Shown here piece after piece: positions 1-45,519 of a stretch of 45,519 nt of DNA. Made by a program: the position numbers and the translations under genes. The stretch spans positions 1 through 45,519 of the forward strand of contig JAFQFH010000019.1 of the NCBI GenBank assembly GCA_017398685.1. Reading direction: 5' to 3'. A model generated the notes under the pieces. That model was not told the origin of the DNA, did no database searches, and was given only the letters and a program-made list of their open reading frames with translations. Position 1 is the stretch's first letter; each line of letters opens with the position of its first letter. Source of the DNA: Oscillospiraceae bacterium. Its GTDB lineage: Bacteria; Bacillota; Clostridia; Oscillospirales; Oscillospiraceae.

Positions 1-2277
1 GAGGCAATGGGCATAAAGCGGTATGAGCTTGAGGGATATGAGGCTGACGATATTCTCGGTACTGCTGCATCAATATGTGAAAAGCAGGACTGGGAATGTG
101 TGGTTGTGACCGGAGACAAGGACAGTCTCCAACTTGTATCCAACACCACGTCCGTATGTAATGTAAAATCCCGTATGGGTAAAACAGAAACGATAATGTA
201 CACGCCTGAGAGCTTTCAAGATGAGTATGGCTTTGAGCCCATACACATGATTGACCTTAAAGCTCTGATGGGTGACAGCTCAGACAATATCCCCGGTGTT
301 CCCGGCATAGGTGAAAAAACGGCTCTTGATCTTATCCGCAGATATAAAAGTATAGAGAAGATTTATTCTGAGCTTGGGGACCTTGACATAAAGGACGGGG
401 TCAGAAAAAAGCTTGACGCCGGAAAGGACAGTGCTGAAACCTCATATTGGCTTGCAACAATAATGCGCGAAGTCCCGGTTGAATTTTCACCCGAGGCAAA
501 TATCTGGAATAAATCCTTCACAGATAAGCTGTATCCACTTTTCAAAAGACTGGGATTTAATAAATTTATTGAAAAATGGGGTCTGGAAGACAATGCCGGC
601 CAGGCTGTTGAAGAAAACCTGACCATGCCACGCATAGAGCTTGAGGCTGGAGAAAGTGCCGAAGATTTTATCAAAAGGCTTGAAGGCTCTGACCTTATCT
701 CCGTATACACCCTTGACAGCCTGGACCGCATGGAAGTGTGTGACGGCAGGAATGTGTATGAGCTTGATTGGGTAAAATGCGGCGATGTGTACCCTGTGCT
801 TCTGAAGCGGATTTTTTCACCCGATATAAAAAAGGCCGGGCATAACGTCAAAGAGCTTATGAGACTTTTGCTGAGCGAGGGTCTTTCTACAGAAGGCTTT
901 GTTTTTGATGCTGCTCTGGCGGCATATCTTCTCAATTCAACGGACAATAACTATCCGCTTGAGCGCATATCCCAGCATTTCCTGAGCCGGGAAGTCAGCG
1001 GTGCAGAGGGCATATTTTTATTATATCCGCATCTTATGGCAAAGCTTTCCGAGTATGGCATGGAAAAGCTCTTTTATGAAATCGAACTGCCCTTGTGTCA
1101 GGTGTTGGCAGACATGGAGCACGAAGGCTTTTATGTGGACAGAAAAGCCCTTTTTGATTTTGGTGAAAGCCTCAATGAAGGTATTGCTGAACTTCAGCAG
1201 AGTATTTGGGAGCATGCCGGGACGCAGTTTAATATTAATTCACCCAAGCAGCTGGGAGAGGTGCTTTTTGATAAGCTGATGCTGCCTTCCGGCAAGAAGA
1301 CAAAAACCGGATGGAGTACCAACGCTGATGTACTCGAAAAGCTCCGCGGCAAGCATCCTATCATAGAAGAAGTTCTGGAATACCGTATGCTCACGAAGCT
1401 TAAATCCACCTATGCGGATGGGCTGCTTAAAGTAATATCTCCGGATGGACGTATACACACCAGCTTTCAGATGACCGTAACTGCAACAGGCAGGCTTTCA
1501 TCAACCGAGCCCAATCTTCAGAATATCCCTGTAAGGAAGAAGCTGGGGGCACAGATAAGAACCATGTTCGTTGCTGCGCCGGGCATGAGCCTTGTGGACG
1601 CCGACTACAGCCAGATAGAACTGAGACTGCTTGCCCATATCTCCGGTGACAGCACTATGCAGGAAGCTTTTATGAGCGGTGAGGATTTCCATACCGTCAC
1701 AGCTGCCAATGTATTTAACGTTCCGCTAAATGAGGTCAGCCCCATACTGAGAAGCAGGGCAAAAGCAGTTAACTTCGGAATTGTCTACGGTATTTCTGCC
1801 TTCTCCTTGGCTCAGGACATAGGTGTTTTCCCAAGCGAGGCAAAAACTTATATGGATGCTTATCTGGAAAAATACCACGGTGTCAGGGACTATATGAAAA
1901 AAGTAGTGGAGCAGGCGAAAAAAGATGGCTACGTCAGTACCCTTTACGGACGCCGCCGCGATCTTCCCGAGCTTGGCAGCTCAAACTTCAATATGCGTTC
2001 ATTCGGTGAACGCGTGGCTTTGAACATGCCTATACAGGGTACGGCTGCGGATATAATAAAGCTTGCGATGATAAACGTTTATCGCAGACTCAAGGATGAG
2101 AAACTTCGTGCAAAGCTGATATTGCAGGTCCATGACGAACTTATTGTAGAGTGCCCCGAAGAGGAGGCAGAAACAGTAAAACTGATTTTGACCGAGGAAA
2201 TGCAGAGTGCAGCAAAGCTCAGCGTCGATCTCACAGTTGATGCCCATATCGGACATAGCTGGGCTGAGGCTCACTGA
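1..2277 (+). CDS. polA: DNA polymerase I, 5' end outside the window
   Basis: Family A DNA polymerase for Okazaki-fragment maturation and repair synthesis. The reading frame is open from base 1; the first visible residues (about GYEADDILGTAA) match the middle of the 5'-nuclease domain, so roughly the first hundred residues lie upstream. Order: rest of the 5'-nuclease with its helix-hairpin-helix (GVPGIGEKTA), a 3'-5' exonuclease-like region that lacks a convincing DEDD set, then the polymerase domain. Motif A (DADYSQIELRLL), motif B (RSRAKAVNFGIVYG) and motif C (QVHDELIVE) are intact. A degenerate proofreading domain is usual in Gram-positive PolA. rimI follows after 11 bases, so the two are probably cotranscribed. 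Confidence 0.97.
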   Translation, partial: EAMGIKRYELEGYEADDILGTAASICEKQDWECVVVTGDKDSLQLVSNTTSVCNVKSRMGKTETIMYTPESFQDEYGFEPIHMIDLKALMGDSSDNIPGVPGIGEKTALDLIRRYKSIEKIYSELGDLDIKDGVRKKLDAGKDSAETSYWLATIMREVPVEFSPEANIWNKSFTDKLYPLFKRLGFNKFIEKWGLEDNAGQAVEENLTMPRIELEAGESAEDFIKRLEGSDLISVYTLDSLDRMEVCDGRNVYELDWVKCGDVYPVLLKRIFSPDIKKAGHNVKELMRLLLSEGLSTEGFVFDAALAAYLLNSTDNNYPLERISQHFLSREVSGAEGIFLLYPHLMAKLSEYGMEKLFYEIELPLCQVLADMEHEGFYVDRKALFDFGESLNEGIAELQQSIWEHAGTQFNINSPKQLGEVLFDKLMLPSGKKTKTGWSTNADVLEKLRGKHPIIEEVLEYRMLTKLKSTYADGLLKVISPDGRIHTSFQMTVTATGRLSSTEPNLQNIPVRKKLGAQIRTMFVAAPGMSLVDADYSQIELRLLAHISGDSTMQEAFMSGEDFHTVTAANVFNVPLNEVSPILRSRAKAVNFGIVYGISAFSLAQDIGVFPSEAKTYMDAYLEKYHGVRDYMKKVVEQAKKDGYVSTLYGRRRDLPELGSSNFNMRSFGERVALNMPIQGTAADIIKLAMINVYRRLKDEKLRAKLILQVHDELIVECPEEEAETVKLILTEEMQSAAKLSVDLTVDAHIGHSWAEAH

Positions 2278-2288
2278 GGCAATGTAAT

Positions 2289-2747
2289 ATGACTGATTAT
2301 AAGATTGTAGACGGCTGCGAAAAGCATATTGACGCATTGGAGCGCCTGGAAAGGCATTGTTTTTCTGTGCCGTGGACGAGGGCTCAGCTCATCTCACAGC
2401 TTCCCGATGAAAACCATGACTTTATTGTTATGGAAGCCGACGGCGAGGCAATAGCCTATGTGGGTATGATGTATGTTCTGGATGAAGGGTACATTTCAAA
2501 TGTTGCGGTTTCTCCGGCACACAGAAGGCTGGGAATTGCAGACAAACTGATTGCACAGCTCCTGAAAACAGCGGAAGATAAAGAACTTTCCTTTGTTACT
2601 CTGGAAGTCAGGCAGTCAAATATGCCTGCTATCAGATTGTATGAAAAAAACGGCTTTATAAAAGTCGGACAGAGAAAAAATTACTATGATTTACCCAAAG
2701 AAGATGCTATACTGATGACAAAATTTCTTAAATGTGAGGCGCTTTAA
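2289..2747 (+). CDS. rimI: ribosomal protein alanine N-acetyltransferase, RimI type
   Basis: A 152-residue GNAT acetyltransferase. The acetyl-CoA binding core is visible as VAVSPAHRRLGIADKLI (the R/Q-x-x-G-x-G/A loop), followed by the typical RimI tail EVRQSNMPAIRLYEKNGF. The family acetylates the N-terminal alanine of ribosomal protein S18. It abuts tsaD with no gap, a common pairing in Firmicutes (tsaB-rimI-tsaD); tsaB and tsaE are not in the window. Assignment to RimI rather than another GNAT rests on motif and context. Confidence 0.9.
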   Translation: MTDYKIVDGCEKHIDALERLERHCFSVPWTRAQLISQLPDENHDFIVMEADGEAIAYVGMMYVLDEGYISNVAVSPAHRRLGIADKLIAQLLKTAEDKELSFVTLEVRQSNMPAIRLYEKNGFIKVGQRKNYYDLPKEDAILMTKFLKCEAL

Positions 2748-3749
2748 TTGAAAATACTTTCCTTTGAATCTACCTGCGATGAAACTGCTGTGGCAGTGGT
2801 TGAGGATGGAAGAAAAATACTGACAGATCAGATATTTTCTCAGGCCGATCTCCACGCGGTCTATGGCGGCGTTGTGCCTGAGATCGCATCAAGAAGCCAC
2901 GTAGAGGCCATTTCTGTTCTGGCACAAAAGGCCATTGATGCGGCAGGAATTAAAAAAAGCGATATAGATGCAGTTGCTGTATCTTACGCGCCCGGGCTCA
3001 TAGGTGCGGTGCTTGTGGGTGTTAATTTTGCAAAGGCCTGCGCCATGGCTCTGAATGTGCCTTTGATACCTGTTCACCACATAAAGGGGCATATTGCAGC
3101 AAATTACCTTGCTTATCCGGAACTTGAACCACCGTTTCTCTGTCTTGCCATTTCCGGCGGCAACACTATTCTGGTGGATGTTCGATCATACACTGATATG
3201 AAGATAATCGGCTCCACAAGGGATGATGCAGCAGGAGAGTGCTTTGATAAAACTGCGCGTGTTTTAGGGCTGCCGTATCCCGGCGGTAAGCCTATAGACC
3301 AGCTGTCACAGGGCGGGGACGACAGAAAATACTCATTCCCTGTCTCTCATGTTGCAGATCACCCCTATGATATGAGCTTTTCCGGGCTGAAGACTGCCAT
3401 AATAAATCTTGTCCACAATGCGCAGCAAAAAGGGGAGGAGCTTGATAAAAGCTCACTTGCTGCATCCTTTACAAAAGCCGTCAGCGACAGCCTTGTTCCG
3501 CGTACTGTCGATGCGGCAAAGCTGCTTGGCTACAGCAAGGTAGTTGTGGCAGGAGGGGTTGCTGCAAATTCCCGTATAAGAGCGGATTTTCAGGCTGCGG
3601 CCGAAAAGAATGGATTTGAGCTTTTTGTTCCTCCACTCAGACTGTGCGGGGATAACGGTGCTATGATTGGGGCACAGGCATACTATGAATATCTGGCAGG
3701 AAATACTGCCGGAAGTGAGCTCAACGCTTACGCTACAATGGAGCTTTGA
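2748..3749 (+). CDS. tsaD: tRNA N6-threonylcarbamoyladenosine transferase TsaD
   Basis: Transfers the threonylcarbamoyl group to A37 of ANN-decoding tRNAs. The 333-residue length is typical. Visible motifs are the N-terminal FESTCDETAVAVVE, the metal-binding HHIKGH, the nucleotide-binding CLAISGGNT and the C-terminal VVAGGVAANSRIR with CGDNGAMIG. Translation starts at TTG directly after the rimI stop, with no spacer, implying translational coupling. The host carries a tRNA-Thr gene nearby, but that is only coincidental. Confidence 0.97.
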   Translation: MKILSFESTCDETAVAVVEDGRKILTDQIFSQADLHAVYGGVVPEIASRSHVEAISVLAQKAIDAAGIKKSDIDAVAVSYAPGLIGAVLVGVNFAKACAMALNVPLIPVHHIKGHIAANYLAYPELEPPFLCLAISGGNTILVDVRSYTDMKIIGSTRDDAAGECFDKTARVLGLPYPGGKPIDQLSQGGDDRKYSFPVSHVADHPYDMSFSGLKTAIINLVHNAQQKGEELDKSSLAASFTKAVSDSLVPRTVDAAKLLGYSKVVVAGGVAANSRIRADFQAAAEKNGFELFVPPLRLCGDNGAMIGAQAYYEYLAGNTAGSELNAYATMEL

Positions 3750-3779
3750 GTGCAAAATTTTTCCACAGGGGAGAAATCA

Positions 3780-4460
3780 ATGGGTGTACATGACGGCCAT
3801 AGAGAAAGACTTAAAACCAGGTACATAGAACACGGTCTTGACAGTTTCAATGATCTTAATGCCCTGGAGCTTTTACTTTTTTACGCCATTCCTAGGAAAG
3901 ACACAAATGTAATTGCTCATGAGCTTCTGGATCATTTTGGTTCTCTTGCCTGTGTCTTGAACGCAAGTGTATATGAATTGATGGAAGTACGTGGAATAGG
4001 TGAGAGCGCTGCCATACTTATAAGTATGCTTCCTCAGCTTATGAGAAAAAGTCTCATATCCGAAGGGGAGGACCACCCCATAATCAATTCAACCAGAAAG
4101 GCAGCAGAATATCTTATTCCACGCTTTGCTTATGAAAAAGACGAAGTTTTCCTTCTTATGTGTCTGGACTCTCAAAGAAAGCTGATTTGCTGCGTTGAAG
4201 TTGCAAGGGGAGTGGTAAACTCAGTAGAGACCAATGTCAGAAGAATAGCTGAGCTTGCACTGAAAAACAGAGCGAGCTCAGTCATTATCTCACATAATCA
4301 TCCGGACAAGATCATATATCCTTCGAGAGAGGATGACTATGTAACAAAGCAAACCATTGCAGCAATGAACGCCATATGTATTCCTATGGCAGACCATATA
4401 ATCGTGGCCGGTGACAAATATGTGTCCTACTCAGAGAAGGGGATGTTGGATTTTTACTAG
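3780..4460 (+). CDS. radC: RadC family JAMM-domain protein
   Basis: Start ATG 3780 is preferred over the GTG at 3750 because a GGGGAG ribosome site lies just upstream and the protein then begins MGVHDGHRERLKTRY, the usual RadC start. An N-terminal helix-hairpin-helix region (VRGIGESAAI) precedes the JAMM metalloprotease-like domain. The metal motif is HNH-x7-SxxD near residue 172, written here HNHPDKIIYPSRED; the segment between the histidines and the serine differs from the usual SGDPTP form. The true activity of RadC proteins is unresolved. The gene ends in TAG, one of several host TAG stops used as a contrast for the element at 33.6-35.1 kb. Confidence 0.92.
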   Translation: MGVHDGHRERLKTRYIEHGLDSFNDLNALELLLFYAIPRKDTNVIAHELLDHFGSLACVLNASVYELMEVRGIGESAAILISMLPQLMRKSLISEGEDHPIINSTRKAAEYLIPRFAYEKDEVFLLMCLDSQRKLICCVEVARGVVNSVETNVRRIAELALKNRASSVIISHNHPDKIIYPSREDDYVTKQTIAAMNAICIPMADHIIVAGDKYVSYSEKGMLDFY

Positions 4461-4805
4461 TTAAATTATGTTAACTTGGTTGTGTTCCGATTTTGTAATC
4501 TATCTTCATTTCCGGACACCTTCATTTCATGAAGTCTCTGCCTTGCTAACAGGTTATTATTGGACTTAGCGCCTGTTCAAAACTCTGTTGAAAATGTTGA
4601 TAACTATTTGAAGAATTTTTACATGTAAAAAATTATGTAAATATAACCAGACTTTTCCGTATGTCGTAATGTCTTTAAATAATTCGTATTTAACCATAGT
4701 AGATGTGTAATCCGGAACTATTTTTTATACCAGTTTTTACTTTGTTCTTCTTTTCTTCTTTTGCGTATACAGTTTGTAATCGGATCAATTGACCGGTCTT
4801 TTTTG
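4461..4805 (+). other. gene-free spacer, AT-rich
   Basis: About 345 bases between radC and the tRNA promoter. No ORF with a ribosome site is seen. It has a small inverted repeat (CTTCAT-TTC-ATGAAG near 4523) and long T/A runs. No convincing riboswitch, terminator or mobile-element remnant was recognised. Confidence 0.5.
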
Positions 4806-4834
4806 TTGACTATTTCAGCGCTTTATGGTAGACT
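4806..4834 (+). promoter_or_regulatory. sigma-A type promoter of tRNA-Thr
   Basis: TTGACT (4806-4811), 17-base spacer, TAGACT (4829-4834). The predicted start is about 30 bases before the mature tRNA, a normal leader length. Confidence 0.75.
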
Positions 4835-4870
4835 ACGGAACGCTGAATTCAGAAATGATGTCTTTCGCGT

Positions 4871-4946
4871 GCTGGTATAGCTCAGTAGGTAGAGCATCTC
4901 ACTCGTAATGAGAAGGTCATCGGTTCGAATCCGATTACCAGCTCCA
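4871..4946 (+). tRNA. tRNA-Thr (anticodon CGT)
   Basis: Full cloverleaf by eye. The acceptor stem is GCTGGTA (4871-4877) pairing with TACCAGC (4936-4942), followed by discriminator T and an encoded CCA. The D arm contains AGCTCAGTAGGTAGAGC. The anticodon stem TCTCA/TGAGA closes the loop CTCGTAA, giving anticodon CGT (reads ACG). The T arm is CGGTTCGAATCCG. Confidence 0.97.
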
Positions 4947-4949
4947 ATA

Positions 4950-4980
4950 GCTGCAGAGATTTATCTGCGGCTTTTTTATT
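4950..4980 (+). terminator. rho-independent terminator after tRNA-Thr
   Basis: The 8-bp stem GCTGCAGA/TCTGCGGC (one G-T pair) with a 6-base loop is followed by TTTTTTATTTTAT. Confidence 0.85.
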
Positions 4981-4987
4981 TTATACC

Positions 4988-5015
4988 TTACAATTTGTGT
5001 TTTTTGTGTTATAAT
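4988..5015 (+). promoter_or_regulatory. candidate promoter of the TetR-type gene
   Basis: TTACAA (4988-4993), 16-base spacer, TATAAT (5010-5015). The gene's ribosome site follows closely, so the leader is very short. Confidence 0.55.
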
Positions 5016-5041
5016 GTCGTTATATGAAAGGGGGAAGCAAT

Positions 5042-5608
5042 ATGTCTGTTTCTACCAAGGCGGCCTTTGCTGAAGCTCTCAAGAAAATGATGACCGTTAA
5101 ACCCATGGAGAAAATAACCGTAAAGGATCTCGTGGAAATATGCGGCGTCAACCGCCAGACCTTCTATTATCATTTTGATGATATCTATGATCTTCTGGAG
5201 TGGGTATTTGAAGAGGATGCCAAGCGCTCTCTCCCTAAGGAAGTGGTATATGATCATTGGCGTGAAGATGTGATGATCTTTTTTGAGTACCTCTACGAAA
5301 ACAGAAGCTTTGTTATCAATATCTTCAATTCAAACAGTCGTCTCTATATGCTGAGATTTCTGAAAGAACGCCTTCAAAGCTGTATAAGAGCTTTTGCGGA
5401 TATAGTTGCGAGAGATATGAATATTGACAGACAGGACTTTGATTTTGTAATTGAGTTCTATGTCAACGGTGTTATAGGCATTATTTCCCAGTGGCTTGAT
5501 CTGGGTATGCCTGCCAGCACGGTTATGGCTGACACCAAAGATAGATTTATGAAACTGCTTGACGGCAGCATTGAAAATCTGCTGGCCCGTTTTCAGTCTG
5601 AACGCTGA
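5042..5608 (+). CDS. TetR/AcrR family transcriptional regulator
   Basis: 188 residues from ATG 5042, chosen over the in-frame ATG 5024 because AGGGGGAAG lies at the right distance before 5042. The N-terminal DNA-binding domain contains ITVKDLVEICGVNRQTFYYHF, the TetR recognition helix pattern. The C-terminal domain is of the kind seen in DhaS-like and other TetR proteins of Firmicutes. The ligand is unknown. It stands alone with its own promoter and terminator, so no target operon can be inferred; the TATAAT region just upstream could be its own operator. Confidence 0.88.
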   Translation: MSVSTKAAFAEALKKMMTVKPMEKITVKDLVEICGVNRQTFYYHFDDIYDLLEWVFEEDAKRSLPKEVVYDHWREDVMIFFEYLYENRSFVINIFNSNSRLYMLRFLKERLQSCIRAFADIVARDMNIDRQDFDFVIEFYVNGVIGIISQWLDLGMPASTVMADTKDRFMKLLDGSIENLLARFQSER

Positions 5609-5625
5609 CATTTTAATTTTTAATA

Positions 5626-5665
5626 AAAAATCCTCCTTCGGTTCAACACTGAAAGGAGGATTTTT
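5626..5665 (+). terminator. rho-independent terminator after the TetR-type gene
   Basis: The 13-bp perfect stem AAAAATCCTCCTT/AAGGAGGATTTTT encloses a 14-base loop. The stem contains an anti-SD-like CCTCC and its complement, but its position and the T-run fit termination. Confidence 0.85.
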
Positions 5666-5680
5666 GTTTAAAGCCCGTTC

Positions 5681-5709
5681 TTGACGATAGAGTGTTTGAA
5701 AGATATAAT
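5681..5709 (+). promoter_or_regulatory. sigma-A type promoter for the ybaK-uvrA operon
   Basis: TTGACG (5681-5686), 17-base spacer, TATAAT (5704-5709). It is a near-consensus promoter, 31 bases before the chosen start of the deacylase gene. Confidence 0.8.
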
Positions 5710-5740
5710 AAAGTGTTAAGTTTTTATGGTGGTGAAAGCC

Positions 5741-6223
5741 GTGGCAGAAAATAAAACCAATGTAATGCGTATTCTCTCTCAGAAGAAAATATCATATACA
5801 GCCCACGAATATCCGCACGGAGATACTGCTGTAGACGGGATTACTGTGGCAAAAATCACAGGACTTCCGCCTGAGATAGTGTTCAAGACTCTTGTCTGTC
5901 GGGGAGCCAGCAAAGCAGTATATGTCTTTTGCATACCGGTTTCCGCAGAGCTTGATCTTAAGAAAGCGGCAAAAGCAGCTGGAGAAAAGTCTGTTGCCAT
6001 GGTGCCTGTATCAGAGATAACGGGTCTGACAAACTATGTTCGCGGCGGATGTTCACCGGTTGGCATGAAAAAACTTTACCCCACATTCTTTCACAGAACA
6101 GTGGATGACATTTCGTCAGTTGTCGTCAGTGCCGGAAAAATTGGGTATCAGGTGGAACTTGACCCAAATGAGCTGCTTAAACTTATAAATGCAGCAAAAG
6201 CAGATATTATTACCGAGGTTTGA
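5741..6223 (+). CDS. YbaK/EbsC family Cys-tRNA(Pro)/aminoacyl-tRNA deacylase
   Basis: About 160 residues. GTG 5741 is taken as the start because GGTGGTGAAAG precedes it and the protein then begins [12 protein letters not shown], as in homologues; ATG 5726 is an alternative that lacks a ribosome site. Family hallmarks seen are [19 protein letters not shown], the [14 protein letters not shown] core with its functional lysine, and the [10 protein letters not shown] loop. These enzymes hydrolyse mischarged Cys-tRNA(Pro) in the cytosol. The gene sits 2 bases before uvrA's start, so they form one transcript. Confidence 0.9.
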
Positions 6224-6225
6224 AG

Positions 6226-9060
6226 ATGCACGAGAGCATATCCATTAAGGGAGCAAGAGAAAACAATTTAAAAAATATCGACATTGAACTGCCAAGAGAC
6301 AAGCTTGTAGTCATAACAGGTCTTTCCGGCAGCGGAAAATCCAGTCTGGCCTTCGACACAATTTATGCTGAAGGTCAAAGACGCTATGTGGAAAGTCTAA
6401 GTTCATATGCAAGAATGTTTTTGGGGCAGATGGATAAACCGGATGTTGACTATATAGACGGTCTTTCTCCCGCCATATCCATTGACCAGAAAACCACGTC
6501 AAAAAATCCCCGCTCTACAGTGGGAACAGTTACTGAAATTTATGACTATCTTCGACTTTTGTGGGCGAGAGTAGGTATTCCCCATTGTCCGAAATGCGGC
6601 AAGGAGATACAGCAGCAGAGCATAGACCAGATAGTGGACAGAATAATGGAGCTGCCGGAAGGCAGTCGTATTCAGGTTCTGGCACCGGTTGTCCGTGCCA
6701 GAAAGGGCGAGCACGTAAAAATTTTTGAGGATGCAAAAAAGTCCGGATATGTACGTGCACGTGTTGACGGCATAGTTTATGATCTGTCCGAGGAAATTAA
6801 GCTTGAAAAGAATAAAAAGCATAGTATTGAGATAGTCGTTGACAGACTTGTTATAAAGGCTGACATAGTGCGTCGCCTTACGGACTCCGCAGAGACTGCG
6901 TTGGCTCTAGCCGGAGGCCTTGTGATGGTAGAATTGGTCGGAGAAGACAGGATTATTTCCTTTTCACAAAACTACGCCTGTGATGACTGCGGTATTTCCG
7001 TTGAGGAGCTTGCACCCAGACTTTTCTCATTCAACAATCCTCACGGCGCCTGTCCCGTTTGTACAGGACTTGGAGATCAGCTTCTGGTTGATCCTCAGCT
7101 TATTATTCCAAATCCAAATCTGAGCATTCTGGACGGCGGTATTACTGCATCCGGATGGAACAATATAAAAGGTGATTCCATATCCAGAATGTATTTTGAT
7201 GCTCTGGCCAGAAGATACCACTTCAAGCTGTCCGAGCCTATAAAAAATTTCTCCGAAGAAGCCCTGAACGCGATTTTGTACGGAACAAAGGGGGAGCCCC
7301 TTCAGCTTCACTATGAGAAGGCGGAGGGATTTGGAGTTATCAGAAGAGAATTTGAAGGAATAGTAAATAATCTGAACCGCAGATTCAAGGAAACCCAGAG
7401 TCCGGCCATGCGTGCAGATATAGAGGAATGTATGTCCGAAATTCCATGTCCGGCCTGTGGTGGGCAGCGTCTGAAGCCTTCTGCTCTTGCCGTGACCGTC
7501 GGTGGGATGAATATAGCCGATTTTACAAAGCTGTCGGTTGTAAAGGCGCTGGAGTTTATTGACGGACTTGTACTCAGCGAAAAGGATATGCTCATTGCCG
7601 AACGTATACTCAAGGAAATCAAAGCAAGGCTTAGTTTTCTTGACAGCGTCGGACTCGGCTATCTTTCCCTTTCCCGCTCTGCCGGAACTCTCTCAGGCGG
7701 AGAAAGCCAGAGAATACGCCTTGCGACACAGATAGGGTCCAGCCTTATGGGAGTGCTCTATATTCTGGATGAACCCAGCATTGGCCTGCATCAGCGTGAC
7801 AACGACAAATTGCTTGCTACCCTGAGAAAGCTTCGTGATCTGGGCAATACGCTTATTGTTGTTGAGCACGATGAGGATACAATGCGTGCGGCAGACTATG
7901 TGGTAGACATAGGACCGGGTGCAGGCATAAACGGCGGCGAGGTGGTTTGTGCAGGCAGTATTGAGGATATCTGCGCCTGCGAAAAATCCCTTACCGGACA
8001 GTATCTGAGCGGTAAAAAGAAAATACCCTTTCCTGAGACAAGAAGACCGGGCAGCGGAAAAAAGCTTATTGTCCGCGGTGCGCGTGAAAACAATCTTAAG
8101 AATATAGATGTGGAAATTCCTCTTGGCAAACTGTGCTGCGTTACCGGTGTGTCCGGCAGCGGCAAGTCATCTCTTGTAAATGAGATACTTTACAAGACAC
8201 TGGCTGCCGAAAAAAACCGCATGAAAGTCCGCCCCGGGCTATGTGACGGGATAGAGGGGCTTGAGCATGTGGACAAGGTCATAGCCATTGACCAAAGTCC
8301 CATAGGCCGCAGCCCCCGCTCCAATCCGGCCACCTATACGGGTGCATTCAACGATATCCGCGATCTGTTCGCATCCACCCAGGATGCAAGACTCAGAGGC
8401 TATAACCAGGGGCGTTTTTCATTCAACGTTAAGGGTGGTCGCTGTGAAAGCTGCTCCGGCGACGGTCTTATTAAAATTGAGATGCATTTTCTGCCCGATG
8501 TTTATGTTCCCTGCGAAGTCTGCGGAGGAAAGCGCTATAACAGAGAAACCCTTGAGGTTAAGTACAAAGGCAAAAGCATTGCAGATGTACTTGATATGAC
8601 TGTGGAAGAGGCCTGCTCATTCTTTGCAAATCAGCAGAGAATTCTCAACAAAATACAGACCTTATATGATGTGGGGCTGGGGTATATCAAGCTTGGCCAG
8701 TCCAGTACAACCCTTTCCGGTGGCGAAGCTCAGCGTGTAAAGCTTGCCACAGAGCTTTCAAAACGCAGCACCGGGAATACTGTTTACATTCTGGATGAGC
8801 CTACTACCGGGCTTCACATTGCGGATGTGCACAAGCTTGTCAACATTCTTGACCGTTTTGTGGATGCGGGCAACACCGTAGTTGTCATCGAGCATAACCT
8901 GGACGTTATCAAAATTTCCGACCATGTTATTGATCTTGGTCCCGAAGGTGGAGACGGCGGTGGTGAACTGGTGTTTGCCGGAAGTCCCGAGGACTGCGCT
9001 GCCTGTGATAAAAGCTATACAGGACAATTTTTGAAAAAAGTTTTGAAATTGGCTGAATAA
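6226..9060 (+). CDS. uvrA: excinuclease ABC subunit A
   Basis: DNA-damage recognition ATPase of nucleotide excision repair, 944 residues (normal size). There are two ABC modules: Walker [15 protein letters not shown] near the N terminus and [15 protein letters not shown] in the second half, each with a signature ([16 protein letters not shown]) and Walker B ([18 protein letters not shown]). Zinc-finger cysteines appear as CPKCGKE and CPVCTGLG in the first half and CESCSGDG...CEVCGG in the second. ATG 6226 is preferred over TTG 6220 because GAGG lies 7 bases upstream. uvrB and uvrC are not in the window. Confidence 0.98.
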
Positions 9061-9080
9061 GCCTGAATTGGGAGAAACAC

Positions 9081-11303
9081 ATGGATCATGAACTCGAATT
9101 GATGGAGCTTTCCGGTACTGCCGAGTCCATAATTTATAAGAATGAGGAAAACGGGTACACCGTCCTTCGTCTCCGTGATGAGAACGGGGAAATGGTGACA
9201 GTTGTCGGATGTTTTCCCTATGTTGCTCCGGGTGAATCCATGATAATAAACGGTAACTGGGTAAATCACGGTACTCACGGCAGACAGTTCAAGGCCGAAT
9301 TTGCCCAGAGACTTCTTCCTACAAGCGCAGCTGCAATTTATTCTTTTCTCGCCGGAGGCAGCGTAAAGGGAATAGGACCTGCAACCGCAAGGCTTATTGT
9401 GGATCGTTTCGGTGATAAGGCGCTGGATGTGCTGGAGAGCTCACCGGATAAGCTTGCCTCAATCAAAGGAATAAGTGCTTCAAAAGCCCAGCAGATGTCA
9501 AAAAGCTTCAGAAGTCAGGCAAGTGTGCGGAGAATTGTGGAACTGGTTTGTGCTCATGGACTCAGGCCAATTCTTGCGCTGAGGATGTATAAATACTACG
9601 GCGAAAATGCCATTGATTATCTTAGGGAAAATCCATACATCCTTTCTGCCAGCCACATTGGAGGCAGTTTTGCCGAAGCAGATACCTTTGCCCTTGAACT
9701 TGGCATAGAGTCAACGAACCGTAACAGGATAAGTGCGGCAGTAATCTTTGAGCTCCGCCATAATCTCAACAACGGCCACTGTTTCATACCCAGAGAGAAA
9801 CTGGCAGCGGCGACTTCCGCTCTTATCAACGTAGACGAGGAAGATGCGCAGGACAGCGTCGATATGCTCATTGAAAGCGGTCAGCTTATATGCGAGACGG
9901 TGTCCAATTGTCAGGCTTGCTATCTTCCTGAGATATATGAGGCTGAAAGTGATGCTGCGCAGCGCATAGCACGGATGTGCAGCAAGTGTTTTTCCGAAAA
10001 GCTTGACCTTATAGAGCTTATTGACAGACTTGAAAAAACACAAGGGCTTAAATATGCACCCATGCAGCGGGAGACTCTCCGCCTTGCTCTCAATAATCAG
10101 CTTCTTGTTGTGACCGGAGGCCCCGGCACAGGCAAGACGACTACTGTACGTGCAATACTTGCCATGTTTGATAAACTCGGCATGAAAACGCTGCTCACCG
10201 CCCCAACCGGCAGGGCTGCAAAAAGAATGACAGAGCTGACAGATCAGGAAGCTGTTACAGTTCACAGGCTCCTTGGGGCAAAATTTTCAGATGACGGTGA
10301 AAGAGTCATTTTTACAAAGGATGAGGACGACACTCTTGACTGCGACGCTATTATTCTGGACGAGTGTTCCATGGTTGATGTGTGCCTTTTTGATGCTTTG
10401 CTGCGCGCCATGAAGCCGGATACACGTCTTATCATGGTAGGGGATGCAGACCAGCTTCCATCTGTTGGACCGGGAAATGTTTTTTCATCCGTCATCCGCA
10501 GTGAGGTTGTACCTACTGTAAGGCTCACTGAGATTTTCCGCCAGAACGAAGGAAGCAGAATTGTACGCAATGCCCACATGATCAATAAGGGCGAGTACCC
10601 TGATTTTGCAGAAAACTCCGGAGATTTTTTCAGGCTCAGAAGGCTTCAGGCGGCAAGCTCGGTTGAGACAATTACAGAGCTGTGTGTCCGCAGACTGCCT
10701 GAAAAAATGAAAATACCTCCGCAGGATATACAGGTACTTTCTCCAACAAGAAAAGGGGAAATGGGAACTATCAATCTCAACAAGCAGCTTCAGGCTGTTC
10801 TCAATCCTGCATCAAAGGAGAAAAAAGAAAAATTTTTCGGTGACTGTGTTTTCCGTGAGGGCGACAGAGTCATGCAGATAAAGAACAATTACGATATACT
10901 CTGGTCAAACAGGGAAATGACCGAGAGTGGAAGTGGCATCTATAACGGAGATATTGGCTTTATAGTCTCTATTGACCATGAAAACGAAAGTCTGACGATT
11001 GATTTTGACGGCAGGCTTGCTGTGTACGGTTTTGATTCTCTTCTGGAGCTTGAGCACGCCTGGGCAATGACAGTACATAAATCCCAGGGCAGTGAGTACA
11101 GAGCCGTTATCCTTGCTCTCAGCTCCGGCTCACAGATGCTAATGACCAGAGGAGTCCTTTACACTGCTGTTACAAGGGCAAAGGATCTTCTTATTCTTGT
11201 GGGAGACGACAGAACCGCCTGCCAGATGATAGATAATTTCCGTCAATCAAGGCGTTACACTGCGTTGAGAATAAGACTCAGGGAGCTTTGCGGTGTGTCA
11301 TGA
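9081..11303 (+). CDS. recD2: ATP-dependent DNA helicase RecD2
   Basis: A 740-residue superfamily 1B 5'-3' helicase. The long N-terminal extension with helix-hairpin-helix repeats (GIGPATARLIVDRFG, IKGISASKAQQMS) marks RecD2 rather than the RecBCD subunit. Walker A is GGPGTGKTTTVRA, Walker B is LDECSMVD, and further motifs include GDADQLPSVGPG and the C-terminal AMTVHKSQGSEY. It probably acts alone in mismatch repair or replication-fork repair, as known for RecD2 from Bacillus. Its stop overlaps comFC by 4 bases (ATGA). Confidence 0.95.
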   Translation: MDHELELMELSGTAESIIYKNEENGYTVLRLRDENGEMVTVVGCFPYVAPGESMIINGNWVNHGTHGRQFKAEFAQRLLPTSAAAIYSFLAGGSVKGIGPATARLIVDRFGDKALDVLESSPDKLASIKGISASKAQQMSKSFRSQASVRRIVELVCAHGLRPILALRMYKYYGENAIDYLRENPYILSASHIGGSFAEADTFALELGIESTNRNRISAAVIFELRHNLNNGHCFIPREKLAAATSALINVDEEDAQDSVDMLIESGQLICETVSNCQACYLPEIYEAESDAAQRIARMCSKCFSEKLDLIELIDRLEKTQGLKYAPMQRETLRLALNNQLLVVTGGPGTGKTTTVRAILAMFDKLGMKTLLTAPTGRAAKRMTELTDQEAVTVHRLLGAKFSDDGERVIFTKDEDDTLDCDAIILDECSMVDVCLFDALLRAMKPDTRLIMVGDADQLPSVGPGNVFSSVIRSEVVPTVRLTEIFRQNEGSRIVRNAHMINKGEYPDFAENSGDFFRLRRLQAASSVETITELCVRRLPEKMKIPPQDIQVLSPTRKGEMGTINLNKQLQAVLNPASKEKKEKFFGDCVFREGDRVMQIKNNYDILWSNREMTESGSGIYNGDIGFIVSIDHENESLTIDFDGRLAVYGFDSLLELEHAWAMTVHKSQGSEYRAVILALSSGSQMLMTRGVLYTAVTRAKDLLILVGDDRTACQMIDNFRQSRRYTALRIRLRELCGVS

Positions 11304-11950
11304 AAATTTATGACTTTTTCATTTCGCTGCTTTATCCAAGAAAATGTCCATTTTGTGGTAAGATTATTGATGAAGCAATTCTGTATTGTTCCGACTGTGC
11401 AAAAAAGCTCCCGTATATTCCGGCAGAATTTCAGCCCAGAAGTTTTGATTTTGTGGATGAATGTCACAGTATTTTCTATTACAGAGATATGGTACAGGAC
11501 TCCATACTGCGCTACAAATTCCATGATTGTGCCGGGTTTTGCAAAATTTACGGGCATTTTCTCAGAAAATATATTGACGAAAACCGTATTTCCTGCGATA
11601 TTATTTCATGGGTGCCTTTGAGCCGCAAAAGATACCGGAAACGCGGCTATGATCAGGCAAGGCTTTTGGCTGATGAATGCGCTGTCGCATACAGTACAAA
11701 GAGCGTAAGTTTGCTGCGAAAAATCCGTGATACGAAAGCACAGTCAGGGATTTCAGACGCTTCCGTCAGAAAAGAAAATGTAAAGGGCGCTTATGCAGCG
11801 CAAGACTGTGCAGATATCTGCGGGAAAACAGTTTTACTTGTTGATGATGTTGTTACGACCGGTTCCACCGTGTCGGAATGTTCCAGAATTTTAAAAAATG
11901 CAGGGGCTGCGCGAGTAGTTGTATTGAGCGTGGCTGCCGTTGTGAAATAG
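11300..11950 (+). CDS. comFC: ComF family phosphoribosyltransferase-like protein
   Basis: 216 residues. It begins with an N-terminal Cys4 zinc ribbon (CPFCGK...CSDC), as in ComFC. The C-terminal PRTase fold carries the PRPP loop VLLVDDVVTTGSTVSEC and SGISDASVRKENVKGAY. In competent bacteria ComFC supports ssDNA uptake or processing; in Clostridia the gene often occurs without a full competence set, and comFA is absent here. The start overlaps the recD2 stop (ATGA), which indicates translational coupling. It ends in TAG. Confidence 0.93.
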   Translation: MKIYDFFISLLYPRKCPFCGKIIDEAILYCSDCAKKLPYIPAEFQPRSFDFVDECHSIFYYRDMVQDSILRYKFHDCAGFCKIYGHFLRKYIDENRISCDIISWVPLSRKRYRKRGYDQARLLADECAVAYSTKSVSLLRKIRDTKAQSGISDASVRKENVKGAYAAQDCADICGKTVLLVDDVVTTGSTVSECSRILKNAGAARVVVLSVAAVVK

Positions 11951-11968
11951 TTTTTGAGGTGAGGCCGT

Positions 11969-13000
11969 ATGAATATATTTGAAAGAGACATTGCAGTGGA
12001 TATGGGTACATCATCTACCCTGATATTTGAACAGGGCAAGGGTGTTGTGACCAGAGAACCCACTGTGGTGGCGGTTGATAAGTTTACAGGAAAAATACTG
12101 AAAGTCGGTCAGGATGCTCAGAAAATGCTTGGTCGTACTCCAGCCAACATAGTTGCCATACATCCTGTCAATGCGGGTGTTATTTCCGACTACGAGATTA
12201 CAGCCCAGATGCTGCGCGAATTTATCAGCCGTATTACTTCTTTCAGTCTTTTCAAGCCCTGTATACTTGCCTGTGTACCAAGCAGCATCAACGGTGTTGA
12301 AGAACGCGCCGTTATAGATGCCTGTATCGAGGCCGGCGCAAGAAAGGTATACCTTCTTGAGACTGCTGTTGCAACGGCTTTGGGTGCCGGCGTGGATATT
12401 TCCAAGGCTGACGGACACATGGTCATAGATATCGGTGGCGGTACCACGGAAATTGCCATCATATCCATGGGCGGTGTTGTTGAATGTGAGTCTATAAAAA
12501 TCGCAGGCCAGAGCTTTGACGAAGCAATAGTGAAGTTTATACGCAACAAATATAATGTGCGTATAGGTCTCAGCACAGCTGAGGAACTCAAGCGCAGCAT
12601 AGGCTGCATAATTCAGCGTCCCGATGTGGGGGTTGAGGAGGTCAAGGGGCAAAATCTTACCAACGGCCTTCCCAAGAGCCTTGAGATTAACTCCACCGAG
12701 CTTATAGAGGCCTTTGTTGATCCCATGAACCGTATACTTGAGGCTGTTCACGCTGTTTTGGAGCGCACGCCTCCTGAGCTTGTTGGTGACCTTGATAAAA
12801 ACGGCATTATAATGTCCGGCGGCGGCAGCCTTATCTATGGTATCGACAGATTGATTGAGCGCAGCACGGGTATCCGTACTGTCGTGGTGGACGACGCGGT
12901 TTCCTGTGCGGCATACGGTGCCGGTAAGATGCTTATGCACCTTGACGATATGCAGGACGGTATGATGAATTTCTACCGCAAAAGACAGCTTAAGGGCTGA
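11969..13000 (+). CDS. mreB: MreB/Mbl family actin-like cell-shape protein
   Basis: 343 residues, with RBS GAGGTGAGG. Actin-fold phosphate loops are visible: DMGTSSTLIFEQGKG (phosphate 1), DIGGGTTEIAIISMGG (phosphate 2) and the adenosine motif GIIMSGGGSLIYG. MreB filaments guide cell-wall synthesis along the long axis at the membrane. No mreC, mreD or rodA lies next to it; instead it is followed by ispD, so it is a stand-alone copy. Whether it is the main MreB or an Mbl/MreBH-type paralogue cannot be told from the window. Confidence 0.93.
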   Translation: MNIFERDIAVDMGTSSTLIFEQGKGVVTREPTVVAVDKFTGKILKVGQDAQKMLGRTPANIVAIHPVNAGVISDYEITAQMLREFISRITSFSLFKPCILACVPSSINGVEERAVIDACIEAGARKVYLLETAVATALGAGVDISKADGHMVIDIGGGTTEIAIISMGGVVECESIKIAGQSFDEAIVKFIRNKYNVRIGLSTAEELKRSIGCIIQRPDVGVEEVKGQNLTNGLPKSLEINSTELIEAFVDPMNRILEAVHAVLERTPPELVGDLDKNGIIMSGGGSLIYGIDRLIERSTGIRTVVVDDAVSCAAYGAGKMLMHLDDMQDGMMNFYRKRQLKG

Positions 13001-13025
13001 AATGTTTTCTTTGGAGGGGATTTTC

Positions 13026-13772
13026 ATGAACATAAAAAATATTTTCAGGAAAAAAGATAAGACTCCTCATTGTTCCGCTGTCATAGTAGCAGCGGGAAGT
13101 TCTCAGCGTATGGGTACCGACAAGCTCATGGCACAGCTGGGCTGCATGCCTGTGCTGGCCAGAACTTTGCTGGCTTTTCAAAACTGTGAGCTTGTTGATG
13201 AAATAATTCTTGTCACCAGGATGGAGAAAGTCGTCGAGCTTGCTGACCTTTGCAAAAAATTCGGTATTACTAAGACCTCAAAGGTGGTGCGCGGCGGCAG
13301 CACAAGGACCGAGTCTGCTCTGGCCGGTGTTTCGGAAGTCAGAAGCGGCGCGAAGCTCATTGCTATCCATGACGGTGCACGTCCTCTGATTACGGATGAG
13401 CTTATCCGTGAGACTATTCTCGCTGCTGATAAATATATGGCAGCCGTTCCGGCAGTTTTCTCAAAAGATACCCTAAAGGTGATTGATGAAAACGGCTTTG
13501 TTGTAGGACCAATCGACAGAGATCGTACTGTCCGGGTACAGACTCCTCAGATTTTTGACGCGGATCTTATAAAGGGTGCTCTGTCAAAGGCTGCAAGTGA
13601 CGGACTGAGTCTGACAGATGATTGCTCGGCAATAGAGATTATGGGTGTCCGTGCCATAACAGTAAAAGGCGACGAGCACAATCTTAAGCTTACAACTCCT
13701 GAGGATATGCACGTTGCCGAGATGATTTTGAGAAACAGAGGAGACTACAATGAGGATAGGACACGGGTATGA
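13026..13772 (+). CDS. ispD: 2-C-methyl-D-erythritol 4-phosphate cytidylyltransferase
   Basis: Third step of the MEP isoprenoid pathway. ATG 13026 is chosen over 13002 because GGAGGGG (13013-13019) precedes it. Motifs are the nucleotide-binding [16 protein letters not shown], and the C-terminal [13 protein letters not shown]. An N-terminal stretch of about 18 basic and polar residues before the catalytic core is slightly longer than usual. The gene overlaps ispF by 23 bases. Confidence 0.96.
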
Positions 13773-14217
13773 TGTTCACAGGCTCGTTGAGGGCAGGGAA
13801 CTTGTCCTCGGCGGGGTGAAGATCCCTTATGAAAAGGGGCTGCTCGGTCACTCGGATGCAGATGTACTCACTCATGCACTGATGGATGCCCTTTTGGGCG
13901 CCTGTGCCCTGGGTGATATAGGAAAGCTGTTCCCCGATAGCGATGCAGCATATAAGGGTGCAGACAGCGTCGAACTTTTGAAAAAAGTATGTTCACTCAT
14001 TTACAGCAAAGGCTACCGCATATCAAATGTTGACTGTACTGTGCTGGCGCAGAGGCCTAAGCTGGCGCCGTATATCCCTCAGATGAGAGAAATTCTTTCC
14101 GATGCTATGGATATTGCCGCAGACTGTGTCAGTGTAAAGGCAACAACCGAGGAAGGATTGGGATTTACAGGTGAGGGGCTTGGAATCGCAGCACACGCAG
14201 TTGCGCTCATTGAATAA
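13750..14217 (+). CDS. ispF: 2-C-methyl-D-erythritol 2,4-cyclodiphosphate synthase
   Basis: 155 residues, typical length. Metal-binding DVH in [17 protein letters not shown] and the active-site [19 protein letters not shown] are intact. The C-terminal [20 protein letters not shown] is also characteristic. It cyclises the product of IspE. The start lies within ispD in another frame, with no separate ribosome site needed if coupling occurs. ispE is not in the window. Confidence 0.97.
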
Positions 14218-14277
14218 CATATTGATGTTTCCGGCATAAGATATACTGTATCTGTGCTATGGAGCAGCAGAATAATT

Positions 14278-14316
14278 TCCGCAGGGCATGGAATTGTCCT
14301 GCGGATTTATTTTTTT
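14278..14316 (+). terminator. rho-independent terminator between ispF and the DUF3343 gene
   Basis: The 8-bp stem TCCGCAGG/CCTGCGGA with a 12-base loop is followed by TTTATTTTTTTC. It lies 27 bases before the DUF3343 start, so it could either end the ispDF transcript or act as an attenuator for the next pair. Confidence 0.75.
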
Positions 14317-14342
14317 CGTATATAGCAGTTAGGGGAAGAACA

Positions 14343-14594
14343 ATGACTCAGTATCTAATTATGTGTACTTCACTTACCAATGCACAGCGTTCGCAAAAGC
14401 TGCTGGAAAAGGCAGGGATAAACACATCAATTGTAAAAGCTCCGCAGGGACTGAACACTCTTGGCTGCGGGTACTCGCTTTCTTTGTACAGTGGTATTTC
14501 TGAGGCGGTTTCCTTGCTGAGAAATAATAATATGCTCAAGGGAAAAATTTTTATGAGAACACCAAACACTGACTATAAAGAGGTGAATTTATGA
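14343..14594 (+). CDS. DUF3343 protein (putative Se/S carrier-like)
   Basis: 83 residues. ATG 14343 is chosen because AGGGGAAG precedes it; the in-frame upstream codons run through the terminator. The protein has the DUF3343 pattern: a short beta-alpha fold, conserved glycine-cysteine GCGYSLSL after VKAPQGLNTLGC, and a C-terminal helix. The family is annotated as a putative selenium/sulfur carrier. It overlaps the next gene, a PLP enzyme of the cysteine-desulfurase type, by 4 bases, which supports a sulfur- or selenium-transfer pair. Confidence 0.82.
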   Translation: MTQYLIMCTSLTNAQRSQKLLEKAGINTSIVKAPQGLNTLGCGYSLSLYSGISEAVSLLRNNNMLKGKIFMRTPNTDYKEVNL

Positions 14595-15706
14595 TCTATC
14601 TGGACAGTGCAGCAACCACTTTGCTCAAACCCGCTACCGTAGAACACGCTGTTATTAGAGCGATGAGGATGTATGCAAGTCCCGGCAGGGGAGGCCATAT
14701 GCCTTCCCTGGGGGCAGCATCTGTTGTATATGATTGCAGAGAGGCAGCTGCAAAGCTTTTCCATGTGGAGAGCCCGGAGAATATTGTGTTTACTTTCAAT
14801 GCAACACATGCACTGAATATTGCTATAAACAGTCTTGTGCATCATGGCGCCAGGGTACTTGTTTCAGGATTTGAGCACAATTCCGTTACAAGACCATTGA
14901 ATGCTTTGAATGCAGACATAGTTCGCTGCGGCACTTTCCTATATGATACAAAAAGAACTCTGGATGACTTTAAGGCAAATATAAGAGATGCAGATCTTGT
15001 GGTGTGCACTCACGTATCCAATGTGTTTGGATATATTCTGCCGGTATATGAAATAGGACAAATGTGTCGGGAAAATAATGTTCCTTTTATAGTTGATGCC
15101 TCTCAGTCTGCCGGCATTCTTGAGCTTGACGTCGGGAAACTTGGTGCGGATTTTGTTTGTATGCCGGGACATAAGGGCTTGATGGGACCTCAGGGAACCG
15201 GGATACTTATTTGTTCATCAAAGGCAAGACCCCTTCTTTACGGTGGAACCGGCTCTGACAGTATCTCCCAGCAGATGCCGGAATATCTTCCTGAAAGGCT
15301 GGAGGCCGGTACGCACAATGTATGCGGAATAGCCGGCTTGAAAGCGGGTATAGAATATGTTGCACAAAATGGGTGCGACAGCATTTTTCGACATGAAATG
15401 AAGCTTATGAATATTATGATTCAAAGGCTTATGTACGAAAAAGTAAAATTGTTTTATTCTGAGCATAAAAACCAGTGTCCCGTTCTTTCGTGTGTGTTTG
15501 ATGGCATTGATTGTGAGGAAATGGCTTACAGACTCGGGCAAATGGATATATGTGTCCGTTCAGGACTTCATTGTGCTCCCTATGCGCATGAATCAGCCGG
15601 TACTCTGAATACGGGAACTGTTAGGATGAGCTTTTCTCCCTTTCTTACGGAAGACCAGGTTTTATCTGCCGCAGACAATATAAAACAAATCATAAATAAT
15701 GCGTAA
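14591..15706 (+). CDS. class V aminotransferase, cysteine desulfurase family
   Basis: 371 residues. The PLP lysine lies in the context MPGHKGLMGPQGTGI, the cofactor-binding aspartate in VDASQSAG, and the C-terminal catalytic-cysteine loop in RSGLHCAPYAHESAGT. These features place it with the Csd/SufS-like desulfurases rather than NifS/IscS. It probably releases sulfur or selenium from cysteine or selenocysteine and could pass it to the co-encoded DUF3343 protein. No iscU or sufU lies adjacent, so a role in Fe-S assembly is less likely. Confidence 0.88.
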   Translation: MIYLDSAATTLLKPATVEHAVIRAMRMYASPGRGGHMPSLGAASVVYDCREAAAKLFHVESPENIVFTFNATHALNIAINSLVHHGARVLVSGFEHNSVTRPLNALNADIVRCGTFLYDTKRTLDDFKANIRDADLVVCTHVSNVFGYILPVYEIGQMCRENNVPFIVDASQSAGILELDVGKLGADFVCMPGHKGLMGPQGTGILICSSKARPLLYGGTGSDSISQQMPEYLPERLEAGTHNVCGIAGLKAGIEYVAQNGCDSIFRHEMKLMNIMIQRLMYEKVKLFYSEHKNQCPVLSCVFDGIDCEEMAYRLGQMDICVRSGLHCAPYAHESAGTLNTGTVRMSFSPFLTEDQVLSAADNIKQIINNA

Positions 15707-15711
15707 TTTTA

Positions 15712-15740
15712 TTGCCTTTTTTTTGAAAATCATATATAAT
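15712..15740 (+). promoter_or_regulatory. sigma-A type promoter of the cdaA operon
   Basis: TTGCCT (15712-15717), 17-base spacer, TATAAT (15735-15740), with a leader of about 60 bases to cdaA. Confidence 0.7.
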
Positions 15741-15805
15741 AAACTGATATCAGATTGGCTTGGGAAAATGTGAACTTAGAGTAGTATTTTGCGAGGAAAC
15801 TGTGT

Positions 15806-16690
15806 ATGGATGCAATCAGCAATGCTTTGGAAAGAGCATCGAACTATCTGTTGACAATAGGTATTGCAGACTTTATTGATATTATAATTGTCGCATATCT
15901 GATATATAACTCCATATGGCTCGTCAGGCGAAACAGCTTCAACAATCTTGCAAAGGGCATTCTCGCATTTCTTTTTGCCCTGTGGATTTCCGAAATATTC
16001 CAGCTTGCCATGATAAATTTCCTGCTCAGAAAAGCATTTGAGCTGGGACTTATTGCATTGCTGATTCTTTTCCAGCCGGAACTGCGCCGTATTCTGGAGC
16101 GTGCCGGCAGCAGGCTATCATCGGTGCGTTCAAGCTCAAGCAGCGAGCTTGAAAAAAGTATTGCTCAGGTAGTTGATGCCTGTGACAGCATGTCCCGTTC
16201 AAAAACCGGTGCGCTCATCATTTTTGAACGCAGCGCACATCTTACCCATATCATGAGCACCGGCACAATAATAAATGCAGACGTTACAGCCGAGCTTATC
16301 AAGAACATCTTTTACAACAAGGCTCCTCTGCATGACGGCGCTCTCATTATCAGCGACAACAAAATTGCTTCCGCAGGCTGTGTTTTACCGCTGACAGATA
16401 ATAATAAATTAAGCAAAGAGCTTGGCATGAGACACAGAGCCGGTATTGGCCTGAGCGAATGTTCGGATGCGGTGGTAATCATAGTCTCTGAGGAGAGCGG
16501 TGCAATATCCATAGCGATTGACGGCATGCTCAAGCGTCATCTCAATGCAGAGTATCTGGACAAGCTGCTGCATAACGAGCTTGTCCGTGAAGAAATTGCA
16601 GTTACAAGGCAGGGATTTCTCGGTTTTTTTGATAAGTTTGCAAAGCTGCTGAAGAAGGGGGATACCAAGCAGAATGAGGAAAATATATAA
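15806..16690 (+). CDS. cdaA: diadenylate cyclase CdaA
   Basis: Membrane-bound c-di-AMP synthase, 294 residues. Three hydrophobic segments occupy about the first 90 residues (FIDIIIVAYLIY, ILAFLFALWISEIF, LGLIALLILF). The DisA_N catalytic domain has the DGA motif in PLHDGALIISD and RHR in MRHRAGIGLSE. c-di-AMP controls potassium and osmolyte balance and cell-wall homeostasis. It overlaps the ybbR/cdaR gene by 17 bases, and CdaR is the known regulator partner. Confidence 0.96.
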   Translation: MDAISNALERASNYLLTIGIADFIDIIIVAYLIYNSIWLVRRNSFNNLAKGILAFLFALWISEIFQLAMINFLLRKAFELGLIALLILFQPELRRILERAGSRLSSVRSSSSSELEKSIAQVVDACDSMSRSKTGALIIFERSAHLTHIMSTGTIINADVTAELIKNIFYNKAPLHDGALIISDNKIASAGCVLPLTDNNKLSKELGMRHRAGIGLSECSDAVVIIVSEESGAISIAIDGMLKRHLNAEYLDKLLHNELVREEIAVTRQGFLGFFDKFAKLLKKGDTKQNEENI

Positions 16691-17909
16691 TAGCCGCGCG
16701 TTCTGGGGAATAGTGTCCCTGCTTATCTCCCTTGCAATATGGGTGTATGTGACCAGTATTCAGGCTGACGAATATACCAATACATTTCACAATGTCCGTC
16801 TTGAAATTGTCGGTGAAGAAAACCTCAAAAATTCAAAAAATATGGTAATAACCGATCTGGATACTAATACTGTTACGGTTGAGATCATTGGTCCGCGCAG
16901 GCTTGTCGGCTCGTGGGATTCAAACGACCTTGTAGCCAGAGTGGATGTGAGTAAGCTTTCCCGATCGGCATTTACTTCACAGCAGTATTATATTGCATAC
17001 CCGGACGGTGTGGACCCCAGCTCAGTAACCGTAAATCGTAAAAGTCCTGAGACCATAAGTTTTATGGTTTCTCCGCTCAACAGCAAAACTGTGCAGGTGC
17101 GCGGCAGCTTTGACGGTTCCCTGGCTGAGGGCTTTACTGCGGAGGCTCCTTACTTCGAGCCTTCTGTTATTACAGTAAGTGGTCCGGACTCATATCTTAA
17201 GGATATTTCTTACGCATGGGTGACTTTCGGACAGGAAAATGTGGAAAGTACCTATAAGGTGGATACCGGATTTGTGCTCATGGACGAGCAGGGAGAAGAG
17301 TGTTCAACCTCTTATCTTACATTGTCCGATGACGTGGTTACTGCCACATTGCCCTTGATGCTTGTAAAGGATATTCCTCTGGTAGTTGACCTGATTGAAG
17401 GTTCCGGTGCAACAAGTGCAAATACCAAAGTAACGGTAGAGCCTTCTACCCTCACTCTCGCCGGAGACTCCGCCTTACTCTCCGGTATGAACAAGATAAT
17501 ACTTGCCACCATTGACCTTACAGATTTCGCGGCTTCCCATACCGAAACATATACCATACCTCTGGACAATGAACTGAAAAATCTTACCGGTGTGGCGGAA
17601 GCGGTTGTCACTGTTGAAGTTGTCGGGCTGAGCACCGAAACATACAGGGTGAGGAATATCTCCTGTACCAACGTTACAGAAGGCTTTGAAGCTGAGATCA
17701 TCTCAAAGGGCATCAATGTTACAATGCGCGGCACAGAAGAAAAACTTGCTCAGCTGCAGGCAGAGCAGATAAGAGCTGTTGCCGATCTTACCGACTACAA
17801 CGAGTCTACCGGACAATTTATGCCTGAAGTCAAGATTTTTGTTGACGGAATGACCGATGTTGGCGCTATTGGCGACAATACAATTTCAATTGAAATAAGG
17901 AAATCCTGA
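16674..17909 (+). CDS. cdaR: YbbR-domain protein (CdaR), cyclase regulator
   Basis: 411 residues. The N terminus is basic, then a membrane segment (FWGIVSLLISLAIWVYVTSI), so the rest is extracytoplasmic. The body shows repeated YbbR units, each with a proline/valine-rich beta pattern such as VTVEIIGPRRL, VQVRGSFDG and VDLIEGSGA. In B. subtilis and Listeria, CdaR binds CdaA and modulates c-di-AMP synthesis. The overlap with cdaA supports a complex. glmM, the usual third gene, is missing here. Confidence 0.9.
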   Translation: MRKIYNSRAFWGIVSLLISLAIWVYVTSIQADEYTNTFHNVRLEIVGEENLKNSKNMVITDLDTNTVTVEIIGPRRLVGSWDSNDLVARVDVSKLSRSAFTSQQYYIAYPDGVDPSSVTVNRKSPETISFMVSPLNSKTVQVRGSFDGSLAEGFTAEAPYFEPSVITVSGPDSYLKDISYAWVTFGQENVESTYKVDTGFVLMDEQGEECSTSYLTLSDDVVTATLPLMLVKDIPLVVDLIEGSGATSANTKVTVEPSTLTLAGDSALLSGMNKIILATIDLTDFAASHTETYTIPLDNELKNLTGVAEAVVTVEVVGLSTETYRVRNISCTNVTEGFEAEIISKGINVTMRGTEEKLAQLQAEQIRAVADLTDYNESTGQFMPEVKIFVDGMTDVGAIGDNTISIEIRKS

Positions 17910-17911
17910 AA

Positions 17912-18319
17912 ATGACAAAAGAAGGTATAGTGACCCGGATCCTTCCGCACTCTATGGCAGAGGTCGCGGTGACGCGGTCTACCGCCTGCGGCGGCAACTG
18001 TGGCAGCTGTGAAGCCTGCCAGTTCCAGAATGAACTAAAAGCGGTGGCAGGCAACAGACTTGGGGCGAAACCGGGGCAAAAAGTTATTATTGAAACACGC
18101 TCATCTTTAATATTCCGCGCAGCTATTTTGGTTTATATTGTTCCTTTGATTTTCTTTATTGTCGGGTACATCATCGCCTTTTCTCTGGGAGCTGATGAGG
18201 GTATCTGCGTACTGGTCAGTTTTGTCTTTCTCATTATGAGCGGAGCTTTGCTTGTTTTGTCTCAGCGCAGGAATAAAAATAAAAAAACAATTGATTTTCA
18301 AATAACGGAAATTTTGTGA
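17912..18319 (+). CDS. SoxR-reducing system RseC family protein
   Basis: 135 residues. The N-terminal cysteine cluster CGGNCGSCEACQ is typical of the family. Two membrane helices follow, AILVYIVPLIFFIVGYIIAF and ICVLVSFVFLIMSGALLVL. In enterics RseC binds RseB or helps SoxR reduction through the Rnf complex; in Clostridia its role is unclear but it often sits near redox or Rnf functions. It starts 2 bases after ybbR. Confidence 0.85.
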   Translation: MTKEGIVTRILPHSMAEVAVTRSTACGGNCGSCEACQFQNELKAVAGNRLGAKPGQKVIIETRSSLIFRAAILVYIVPLIFFIVGYIIAFSLGADEGICVLVSFVFLIMSGALLVLSQRRNKNKKTIDFQITEIL

Positions 18320-18328
18320 GGACAGGCC

Positions 18329-19207
18329 ATGATAAAAAGCATGACAGGCTACGGCAGTGCCAAAGGCACGGCTGAAGGTCTTGAAATAAGTGTAGAGCTG
18401 AAAAGCGTAAATAACCGGTATCTGGATACCTCTGTGCGTTTGCCCAGAAGCTTTCTTTTCGCAGAAGATGCAGTCAAATCATCTGTTCAGTCCCATATCA
18501 GCCGAGGCAAGGTGGATGTTTTTGTTACGGTGGACTCATCTTCAGCCGATAATATGACGGTTAAAGTCAATGAACCTCTGCTTAAGGGCTATATTGAAGC
18601 TCTTCAGCATATTTCTGAGACTTTTTCCCTTGAAAATGATATCACCACATTGAGTGTAAGCCGTTTTCCCGATGTTTTATCGGTAGAGAAAAAAGACCTT
18701 GACGCCGATGCAATCAGTCAGGCAATCTGTGAAATTACAGAAAATGCCCTCAAAGATTTTGATTCGATGCGCCTTCGTGAGGGTGAGAAGCTCAGGGATG
18801 ATGTTTTGGGCAGGCTTGCTGTGATCGAGTCTCTGGTCAGCACAATAGAAGCGGAGTCACCCAAAACCGTAGCTTTGTACAGAGCACGTCTTGAACAGAA
18901 GATGGCAGAGGTACTTGGCAACAGTGGAATTGATGAGAACCGAATTCTTGCCGAGGCGGCAATTTTTGCCGACCATATCGCTGTTGACGAGGAGACTGTG
19001 CGTCTGCGCAGCCACATGTCTCAGCTCAGAGCCATGATAAACGGAAATTCGCCCACCGGCAGAAAAATTGATTTTCTTATTCAGGAATTCAACCGCGAAG
19101 CAAACACCATAGGTTCAAAATGTCAGAATTCCGATATTGCTCATATTGTCGTAGAGCTTAAATCGGAGATTGAAAAAATCCGCGAGCAGATCCAGAACAT
19201 TGAGTGA
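18329..19207 (+). CDS. YicC/YloC family endoribonuclease
   Basis: 292 residues beginning MIKSMTGYGSAKG, the signature start of this family. The C-terminal half carries the conserved RLRSHMSQLRAMINGN...GRKIDFLIQEFNREANTIGSK motif. E. coli YicC is a ribonuclease of a distinct fold. In Firmicutes the gene regularly precedes remA and gmk, as here. Confidence 0.95.
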   Translation: MIKSMTGYGSAKGTAEGLEISVELKSVNNRYLDTSVRLPRSFLFAEDAVKSSVQSHISRGKVDVFVTVDSSSADNMTVKVNEPLLKGYIEALQHISETFSLENDITTLSVSRFPDVLSVEKKDLDADAISQAICEITENALKDFDSMRLREGEKLRDDVLGRLAVIESLVSTIEAESPKTVALYRARLEQKMAEVLGNSGIDENRILAEAAIFADHIAVDEETVRLRSHMSQLRAMINGNSPTGRKIDFLIQEFNREANTIGSKCQNSDIAHIVVELKSEIEKIREQIQNIE

Positions 19208-19217
19208 GGTGAGATAA

Positions 19218-19469
19218 TTGAAGCTTATAAGTATAGGCTTTGGAAACCTCGTCTCAGCCGAGAGAATTATTTCCATAGTAAGTCCTGAATCTGCACCAAT
19301 AAAACGAATGATACAGGATGTGCGTGAAAAGGGGCTATTAATTGATGCCTCATTTGGACGCAGCACAAAATCTGTCATTATCATGGACAGCGGCAACGTA
19401 ATCCTATCCAGTGCGCCGCCTGAAACACTTTCTGCACGTATAGAAGAAAAAGGAGAACAGGAGGGTTGA
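19218..19469 (+). CDS. remA: RemA-like DUF370 regulator
   Basis: 83 residues, TTG start after the ribosome site GAGGTGAG. Family motifs: [12 protein letters not shown] at the N terminus and [17 protein letters not shown] in the middle. In B. subtilis RemA is a DNA-binding activator of matrix and osmoprotectant genes; the clostridial orthologue always lies between yicC and gmk, as it does here. Target genes cannot be inferred. Confidence 0.92.
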
Positions 19470-19473
19470 AGCG

Positions 19474-20076
19474 ATGAAGAAAAAAGGTAAGCTTGTTGTT
19501 ATTTCCGGTCCATCCGGCGCAGGAAAAAGCACAGTGGTTTTCAAAGCTTTGGGCGAGAGGGATGACGTATGTTTCTCCATCTCTGCCACCACACGTAAGC
19601 CCAGGCCTAATGAGGTTGATGGGCGGGAATATTTCTTTGTTGACCTTGAACGCTTTCAGGAGATGATTGACAACAACGAACTGCTTGAACATGCAGAGTA
19701 TGTTGCCAACAGATACGGTACGCCCAGAGCCTATGTGGAGCAAAAAATCGCCGAGGGTATGAATGTTATTCTTGATATAGAGGTACAGGGCGCCCGTCAG
19801 GTTTATGAGAAGATGCCTGAGGCAATAATGATTTTTGTTGTTCCGCCTTCTATAGATGAACTGAGAAACCGCCTTGAAAAGCGCGGCACCGATACTCCCC
19901 GCGCTATCGAAGCAAGGCTTATCCGTGCAAGACAGGAGTATGCCGAAGCTACATTTTACGACTACATCATTGTCAATGATGATGCTGATACCGCGGCAGA
20001 TGAGCTTTCTGCAATTATTACGGCCGAGCACTGTGTTGCTGCCGACCGAATGGAGTATCTTAAGGATACAGACTGA
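19474..20076 (+). CDS. gmk: guanylate kinase
   Basis: GMP to GDP kinase, 200 residues. The P-loop is ISGPSGAGKSTVVFKA, and the GMP-binding segment TTRKPRPNEVDGREYFFV is complete. The AGGAGGGTTGAAGCG ribosome site precedes ATG 19474. It is cotranscribed with remA, and rpoZ follows after 41 bases. Confidence 0.97.
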   Translation: MKKKGKLVVISGPSGAGKSTVVFKALGERDDVCFSISATTRKPRPNEVDGREYFFVDLERFQEMIDNNELLEHAEYVANRYGTPRAYVEQKIAEGMNVILDIEVQGARQVYEKMPEAIMIFVVPPSIDELRNRLEKRGTDTPRAIEARLIRARQEYAEATFYDYIIVNDDADTAADELSAIITAEHCVAADRMEYLKDTD

Positions 20077-20088
20077 TGCGTTTATAAT
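20060..20088 (+). promoter_or_regulatory. possible internal promoter before rpoZ
   Basis: TTAAGG (20060-20065), 17-base spacer, TATAAT (20083-20088). The -10 is perfect and the -35 weak; it overlaps the end of gmk. Confidence 0.35.
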
Positions 20089-20117
20089 TTATTTATATAT
20101 GACAGGAGATTACTATT

Positions 20118-20306
20118 ATGATGCTTTATCCCCCCGTTGCTGATCTTGTTGATAAAATAGGAAGCCGTTATCAGCTTGTAAACCTCGTCGCCAGAAGAGC
20201 GCGTGTTATCTCTTCTGAGGCAGAGGAGAAGCAGATACCTCTTGAGAAGAAGCCTGTTTCTTCTGCAATAGACGAAGTATTTACCGGCAAGCTTTCCATA
20301 GAATAA
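20118..20306 (+). CDS. rpoZ: DNA-directed RNA polymerase omega subunit
   Basis: 62 residues; the conserved omega core SRYQLVNLVARRAR is followed by the rest of the fold and a C-terminal AIDEVFTGKLSIE tail. Omega helps assembly of the beta-prime subunit. CAGGAG precedes the start; ATG 20118 and ATG 20121 are adjacent and cannot be distinguished. coaBC, which often follows rpoZ, is absent. Confidence 0.93.
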   Translation: MMLYPPVADLVDKIGSRYQLVNLVARRARVISSEAEEKQIPLEKKPVSSAIDEVFTGKLSIE

Positions 20307-20319
20307 GTAAAAAAATTTT

Positions 20320-20385
20320 ACGGGGCGGCAGGCAGCCGAATTGTTCGACTATTTTGTGCTGCCTGAGTCCCGTTTATTTATTTTG
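20320..20385 (+). terminator. terminator-like hairpin between rpoZ and priA
   Basis: ACGGG (20320-20324) pairs with CCCGT (20369-20373), and inside it CAGGCAGC (20329-20336) pairs with GCTGCCTG (20358-20365). A T-rich tract follows. It ends about 20 bases before the priA start, so it may be a leaky terminator or attenuator. Confidence 0.65.
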
Positions 20386-20405
20386 TATGCGAGGTGTGAA
20401 GCTGC

Positions 20406-22655
20406 TTGTCTCAACTTGTGGCAAAAGTTGCGGTTTCCGCCGCGACATACTGGATAGACAAACCCTACGATTATCTTGTGCCGGATGAAATGCACGATAA
20501 GATTTCCGTTGGAATGCGTGTGTATGTGCCTTTTTCCCGCGGCAACAGGAAAACTGAGGGAATTGTACTTTCTCTTGATGCTAAAAGTGAATATTCAAGC
20601 CTGAAAGCCATTCTGATGCTTTTGGATGAAGAGGCTGTACTCAATTCAGAACAGCTGAAACTCGCTTACTTTTTGAGAGACAGGTTTTTCTGCACAGTCT
20701 ACGAGGCTGTAAAGTGCATTTTGCCTGCAGGGTTGTGGTTTAATGACCAGGGCAGAAAAAAAGTAAACGATAAGACTGTTGAAATGGCCCGGCTTTCCAT
20801 ATCTGCGGAGGATGCTGTCGTTTTGGCCGAAAAGAAGCGTCGCCGCTCTCCGGCTCAGGCTGAGATTTTGGATATGCTTTGCAGCTTTGAAGCGCTGCCC
20901 AGCAGGGATCTTATGGCTCACTGCGGCGCTTCCAGAACATCGCTTAAGTCCCTTTGTACAAGCGGAGCTGTACAGCTTTATCGCAGGGAGGTTTTCAGAA
21001 GGCCGCAGCTCGCTCCGGACTGTTTACAGCCACTTCCGCAGCTCAGCGAAGAGCAAAGACACGTTTTTGAGGGGCTTGATGAATTGGCGTGCTCTGAAGG
21101 CGCCTGTGCCGCCTTACTTCAGGGAATTACCGGCAGCGGTAAAACCAGTGTATATATTCATCTTATCGCATCGCAGCTGAGAGTGGGGAAATCGGCAATA
21201 TTGCTTGTTCCGGAGATCGCGCTTACACCACAGATGCTGGCAACCTTCTCTTCTCACTTCGGTGATGAGATTGCTGTTCTTCATAGCTCCCTTTCTCCCG
21301 GAGAACGCTATGATGAGTGGAAGCGGTTGAAAACCGGCAGAGCGCATGTTGCAATCGGTACACGAAGTGCCGTTTTTGCACCTGTTTCTGAACTGGGATT
21401 GATAATCATTGATGAGGAACAGGAAGAAAGCTATAAATCAGAAAACAGCCCCAGATACAACACCAGAGATGTGGCAAAATTCCGCTGTGCCAAATCCGGC
21501 GCTATGCTGCTTATGGGTTCTGCAACACCCGATATAGTCAGTCGATATAATGCTGAGACAGGCCGATACAGCTTTTTCCGTCTGGACAGGCGTTATAACG
21601 AAATGCAGCTTCCCCAAGTTAAAATTGTGGACATGAAAAGAGAGCTTCGCCGGGGCAATTCCGGCAACATAAGCTCATTTCTCCGCGATGAATTACAGGC
21701 CAATATTGACCGGGAAGAGCAGAGCATTTTGTTTTTGAACAGGCGTGGCACCAATAAGCTCATCAGCTGCAGCGCCTGCGGCTATACTTTCAAGTGTCCT
21801 CGCTGCAGTGTTTCTCTCACTTATCACAGTATAAACAAAAGACTTATGTGTCATTACTGCGGCTACTCCAGACCGGAAGCCAAGCTGTGTCCTGAGTGTG
21901 AGGGTTCACTCATATATGTGGGAGCCGGTACCCAATCAGTGGTGGAGGAGCTTGGCGAGCTTTTTCCGGATATTGAGATAATGCGCATGGATACGGACTC
22001 TGTAGCGCCTGTCGGTTCACATCAGGAGCTTTTTGAACGTTTCAGCAGAGAAAAGATACCCATTATGGTCGGTACACAGATGGTTACTAAAGGTCTGAAT
22101 TTTGAAAATGTAACCCTTGTGGGGGTTATTTCCGCCGATCAAAGTCTCTACTCCGGGTCATATAAATCTGCAGAGCGTACATTTTCGCTGATAACTCAGG
22201 TGGTCGGCCGCAGCGGACGCGGAGCAAAGCCCGGCAGGGCCGTAATTCAAAGCTACACTCCGGAAAATGAAACTATTCTGCAGGCAGCGGCACAAAATTA
22301 CGATGACTTTTATGCTTCCGAGCTTGAAATGCGCAAACTTCATGACCTGCCACCGTTTATGGATATTTTCACTGTTACCGCCAGCGGACAGGATGAAGAA
22401 CTTGTACAGGCGGCAAGTGCATATATTAGAAGTTTTTTTGATATAAAGCTTGGCGGCAGAGATGACTGCCTTGTTTTTGGTCCAACGCCACCACAGATCG
22501 TTAAAGTTAACAACAGATACAGATATAAGGTCAACATCAACTGCAAAAACACCCGTGAAATACGTCAGCTCATATTCCGGATAATTGTGGAATGCAGTAC
22601 GGACAAAAGATTTAAAGGTGTTTCATTTTTTGCAGACTATGACCCTCTTGATTGA
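20406..22655 (+). CDS. priA: primosomal protein N' (replication restart helicase)
   Basis: 749 residues, TTG start with GAGGTG upstream. An N-terminal DNA-binding domain (VAKVAVSAATYWIDKPYDY) is followed by the helicase core: Walker A QGITGSGKTSVYIHL, DEEQ box IIIDEEQEESY, and LMGSATPD. The zinc-binding region has eight cysteines (CSACGYTFKCPRC, CHYCGYS, CPEC). It reloads the replicative helicase at stalled forks. An unusually long helical stretch after the N-terminal domain is within family range. Confidence 0.96.
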   Translation: MSQLVAKVAVSAATYWIDKPYDYLVPDEMHDKISVGMRVYVPFSRGNRKTEGIVLSLDAKSEYSSLKAILMLLDEEAVLNSEQLKLAYFLRDRFFCTVYEAVKCILPAGLWFNDQGRKKVNDKTVEMARLSISAEDAVVLAEKKRRRSPAQAEILDMLCSFEALPSRDLMAHCGASRTSLKSLCTSGAVQLYRREVFRRPQLAPDCLQPLPQLSEEQRHVFEGLDELACSEGACAALLQGITGSGKTSVYIHLIASQLRVGKSAILLVPEIALTPQMLATFSSHFGDEIAVLHSSLSPGERYDEWKRLKTGRAHVAIGTRSAVFAPVSELGLIIIDEEQEESYKSENSPRYNTRDVAKFRCAKSGAMLLMGSATPDIVSRYNAETGRYSFFRLDRRYNEMQLPQVKIVDMKRELRRGNSGNISSFLRDELQANIDREEQSILFLNRRGTNKLISCSACGYTFKCPRCSVSLTYHSINKRLMCHYCGYSRPEAKLCPECEGSLIYVGAGTQSVVEELGELFPDIEIMRMDTDSVAPVGSHQELFERFSREKIPIMVGTQMVTKGLNFENVTLVGVISADQSLYSGSYKSAERTFSLITQVVGRSGRGAKPGRAVIQSYTPENETILQAAAQNYDDFYASELEMRKLHDLPPFMDIFTVTASGQDEELVQAASAYIRSFFDIKLGGRDDCLVFGPTPPQIVKVNNRYRYKVNINCKNTREIRQLIFRIIVECSTDKRFKGVSFFADYDPLD

Positions 22656-22667
22656 TTAGGAGATAAT

Positions 22668-23171
22668 ATGGCAATAAGAAACGTACTTACAAAGGAAGAG
22701 GCGGCACTATACAAAAAAAGCCGCATAATAACAAAGTTTGATGACCGTCTTCATCAGCTTCTGGATGATATGGCAGATACACTTATTGAGAGTAATGGCG
22801 TTGGTCTTGCTGCGCCTCAGGTCGGTATTCTTCGCAGAGCTGTTCTTGTGCTGGAAACTAATGTGGCTGAGGACGAGGATGAATATATCATTGAGCTTAT
22901 AAACCCCGAGATTATTGAAACCGCAGGGGAGGAAGAGGGGCCTGAGGGCTGTCTGAGTGTACCGGGCGAGTACGGTCTTGTTGTGCGTCCTACTTATGTG
23001 AAGGTACGCGCTCAGGACCGCTTTGGTGAATGGTTTGAAGTAGAGGGAGAAGGACTTACTGCACGCGCCTTCTGCCATGAAATTGATCATCTTGAAGGCG
23101 TTTTGTATATATCCAAGTGTACACGGATGCTCAGCGAGGATGAGATAAAAACAGAGGATGATGAGGAATGA
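22668..23171 (+). CDS. def: peptide deformylase
   Basis: Removes the N-formyl group from nascent proteins; 167 residues. All three motifs are present: GVGLAAPQVG, EGCLSVPGEYG (metal cysteine) and CHEIDHLEG (metal histidines and catalytic Glu). The acidic C terminus (SEDEIKTEDDEE) is longer than the core requires. It overlaps fmt by 4 bases, pairing formylation with deformylation. Confidence 0.97.
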   Translation: MAIRNVLTKEEAALYKKSRIITKFDDRLHQLLDDMADTLIESNGVGLAAPQVGILRRAVLVLETNVAEDEDEYIIELINPEIIETAGEEEGPEGCLSVPGEYGLVVRPTYVKVRAQDRFGEWFEVEGEGLTARAFCHEIDHLEGVLYISKCTRMLSEDEIKTEDDEE

Positions 23172-24097
23172 GCATGCGTGTTGTTTTTATGGGAACTCCG
23201 GACTTTGCTTCGGCTTCCCTTGAAAAGCTGATTGAGGAAAAATTCAACATCGTCGGTGTATTTACCCAGCCGGACAAGCCCAAGGGTCGCGGAATGGAAA
23301 TGGCTTTTTCTCCGGTAAAGGAGCTTGCAATCAGCCACGATATTCCGGTCTATCAGCCTGTAAAGATGAAAGATGGCACCGCTTATGAAATGCTTGCCTC
23401 TCTTCAGCCGGACATTCTTGTTGTTGTGGCATACGGGCGTATTCTGCCGGATGATATTCTTGCCCTGCCAAAATTCGGTGCTGTCAATGTCCACGGCTCG
23501 CTTCTGCCAAAATACCGCGGCGCAGCGCCAATACAGTGGGCTGTGCTCAACGGCGATAAAATTACCGGCGTATCCACCATGTACCTTGCAACTGAGATGG
23601 ATACCGGCGATATAATTTACACTGATGAGACTGAAATTGGTGAGTTTGAGACATCCGAGCAGCTTTTTGACAGACTGAAAGTCATGGGTGCAGAGCTTCT
23701 GGTTAAAACTCTTCGCGACATTGAAGCCGGCATTGCTCCAAGAACACCGCAAAACCATGATAAGGCAAGCTATGTGGGCATGCTTGATAAAAGCTATAGC
23801 CCGATTGACTGGTCTAAGGATGCACGTGGTGTTATCAAGTGGATATACGGTTTACAGCCCTGGCCCGTTGCCACGGCAGAACTGGACGGCGGAACGTATA
23901 AGATTTTTTCCGCAAGATATACTGACACCCACTGTGACAAAGCACCTGGCAGCATCATATATGCAGGCTCAGAAGGTATAGAAGTGGTCTGCGGTAATGG
24001 CGAAACGGTGATGATAACCGAGCTTCAGGCTGCCGGGAAAAAGCGCATGAATGCCGCAGATTTCCTGCGCGGCAAAAAAATAAAGGTATTGGATTGA
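23168..24097 (+). CDS. fmt: methionyl-tRNA formyltransferase
   Basis: Formylates initiator Met-tRNA using 10-formyl-THF; 309 residues. The active site is VNVHGSLLPKYRGAAPIQWA with the catalytic Asn-His-Asp set, then MDTGDI. ATG 23168 overlaps the def stop; ATG 23174 is a possible alternative. The stop overlaps the TTG start of rsmB (TTGA). Confidence 0.97.
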   Translation: MSMRVVFMGTPDFASASLEKLIEEKFNIVGVFTQPDKPKGRGMEMAFSPVKELAISHDIPVYQPVKMKDGTAYEMLASLQPDILVVVAYGRILPDDILALPKFGAVNVHGSLLPKYRGAAPIQWAVLNGDKITGVSTMYLATEMDTGDIIYTDETEIGEFETSEQLFDRLKVMGAELLVKTLRDIEAGIAPRTPQNHDKASYVGMLDKSYSPIDWSKDARGVIKWIYGLQPWPVATAELDGGTYKIFSARYTDTHCDKAPGSIIYAGSEGIEVVCGNGETVMITELQAAGKKRMNAADFLRGKKIKVLD

Positions 24098-25416
24098 TTT
24101 TTATTAACGCAAGACAAGCAGCTCTTATTGCTTTGGAGCGCTGCCGGCGCGAGGGCGCATGGTCAGGCCGGGTGATGGACGAGATTATAAGCAAAAATGC
24201 GCTGGAAAAACGCGACGCGGCTTTGGCTTCAAAGCTTTGTCTGGGTGTTATCCAGAACATCAGCCTTTGTGAATTTTATATTGATTTTTATAGTTCCGTA
24301 AAATGCAATAAGCTTGAGCCAAAGGTAAAGGATATTCTGATGATGGGCGTATATCAGCTTATTTTTCTTGATATCCCTGCCCGGGCCGCTGTCAACGAGA
24401 GTGTAGTTCTGTGCAAGAAATGCGGCTATGAGAGGGCTGCCGGACTTGTAAATGCTGTTCTTCGCCGTATTGCGGAAAATGCAGCACAGCTTCCCGACAT
24501 ACCGAATGTAGGCTCTGCGGAACATTTATCCATTAAATACAGTCATTCCCAGTGGCTGGCAGAAAAGCTTGTTACAGAAAACGGATACGAACATACCGAA
24601 GCCTTCTTTTCCTGCAACAACAATAGTGCAGCTCTTACAATTCAGGTCAATACCCTTAAAATCAGCGTTTCTGAGTATAAAACGCTTTTGAGTGAGGCCG
24701 GGATAAACTTTAAGGAGCATTCCTATCTCGATGGATGCATCATTCTCAATGGCGGTAATGTGAATGCATTGCCCGGCTTTGCGGATGGATATTTCTATGT
24801 GCAGGATGCTGCTGCAAGAACCGCTGTTGAAATTGCCGGTGTTAAAAGTGGAATGAGGATTTTGGATGCCTGCTCTGCACCTGGCGGAAAATCATTTGCC
24901 AGTGCAATAAAAATGGGCAATTCGGGCAGCATTCTTTCCTGTGATATTCACGAGAAAAAGCTTGGACTTGTCAGAAACAGTGCTGAAAGACTGGGGATAA
25001 ATATAATTTCTACATCAGCGGCCGATGCCAGGAAAAATAACGATAGCTTCAATGGGGCGTTCGATCTTGTTATTGCAGATGTTCCGTGTTCCGGAATAGG
25101 CGTTATTGGAAAAAAGCCTGAGATAAGATGGAAAAAGGAAAGTGATATCGCATCCCTTCCTGATATTCAGCTTGATATTTTACACAATCTTTCATCCTAT
25201 GTTCGGTGTGGAGGAACGCTCTTGTACTCTACCTGCACGGTATTAACGGAAGAAAACGAAGATGTAGTCAGATCTTTTCTCAGGGAAAAGGATAATTTTA
25301 TTGCTGAACCCTTTGAAATTGGAAATATTCGGGCAGAAAACGGTATGTATTGCTTCTGGCCGCATATTGATGGGTGCGACGGCTTCTTTGCCGCAAAATT
25401 AAAGAGGATAGGATAA
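24094..25416 (+). CDS. rsmB: 16S rRNA m5C967 methyltransferase RsmB
   Basis: 440 residues. An N-terminal NusB-like domain precedes the SAM-dependent methyltransferase with motif I LDACSAPGGKSFA. The two catalytic cysteines are in DVPCSGIGVIG (motif IV) and YSTCTV (motif VI). The TTG start overlaps the fmt stop. The gene shares its last base with the first base of rlmN. Confidence 0.95.
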   Translation: MIFINARQAALIALERCRREGAWSGRVMDEIISKNALEKRDAALASKLCLGVIQNISLCEFYIDFYSSVKCNKLEPKVKDILMMGVYQLIFLDIPARAAVNESVVLCKKCGYERAAGLVNAVLRRIAENAAQLPDIPNVGSAEHLSIKYSHSQWLAEKLVTENGYEHTEAFFSCNNNSAALTIQVNTLKISVSEYKTLLSEAGINFKEHSYLDGCIILNGGNVNALPGFADGYFYVQDAAARTAVEIAGVKSGMRILDACSAPGGKSFASAIKMGNSGSILSCDIHEKKLGLVRNSAERLGINIISTSAADARKNNDSFNGAFDLVIADVPCSGIGVIGKKPEIRWKKESDIASLPDIQLDILHNLSSYVRCGGTLLYSTCTVLTEENEDVVRSFLREKDNFIAEPFEIGNIRAENGMYCFWPHIDGCDGFFAAKLKRIG

Positions 25417-26444
25417 TGCTCAAAGATATTGTTTCCATGCTCCCGCAGGAGCTTGAGGAAGAACTCAAAAGACTTGGTGAGCCATCGTTCAGGGCAAAGC
25501 AGATCTTTCAATGGCTCAGCCGTGGCGCGAGAGATTTTGATGAAATGAGTAACATTTCAAAAGCTCTCCGTGACAAGCTCAAGGGCGAATTTTATATGCA
25601 CAGACCCAAAGTGCTTTCCAAGCAGGTATCTGCGCTTGATGGCACAATAAAGTATCTGTGGGAGCTTCGCGACGGCAACGCAGTGGAAACAGTGGTTATG
25701 AGCTACAAACACGGCAATACCGTATGTATCTCATCCCAGGTAGGTTGCCGACAGGGCTGTGCGTTCTGTGCCTCCACCATCGGCGGACTTGTGCGCTGTC
25801 TGGAGCCCTCGGAGATGCTTGATGAGGTTTTGTACTCGCAGCTGGACTCCGGGAAACCGATATCAAATATAGTTCTTATGGGCATCGGCGAACCGCTGGA
25901 TAATTTCGATAATGTCATGCGTTTTCTGGAGCTTGTAAACCATCCGCAGGGCATGAATATCGGCATGAGGCATATTTCACTTTCCACATGCGGCCTTACA
26001 GAGCGCTTTGATGACCTTGCCAGGAAAGATATGCAGCTGACCTTGTCCGTTTCCCTCCACGCACCTGATGACGAAACCCGATCAAAAATCATGCCTGCAA
26101 ACCGCGGGCGTGGTGTTGAGCAGCTTATGGATAGCTGCAAGCGTTACTATGAAAAGACAGGGCGCCGTATTTCCTTTGAATATGCCATGATTGACGGCGT
26201 CAATGACAGTGAATACCATGCAAAACTTCTTGCAAAAAGAGCAAAGGACGTACATGCCCATGTAAATCTTATTCCACTCAACTATGTGGAGGAATATAAG
26301 CTCAAACCTTCAAGTCCCGGACACATGAAAGCCTTTATCAAGGTACTTGAAGATGAGGGTGTCAATGTTACTGTTCGCCGCAGACTTGGCAGTGATGTTG
26401 ATGCATCCTGCGGTCAGCTCAGGCGCAAGATGCAGAAAAAATAA
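25416..26444 (+). CDS. rlmN: 23S rRNA/tRNA adenine-C2 methyltransferase RlmN
   Basis: Radical SAM enzyme, 342 residues from ATG 25416 (GAGGATAGG upstream). The cluster cysteines are C111, C115 and C118 (CRQGCAFC). The C-terminal region has VRRRLGSDVDASCGQL, whose cysteine is the methyl-transfer residue of RlmN. It makes m2A2503 and m2A37. Its stop is 37 bases before the prpC start. Confidence 0.96.
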   Translation: MLKDIVSMLPQELEEELKRLGEPSFRAKQIFQWLSRGARDFDEMSNISKALRDKLKGEFYMHRPKVLSKQVSALDGTIKYLWELRDGNAVETVVMSYKHGNTVCISSQVGCRQGCAFCASTIGGLVRCLEPSEMLDEVLYSQLDSGKPISNIVLMGIGEPLDNFDNVMRFLELVNHPQGMNIGMRHISLSTCGLTERFDDLARKDMQLTLSVSLHAPDDETRSKIMPANRGRGVEQLMDSCKRYYEKTGRRISFEYAMIDGVNDSEYHAKLLAKRAKDVHAHVNLIPLNYVEEYKLKPSSPGHMKAFIKVLEDEGVNVTVRRRLGSDVDASCGQLRRKMQKK

Positions 26445-26481
26445 TTTTGATCGGCTGGTTTCTCAGCAGATTGGGGAAAAC

Positions 26482-27228
26482 ATGAAAAGTTTCGCATTGA
26501 CCGACAAAGGTGCAGTCCGCAGTGACAATCAGGACAGCTTTATAATTGAAAAGGTGGTTTCAAAAGACAGCACTATTTTTGCCCTGTGCGACGGTATGGG
26601 AGGAGCCAAAGCCGGTGGTCTGGCAAGCCAGATATCCAATAATGCCTTTGTCTCTTATATTTACGCAAAGCTTACCTCTCGCGTAAATAAGCCGCTGGAT
26701 TATAAGAAAATCCTTACCGAAGCCTGCATCGAGGCAAACGGAGTCTCTTTTGAATATTCCAAATTTGACGAAGCCTATAACGGCATGGGAACCACCATAG
26801 TCGGCGGTGTGATAAAGGGCAACGGTATCGGTTATATTATAAATGTTGGAGATAGCCGCGCTTACCACATCTCAAAGCGCAATGACAGTATCACCCAGAT
26901 AACAAAGGATCATTCTTTGGTTGAGGAACTGCTGGAATTTGGCGCCATTACCAAGGAACAGGCCAGAGTTCATCCGCAGAGAAATGTCATTACACGGGCG
27001 CTGGGCTCAGAGGAGATTGTGGAGCCTGATTATTACGAAGTAAATCTGCACAGCGGCGATTTTCTGCTTCTTTGCTCTGACGGACTATCAAATATAGTTT
27101 CTGATCTTGAAATGCTGGAATACTCAAAAGAGTATCCCGACCCTGAGCTTTTGTGTCAATCTCTTATGAGAAAAGCTCTTAATCGCGGCGCAAGGGACAA
27201 TGTTACGGTGCTGGCCGTGATGAAATAG
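26482..27228 (+). CDS. prpC: PP2C-type Ser/Thr protein phosphatase (Stp/PrpC)
   Basis: 248 residues from ATG 26482, with GGGGAAA upstream; a longer in-frame start would overlap rlmN and give a non-homologous N terminus. Metal-binding motifs are VRSDNQDSF, FALCDGMGGAKAG, GDSRAY, LLLCSDGLSN and ARDNVTV. It reverses the phosphorylation carried out by the next gene's kinase. It ends in TAG. Confidence 0.95.
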   Translation: MKSFALTDKGAVRSDNQDSFIIEKVVSKDSTIFALCDGMGGAKAGGLASQISNNAFVSYIYAKLTSRVNKPLDYKKILTEACIEANGVSFEYSKFDEAYNGMGTTIVGGVIKGNGIGYIINVGDSRAYHISKRNDSITQITKDHSLVEELLEFGAITKEQARVHPQRNVITRALGSEEIVEPDYYEVNLHSGDFLLLCSDGLSNIVSDLEMLEYSKEYPDPELLCQSLMRKALNRGARDNVTVLAVMK

Positions 27229-27238
27229 GAGACAGTTT

Positions 27239-28912
27239 ATGGAGAAAAAGGATAAATACATCGGCAGGCTCCTTGATGACAGATATGAAATATATGAGCA
27301 GATAGGCGAGGGCGGAATGGCCGTCGTCTACAAGGCGTTTTGTCATCGTCTCAGCCGTTATGTCGCTGTCAAGATAATGAGAGAGGAAATGGCAAAGGAC
27401 GAGGAATTCAGGCGCCGCTTTCTTTCTGAGTCCTATGCAATTGCCATGCTCTCGCATCCCAATATAGTTTCCGTATATGATGTGAGCCACAGCGAAGATG
27501 TCGAATACATAGTCATGGAACTTGTAGACGGCATCACAATGAAACAGTATATGGAAAAACGCGGACGCATTAAATGGAAGGAAGTCCTGCATTTTTCCAG
27601 ACAGGTGTCCAAAGCCTTGGCTCATGCCCATGAAAGAGGAATTATACATCGGGATATCAAGCCCCAGAACCTCATGCTTTTGCGTGATGGAACCGTTAAA
27701 GTCGGAGATTTTGGAATTGCCGCTCTCGAAAACGAAATTCACGAGGAACACAGTCAGGCCATAGGTTCCATTCACTATATTGCACCCGAGCAGGCTAAGG
27801 GTGAAAGCCCTGATGCCAGAAGTGATATTTATTCTCTCGGCATAGTAATGTATGAAATGCTCACGGGACATAAGCCCTATACAGGCAGTACCATTACGGA
27901 AATAGCCATAAAGCACATGAGTTCGGATGCTGAGCCTATTTCTAAGTTGGTGGACGATGTGCCCGAGGAATTTGAGCGGATAGTCTCCAAAGCGATGAGC
28001 TATGAGCTTGATGATCGCTATGCCACGGTAAATGAGCTTCTGGAAGACCTTAACAGACTCGCTCAGCAGCAGCTGATTAACCGCGATATGGTCAGGGAAG
28101 AACATCCGGATGTGGTCCCTGTGCGCTCCGTCAGCGAAGTATCAAGCGAAAGATATTCTTTGCGCCGCAGAAGATCAGGGCGTGTTGCTTTCATGTCCGG
28201 TGTACTTGGCGGTCTTGTTGTGGTTGTTCTGCTATTTGTATTTTTGTGGGATTTCTGGCTGGGTGAAGTTTTTTCACCGGCCCAGAGAATTTCACTGCCC
28301 AATTTTATTGGAAGCAACTACGATACTCTTGCAAACAATGTTGACCTTGTCTCCATGTATGATTTCAAGGTTACGTATATTATCGACACTGAATCCGAGA
28401 GCGGTCTCATTCTTTCACAGAACCCGGATCCGGGACGCAGCATGATGATTACTCCCGAGGGCATAAAAGTAGATCTGACTGTCAGTACAGGTGTAATTCT
28501 TACGGCAGTGCCGGATGTTATCAATAAGGACTATCGCGAAGCTATGCTTACCCTCAGTGAAGCCGGATTTGAAACGGAGGTTGAAAATCAGACCTCTGCC
28601 AGCGTCACAAAGGATTTTGTAATAAGCACCAGCCCAGCAGTAAATGAGAAAATAAGCGCAGGTTCCACGGTTTACCTGGTCGTGAGCAGCGGTCCTGAAG
28701 TTTCTTATATCTCTATGCCCAATCTTATCGGTCTCTCGGAAGATGCTGCTATAAATAAGCTTGAAAATTCGGGGCTTAGCTACGGAGGAAGCGAGAGAGT
28801 AACCAGTGAATACGATGCAGGAACAGTCATAGGGCAAAACATTTCTGCATTTACTGAAGTTGAGGAGCACTCGAAAGTACATCTTCGGGTATCCACGGGA
28901 CCCTGGGGTTGA
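27239..28912 (+). CDS. prkC: PASTA-domain Ser/Thr kinase (PrkC/PknB type)
   Basis: 557-residue membrane kinase. Glycine loop GEGGMAVVYKAF, Lys45 in VAVKIM, catalytic HRDIKPQN near residue 139, DFGIA, and APEQ. A membrane helix lies at about 313-338 (GVLGGLVVVVLLFVFLW). Three extracellular PASTA repeats follow, starting ISLPNFIGS, TAVPDVINK and ISMPNLIGL. The PASTA repeats sense muropeptides or lipid II and link the cell wall to sporulation, germination and division. It ends with TGA four bases before rsgA. Confidence 0.96.
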   Translation: MEKKDKYIGRLLDDRYEIYEQIGEGGMAVVYKAFCHRLSRYVAVKIMREEMAKDEEFRRRFLSESYAIAMLSHPNIVSVYDVSHSEDVEYIVMELVDGITMKQYMEKRGRIKWKEVLHFSRQVSKALAHAHERGIIHRDIKPQNLMLLRDGTVKVGDFGIAALENEIHEEHSQAIGSIHYIAPEQAKGESPDARSDIYSLGIVMYEMLTGHKPYTGSTITEIAIKHMSSDAEPISKLVDDVPEEFERIVSKAMSYELDDRYATVNELLEDLNRLAQQQLINRDMVREEHPDVVPVRSVSEVSSERYSLRRRRSGRVAFMSGVLGGLVVVVLLFVFLWDFWLGEVFSPAQRISLPNFIGSNYDTLANNVDLVSMYDFKVTYIIDTESESGLILSQNPDPGRSMMITPEGIKVDLTVSTGVILTAVPDVINKDYREAMLTLSEAGFETEVENQTSASVTKDFVISTSPAVNEKISAGSTVYLVVSSGPEVSYISMPNLIGLSEDAAINKLENSGLSYGGSERVTSEYDAGTVIGQNISAFTEVEEHSKVHLRVSTGPWG

Positions 28913-28915
28913 CAG

Positions 28916-29797
28916 ATGGAAAATGGATTGATCGTCAAATCTCTCAGCGGATTTTATTATGTTAAAACCGATGGAGGCTTACTGGAGTGCAAGGCACGGG
29001 GAAAATTTCGCCTTGATGGAACATCTCCCCTTGTGGGCGACAGGGTAGTTTGCAGCGTTGACTCAAACGGAAAAGGACGTATAGAGAGTATAGATGAGAG
29101 AAAAAACTGGTTTATACGTCCTGCAGTTGCCAATATTGATGCTTTGGTCTTTATTGCCGCCAACACAAACCCAGTTACAGATCCTTTTCTTATTGACCGG
29201 GTTTCTGTCATTGCGGCAAGCTCTGACTGCGAACTGATTGTATGTATAAATAAATGCGACATTGACCCGGCAGATGAGCTGTACAGGATTTTCTCGTCCG
29301 CAGGTTTCTCAGTTGTGCGCACGAGTGCGCAGACCGGTGAGGGTGTGGATAAACTCAGGGAGCTGATGCAGGGAAAGATATGCGCTTTTACCGGCAACTC
29401 CGGAGTGGGTAAGTCCAGCATAATGAACATTTTATTGCCCGGCGTGAATATACCCACGGCTCAGGTCAGCGAGAAGCTTGGCCGCGGAAAACATACCACA
29501 AGGCATGTGGAGCTTTACCGGCTTGGAGACGATACATATGCAGCGGACACTCCCGGTTTCGCTTCCTTTGAGATAGAAATGATGGAAACAATTCCCAAAG
29601 ACCAGCTGCAGTACGATTTCATTGATTTTGAGCCATATCTGGGCAAGTGTCGTTTCAATAACTGCGCCCACCTCAAAGAGCCCGGTTGTGCTGTGACCGC
29701 AGCGCTTGAAGCTGGCAGTATAATGCCCAGCCGATATCGTTCATATGAGCGTCTTTATGAACTCAGCTCACAGCATAAATTCTGGGAGACAAAGTAA
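28916..29797 (+). CDS. rsgA: ribosome small subunit-dependent GTPase RsgA
   Basis: A 293-residue circularly permuted GTPase of 30S maturation. Order of motifs: an OB-fold, then the G4 motif NKCD, the G1 loop GNSGVGKSSIMN, and G3 DTPGF. A C-terminal zinc knuckle CRFNNCAHLKEPGCAV is present. In B. subtilis the gene is a PrkC substrate and neighbour. The next usual genes, rpe and thiN, are missing; spoVM follows in a separate transcript. Confidence 0.96.
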   Translation: MENGLIVKSLSGFYYVKTDGGLLECKARGKFRLDGTSPLVGDRVVCSVDSNGKGRIESIDERKNWFIRPAVANIDALVFIAANTNPVTDPFLIDRVSVIAASSDCELIVCINKCDIDPADELYRIFSSAGFSVVRTSAQTGEGVDKLRELMQGKICAFTGNSGVGKSSIMNILLPGVNIPTAQVSEKLGRGKHTTRHVELYRLGDDTYAADTPGFASFEIEMMETIPKDQLQYDFIDFEPYLGKCRFNNCAHLKEPGCAVTAALEAGSIMPSRYRSYERLYELSSQHKFWETK

Positions 29798-29836
29798 AAA
29801 GATGGCAGTCTGACTTATCAGACGGCCATCTTTTTG
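29796..29836 (+). terminator. rho-independent terminator after rsgA
   Basis: A long stem: AAAAAGATGGC and GTCTGA on the left pair with TCAGAC and GCCATCTTTTT on the right, with one internal mismatch. It overlaps the rsgA stop codon and ends the prpC-prkC-rsgA transcript. Confidence 0.88.
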
Positions 29837-29865
29837 TCATTATATGACCGTCTTTTGCATATAAT
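29837..29865 (+). promoter_or_regulatory. candidate sigma-E promoter of the spoVM cluster
   Basis: The -10 CATATAAT (29858-29865) fits the sigma-E consensus CATAYAHT fully; a -35-like TCATTAT (29837-29843) lies 14 bases upstream, the normal sigma-E spacing. A sigma-A reading is less good because no -35 sits at 17 bases. Sigma-E control agrees with the mother-cell role of SpoVM. Confidence 0.45.
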
Positions 29866-29894
29866 ACATCGATTATATATGCGGAGGCGGTAAT

Positions 29895-30044
29895 TTGCGT
29901 AGAAGGGAAAGAAAATGGGGCTGTGCCGCTATATGCGCCGGTATAATTATAATACTAGCCCTGGTACTGCCTGAAAAAGTATGGTGGCTGCTGCTTGCCG
30001 TATTGCTTTTGTATTTTGGTTTTTGGTACATAAAAAGATGTTGA
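29895..30044 (+). CDS. hypothetical 49-residue two-helix membrane protein
   Basis: TTG start with GGAGG 7 bases upstream. The basic start RRRERKW is followed by two hydrophobic segments, GCAAICAGIIIILALVL and WWLLLAVLLLYFGFWY, and a basic end KRC. I do not recognise a family. It lies 17 bases upstream of spoVM behind a sigma-E-like promoter, so it is probably made in the mother cell during sporulation and inserts in a membrane. Confidence 0.65.
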   Translation: MRRRERKWGCAAICAGIIIILALVLPEKVWWLLLAVLLLYFGFWYIKRC

Positions 30045-30061
30045 AATGAAAGGAGCCATTG

Positions 30062-30133
30062 ATGAAAATATATATAATGAAAATGCCGAAAATAATTTCA
30101 AACCTTATATTCAGGTTTAAAAAGTCAAGATAG
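30062..30133 (+). CDS. spoVM: SpoVM-like amphipathic sporulation peptide, 23 residues
   Basis: ATG 30062 has AAAGGAG 7 bases upstream. The peptide begins MKIYIMKMPKII and ends RFKKSR. From memory B. subtilis SpoVM begins MKFYTIKLPKFL, so the M-K-x-Y-x-x-K-x-P-K pattern and Pro9 match. SpoVM is an amphipathic helix that sits on the convex forespore outer membrane and anchors SpoIVA. Position after prpC-prkC-rsgA matches B. subtilis, where rpe and thiN lie in between. At 23 residues it is slightly shorter than the 26 of B. subtilis. It ends in TAG. Confidence 0.85.
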   Translation: MKIYIMKMPKIISNLIFRFKKSR

Positions 30134-30135
30134 GG

Positions 30136-30164
30136 TTATATTATTCTGCCGTTTATCATATGTT
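30136..30164 (+). promoter_or_regulatory. possible sigma-E promoter of the SPOCS/LysM gene
   Basis: TTATATT (30136-30142), 14-base spacer, CATATGTT (30157-30164). One mismatch in each box relative to KMATATT and CATAYAHT. Confidence 0.35.
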
Positions 30165-30194
30165 GTACAAACTGTGTATAAGGGGCGAAAATCA

Positions 30195-31697
30195 ATGAAA
30201 ATCAGCTTTGAAAATAAAATGCTCAATTGCTACAAGGACATATATCATCAGATAAAATACGTCCAGGAGACTTGCGAAAATGTAGTTCCCGACGTAAATG
30301 ATGATATAGGTAAAATAGCTTCCGTTCAAAGCACAGTACATCTTAAGAGCAAAGATCTGACCGGCAGGGGAGTGCTGATAAGCGGAGAAGCTATTGCGTC
30401 AGTGATTTATGTGACGGAAAGCGAGAAAAACGTTTCCTTTGTGCGGCTATCCAAGCAGTTTTCCTTGGAGTATGAAATCCCGGGCATGAGCTCTGATGTA
30501 CTTGCCCAAATCAGACTGGATATACAAAATACCGAGGCAAGAATAATAAATCCCAGAAAGCTATCAGTAACATTTGAGATATGTGGAGAACTCAACTGCT
30601 TCAGAGAGGGTCATATTCCAATAAAGACCGTGCAAACCGAAAAGGTCCCATGTAAAATACATACAAGGTTGAACAAGACAAAAGTAATGTATACCAATGC
30701 AGTCTGCGAAAAGACTTTTACTCTCAGTGAGCAGCTTATTTTTCCCTCCGGAAAGCCCAGCCCGTCTCAGATTGCAATGCTGAAAACAAGTTTTGAACTT
30801 AATGATAGCCAGAACGTGGGTAGTAAGCTTATTGTAAAAGGGAATTTGAATTTCTGCCTTTGTTATTTATCCGAAGAAGTCAATTACCCAGTCAAGGCTG
30901 AGTTCTCTACTCCTTTTTCTCAGATAATAGATCTTGCTGTTGATAAGCTTGACAGTTACAATGCGCTTGTGGAGATATCGTCGGTTTACTACGATGTGAT
31001 AAATACGATAAGTGGTGAAAAAGCACTTGACACTGAGGTGCACGCTGTTTTGCAGATAAGTGCTCGACAAAGCAAAGAAATTGAGTACATTTCTGATGTA
31101 TACAGCAATATTATGCCCTCACACTGTGGCCTTTCAAGCCAAAGCCTTACTTCATATTCAGCCTTGCAGCAGACAAAGCTTATTGCTGATGAAAGGCTGA
31201 GCGTGGTTGATGATTGCAATGATGTGCTGAGTGTATTTACCAATGTGTCTCTGCTCAAGCTACAGGGCGAAAAAATAAACGCCACAGTAAATCTGGATAT
31301 AATATACCGCACGAAAAATGGCACACTTTCCGCCGCAAGACGCAGTATAAACCTTTCAGGCGACTGTCAGTCAAACCCGGAGCGGCTTGTTTCTGCACTT
31401 CTGACGGACATTTATCTCAGACCGGACGGGGCCAGTATTGATGTGCACGCAGCCGTGGATATAAAGTATATCTGCTCTAAAAAAGCAGAAATCATGTTTG
31501 TTGCGGACGTTGAACTGGATGAAGAAAATGCATATGACTTTTCTTCGTTTCCTGCCATTTATCTTGTGAAGGCAGAGACTGAAGATTTGTGGACACTTGC
31601 AAAAAATTATCATTCCAGCATAGAGAAAATTTCAGCTTCAAATGTACTTGAAGACGGAATTTGCGGAAAATTGCTGCTGATACCAAAGTCGGTTTAG
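30195..31697 (+). CDS. SPOCS (DUF3794) protein with C-terminal LysM
   Basis: 500 residues from ATG 30195 (AAGGGGCG upstream); an in-frame GTG at 30174 is less likely. The body contains DUF3794/SPOCS modules, such as the segment from VNDDIGKIASVQ to NCFREGHIPIKTV and another from AVCEKTFTLSEQLIFPS onward. The end is a LysM-like domain (AETEDLWTLAKNYHSSIEKI...GKLLLIPKS). No signal peptide is seen, which fits mother-cell coat proteins. Spore coat or cortex assembly is inferred from domains and from spoVM next door. Confidence 0.85.
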   Translation: MKISFENKMLNCYKDIYHQIKYVQETCENVVPDVNDDIGKIASVQSTVHLKSKDLTGRGVLISGEAIASVIYVTESEKNVSFVRLSKQFSLEYEIPGMSSDVLAQIRLDIQNTEARIINPRKLSVTFEICGELNCFREGHIPIKTVQTEKVPCKIHTRLNKTKVMYTNAVCEKTFTLSEQLIFPSGKPSPSQIAMLKTSFELNDSQNVGSKLIVKGNLNFCLCYLSEEVNYPVKAEFSTPFSQIIDLAVDKLDSYNALVEISSVYYDVINTISGEKALDTEVHAVLQISARQSKEIEYISDVYSNIMPSHCGLSSQSLTSYSALQQTKLIADERLSVVDDCNDVLSVFTNVSLLKLQGEKINATVNLDIIYRTKNGTLSAARRSINLSGDCQSNPERLVSALLTDIYLRPDGASIDVHAAVDIKYICSKKAEIMFVADVELDEENAYDFSSFPAIYLVKAETEDLWTLAKNYHSSIEKISASNVLEDGICGKLLLIPKSV

Positions 31698-31705
31698 TTT
31701 TTCTC

Positions 31706-31734
31706 TTGTAATATAGCGTCGGTTGTGCTAAAAT
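31706..31734 (+). promoter_or_regulatory. sigma-A type promoter of yebC
   Basis: TTGTAA (31706-31711), 17-base spacer, TAAAAT (31729-31734), about 50 bases before yebC. Confidence 0.65.
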
Positions 31735-31784
31735 ATCAGCCGTTAAACAAAGCACATTTACTTAAAGATAAGGGAGTTGTTAGT

Positions 31785-32525
31785 ATGTCCGGACATTCCA
31801 AATGGCATAATATACAGAAAACCAAGGGCGCTGCCGATGCAAAGCGCGCACAGGCTTTTACAAAGATAGCAAGAGAAATGGTCGTTGCTGTTAAGGAAGG
31901 CGGCGGTGGGGATCCCAAGAGCAATTCCAAGCTGGCTACCGTCATTGCCAAGGCCAAGGCCGCTAACATGCCCAATGACAATATCAAGCGCACTATCGAC
32001 AAGGCTCTTGGTGCAGGAAATACCGAAAACTACGAAAAGATAGTCTACGAAGGCTACGGCCCTCAGGGTGTTGCTGTTATCGTTGAGACCATGACCGACA
32101 ACCGCAACCGCACCGCCGGTGAAATGCGCCACTATTTTGATAAGTACGGCGGAAACATGGGCGCTGCCAATTGCGTTTCCTGGTCCTTTGACCGCAAGGG
32201 CGTTATCGTCATTGACAATGAGGACGAAGAGCTGGACGAAGATACCGTCATGATGGATGCTCTGGAAGCCGGCGCTGCTGACTTTGAGGCAGATGGCGAG
32301 GTTATGACCGTATATACCGCCGAGGATGAGGTTGCCGCCGTTTCCGACGCACTTACCGCCGGTGGCTACAAGCTTCTCTCCGCACAGGTCGAGATGCTGC
32401 CCCAGAACGGCTACATCAAGCTGATCAACGAGGACGACATCAAGAACATGCAGAAGATGCTGGATATGTTCGAGGACAACGACGACGTCCAGAACGTCTG
32501 GCACAACTGGGAAGACGCTGAATGA
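31785..32525 (+). CDS. yebC: YebC/PmpR family protein, target of the element
   Basis: 246 residues from ATG 31785, giving the family start MSGHSKWHNIQKTKGAADA. Other conserved parts are GGGDPKSNSKLATVIAKAK and NRTAGEMRHYFDKYGGNMG. YebC proteins act as transcription regulators and, in recent work, help ribosomes through polyproline stretches. The last 12 codons coincide with the left attachment repeat of the integrated element. The protein remains complete because the element brings its own stop (GAA TGA); the uninterrupted gene would have ended GAA TAA, as seen at 38828. Its original terminator now lies 6.3 kb away. Confidence 0.96.
   Translation: MSGHSKWHNIQKTKGAADAKRAQAFTKIAREMVVAVKEGGGGDPKSNSKLATVIAKAKAANMPNDNIKRTIDKALGAGNTENYEKIVYEGYGPQGVAVIVETMTDNRNRTAGEMRHYFDKYGGNMGAANCVSWSFDRKGVIVIDNEDEELDEDTVMMDALEAGAADFEADGEVMTVYTAEDEVAAVSDALTAGGYKLLSAQVEMLPQNGYIKLINEDDIKNMQKMLDMFEDNDDVQNVWHNWEDAE
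32487..32523 (+). repeat. attL: 37-bp direct repeat in the yebC 3' end
   Basis: Identical over 37 bases to 38792-38828; the match begins GTCCAGAACG and ends GACGCTGAAT. It encodes the last residues of YebC. The preceding GAC/GAT adds two more matching bases with one mismatch. This is the direct-repeat signature of tyrosine-recombinase integration. Confidence 0.92.
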
Positions 32526-32540
32526 GGCACTAACGTGCCT
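32525..32540 (+). repeat. hairpin directly after the yebC stop
   Basis: AGGCAC-TAAC-GTGCCT, a 6-bp stem with no T-run, lies at the left edge of the element. It is not a convincing terminator, so yebC transcripts may continue into the integrase gene. Confidence 0.5.
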
Positions 32541-32602
32541 TGAAACGGCAAAATCAAGCTGATTTAGGAACTTTATCGAGGGATTGAAATTGCAGTTGTG
32601 CA

Positions 32603-32653
32603 ATACCTCAGTTCAACGATGACATACGTTATACCTTGAGTTGCGACATACCA
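32603..32653 (+). repeat. possible integrase arm sites, left end
   Basis: Two imperfect repeats: ATACCTCAGTTCAACG...GACATAC (32603-32627) and ATACCTTGAGTTGCGACATACC (start 32631). They share ATACCT, AGTT and GACATAC. Related words occur at the right end: GTTGCGACATACCA (32640-32653) matches GTTGTGACACACCA (38671-38684) at 12 of 14 bases, and ATGACATAC (32619-32627) recurs inverted as GTATGTCAT (38658-38666). Confidence 0.45.
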
Positions 32654-32666
32654 AGGAGGAAAACGT

Positions 32667-33560
32667 ATGAAAATCAGCACCGCCGCAAAGGAATATTTAA
32701 TCGAGATTGAGGTTAGAAAGTTCACTCCTAAGACTATTAGGAGCTATCGAAATAACCTCAATCTTTTTCTACGTTTTTGTGCGGAGGAAACCGACATAAC
32801 AGACATTGAAGATATAAGTCTGGCAGTCGTGCGGCAATTCTCCCTTTATATGTCAAGTAGAGGAAAAAAGGGGAGCTATATAAACGGGCTTCTTAAAGTC
32901 GCAAAAGCTTTTATTCAATACTGTTACGATGAGGGTTACGGCGGATTTAACACAAAGAAAAATTTCCGATGGTGTAAACAGGACAAGGCCGTAATAATGG
33001 CGTTTAAGCCCTCTGACGTGCGCCAGATGCTCAAATCATGCAGAGGCGGGGATTATATTCATATACGAGATACGGCTGTCTTAACTACGTTTTTTGAAAC
33101 CGGCATACGCTGTTGGGAGCTGTGCTGCATCCAGAAGAAAGATATACATGATGATTTCATTATCATTAACGGCAAAAACCATAAACAGCGTGTTGTTCCT
33201 ATAACGCCTGTGCTGCGGAAAGCTCTGTTAAAGTACGACACGGCGAAAGATAATTACTTTAACTTGAAGAACACAGATGATTATTATTTCCTCTCTTTTC
33301 ACGGGCGGCAGTTAACCAACAGCGCAGTTGAACATATAGTTAAACGTCACGGAGAGGGGATTACAGATATACGCGTATCGCCCCACACTTGCAGACATTT
33401 CTATGCCCAACAGCAAATCAAAATGGGAACAGACCTTTATACAATATCGCGGCTCTTGGGACATGAGAATATACAAATCACGCAGACCTATTTGAACAGT
33501 CTGCGTGATGATGACGTTATTAACATTGCAAAACACAAAAGCGTGCTTATGAGCATATAA
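32667..33560 (+). CDS. int: tyrosine recombinase (integrase)
   Basis: 297 residues; AAGGAGG precedes ATG 32667. An N-terminal SAM-like core-binding domain (TPKTIRSYRNNLNLFLRFC) is followed by the catalytic domain. The catalytic set is complete: Arg148 (FETGIRCWEL), His240 and Arg243 (SPHTCRHF), His266 (LLGHENIQ) and Tyr275 (QTYL). It most likely recombines the 37-bp sites. The gene starts 141 bases after the yebC stop in the same direction, without a strong promoter of its own, so transcription may come from yebC. Confidence 0.95.
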   Translation: MKISTAAKEYLIEIEVRKFTPKTIRSYRNNLNLFLRFCAEETDITDIEDISLAVVRQFSLYMSSRGKKGSYINGLLKVAKAFIQYCYDEGYGGFNTKKNFRWCKQDKAVIMAFKPSDVRQMLKSCRGGDYIHIRDTAVLTTFFETGIRCWELCCIQKKDIHDDFIIINGKNHKQRVVPITPVLRKALLKYDTAKDNYFNLKNTDDYYFLSFHGRQLTNSAVEHIVKRHGEGITDIRVSPHTCRHFYAQQQIKMGTDLYTISRLLGHENIQITQTYLNSLRDDDVINIAKHKSVLMSI

Positions 33561-33588
33561 GCGCGAGACGGATATAACGGAGATAACG

Positions 33589-33618
33589 AAAAAAAGCGGG
33601 AGGTTATGCGCCTCCCGC
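33589..33618 (-). terminator. terminator of the leftward operon
   Basis: On the minus strand GCGGGAGG pairs with CCTCCCGC (33596-33603 with 33611-33618), loop of 7, and is followed by a run of seven T (33589-33595 on the plus strand are A). On the plus strand there is no good T-run, so it mainly serves the minus-strand operon and lies 22 bases past its last stop. Confidence 0.85.
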
Positions 33619-33640
33619 CTTGGTTTATATTTGTGTATTA

Positions 33641-33946
33641 TCAAATTGTATAAAACCGCTCCACGCGGTATTCCGGTTTATAATCAAATAAGGTGGTAAG
33701 TAGTTCCAGTAATGCTTCGGCCTTATTAAGTGCGGTTTTGCTGCCGTCTTCCGCCACATACCATTTGAGAATATCAATGATGTAGAGATATACAATCCAT
33801 TCTTTATCTCTCTAATCTTCCAGAAGAAAAGGAATATCAAGAAAATCTTTCATGTATTCAATATGTTCATCGGGAATACTGTGCATGAGCGCGCCCATGT
33901 CAGTATGGTCTAAAAGGTTATCAATAACAGCTTTATCAGTAATCAT
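33641..33946 (-). CDS. small acidic protein with an in-frame TAG codon (operon gene 4)
   Basis: Read from ATG 33946 it gives 101 codons to TGA 33643-33641, interrupted only at codon 45 by TAG (33814-33812, reading ...PFLLED-TAG-RDKEWIVY...). The start overlaps the stop of the GIY-YIG gene as ATGA. Both halves are coding-like in the same frame: MITDKAVIDNLLDHTDMG before and AEALLELLTTLFDYKPEYR after. No family is recognised. Interpretation depends on the TAG: with readthrough it is a full gene; without it, a 44-residue peptide or a pseudogene. Confidence 0.65.
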
Positions 33947-34380
33947 ATTTTGCTCCTGTCTGTAATTATTTCAAGTATTTTTGCTTCATCAATTTTATTG
34001 TATTCGTATTTTGTCCAGTCTTCCGCTCTGGGTATCTGTGTATTGAGTGCCGGTCTATACTGTCGTATCAATTCTCCCTCTTTAGCTCCTATTTCCTGTT
34101 CGAGTGCCGATGGGTGGGTCTGCGTGGCGTAATAAAGCACATCAAAGTTAATCTTATGCCCCGCCTTTGCAGCGTTTGCCAATAATGAGTATTTCAATTT
34201 CCGCGCTACTTTAATGCCAACATAGTGCTAAGAAATGCGTTTGAGCATATTAAAGCTCTTACCGATATATACAATATGGCTGTCAATTTTGATGCAGTAT
34301 ATACCGGCGTGCTCATATTTGGTTGCAAGCCCTTTTCTTTTTAACCAGTTATATACGTTTTCCTCATACTTCTTTGCCAT
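33943..34380 (-). CDS. GIY-YIG nuclease-type protein with an in-frame TAG codon (operon gene 3)
   Basis: 145 codons from ATG 34380 to TGA 33945-33943. The GIY-YIG core is visible: GIYCIKIDSHIVYIGKS near residues 26-42, an arginine in MLKRIS, and the distal glutamate segment EGELIRQYRPALNTQIP. Codon 51 is TAG (34230-34228), between LKRIS and HYVGIK. All recognisable catalytic features on both sides of the TAG are kept in one frame. Such proteins cut or nick DNA; the substrate is unknown. The start overlaps the previous stop as TAATG. A remaining possibility is a nonsense-mutated pseudogene. Confidence 0.75.
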
Positions 34381-34910
34381 TAAAAATCAAACCTCTTTTC
34401 TTCTGGTCTGACTTCTGGATACTTCTAATCTGGATTTTCTTTTATATTTATTGAATTATTTATAAAATCCGTATTATTTATTTCTATATCTTCTGGCAAT
34501 ACATTAAAACCGTTTTGTGGTTTTTCCTGTTCGGCAGAAGTACAATTTTCAAAATCATATCCGTTGTCCGACATCGTGTTTTTTGATTGTGTGGCGGATT
34601 TCGGTATTTCATAGAAATCAAAGGTGTTTCCATGGGCGGGAACTAAATAGCCCTTATCAATGAGCTTGTGGAATTGGTCATGATATGTTGACCGAGCCAT
34701 GCCCACGCCTTGTCTGATTGCTGTTGGTGATAATGCAAGGGTATAATCATCTCTGTTTGCGGCGCAGTATAAGTAAAGCAAAAAGGCATGAGCACCTAAA
34801 TCACGGGCGGCGGCCTGCCAGTTTTCATTTTTTATTCCAAGGAAGTCAGACGACACGCGCTCACGATGAACGCGTATCATCCTCTGATTAGGGTATGTAA
34901 TGGGAGGCAT
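34380..34910 (-). CDS. winged-helix, replication-initiator-like protein with an in-frame TAG codon (operon gene 2)
   Basis: 176 codons from ATG 34910 (GGAGG nearby) to TAA 34382-34380. The N-terminal half looks like a DNA-binding wHTH: ARDLGAHAFLLYLYCAAN, then LSPTAIRQGVGMARSTYHDQFHKLIDKGYLV. The C-terminal part is low-complexity and asparagine-rich. Codon 162 is TAG (34427-34425); the frame then continues with KYPEVRPEEKRFDF and stops at a TAA that overlaps the next ATG (TAATG). It resembles helix-turn-helix proteins of Firmicutes mobile elements; replication or regulatory function is inferred, not shown. Confidence 0.75.
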
Positions 34911-35149
34911 TATTTACCTCCGTTTCCGAGCTAATCAATTGCCCGTTTGAGCTTTTCAATTTCCAGAACGGCATCCGTTACATCAACCTTGACTTTGAAG
35001 CGTTCCAATACTCTGTCCGCTATGCGGTCTATATCTGCTTCACTTAATAGCTGCTCTTTTAGATACCGCTTCTGGAAGTACCACTATAATGTAATATCTG
35101 CTGATTTTTCGAGAGCGTCTATGTAACGCTCAAACATGGATTTATACAT
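34910..35149 (-). CDS. small helical protein with two in-frame TAG codons (operon gene 1)
   Basis: 79 codons from ATG 35149, with AAGGAGG (35164-35158 on the minus strand) 8 bases upstream, to TAA 34912-34910. TAG occurs at codon 22 (35086-35084) and codon 73 (34933-34931). Readable segments are MYKSMFERYIDALEKSADIT, WYFQKRYLKEQLLSEADI, DRIADRVLERFKVKVD and LEIEKLKRAID then LGNGGK. It is predicted to be mostly helical with possible coiled coil. The stop overlaps the next gene's ATG (TAATG). As the first gene after a near-ideal promoter and ribosome site, it would yield only 21 residues if TAG were a stop. Confidence 0.65.
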
Positions 35150-35175
35150 CGTATAAACCTCCTTAAATTTTATTT

Positions 35176-35203
35176 GAAAAGTTATATATTTCTTTAACTT
35201 TTC
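35176..35203 (-). repeat. hairpin in the leader of the leftward operon
   Basis: GAAAAGTTA (35176-35184) and TAACTTTTC (35195-35203) form a 9-bp inverted repeat between the -10 box and the ribosome site of operon gene 1. It could be an operator or an RNA leader structure. Confidence 0.5.
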
Positions 35204-35210
35204 TATAAAT

Positions 35211-35239
35211 ATTATAACATTTTTAATTAAGAAAAACAA
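35211..35239 (-). promoter_or_regulatory. sigma-A type promoter of the leftward operon
   Basis: On the minus strand TTGTTT (35239-35234), 17-base spacer, TATAAT (35216-35211). Excellent match and spacing, with a leader of about 55 bases to gene 1. Confidence 0.8.
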
Positions 35240-35633
35240 ATTAAGAAGTTTTTGCATTAGTTATTGAAAGTTTTGAGCGGGAGCAGGGGGATATATTTCG
35301 GGATAAGAAAAAATTCTACTTCATTATCTGTCGAGCCACGCACGACGAAAATCCACAGACGGCAAAAATTTGCCGTTATCGTTGCGTTTATAGTAAATAC
35401 ATTGTGTTTTACTTTGTTCGGAATGAAAATGCAGCAAATTTAATACAAATGAAGAAAAATGCTATGTTTATATTGCTAACGCATAGATTTTAAGGAATTT
35501 GAAAGAAATTAAAATAAAAGTTATTAAATTTGCAGAAAAAGCTTGCCAATATATATATATATATATAATTGAGTGTGCGAACAGTCGATATGTGTCGATT
35601 GCCGCACATCTTTTATTTTTGGAGGAAAATATT
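35240..35633. other. intergenic control region between the divergent gene blocks
   Basis: About 390 bases with no supported ORF. It contains an 18-bp palindrome at 35359-35376 (ACGGCAAA-AA-TTTGCCGT), an (AT)9 tract with a promoter, and a 6-bp hairpin TGTGCG/CGCACA near 35574-35606 just ahead of the 70-aa gene. It is a candidate location for operators or an origin, but no iterons or DnaA boxes were clear. Confidence 0.5.
35543..35569 (+). promoter_or_regulatory. promoter with an (AT)9 spacer
   Basis: TTGCCA (35543-35548) and TATAAT (35564-35569) are separated by 15 bases made wholly of AT repeats; the AT run covers 35549-35567 and runs into the -10. One more AT unit would restore 17-base spacing. 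It lies 65 bases before the 70-aa gene. Confidence 0.5.
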
Positions 35634-35846
35634 ATGCGTATTATTCTGGACACTGATAAGAAGACCATTACTGTTCCTTGGAACTATGCACAGAAGATTG
35701 CAGAAATCAATGAAATTATCAAAAACGGCGGAGGAGAAAAGCAATATACTTTCAGTTCTTTCCTTAAAGAAAATTGGGATTATTGCATGGCTAATACAGA
35801 TAAATATCTGATTGTTGCTGATAAGCCTGTAAAAAAGAGTAAATAA
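35634..35846 (+). CDS. hypothetical 70-residue mobile-element protein
   Basis: GGAGG lies 9 bases before ATG 35634. The protein starts MRIILDTDKKTITVPWNYA and ends IVADKPVKKSK. I have the impression of similar small proteins in Firmicutes phages and elements, but no function is known to me. The TAA stop overlaps the following ATG (TAATG), coupling it to the HTH protein. Confidence 0.75.
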   Translation: MRIILDTDKKTITVPWNYAQKIAEINEIIKNGGGEKQYTFSSFLKENWDYCMANTDKYLIVADKPVKKSK

Positions 35847-36034
35847 TGGGGGCTAAAAGAATTTCTCCGGTTGAAATCGTGGAAATGCAACGACTTTACC
35901 GGATATATGGAACATACGCCGCCGTGGCCCGCGAGATGGGGCGCAGTGCATCCTCGGTATCAAAGTATGTGCAGATGAAAGGTGTGCCGAAAAGCATTAG
36001 AATAGCGGTAGATAATTTATCGCAGAAAGGATAA
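35846..36034 (+). CDS. small helix-turn-helix protein
   Basis: 62 residues. The HTH is EIVEMQRLYRIYGTYAAVAR followed by EMGRSASSVSKYVQMKG, of the recombinase/Hin HTH type. It could regulate the element. Its C-terminal end (KSIRIAVDNLSQKG) is repeated in altered form upstream of the second lipoprotein (37003-37071), showing that this junction was duplicated. Confidence 0.75.
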   Translation: MGAKRISPVEIVEMQRLYRIYGTYAAVAREMGRSASSVSKYVQMKGVPKSIRIAVDNLSQKG

Positions 36035-36039
36035 ATTTA

Positions 36040-36996
36040 ATGAAAAAAATCATATCTATTGTTTTAGTCTTGATTTTTGCATTTTGTGCTTGTGGCAGTA
36101 CCGTGCTTACACAAGACCAGATAGAAAATCTTATTATTGAAATGGCAAAAGCATATGGCTACGAATTAACCATAGATAGTAATGTAGTAACAGTTCTTGC
36201 ACCAAGTGATAGCAAATTCAGCGAAGATAGCATTTCAAAAGAGGGTCACTATATTGAAGTATTAGACTGTGAACTCATTCAATTAGATAATGGTAATTAT
36301 AAACCAAATTTAAAAATTAGAAATATATTCCCTGAAAATTTGAGTGAAAAGTATCCTGATTGTCTCCACATATACATGACTTATAACGATAGTGATGGTT
36401 TTGGTATTCATAACACAACAGCTTCAATATCTTATTTAGCTTACGGTGAAGGCATTTGGACTAATTCAAGTATCATAACATTTGCGGAATTTGATCCCTC
36501 CGAGGTAAGTTCTCTCTCCGTTACAGGATATATGTTTGTGTCTGAAAGTGAAGGATTGGATTTCATTTTTTCGCCTGTCATAAATTATGAAATAAAGGAT
36601 TTACTACCAGAAAGTGCTTTTGATGATGTCTCAAGTGATGCGGTTACTGTTGAAGAAGTGAAGCTTATAGAGAGAAATAACGGAGTTGCTGTTGAGGCAA
36701 AGATAAGGAATACAGGCGATGTAAAAAAAGATGTTACCGAGGTATCTTTCCAGCTTCTTGATAAAAATGGCGATGTTTTGGCTATAAATGAGCTCAATGT
36801 AAGAGAACTTGAAGTTGGACAGGCAGGAAAAGGCACCAGCAACACAATTTCCGACTGCGATTATGATGATGTTGGTGCAGTAAAATTTATTTCTTATAAT
36901 TATGGAAAATTTTATGGTGGAAGCAAATTAGCGTGGACAACCGATTTCTACTCAGGTGGAGACTTTAACAAACCCTTTATTTTTACTTTTGATTAA
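36040..36996 (+). CDS. lipoprotein with FxLYD-like domain
   Basis: 318 residues. AGAAAGGATAAATTTA precedes ATG 36040. The signal MKKIISIVLVLIFAFCACGS has cysteines at 16 and 18; Cys18 after alanine fits a lipobox best. The C-terminal region (VKLIERNNGVAVEAKIRN, then DVTEVSFQLLDKNGDVLA) fits an FxLYD/DUF3426-like beta-sandwich. Surface-anchored, function unknown. The signal region and ribosome site are nearly identical at DNA level to those of the second lipoprotein, but the mature parts differ completely. Confidence 0.82.
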   Translation: MKKIISIVLVLIFAFCACGSTVLTQDQIENLIIEMAKAYGYELTIDSNVVTVLAPSDSKFSEDSISKEGHYIEVLDCELIQLDNGNYKPNLKIRNIFPENLSEKYPDCLHIYMTYNDSDGFGIHNTTASISYLAYGEGIWTNSSIITFAEFDPSEVSSLSVTGYMFVSESEGLDFIFSPVINYEIKDLLPESAFDDVSSDAVTVEEVKLIERNNGVAVEAKIRNTGDVKKDVTEVSFQLLDKNGDVLAINELNVRELEVGQAGKGTSNTISDCDYDDVGAVKFISYNYGKFYGGSKLAWTTDFYSGGDFNKPFIFTFD

Positions 36997-37002
36997 AAAA
37001 AA

Positions 37003-37071
37003 GCTTCAATAGGCGAAATTAGTGCAAAAAGCATTCGTATCGTAGTAGAGAGGTTACCACAGAAAGGATAA
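37003..37071 (+). pseudogene. remnant of the HTH gene 3' end
   Basis: 22 codons with no start, reading ASIGEISAKSIRIVVERLPQKG split by eye as an open tail up to TAA 37069-37071. The end KSIRIVVERLPQKG matches KSIRIAVDNLSQKG of the HTH protein at 10 of 14 positions. The same spacing to a lipoprotein start follows. It is the scar of a tandem duplication. Confidence 0.6.
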
Positions 37072-37076
37072 ATTTA

Positions 37077-37802
37077 ATGAAAAAAATCATCTCTATTGTT
37101 TTAGCTTTGATTTTTGCCTTTTGTGCTTGTGGCAGCACCGTGCTTACTCCCGAGGAAAGGGAGGCAATATTCTATGAGGTTGCAAAAGAAAAAGGGATGC
37201 TTGATAATGAAAATCCAAGCCCCTATGAGTTATCTAAATCAGCCTACGAGAACATTAATGTTGCTTATAAAATCATAAGGCAAATAGGCGACGATATGTA
37301 TGAAGTTTGGAAAGCCTGTATTGGGGAACACGATAAAGTACTCTCCTATGGTAGTGATTATCTGGCAACAAAAGTTTCTTTAAGTGAAGAGGAAATAAGA
37401 ATAGGTTTAGCAATGCTGCGATATGGGGACGCATTGAATAATATGAACCAAGTCCAAAGACAGCGCCATATTGACGATGCTGATGTATGGATATTTTATT
37501 TTGATAATTACGAAAACAATATGGTTGCGGCATGTGTGTGTTCCATAGTAAACGCATATTTTCATAATGGAAAATTTGAAGAAGCAGAGACTGCTCTTGA
37601 TACAGCCAAGGAAAATCTAAAAATATTGAGCGCAGATTACTCGGATTATGAGCATTACCTAAATCTTAAAGGTTTCTTTACTACAACAAGAGCTTATTTA
37701 GATTATTGTCAGAATTTGGAAGGTCCAGTAAAACAACTCATAGACTACAAAGAGCAAGCAAAAGAATATATTGGTAAATTGGATTATTATTTTGAGGATT
37801 AA
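37077..37802 (+). CDS. lipoprotein, helical (second copy of the module)
   Basis: 241 residues. The signal MKKIISIVLALIFAFCACGS differs from the first lipoprotein at one residue. The mature part is helical and possibly TPR-like: YEVAKEKGMLDNE, then KFEEAETALDTAKENLKIL and DYKEQAKEYIGKLDYYFED. No family recognised. A terminator follows directly. The shared signal with an unrelated mature part suggests module swapping under one expression and export signal. Confidence 0.8.
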   Translation: MKKIISIVLALIFAFCACGSTVLTPEEREAIFYEVAKEKGMLDNENPSPYELSKSAYENINVAYKIIRQIGDDMYEVWKACIGEHDKVLSYGSDYLATKVSLSEEEIRIGLAMLRYGDALNNMNQVQRQRHIDDADVWIFYFDNYENNMVAACVCSIVNAYFHNGKFEEAETALDTAKENLKILSADYSDYEHYLNLKGFFTTTRAYLDYCQNLEGPVKQLIDYKEQAKEYIGKLDYYFED

Positions 37803-37806
37803 TAAT

Positions 37807-37840
37807 AAAATGGGGCAGATACAAGTCTGCTCCATTTTTA
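37807..37840 (+). terminator. terminator after the lipoprotein genes
   Basis: AAAATGGGGCAGA pairs with TCTGCTCCATTTT (13 bp with one G-T pair), loop of 6, then T-rich. Confidence 0.85.
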
Positions 37841-37927
37841 TGTGTTCGCAAGAGTACACCTTTACAAACATATAAAAACACTCTGTTCTATCCGTTCGCA
37901 AAATATATTTTTTTATTTACAAATATA

Positions 37928-37968
37928 TTCGTAAATGTGTTGACATTTACGAACACTTGCGATAGAAT
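37928..37968 (+). promoter_or_regulatory. promoter and palindromic operator/res site of the serine recombinase
   Basis: TTGACA (37940-37945), 17-base spacer, TAGAAT (37963-37968): near-perfect sigma-A. An 11-bp perfect inverted repeat TTCGTAAATGT-GTTG-ACATTTACGAA (37928-37953) covers the -35. Related half-sites GTTCGCAA (37844 and 37892) and ACGAACA (near 37949 and 37969) flank it. This arrangement fits autoregulation or a res site. Confidence 0.65.
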
Positions 37969-38001
37969 ACGAACAGATGATAAAAGAGAGGGGCGCATAT
38001 C

Positions 38002-38619
38002 GTGGACAGTCGCACTTACTACTATGCAAGAGTATCAAGCAAGGAACAAAACCTTGACCGCCAGATTGCTGCTTTTCGTTCTCTTGGAGCGACAGACAGG
38101 GAGATAATAACCGATAAGGAAAGCGGCAAAGATTTAGACCGCGCCGGTTATCAGGCTCTTAAAAATGCTATGCTGCGCCGTGGAGATACGCTTGTCGTAA
38201 AATCCCTTGACCGCCTCAGCCGCAATAAAGCGGACATTCATAATGAGCTGCGCTTCTTCAAAGAGAATGGCATACGGCTTAAAGTGATTGACTTGCCTAC
38301 CACTATGATGGAGCTGCCAGAGGGACAAGAGTGGGTTTTTGATATGGTAAACAATATTCTGATTGAGGTATTGGGAACTATAGCAGAACAGGAACGCGCC
38401 ACGATAAAGCAGAGACAGGCAGAGGGCATTGAAGCCGCTAAACAGAAAGGGAAGAAGTTAGGCCGTCCCGCAATCACATTTCCCGCAAATTGGGACACTG
38501 TCTATGCCTCTTGGAAATCGGGAGAGATTACCGCAAAAACGGCAATGGAGCTGACAGATACAAAAAGAACAAGCTTTTATAAGCTCGTCGGCATGATGGA
38601 GGAAGATAGGGGAGAGTAA
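38002..38619 (+). CDS. serine recombinase (resolvase/invertase family)
   Basis: 205 residues, GTG start after GAGAGGGGCG. N-terminal catalytic domain YYYARVSSKEQNLDRQ with Ser12 as the expected nucleophile, then DRLSRNKADIHNELRFF and the E-helix region AEQERATIKQRQAEGIEAA. A C-terminal HTH follows (KSGEITAKTAMELTDTKRTS). The size is that of Tn3-type resolvases and invertases, not of large serine integrases. It probably resolves dimers or inverts DNA at the adjacent palindromic sites rather than integrating the element. Confidence 0.93.
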   Translation: MDSRTYYYARVSSKEQNLDRQIAAFRSLGATDREIITDKESGKDLDRAGYQALKNAMLRRGDTLVVKSLDRLSRNKADIHNELRFFKENGIRLKVIDLPTTMMELPEGQEWVFDMVNNILIEVLGTIAEQERATIKQRQAEGIEAAKQKGKKLGRPAITFPANWDTVYASWKSGEITAKTAMELTDTKRTSFYKLVGMMEEDRGE

Positions 38620-38657
38620 TTCTCCCTTGACTTCCTTACAAGGTCTGTTATAGTTAA

Positions 38658-38684
38658 GTATGTCATAGTTGTTGTGACACACCA
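38658..38684 (+). repeat. possible integrase arm sites, right end
   Basis: GTATGTCAT (38658-38666) is the exact complement of ATGACATAC at the left end (32619-32627). GTTGTGACACACCA (38671-38684) matches GTTGCGACATACCA (32640-32653) at 12 of 14 bases. Confidence 0.45.
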
Positions 38685-38791
38685 TATATTATAATCCGCA
38701 CTTTTGGTATTGCGTAAAAGCTGAAAAGGTTTGATTTTCCAATGGTTTTCACAGTTTCCACTACTGGGAGCGAAGCTCACAGGCGGAAGAT

Positions 38792-38828
38792 GTCCAGAAC
38801 GTCTGGCACAACTGGGAAGACGCTGAAT
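38792..38828 (+). repeat. attR: 37-bp direct repeat
   Basis: Second copy of the yebC 3' end, identical to 32487-32523. It is followed by AATAAAAAACCC, the original end of the gene (stop TAA) and its terminator. Confidence 0.92.
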
Positions 38829-38831
38829 AAT

Positions 38832-38869
38832 AAAAAACCCGACGCTCAAATAAGAGCGTCGGGTTTTTT
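38832..38869. terminator. bidirectional terminator (yebC original and rnpB)
   Basis: A perfect 16-bp inverted repeat AAAAAACCCGACGCTC/GAGCGTCGGGTTTTTT with a 6-base loop. It would terminate yebC from the left before insertion and terminates rnpB from the right. Confidence 0.92.
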
Positions 38870-38872
38870 ATT

Positions 38873-39319
38873 TATGAGTTCGCCTGTAAGCCGGGTTCTG
38901 TTAAAAACGACCATCTATCTAGACTACGGATTGCTCCGCAGTTCAAGCCGCCTCCTGAGAACGACCGGGCCGGTCACATGTTCTCCCACGGCGTTGCTCC
39001 GGATAGAGTTTACAGCATCCACATGTCTCCATGCGATGGGTGAGCTCTTACCTCGCCTTTCCACCCTTACCACGTCGGAATGAGCTTCGCTCAGCTCGGG
39101 CCTGTCGCAAGCGACAAGCCCTCGTCGCTCCGCTATTCCTCCTTTTCAAAGCAAAGCCAGCTTTGCTTTGAGTGTGGAATACGTGGCGGTATATCTCTGT
39201 TGCACTTGTCCGAGGGTCACCCCTGGCGGGCGTTACCCGTTATCCTTGCCCTATGGAGCCCGGACTTTCCTCACGCACAGGCTTTTGCCTTGTGCCCGCG
39301 GTCGTTCAGCGTACTCAGT
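38873..39319 (-). ncRNA. rnpB: RNase P RNA, bacterial type
   Basis: Catalytic RNA of tRNA 5' maturation. On the minus strand the universal GAGGAAAGTCCGGGCTCC is near the 5' end (about 39255-39272) and AGAACCCGGCTTACAGGCGA at the 3' end (about 38881-38900). The P1 helix forms between TGAGTACGC (39317-39309) and GCGAACTCA (38883-38875) with one mismatch. An extended hairpin CAAAGCAAAG-CTGG-CTTTGCTTTG is internal. Ends are estimated from P1. Several long plus- and minus-strand ORFs inside it are not genes. Confidence 0.95.
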
Positions 39320-39325
39320 GCTGTT

Positions 39326-39354
39326 ATTTTATCCATTTTAGCCTGACAAGTCAA
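39326..39354 (-). promoter_or_regulatory. promoter of rnpB
   Basis: On the minus strand TTGACT (39354-39349), 17-base spacer, TAAAAT (39331-39326), 7-9 bases from the expected RNA start. Confidence 0.8.
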
Positions 39355-39363
39355 CAAAATTTC

Positions 39364-39392
39364 TTGCGATTAGAGCGATGGAGGAATATAAT
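39364..39392 (+). promoter_or_regulatory. promoter of murD, divergent to rnpB
   Basis: TTGCGA (39364-39369), 17-base spacer, TATAAT (39387-39392). Back-to-back with the rnpB promoter. Confidence 0.7.
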
Positions 39393-39415
39393 ATATAAGA
39401 TTGTGAGGGATCAAT

Positions 39416-40798
39416 ATGACACTTAATGATTATATTCTCAGTATTAAAGATAAACGTATTGCCGTTATCGGTATCGGTGTAAGCAATACGCCGCTTATAA
39501 GGCTGCTTCTCAGCTACGGCTGTGATGTAACCGCCTGTGACGCCAGAGAACTTGCCCAGATGGGCGAGGAGGCTTTCGAGCTTATCCGCCTTGGCGCAAA
39601 GCTTAAGCTGGGGGGAAAGTACCTTGAGGGACTTGACCACGATGTTATTTTCCGCACTCCAGGACTGATGCCCTTTGACGAGCATCTTGTAAAGGCCGCA
39701 GAAAAGGGGAGCATTATCACTTCCGAGATGGAAGTATTTTTCTCCGTTTGCCCCTGCCGCATCTTCTCCATAACCGGAAGTGACGGGAAAACCACTACCA
39801 GCAGCATTATAGCCGAGCTTTTGCGTGAAGCGGGCTATAATGTGCACCTTGGCGGCAACATTGGCCACCCGCTGCTGTGCGAAAGCCCTGAGATAAAAAA
39901 GGACGATGTGGTTGTGCTGGAGCTCAGCTCTTTCCAGCTGCATTCCATGAAATGCAAAAGCGATGTGGCTCTTATCACCAATATTTCTCCCAATCATCTG
40001 GATAAGCATAAGGATTATCAGGATTATATCGACTCCAAGATGGCCATTTTCCAGATGCAGGGTGAAAATGACCGTCTGGTACTCAATCTTGAGGATGAGC
40101 AAAGCGAGTATTTCAAAAAGCATGCCAAGGCAAAGATATCCTATTTTTCCCATCTCAACTCTGTTGAAAATGGCTGCATTCTTGAAAACGGCTGCATATA
40201 CCGGATAAATGAAAACGGTAAAAAAATTATAATGCGGGCTGATGAAATAAAGCTCCCCGGTGAACACAATGTACATAACTATCTGGCGGCATTTGCTGCG
40301 GTTGATGGCTATGTAGATGATGAAGTTTGCCGCCGTGTGGCAATGAGTTTTTCCGGTGTAGAGCACAGACTGGAGCAGGTTCGTGTTCTTCGCGGTGTAA
40401 CATACATAAATGACTCTATCGGCACAAGTCCTACACGCACACTTGCAGGCCTTCGTGCCATGAAAACGAAGCCAATAGTTATTGCAGGCGGATATGATAA
40501 GAAAATCCCCTTTGATACTCTGGGTGATGAGCTCTGTCTGCGTGCCCGGAAGGTCTACCTCACAGGCGCTACCGCTGAGAAAATAAAAGAATCTGTATTT
40601 GCCTCAAAATATTTTGCAGCCAGTGGACTTGAAGTTGAAATAATTGATGATTTTGACGATACTGTACACGCCGCCGCAGAGTATGCAAAGGAAGGGGATA
40701 TAGTTTTGCTTTCTCCTGCCTGCGCTGCTTTTGATAAATTCAAAAACTTTGCCGAGCGCGGCAAACACTTCAAAAAACTTGTTATGGAGCTTGAATGA
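39416..40798 (+). CDS. murD: UDP-N-acetylmuramoyl-L-alanine:D-glutamate ligase
   Basis: Peptidoglycan precursor ligase, 460 residues. N-terminal Rossmann domain (RIAVIGIGVSNTPLIRLLLS), ATP loop GSDGKTTTSSII near residue 122, central NISPNHLDKHKDYQDY, and C-terminal SIGTSPTRTLAGLRAM. GAGGGA precedes ATG 39416. It is separate from a dcw cluster, as in some Clostridia. The stop overlaps the next start (ATGA). Confidence 0.96.
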   Translation: MTLNDYILSIKDKRIAVIGIGVSNTPLIRLLLSYGCDVTACDARELAQMGEEAFELIRLGAKLKLGGKYLEGLDHDVIFRTPGLMPFDEHLVKAAEKGSIITSEMEVFFSVCPCRIFSITGSDGKTTTSSIIAELLREAGYNVHLGGNIGHPLLCESPEIKKDDVVVLELSSFQLHSMKCKSDVALITNISPNHLDKHKDYQDYIDSKMAIFQMQGENDRLVLNLEDEQSEYFKKHAKAKISYFSHLNSVENGCILENGCIYRINENGKKIIMRADEIKLPGEHNVHNYLAAFAAVDGYVDDEVCRRVAMSFSGVEHRLEQVRVLRGVTYINDSIGTSPTRTLAGLRAMKTKPIVIAGGYDKKIPFDTLGDELCLRARKVYLTGATAEKIKESVFASKYFAASGLEVEIIDDFDDTVHAAAEYAKEGDIVLLSPACAAFDKFKNFAERGKHFKKLVMELE

Positions 40799-42051
40799 TG
40801 AAAATATCTGAGATAAAGCCTGAAGTATACGAAATAGCAGAACGCGCCATGAATAGAATTCGCTCACGTTTTGACAAAATCGACCGTGTGGCGCAGGAAA
40901 ACACAGTAAAGGTAATGGAAGCCTTTCAGGAAATGCGCGTTTCTGACGCCTGTTTTGCAGGCACTACCGGCTATGGCTATGATGATCTGGGAAGGGATGT
41001 TCTGGATAAAATATATGCCCGCATTTTCCACACCGAGAGCGCTCTTGTGCGAATCGGCTTTGTAAATGGCACTCACGCGCTTACAGCTGCACTGTACGCC
41101 CTCGCAAAGCCCGGCGACACTATCTTGTCCGTTACCGGTCTGCCCTATGATACTATCCGAAACGCAATTGGTATAAGTGGTGACTGCCATGGCTCCCTGA
41201 AATTTTACGGAATTGACTATGCTCAGGTAGACCTTGATGAAAAAGGTGAACCTGATTATGAGGAAATAAAAAAAGCGGCTGCCGACGAAAAAGTGGCAGG
41301 CGTACTCATCCAGCGTTCCCGCGGCTATGGGGAGCGCAAAGCCCTGACTGTTGAGGAGATAGGCAAAATCTGTACGGCAGTGAGAGAAGTCAACAAAAAA
41401 GCAAATATAATGGTGGATAACTGCTACGGTGAATTTACCGATGTGATAGAGCCTACTGATGTGGGCGCTGACATTATTGCCGGCTCCCTTATCAAAAATC
41501 CCGGCGGCGGTCTTGCACCCACCGGTGGCTATGTTGCAGGCAAGGCCGAGCTTGTTGACAGAGCTGCCATGCGCCTGACCACACCCGGTATCGGCGGTGA
41601 GTGCGGCTCAACTCTTGGCAACAACCGCCTTCTTTTCCAAGGGCTGTTTATGGCGCCCCATGTGGTGGCTCAGGCCCTGAAAACCGCAGTATTTTGTGCC
41701 GCAATGATGGATGAACTGGGAATTGAAAGTTCTCCCGATATCACCGAAAAGCGTTCCGATATAATCCAGATGGTAAAGCTTGGCAGCGCGGAAAAAATGA
41801 AGCGTTTTTGCCTTGGAATCCAGGCTGGTGCACCGGTAGACTCTTATGTCACACCCGAGCCCTGGGCCATGCCCGGTTATGACTGCGACGTAATAATGGC
41901 GGCAGGTGCATTTATTCAGGGATCCTCCATTGAGCTTTCCGCCGATGGCCCTATTCGCGAGCCGTACATAGTCTATATGCAGGGCGGCCTTACCTTTGAG
42001 TCAGGCAAACTTGGGATTATGATGGCTGTAAGTGCTATGCTGGATAAATAA
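40795..42051 (+). CDS. YnbB-type PLP enzyme (methionine gamma-lyase family / aluminium resistance)
   Basis: 418 residues. PLP-binding lysine in AGSLIKNPGGGLAPTGGYV, cofactor aspartate in NIMVDNCYGEF, and substrate-region GFVNGTHALTAALYAL. The family is annotated as methionine gamma-lyase or aluminium resistance protein; the reaction is not firmly known. In many Firmicutes it neighbours glnR or cell-wall genes; here it is coupled to murD. ATG 40798 is an alternative start three bases later. Confidence 0.88.
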   Translation: MMKISEIKPEVYEIAERAMNRIRSRFDKIDRVAQENTVKVMEAFQEMRVSDACFAGTTGYGYDDLGRDVLDKIYARIFHTESALVRIGFVNGTHALTAALYALAKPGDTILSVTGLPYDTIRNAIGISGDCHGSLKFYGIDYAQVDLDEKGEPDYEEIKKAAADEKVAGVLIQRSRGYGERKALTVEEIGKICTAVREVNKKANIMVDNCYGEFTDVIEPTDVGADIIAGSLIKNPGGGLAPTGGYVAGKAELVDRAAMRLTTPGIGGECGSTLGNNRLLFQGLFMAPHVVAQALKTAVFCAAMMDELGIESSPDITEKRSDIIQMVKLGSAEKMKRFCLGIQAGAPVDSYVTPEPWAMPGYDCDVIMAAGAFIQGSSIELSADGPIREPYIVYMQGGLTFESGKLGIMMAVSAMLDK

Positions 42052-42053
42052 AG

Positions 42054-42083
42054 ACATTTTACGCAATATAATGAGCATATAAT
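42054..42083 (+). promoter_or_regulatory. candidate sigma-E promoter of yunB
   Basis: The -10 CATATAAT (42076-42083) is identical to the one before the spoVM cluster (29858). ACATTTT (42054-42060) lies 15 bases upstream as a partial -35. YunB is sigma-E controlled in B. subtilis. Confidence 0.45.
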
Positions 42084-42101
42084 GTGTGGGGAGGTGACTC
42101 C

Positions 42102-42785
42102 ATGCGTTATAAAAAGCTCTTTCACCGCCGTTCACCCTATGTATACTCCGAAGTCAGCGGAAATGAAGCTCCCGGCAGTAAAGTGCATAGCTTAAGATTT
42201 ATTATTATCGGTCTTTTGGCCATACTTTTTCTGTTGGTAGTAACCGCTTCCGTTTTTCTGAAGGATATCTCATCTCAGATAGCAGTATCCGATGCCAGCG
42301 ATATTGTCACTGTCAGTGTCAATAATGCTATTTCTCAGGTTTTGGCGTCAGGAGATTACACGGGTAATTACTTTGTTGACTTTGAGAAGGATGCAAACGG
42401 AGATGTTACTGCCATAAGCAGCAACATGGCAAAAATAAACACGCTCTCAGCGCAGATACTTGAAAAAGTTGTGGGTACCACTGAGAAAAACACAATTACA
42501 GTGAAAATCCCCTCCGGCAACCTTACCGGAATAAGTCTTCTCATGGGCAGAGGGCCGAAAGTACCGGTCAAGATTATTGTTCTGACTTCATCGAGAGTCG
42601 AATTCAACAATAACATTATTACTGCCGGCATAAACCAGACAAAGCATCAGATTAATCTTGAAGTGATTGTAGATGTGGAAATTCTTGTCCCGTGGGGCAG
42701 TGAAACAGCGCAGGTTGTCACCGAGGTTCTTATTGCAGACACAGTAATTGTTGGCGAAGTGCCGGATACATACCTGAATATGTAG
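42102..42785 (+). CDS. yunB: sporulation protein YunB
   Basis: 227 residues from ATG 42102 (GGGGAGGTGA upstream; GTG 42084 rejected). One N-terminal membrane helix (FIIIGLLAILFLLVVTASVF) after a basic start. The YunB core is visible as SVNNAISQVLASGDYTG, MAKINTLSAQI, and IPSGNLTGISLLMGRGPKVP. In B. subtilis it is a mother-cell protein needed for normal spore formation. It precedes ligA by 15 bases. Confidence 0.92.
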   Translation: MRYKKLFHRRSPYVYSEVSGNEAPGSKVHSLRFIIIGLLAILFLLVVTASVFLKDISSQIAVSDASDIVTVSVNNAISQVLASGDYTGNYFVDFEKDANGDVTAISSNMAKINTLSAQILEKVVGTTEKNTITVKIPSGNLTGISLLMGRGPKVPVKIIVLTSSRVEFNNNIITAGINQTKHQINLEVIVDVEILVPWGSETAQVVTEVLIADTVIVGEVPDTYLNM

Positions 42786-44777
<1,992 letters not shown>

Positions 44778-44795
44778 TCCAAAGGGACTCGAACT

Positions 44796-44839
44796 AAGGT
44801 TAAAGGTCGGTTTTCCGGCCTTTAACCTTTTATGTTTTT
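44796..44839 (+). terminator. rho-independent terminator after ligA
   Basis: Stem AAGGTTAAAGGTCGG/CCGGCCTTTAACCTT (15 bp with one G-T), loop TTTT, followed by TTATGTTTTT. Confidence 0.88.
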
Positions 44840-44852
44840 CGAGCATAGTATA
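44824..44852 (+). promoter_or_regulatory. possible sigma-K/sigma-E promoter of the cotJ operon
   Basis: AACC (44824-44827), 16 bases, CATAGTATA (44844-44852), which matches the sigma-K form mACm-N16/17-CATAnnnTA. The -35 lies in the ligA terminator stem, which weakens the call. The cotJ operon is mother-cell expressed. Confidence 0.4.
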
Positions 44853-44890
44853 CTCTGAGGGAAACCTCAGTAGCATTTGGAGGAATTAAT

Positions 44891-45334
44891 TTGAGCAACA
44901 AGCGTAACGAAAATATATATCGGTACGGGCGACTTCCTGAGAAAGCTCCCTTGGCAAACGCTTATGTACCCATGCAGGAATCCGCCTCACCTGCCTACGA
45001 GGCAATGGAAGCATTGTCCCGTGGAACACTTTTTCCCGGCCTTGATCTGCCGTTTATGAATATAGTAAACAACGTACTGCCTGTATGCCCCAGAACAGAG
45101 CTTATGGCAATATGCTTTGTGGCAGATGAACTGGAACTTTATCTTGACACACATTCGGAGGATAAAGAAGCTTTTACAATGTACCAGACCTTCCTTGCCC
45201 TGAAAAAAGAGGCTCATGAAAGATATATAAAGCTGGCTGGACCCATCATGCAGGAAGATATGCTCTGTATGGATAGTTACAGATGGCTGGATGACCCCTG
45301 GCCCTGGGACTATCAGGCAAATGTGGAGGTATAA
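44891..45334 (+). CDS. cotJB: CotJA-CotJB fusion spore coat protein
   Basis: 147 residues, TTG start with TTGGAGG 8 bases upstream. The first half is CotJA-like (YVPMQESASP, then ALSRGTLFPGLDLPF). After a short link (VNNVLPVCPRTE) the second half is CotJB (LMAICFVADELELYLDTH, and the end YRWLDDPWPWDYQANVEV). In B. subtilis these are separate genes. No stop or frameshift divides the halves. cotJC follows after 2 bases, so this is the cotJ operon of the inner coat. Confidence 0.85.
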   Translation: MSNKRNENIYRYGRLPEKAPLANAYVPMQESASPAYEAMEALSRGTLFPGLDLPFMNIVNNVLPVCPRTELMAICFVADELELYLDTHSEDKEAFTMYQTFLALKKEAHERYIKLAGPIMQEDMLCMDSYRWLDDPWPWDYQANVEV

Positions 45335-45336
45335 AT

Positions 45337-45519
45337 ATGTTTGTATATGAAAAGAAGCTTCAGTATCCGGTAAAAATAAAGAATACCAACCCGGCTCTTG
45401 CAAAATTTATCATATCGCAATACGGCGGCCCCGACGGTGAGCTGGGTGCATCCTTGCGTTATCTCAGCCAGAGATATTCAATGCCCTACCCGGAGTTGAA
45501 GGGCTTGCTTACCGACATC
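45337..45519 (+). CDS. cotJC: CotJC, manganese-catalase-family coat protein, 3' end outside the window
   Basis: 61 residues visible, from ATG 45337 with GGAGG upstream. The start MFVYEKKLQYPVKIK and DGELGASLRYLSQRYSMPYP match CotJC. CotJC belongs to the non-haem Mn-catalase family and is built into the coat with CotJA and CotJB. The stop lies beyond 45519. Confidence 0.93.
   Translation, partial: MFVYEKKLQYPVKIKNTNPALAKFIISQYGGPDGELGASLRYLSQRYSMPYPELKGLLTDI

Follow-up and report, generated by a model that had tools for sequence, protein, structure and literature searches.

A satellite-like element of gut Clostridia with in-frame amber codons in a nuclease operon, probably awaiting an outside suppressor

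In a stretch of 45,519 nucleotides from an Oscillospiraceae bacterium (GCA_017398685.1, contig JAFQFH010000019.1; hereafter the window), four overlapping leftward genes carry five in-frame TAG codons, exactly where an earlier reading of the letters (the original prediction) had placed them (Table 1), and the homologues collected here suggest that in the third gene, which encodes a nuclease, and in its relatives the amber codons are very probably read as glutamine. The operon belongs to a 6.3-kb integrated element, with borders (absent from the original prediction) at 32481 and 38828 and flanked by a 43-nt direct repeat of yebC, which is satellite-like in its anatomy. We hold with moderate confidence that this is a phage-satellite-like element with amber-locked genes, unlocked by a suppressor from outside, which would most likely be that of a recoded phage.

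The study of Borges 2022 is said to be among those dealing with TAG-recoded (code 15) gut phages. Reading of TAG as glutamine has been demonstrated by mass spectrometry in crAss-like gut phages, where recoding is viewed as a restraint on structural and lytic genes (PMC9523058), and phAss-1 is a further TAG-recoded gut phage of code 15 (PMC10607447). The suppressor tRNA is often encoded by the recoded phages themselves (PMC10746230), theta ribozymes, found beside suppressor tRNAs in further phages of this kind, have been proposed to play a role in late-gene expression (PMC10879173), and alternative codes are reported for 0.35% (38/10,742) of pig-gut prophages (PMC12454387). Judged by title and the start of the abstract, no paper on recoded satellites was found in open-access PMC.

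When TAG is read through, the operon (35149-33641, minus strand) contains no in-frame TAA or TGA and no frameshift, and the overlaps of stop and start described at its three junctions (TAATG, TAATG and ATGA) are all present. Genes 1 and 4 have no family match in Pfam or PHROGs; gene 4 is, in addition, without a relative in the ORF sets of the 16 related loci introduced below and without a match in the phage collection, and for gene 2, weakly similar to phage replication initiators (O-like), neither the phage nor the plasmid collection gave a match. The original prediction had argued that five TAGs in five nonsense codons have a chance of one third to the fifth power (0.004), which by itself is a small-sample argument but is made decisive by the homologues. 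It had also pointed to stop usage, and indeed none of the element's other main ORFs ends in TAG, a stop used by 28 of 284 long ORFs of the host.

Table 1. Features of the integrated element (coordinates in the window)
Feature	Position	Strand	Remarks
Left att-like repeat, yebC 3' end	32481-32523	+	43-nt direct repeat, 95% identical to 38786-38828, spacing 6305
Tyrosine integrase, no TAG	32667-33560	+	Pfam PF00589 1e-26
Operon gene 4, small protein	33641-33946	-	ORF; TAG codon 45 (33814-33812)
Operon gene 3, GIY-YIG endonuclease (T4 EndoII-like)	33943-34380	-	TAG codon 51 (34230-34228); phrog_1111 3e-10
Operon gene 2, phage replication-initiation (O-like) protein	34380-34910	-	TAG codon 162 (34427-34425); phrog_270 1e-5 (weak match)
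Operon gene 1, small protein	34910-35149	-	TAG codons 22 (35086-35084) and 73 (34933-34931); family of 7, 5 with TAG
Putative divergent control region, amber operon versus rightward genes	35150-35633	.	Gene order
Small element gene (family 12)	35634-35846	+	Probable ATG start, from relatives; three other members
HTH protein (family 16)	35846-36034	+	Weak HTH matches; relatives in L047, L057
Lipoprotein-like cargo, no TAG	36040-36996	+	ORF; lipobox-like N-terminus by eye
Second lipoprotein-like cargo	37077-37802	+	N-terminus repeats that of the first cargo; 121-nt repeat, 88%
Serine resolvase/invertase, no TAG	38002-38619	+	PF00239 3e-31; phrog_125 2e-48
Right att-like repeat	38786-38828	+	43-nt direct repeat

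Relatives of gene 3 were obtained from three sources. Of 149 further genomes from the host family, one has a strong match whose matched part contains three TAGs (G040, the same record as L060 below) and another a weak match free of TAG. The contigs of GTDB, scanned with two short peptide patterns, contain at least 16 loci, from Oscillospiraceae, Lachnospiraceae, Ruminiclostridium, Clostridiales, Eubacteriales or Clostridia, and for 10 of them the source is the gut of goat, deer, cow or buffalo. In IMG/VR, where a first scan using two sequences had given no match, relatives occur with TAG in L144, L153 and L154 and without it in L145-L147; the weaker matches L155-L164 were left out of the counts. 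The window and the 16 loci make up 17 gene-3 copies from 17 genomes, the 15 others aligned being 48-61% identical to the window copy and L050 differing from L053 by a single base in gene 3. In-frame TAG is present in 15 of the 17 copies (L047 and L057 lack it), with one to four per copy and 33 in total at 14 alignment columns, and TAA and TGA, looked for in the same copies as the marks of the random decay considered in the original prediction, are absent. The selection comparison proposed there also came out in its favour: after the first TAG of both copies, omega lies between 0.07 and 0.31 with a median of 0.20, i.e., purifying, in the 24 of 105 pairs with usable (finite, above 0.1) dS, the pairs being not independent and most dS values high. 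The pair L052/L054, where saturation is lowest, shows 10 synonymous against 3 nonsynonymous changes past the TAGs, and upstream a Gln codon in one copy corresponds to TAG in the other.

The same alignments point to glutamine as the residue. At 11 of the 14 gene-3 TAG columns Gln is found in some other copy, versus 14 of the 127 other columns (p 1.6e-7), and it is the modal residue in 4/14 versus 1/127, in tests whose alignment columns are not independent. The LNxQIP column consists of 15 Gln and two TAG (L058, L060), with TAG also in the phages L153 and L154; the window's TAG lies opposite Gln in L060, and a TAG of L060 lies opposite Gln in the window; in the O-like family a Gln kept in 10 of 11 proteins is TAG in L056. 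Some gene-3 TAG columns are otherwise Lys (16/16) or Glu (14/16), which means that Gln was not the earlier residue at every site. In phage large terminase (TerL) genes, TAG columns have Gln elsewhere in 20 of 29 cases versus 23 of 384 (p 1e-15, again with non-independent columns) and Gln is modal in 17/29 versus 4/384, with one TAG standing opposite Asn in all 10 others. Amber recoding to glutamine within a standard-code genome is thus supported by the relatives, through TAG counts, omega and Gln columns alike. For the window's own sites the backing is uneven: the gene-3 column holds 4 Gln, 4 Ser, 1 Trp, 1 Glu and 7 TAG over the 17 copies, whereas genes 1, 2 and 4 have no such backing. The TAGs of gene 1 face Arg/Asn/Leu and Asp/Ser/Lys, that of gene 2 faces Ile/Val within a poorly aligned tail, and the suggestion that Gln suits the context LKRAID-x-LG is not borne out by homologues. 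Within the gene-1 family, L048, L049 and L055 share one TAG column (Gln in L047), the TAGs of the window and L061 lie further on, and the Gln enrichment at TAG columns is not significant. As judged from the sequence, the case for in-frame TAG at Gln positions with restored ORFs is weak for the window's genes 1, 2 and 4.

TAG is confined to some genes of these elements. Its share, expressed as TAG/(TAG+CAA+CAG), is 33/107 in gene 3, 6/36 in gene 1, 4/78 in the O-like genes (TAG in 4 of a family of 11, that of L062 lying ahead of the probable ATG) and 2/25 in family 8. No TAG is found in the integrase (0/134 in 13 genes, the window's included), family 0 (0/120), the WYL regulator (0/127) and families 5, 9, 11 and 14 (0/27, 0/44, 0/42 and 0/51), that is, 0/545 for the seven TAG-free families of the same elements pooled versus 33/107 in gene 3. 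Dropped from the comparison were family 13 (7/13; its frames span the terminal repeats of L053 and similar loci and were taken as non-coding), family 17 (1/9), families 6 (5/31) and 12 (1/7), whose TAGs precede the probable start or are the stop, and families 10, 15, 16 and 18-21, with zero TAG. With TAG:CAA:CAG counts of 33:29:45, TAG in gene 3 behaves as if it were an ordinary synonym, and the base following it is distributed much as after CAA/CAG, except for fewer G (1/31 vs 10/64, without L053), and so gives no sign of a readthrough signal.

As a stop codon, TAG ends 7 of 138 element genes, and three of the seven belong to L057, in which 3 of 6 genes have a TAG stop and neither gene 3 nor the O-like gene has an in-frame TAG. 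Genes of the TAG-bearing elements end in TAG in 4/126 cases; the long ORFs flanking the elements at these loci do so in 11/65 (p 0.0015) and those of the window's host in 28/284 (p 0.026). The count of 126 leaves out six hand-counted genes each of the TAG-free L047 and L057, and the genes being related, the p-values are only approximate. Overall, the element looks adapted to UAG-reading cells, with only some of its genes demanding UAG decoding. In the second architecture, all five replication genes (family 11) are free of TAG, so replication is not always locked.

The product of gene 3, on the strength of its motif residues and predicted fold, appears to be a GIY-YIG nuclease of the EndoII type. 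Its match to Pfam GIY-YIG (2e-4, 21.9 bits) is just below the 22.6-bit cut-off, the PDB profile 2wsh is matched at 4e-8, and the AlphaFold model (pLDDT 91.9) is paired by Foldseek with 2wsh (EndoII) and with UvrC GIY-YIG domains at a probability of 0.99-1.00, with a query-normalised TM-score of only 0.40-0.47. T4 endonuclease II (DenA) shares the GIY-YIG motif and fold, with a tblastn identity of 30-31% over 69% of the protein; it differs in that gene 3 is here interrupted by TAG, and the low TM-score and sub-threshold Pfam score are to be set against the likeness. The conserved KEGE glutamates of gene 3, which we take to be part of the GIY-YIG active site, lie near alignment column 106, and the first TAG falls ahead of them, at columns 25-63, in 15 of 15 TAG-bearing copies. 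In the standard code the window nuclease would comprise residues 1-50 and end before these glutamates.

The element itself has a GC content of 38%, as compared with 52% for the host, and among its ten proteins no virion or terminase gene and no gene for packaging or capsid interference was recognised with Pfam and PHROGs; among the families of the related elements, compared via representatives, no terminase or capsid gene was recognised either. A TATAAT-like box can be read at 35216-35211, in the putative control region, and an RNase P RNA lies just beyond the border of the element. Candidate borders, in the form of direct repeats of 32-129 nt on either side of gene 3 and 4.4-11.8 kb apart, were found in L048, L053-L058, L060 and L061, which sit at tRNA genes in L048, L056, L060 and L061 and at yebC in L058; L050 has a 17-nt repeat only, and no flanking repeat was found in L047, L049, L051, L052, L059 and L062, several of these loci being cut by contig ends. 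With phage satellites such as SaPI, PICI and P4 the element shares its small size, integrated state, tyrosine integrase, att repeats, regulators, a weakly matching replication-initiator gene and the want of recognised virion genes, a terminase small subunit being present on related plasmids. Known satellites sense their helper via a derepressing protein, whereas the lock would here be the genetic code.

Related genes occur on phages and plasmids that are themselves recoded. The 27-kb phage G317 (L153) carries TAG in its terminase (10/22 Gln-type codons), tail-region and nuclease genes and none in its integrase and six consecutive ORFs, which are probably head genes; its GIY-YIG gene, with 5 TAGs, adjoins a weakly O-like TAG gene (phrog_270 E 0.008), beside the TAG-rich terminase. 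Among 11 terminase genes of this type, G317 included, TAG is present in six and absent in five, and the same kind of nuclease is found beside terminase genes in ordinary as well as recoded phages. The sole tRNA of G317 is a Thr tRNA, and no tRNA was found in eight further records of its type, five of them TAG-bearing and several of them fragments. Small recoded phages without a CUA tRNA of their own, too, appear to rely on outside decoding; satellites are thus not alone in needing a suppressor from elsewhere, and its true source may differ from the one proposed here. The plasmids pRGI00117 and pRGI00100 (uncultured bacterium) resemble the element in that a TAG-free Rep gene is next to TAG-containing genes, and differ from it in not being integrated. 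Their replication genes are 44% identical to each other, and two TAG-bearing genes are conserved at about 63% identity, one of which encodes a terminase small subunit (phrog_2538 7e-29 and 5e-30; 1 of 3 TAG sites opposite Gln). pRGI00117 combines a Rep3 gene without TAG, this terminase gene (7e-29) and a GIY-YIG gene whose TAG falls at the same RxxQH site. Finding a terminase small subunit on a plasmid of 7 kb would fit a packaging parasite.

A decoder of UAG, for which the original prediction had named no candidate, was sought in the elements, their hosts and viral sequences. The idea of a recoded host was rejected, since the window's host has RF1 and ends the 28 of 284 long ORFs mentioned above in TAG. 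Its draft genome has 35 tRNA genes, none with a CUA anticodon; at least the tRNAs for Trp, Ile, Asn and Asp went undetected, which marks the draft as incomplete. No suppressor tRNA(CUA) was found in the window or the 16 related loci, nor, by pattern and ARAGORN and within the limits of the pattern, in the 17 carrier genomes or in 400 genomes of the host family. The tRNAs at pattern-matched places were Arg(tct), Leu(cag or tag) or Ser(gct); of the carrier-genome places 16 were run through ARAGORN, most others being matched strings of the same Arg, Leu and Ser kinds, and in the 400-genome scan 15 of 17 matched places had no tRNA by ARAGORN. The patterns demand a normal T-loop, and that for the 400 genomes additionally asks for C32 together with a short variable loop; an unusual suppressor tRNA might therefore be missed. 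As a positive control, a stricter pattern picked 101 stretches from IMG/VR, in which ARAGORN finds 103 CUA tRNAs. With ARAGORN loosened (-ps80), a dozen weak CUA calls appeared here and there among the loci and were set aside as noise. The 101 suppressor-bearing viral stretches, which are at most about 15 kb long and not whole phages, resemble the elements through integrase similarity only, in one stretch, and have one short match to G317. Among 400 genomes of the family, 41 matches to the TerL of G317 include none with TAG, so no resident recoded prophage is seen; for the phrog_2 TerL in 300 family genomes, the matches listed have 0-2 TAGs each, and the TGA and TAA also present are read as matches running past gene ends. 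No helper phage was identified in these searches.

Taken together, these observations suggest a division of labour within the element. The integrase, the regulators and the cargo, in the standard code, would work in the resident cell, while the TAGs of the four-gene operon would be glutamine sense codons, so that an ordinary host cell would make only truncated products from it. Full translation of the operon would require a cell that decodes UAG, the likeliest occasion being infection by a TAG-recoding phage with a suppressor tRNA-Gln(CUA), so that the helper's genetic code would serve as the element's induction signal and replication or packaging of the element would presumably follow. The amber operon is probably silent until something, most likely an invading phage, alters the reading of the code; that a phage supplies the suppressor is what we infer, and the large number of phage contigs with CUA tRNAs in IMG/VR (the 101 stretches above) is counted for it. 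The likeness to code-15 gut phages is that TAG stands in for Gln codons inside genes although the host itself is standard-code, and that the integrase and the other genes of the resident state carry no TAG; the difference is that the carrier is here a 4-12-kb element with no recognised capsid or terminase genes, and that neither it nor its hosts yielded a suppressor tRNA. Whether this extends to gut Clostridia at large, with satellites and small plasmids amber-locking their helper-phase genes and borrowing the suppressor of a recoding phage, as tRNA-less small recoded phages may also do, we regard as evenly balanced.

Other explanations differ in who decodes UAG and to what end, the main rivals being a host-side decoder and a defensive trap. 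The host might read UAG through a hidden CUA tRNA, or through near-cognate Gln tRNAs at low RF1, e.g., under stress or on induction of the element, and both the existence of small recoded phages without a CUA tRNA and a draft genome in which several tRNAs, and hence possibly this one, are missing would fit; still, RF1 and the TAG-ended host ORFs, the 400 family genomes in which the pattern found no CUA tRNA, and up to four TAGs per gene, at which leaky readthrough would be inefficient, make host decoding unlikely. The nuclease might instead be a code-sensing trap, silenced by TAG and completed by the phage's own suppressor so as to attack phage or host DNA. TAG is in fact densest in the nuclease and lower or absent in replication genes, the first TAG always precedes the KEGE glutamates and the protein resembles T4 EndoII; but the same kind of nuclease beside phage terminases looks like a part for replication or packaging, TAG is also found in O-like and terminase small-subunit genes, and the PADLOC matches of the operon proteins are only weak (best E 0.002, UzuA, gene 3), so we consider defence quite unlikely.

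A regulatory role of TAG would be dispensable if the genes were repeatedly captured from recoded phages, kept briefly and put to work on return to such a phage. The related module in the recoded phage L153 and the low GC content of the element are in keeping with this passive import, which nevertheless seems highly unlikely, given 17 copies as diverged as those described, whose TAG columns vary and which point to a long residence under a TAG-decoding regime, and given the scarcity of TAG stops across the elements. That the operon is simply a decaying pseudogene cluster with random nonsense mutations is scarcely credible: the host does use TAG as a stop and no decoding tRNA is visible, but random mutation would hardly leave 33 TAGs and no TAA or TGA, a purifying omega past the TAGs, Gln at the affected columns and seven other families of the same elements without a single in-frame TAG. 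Sequencing error, like decay, was rejected on the 15 of 17 TAG-bearing copies, which come from different genomes and several sequence projects and have no TAA or TGA.

Code switching is known from phages, often with a suppressor tRNA of their own. Here, genes in which UAG would stand for Gln are kept by selection in mobile elements without a found decoder, in cells that use UAG as a stop, which would make one genome dependent on another for the reading of its code, and would possibly amount to a new way for satellites, or for defence, to sense a phage. Such genes are truncated by standard annotation: in the pRGI plasmids, the deposited CDS that were compared start after the in-frame TAGs, so the recoding is not annotated there.

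In-frame TAG codons were found in the terminases of a group of small phages (G317, or locus L153, and loci L294, L295, L296, L298 and L299), with 4 to 10 TAGs each, and the phages of this group measure approximately 26–27 kb where the record is long. No tRNA(CUA), the suppressor that would read TAG, was found in the examined records of these six phages. Five relatives, with a terminase identity of 67–79%, carry no TAG in this gene. One of the recoded phages, L294, in which no tRNA was found, comes from the same IMG/VR metagenome sample (3300031992) as L258, a contig of 112 kb with a hit to the suppressor-tRNA pattern; this shared origin is at most suggestive.

A TAG-containing terminase small subunit with TAG-containing neighbours is also present on the small plasmids pRGI00117 (L149) and pRGI00100 (L353), where those deposited CDS that were compared begin downstream of in-frame TAGs. 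In the element of locus L057, both gene 3 (the GIY-YIG nuclease) and the O-like replication-initiation gene are TAG-free, and 3 of the 6 other genes counted end in TAG, a pattern resembling adaptation to the standard code.

Two further features of the window lie in or next to its element.

Repeats and surroundings of the window element
Feature	Position	Strand	Remark
121-nt repeat, 88%	35990-36110 and 37027-37147		shared by two lipoprotein-like genes at their starts
RNase P RNA (class A)	38871-39317	-	directly adjoins right att repeat

The yebC att site of this element is also used by a second element of other architecture (L058, 5304 and 14432). An abundant gene family of these elements, family 0 (27 copies; for example L060, 5773-6198), gave no Pfam match for the two copies tried. 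TAG is never present in the homologous part of its copies, which number from one to four per element among the elements having the family.
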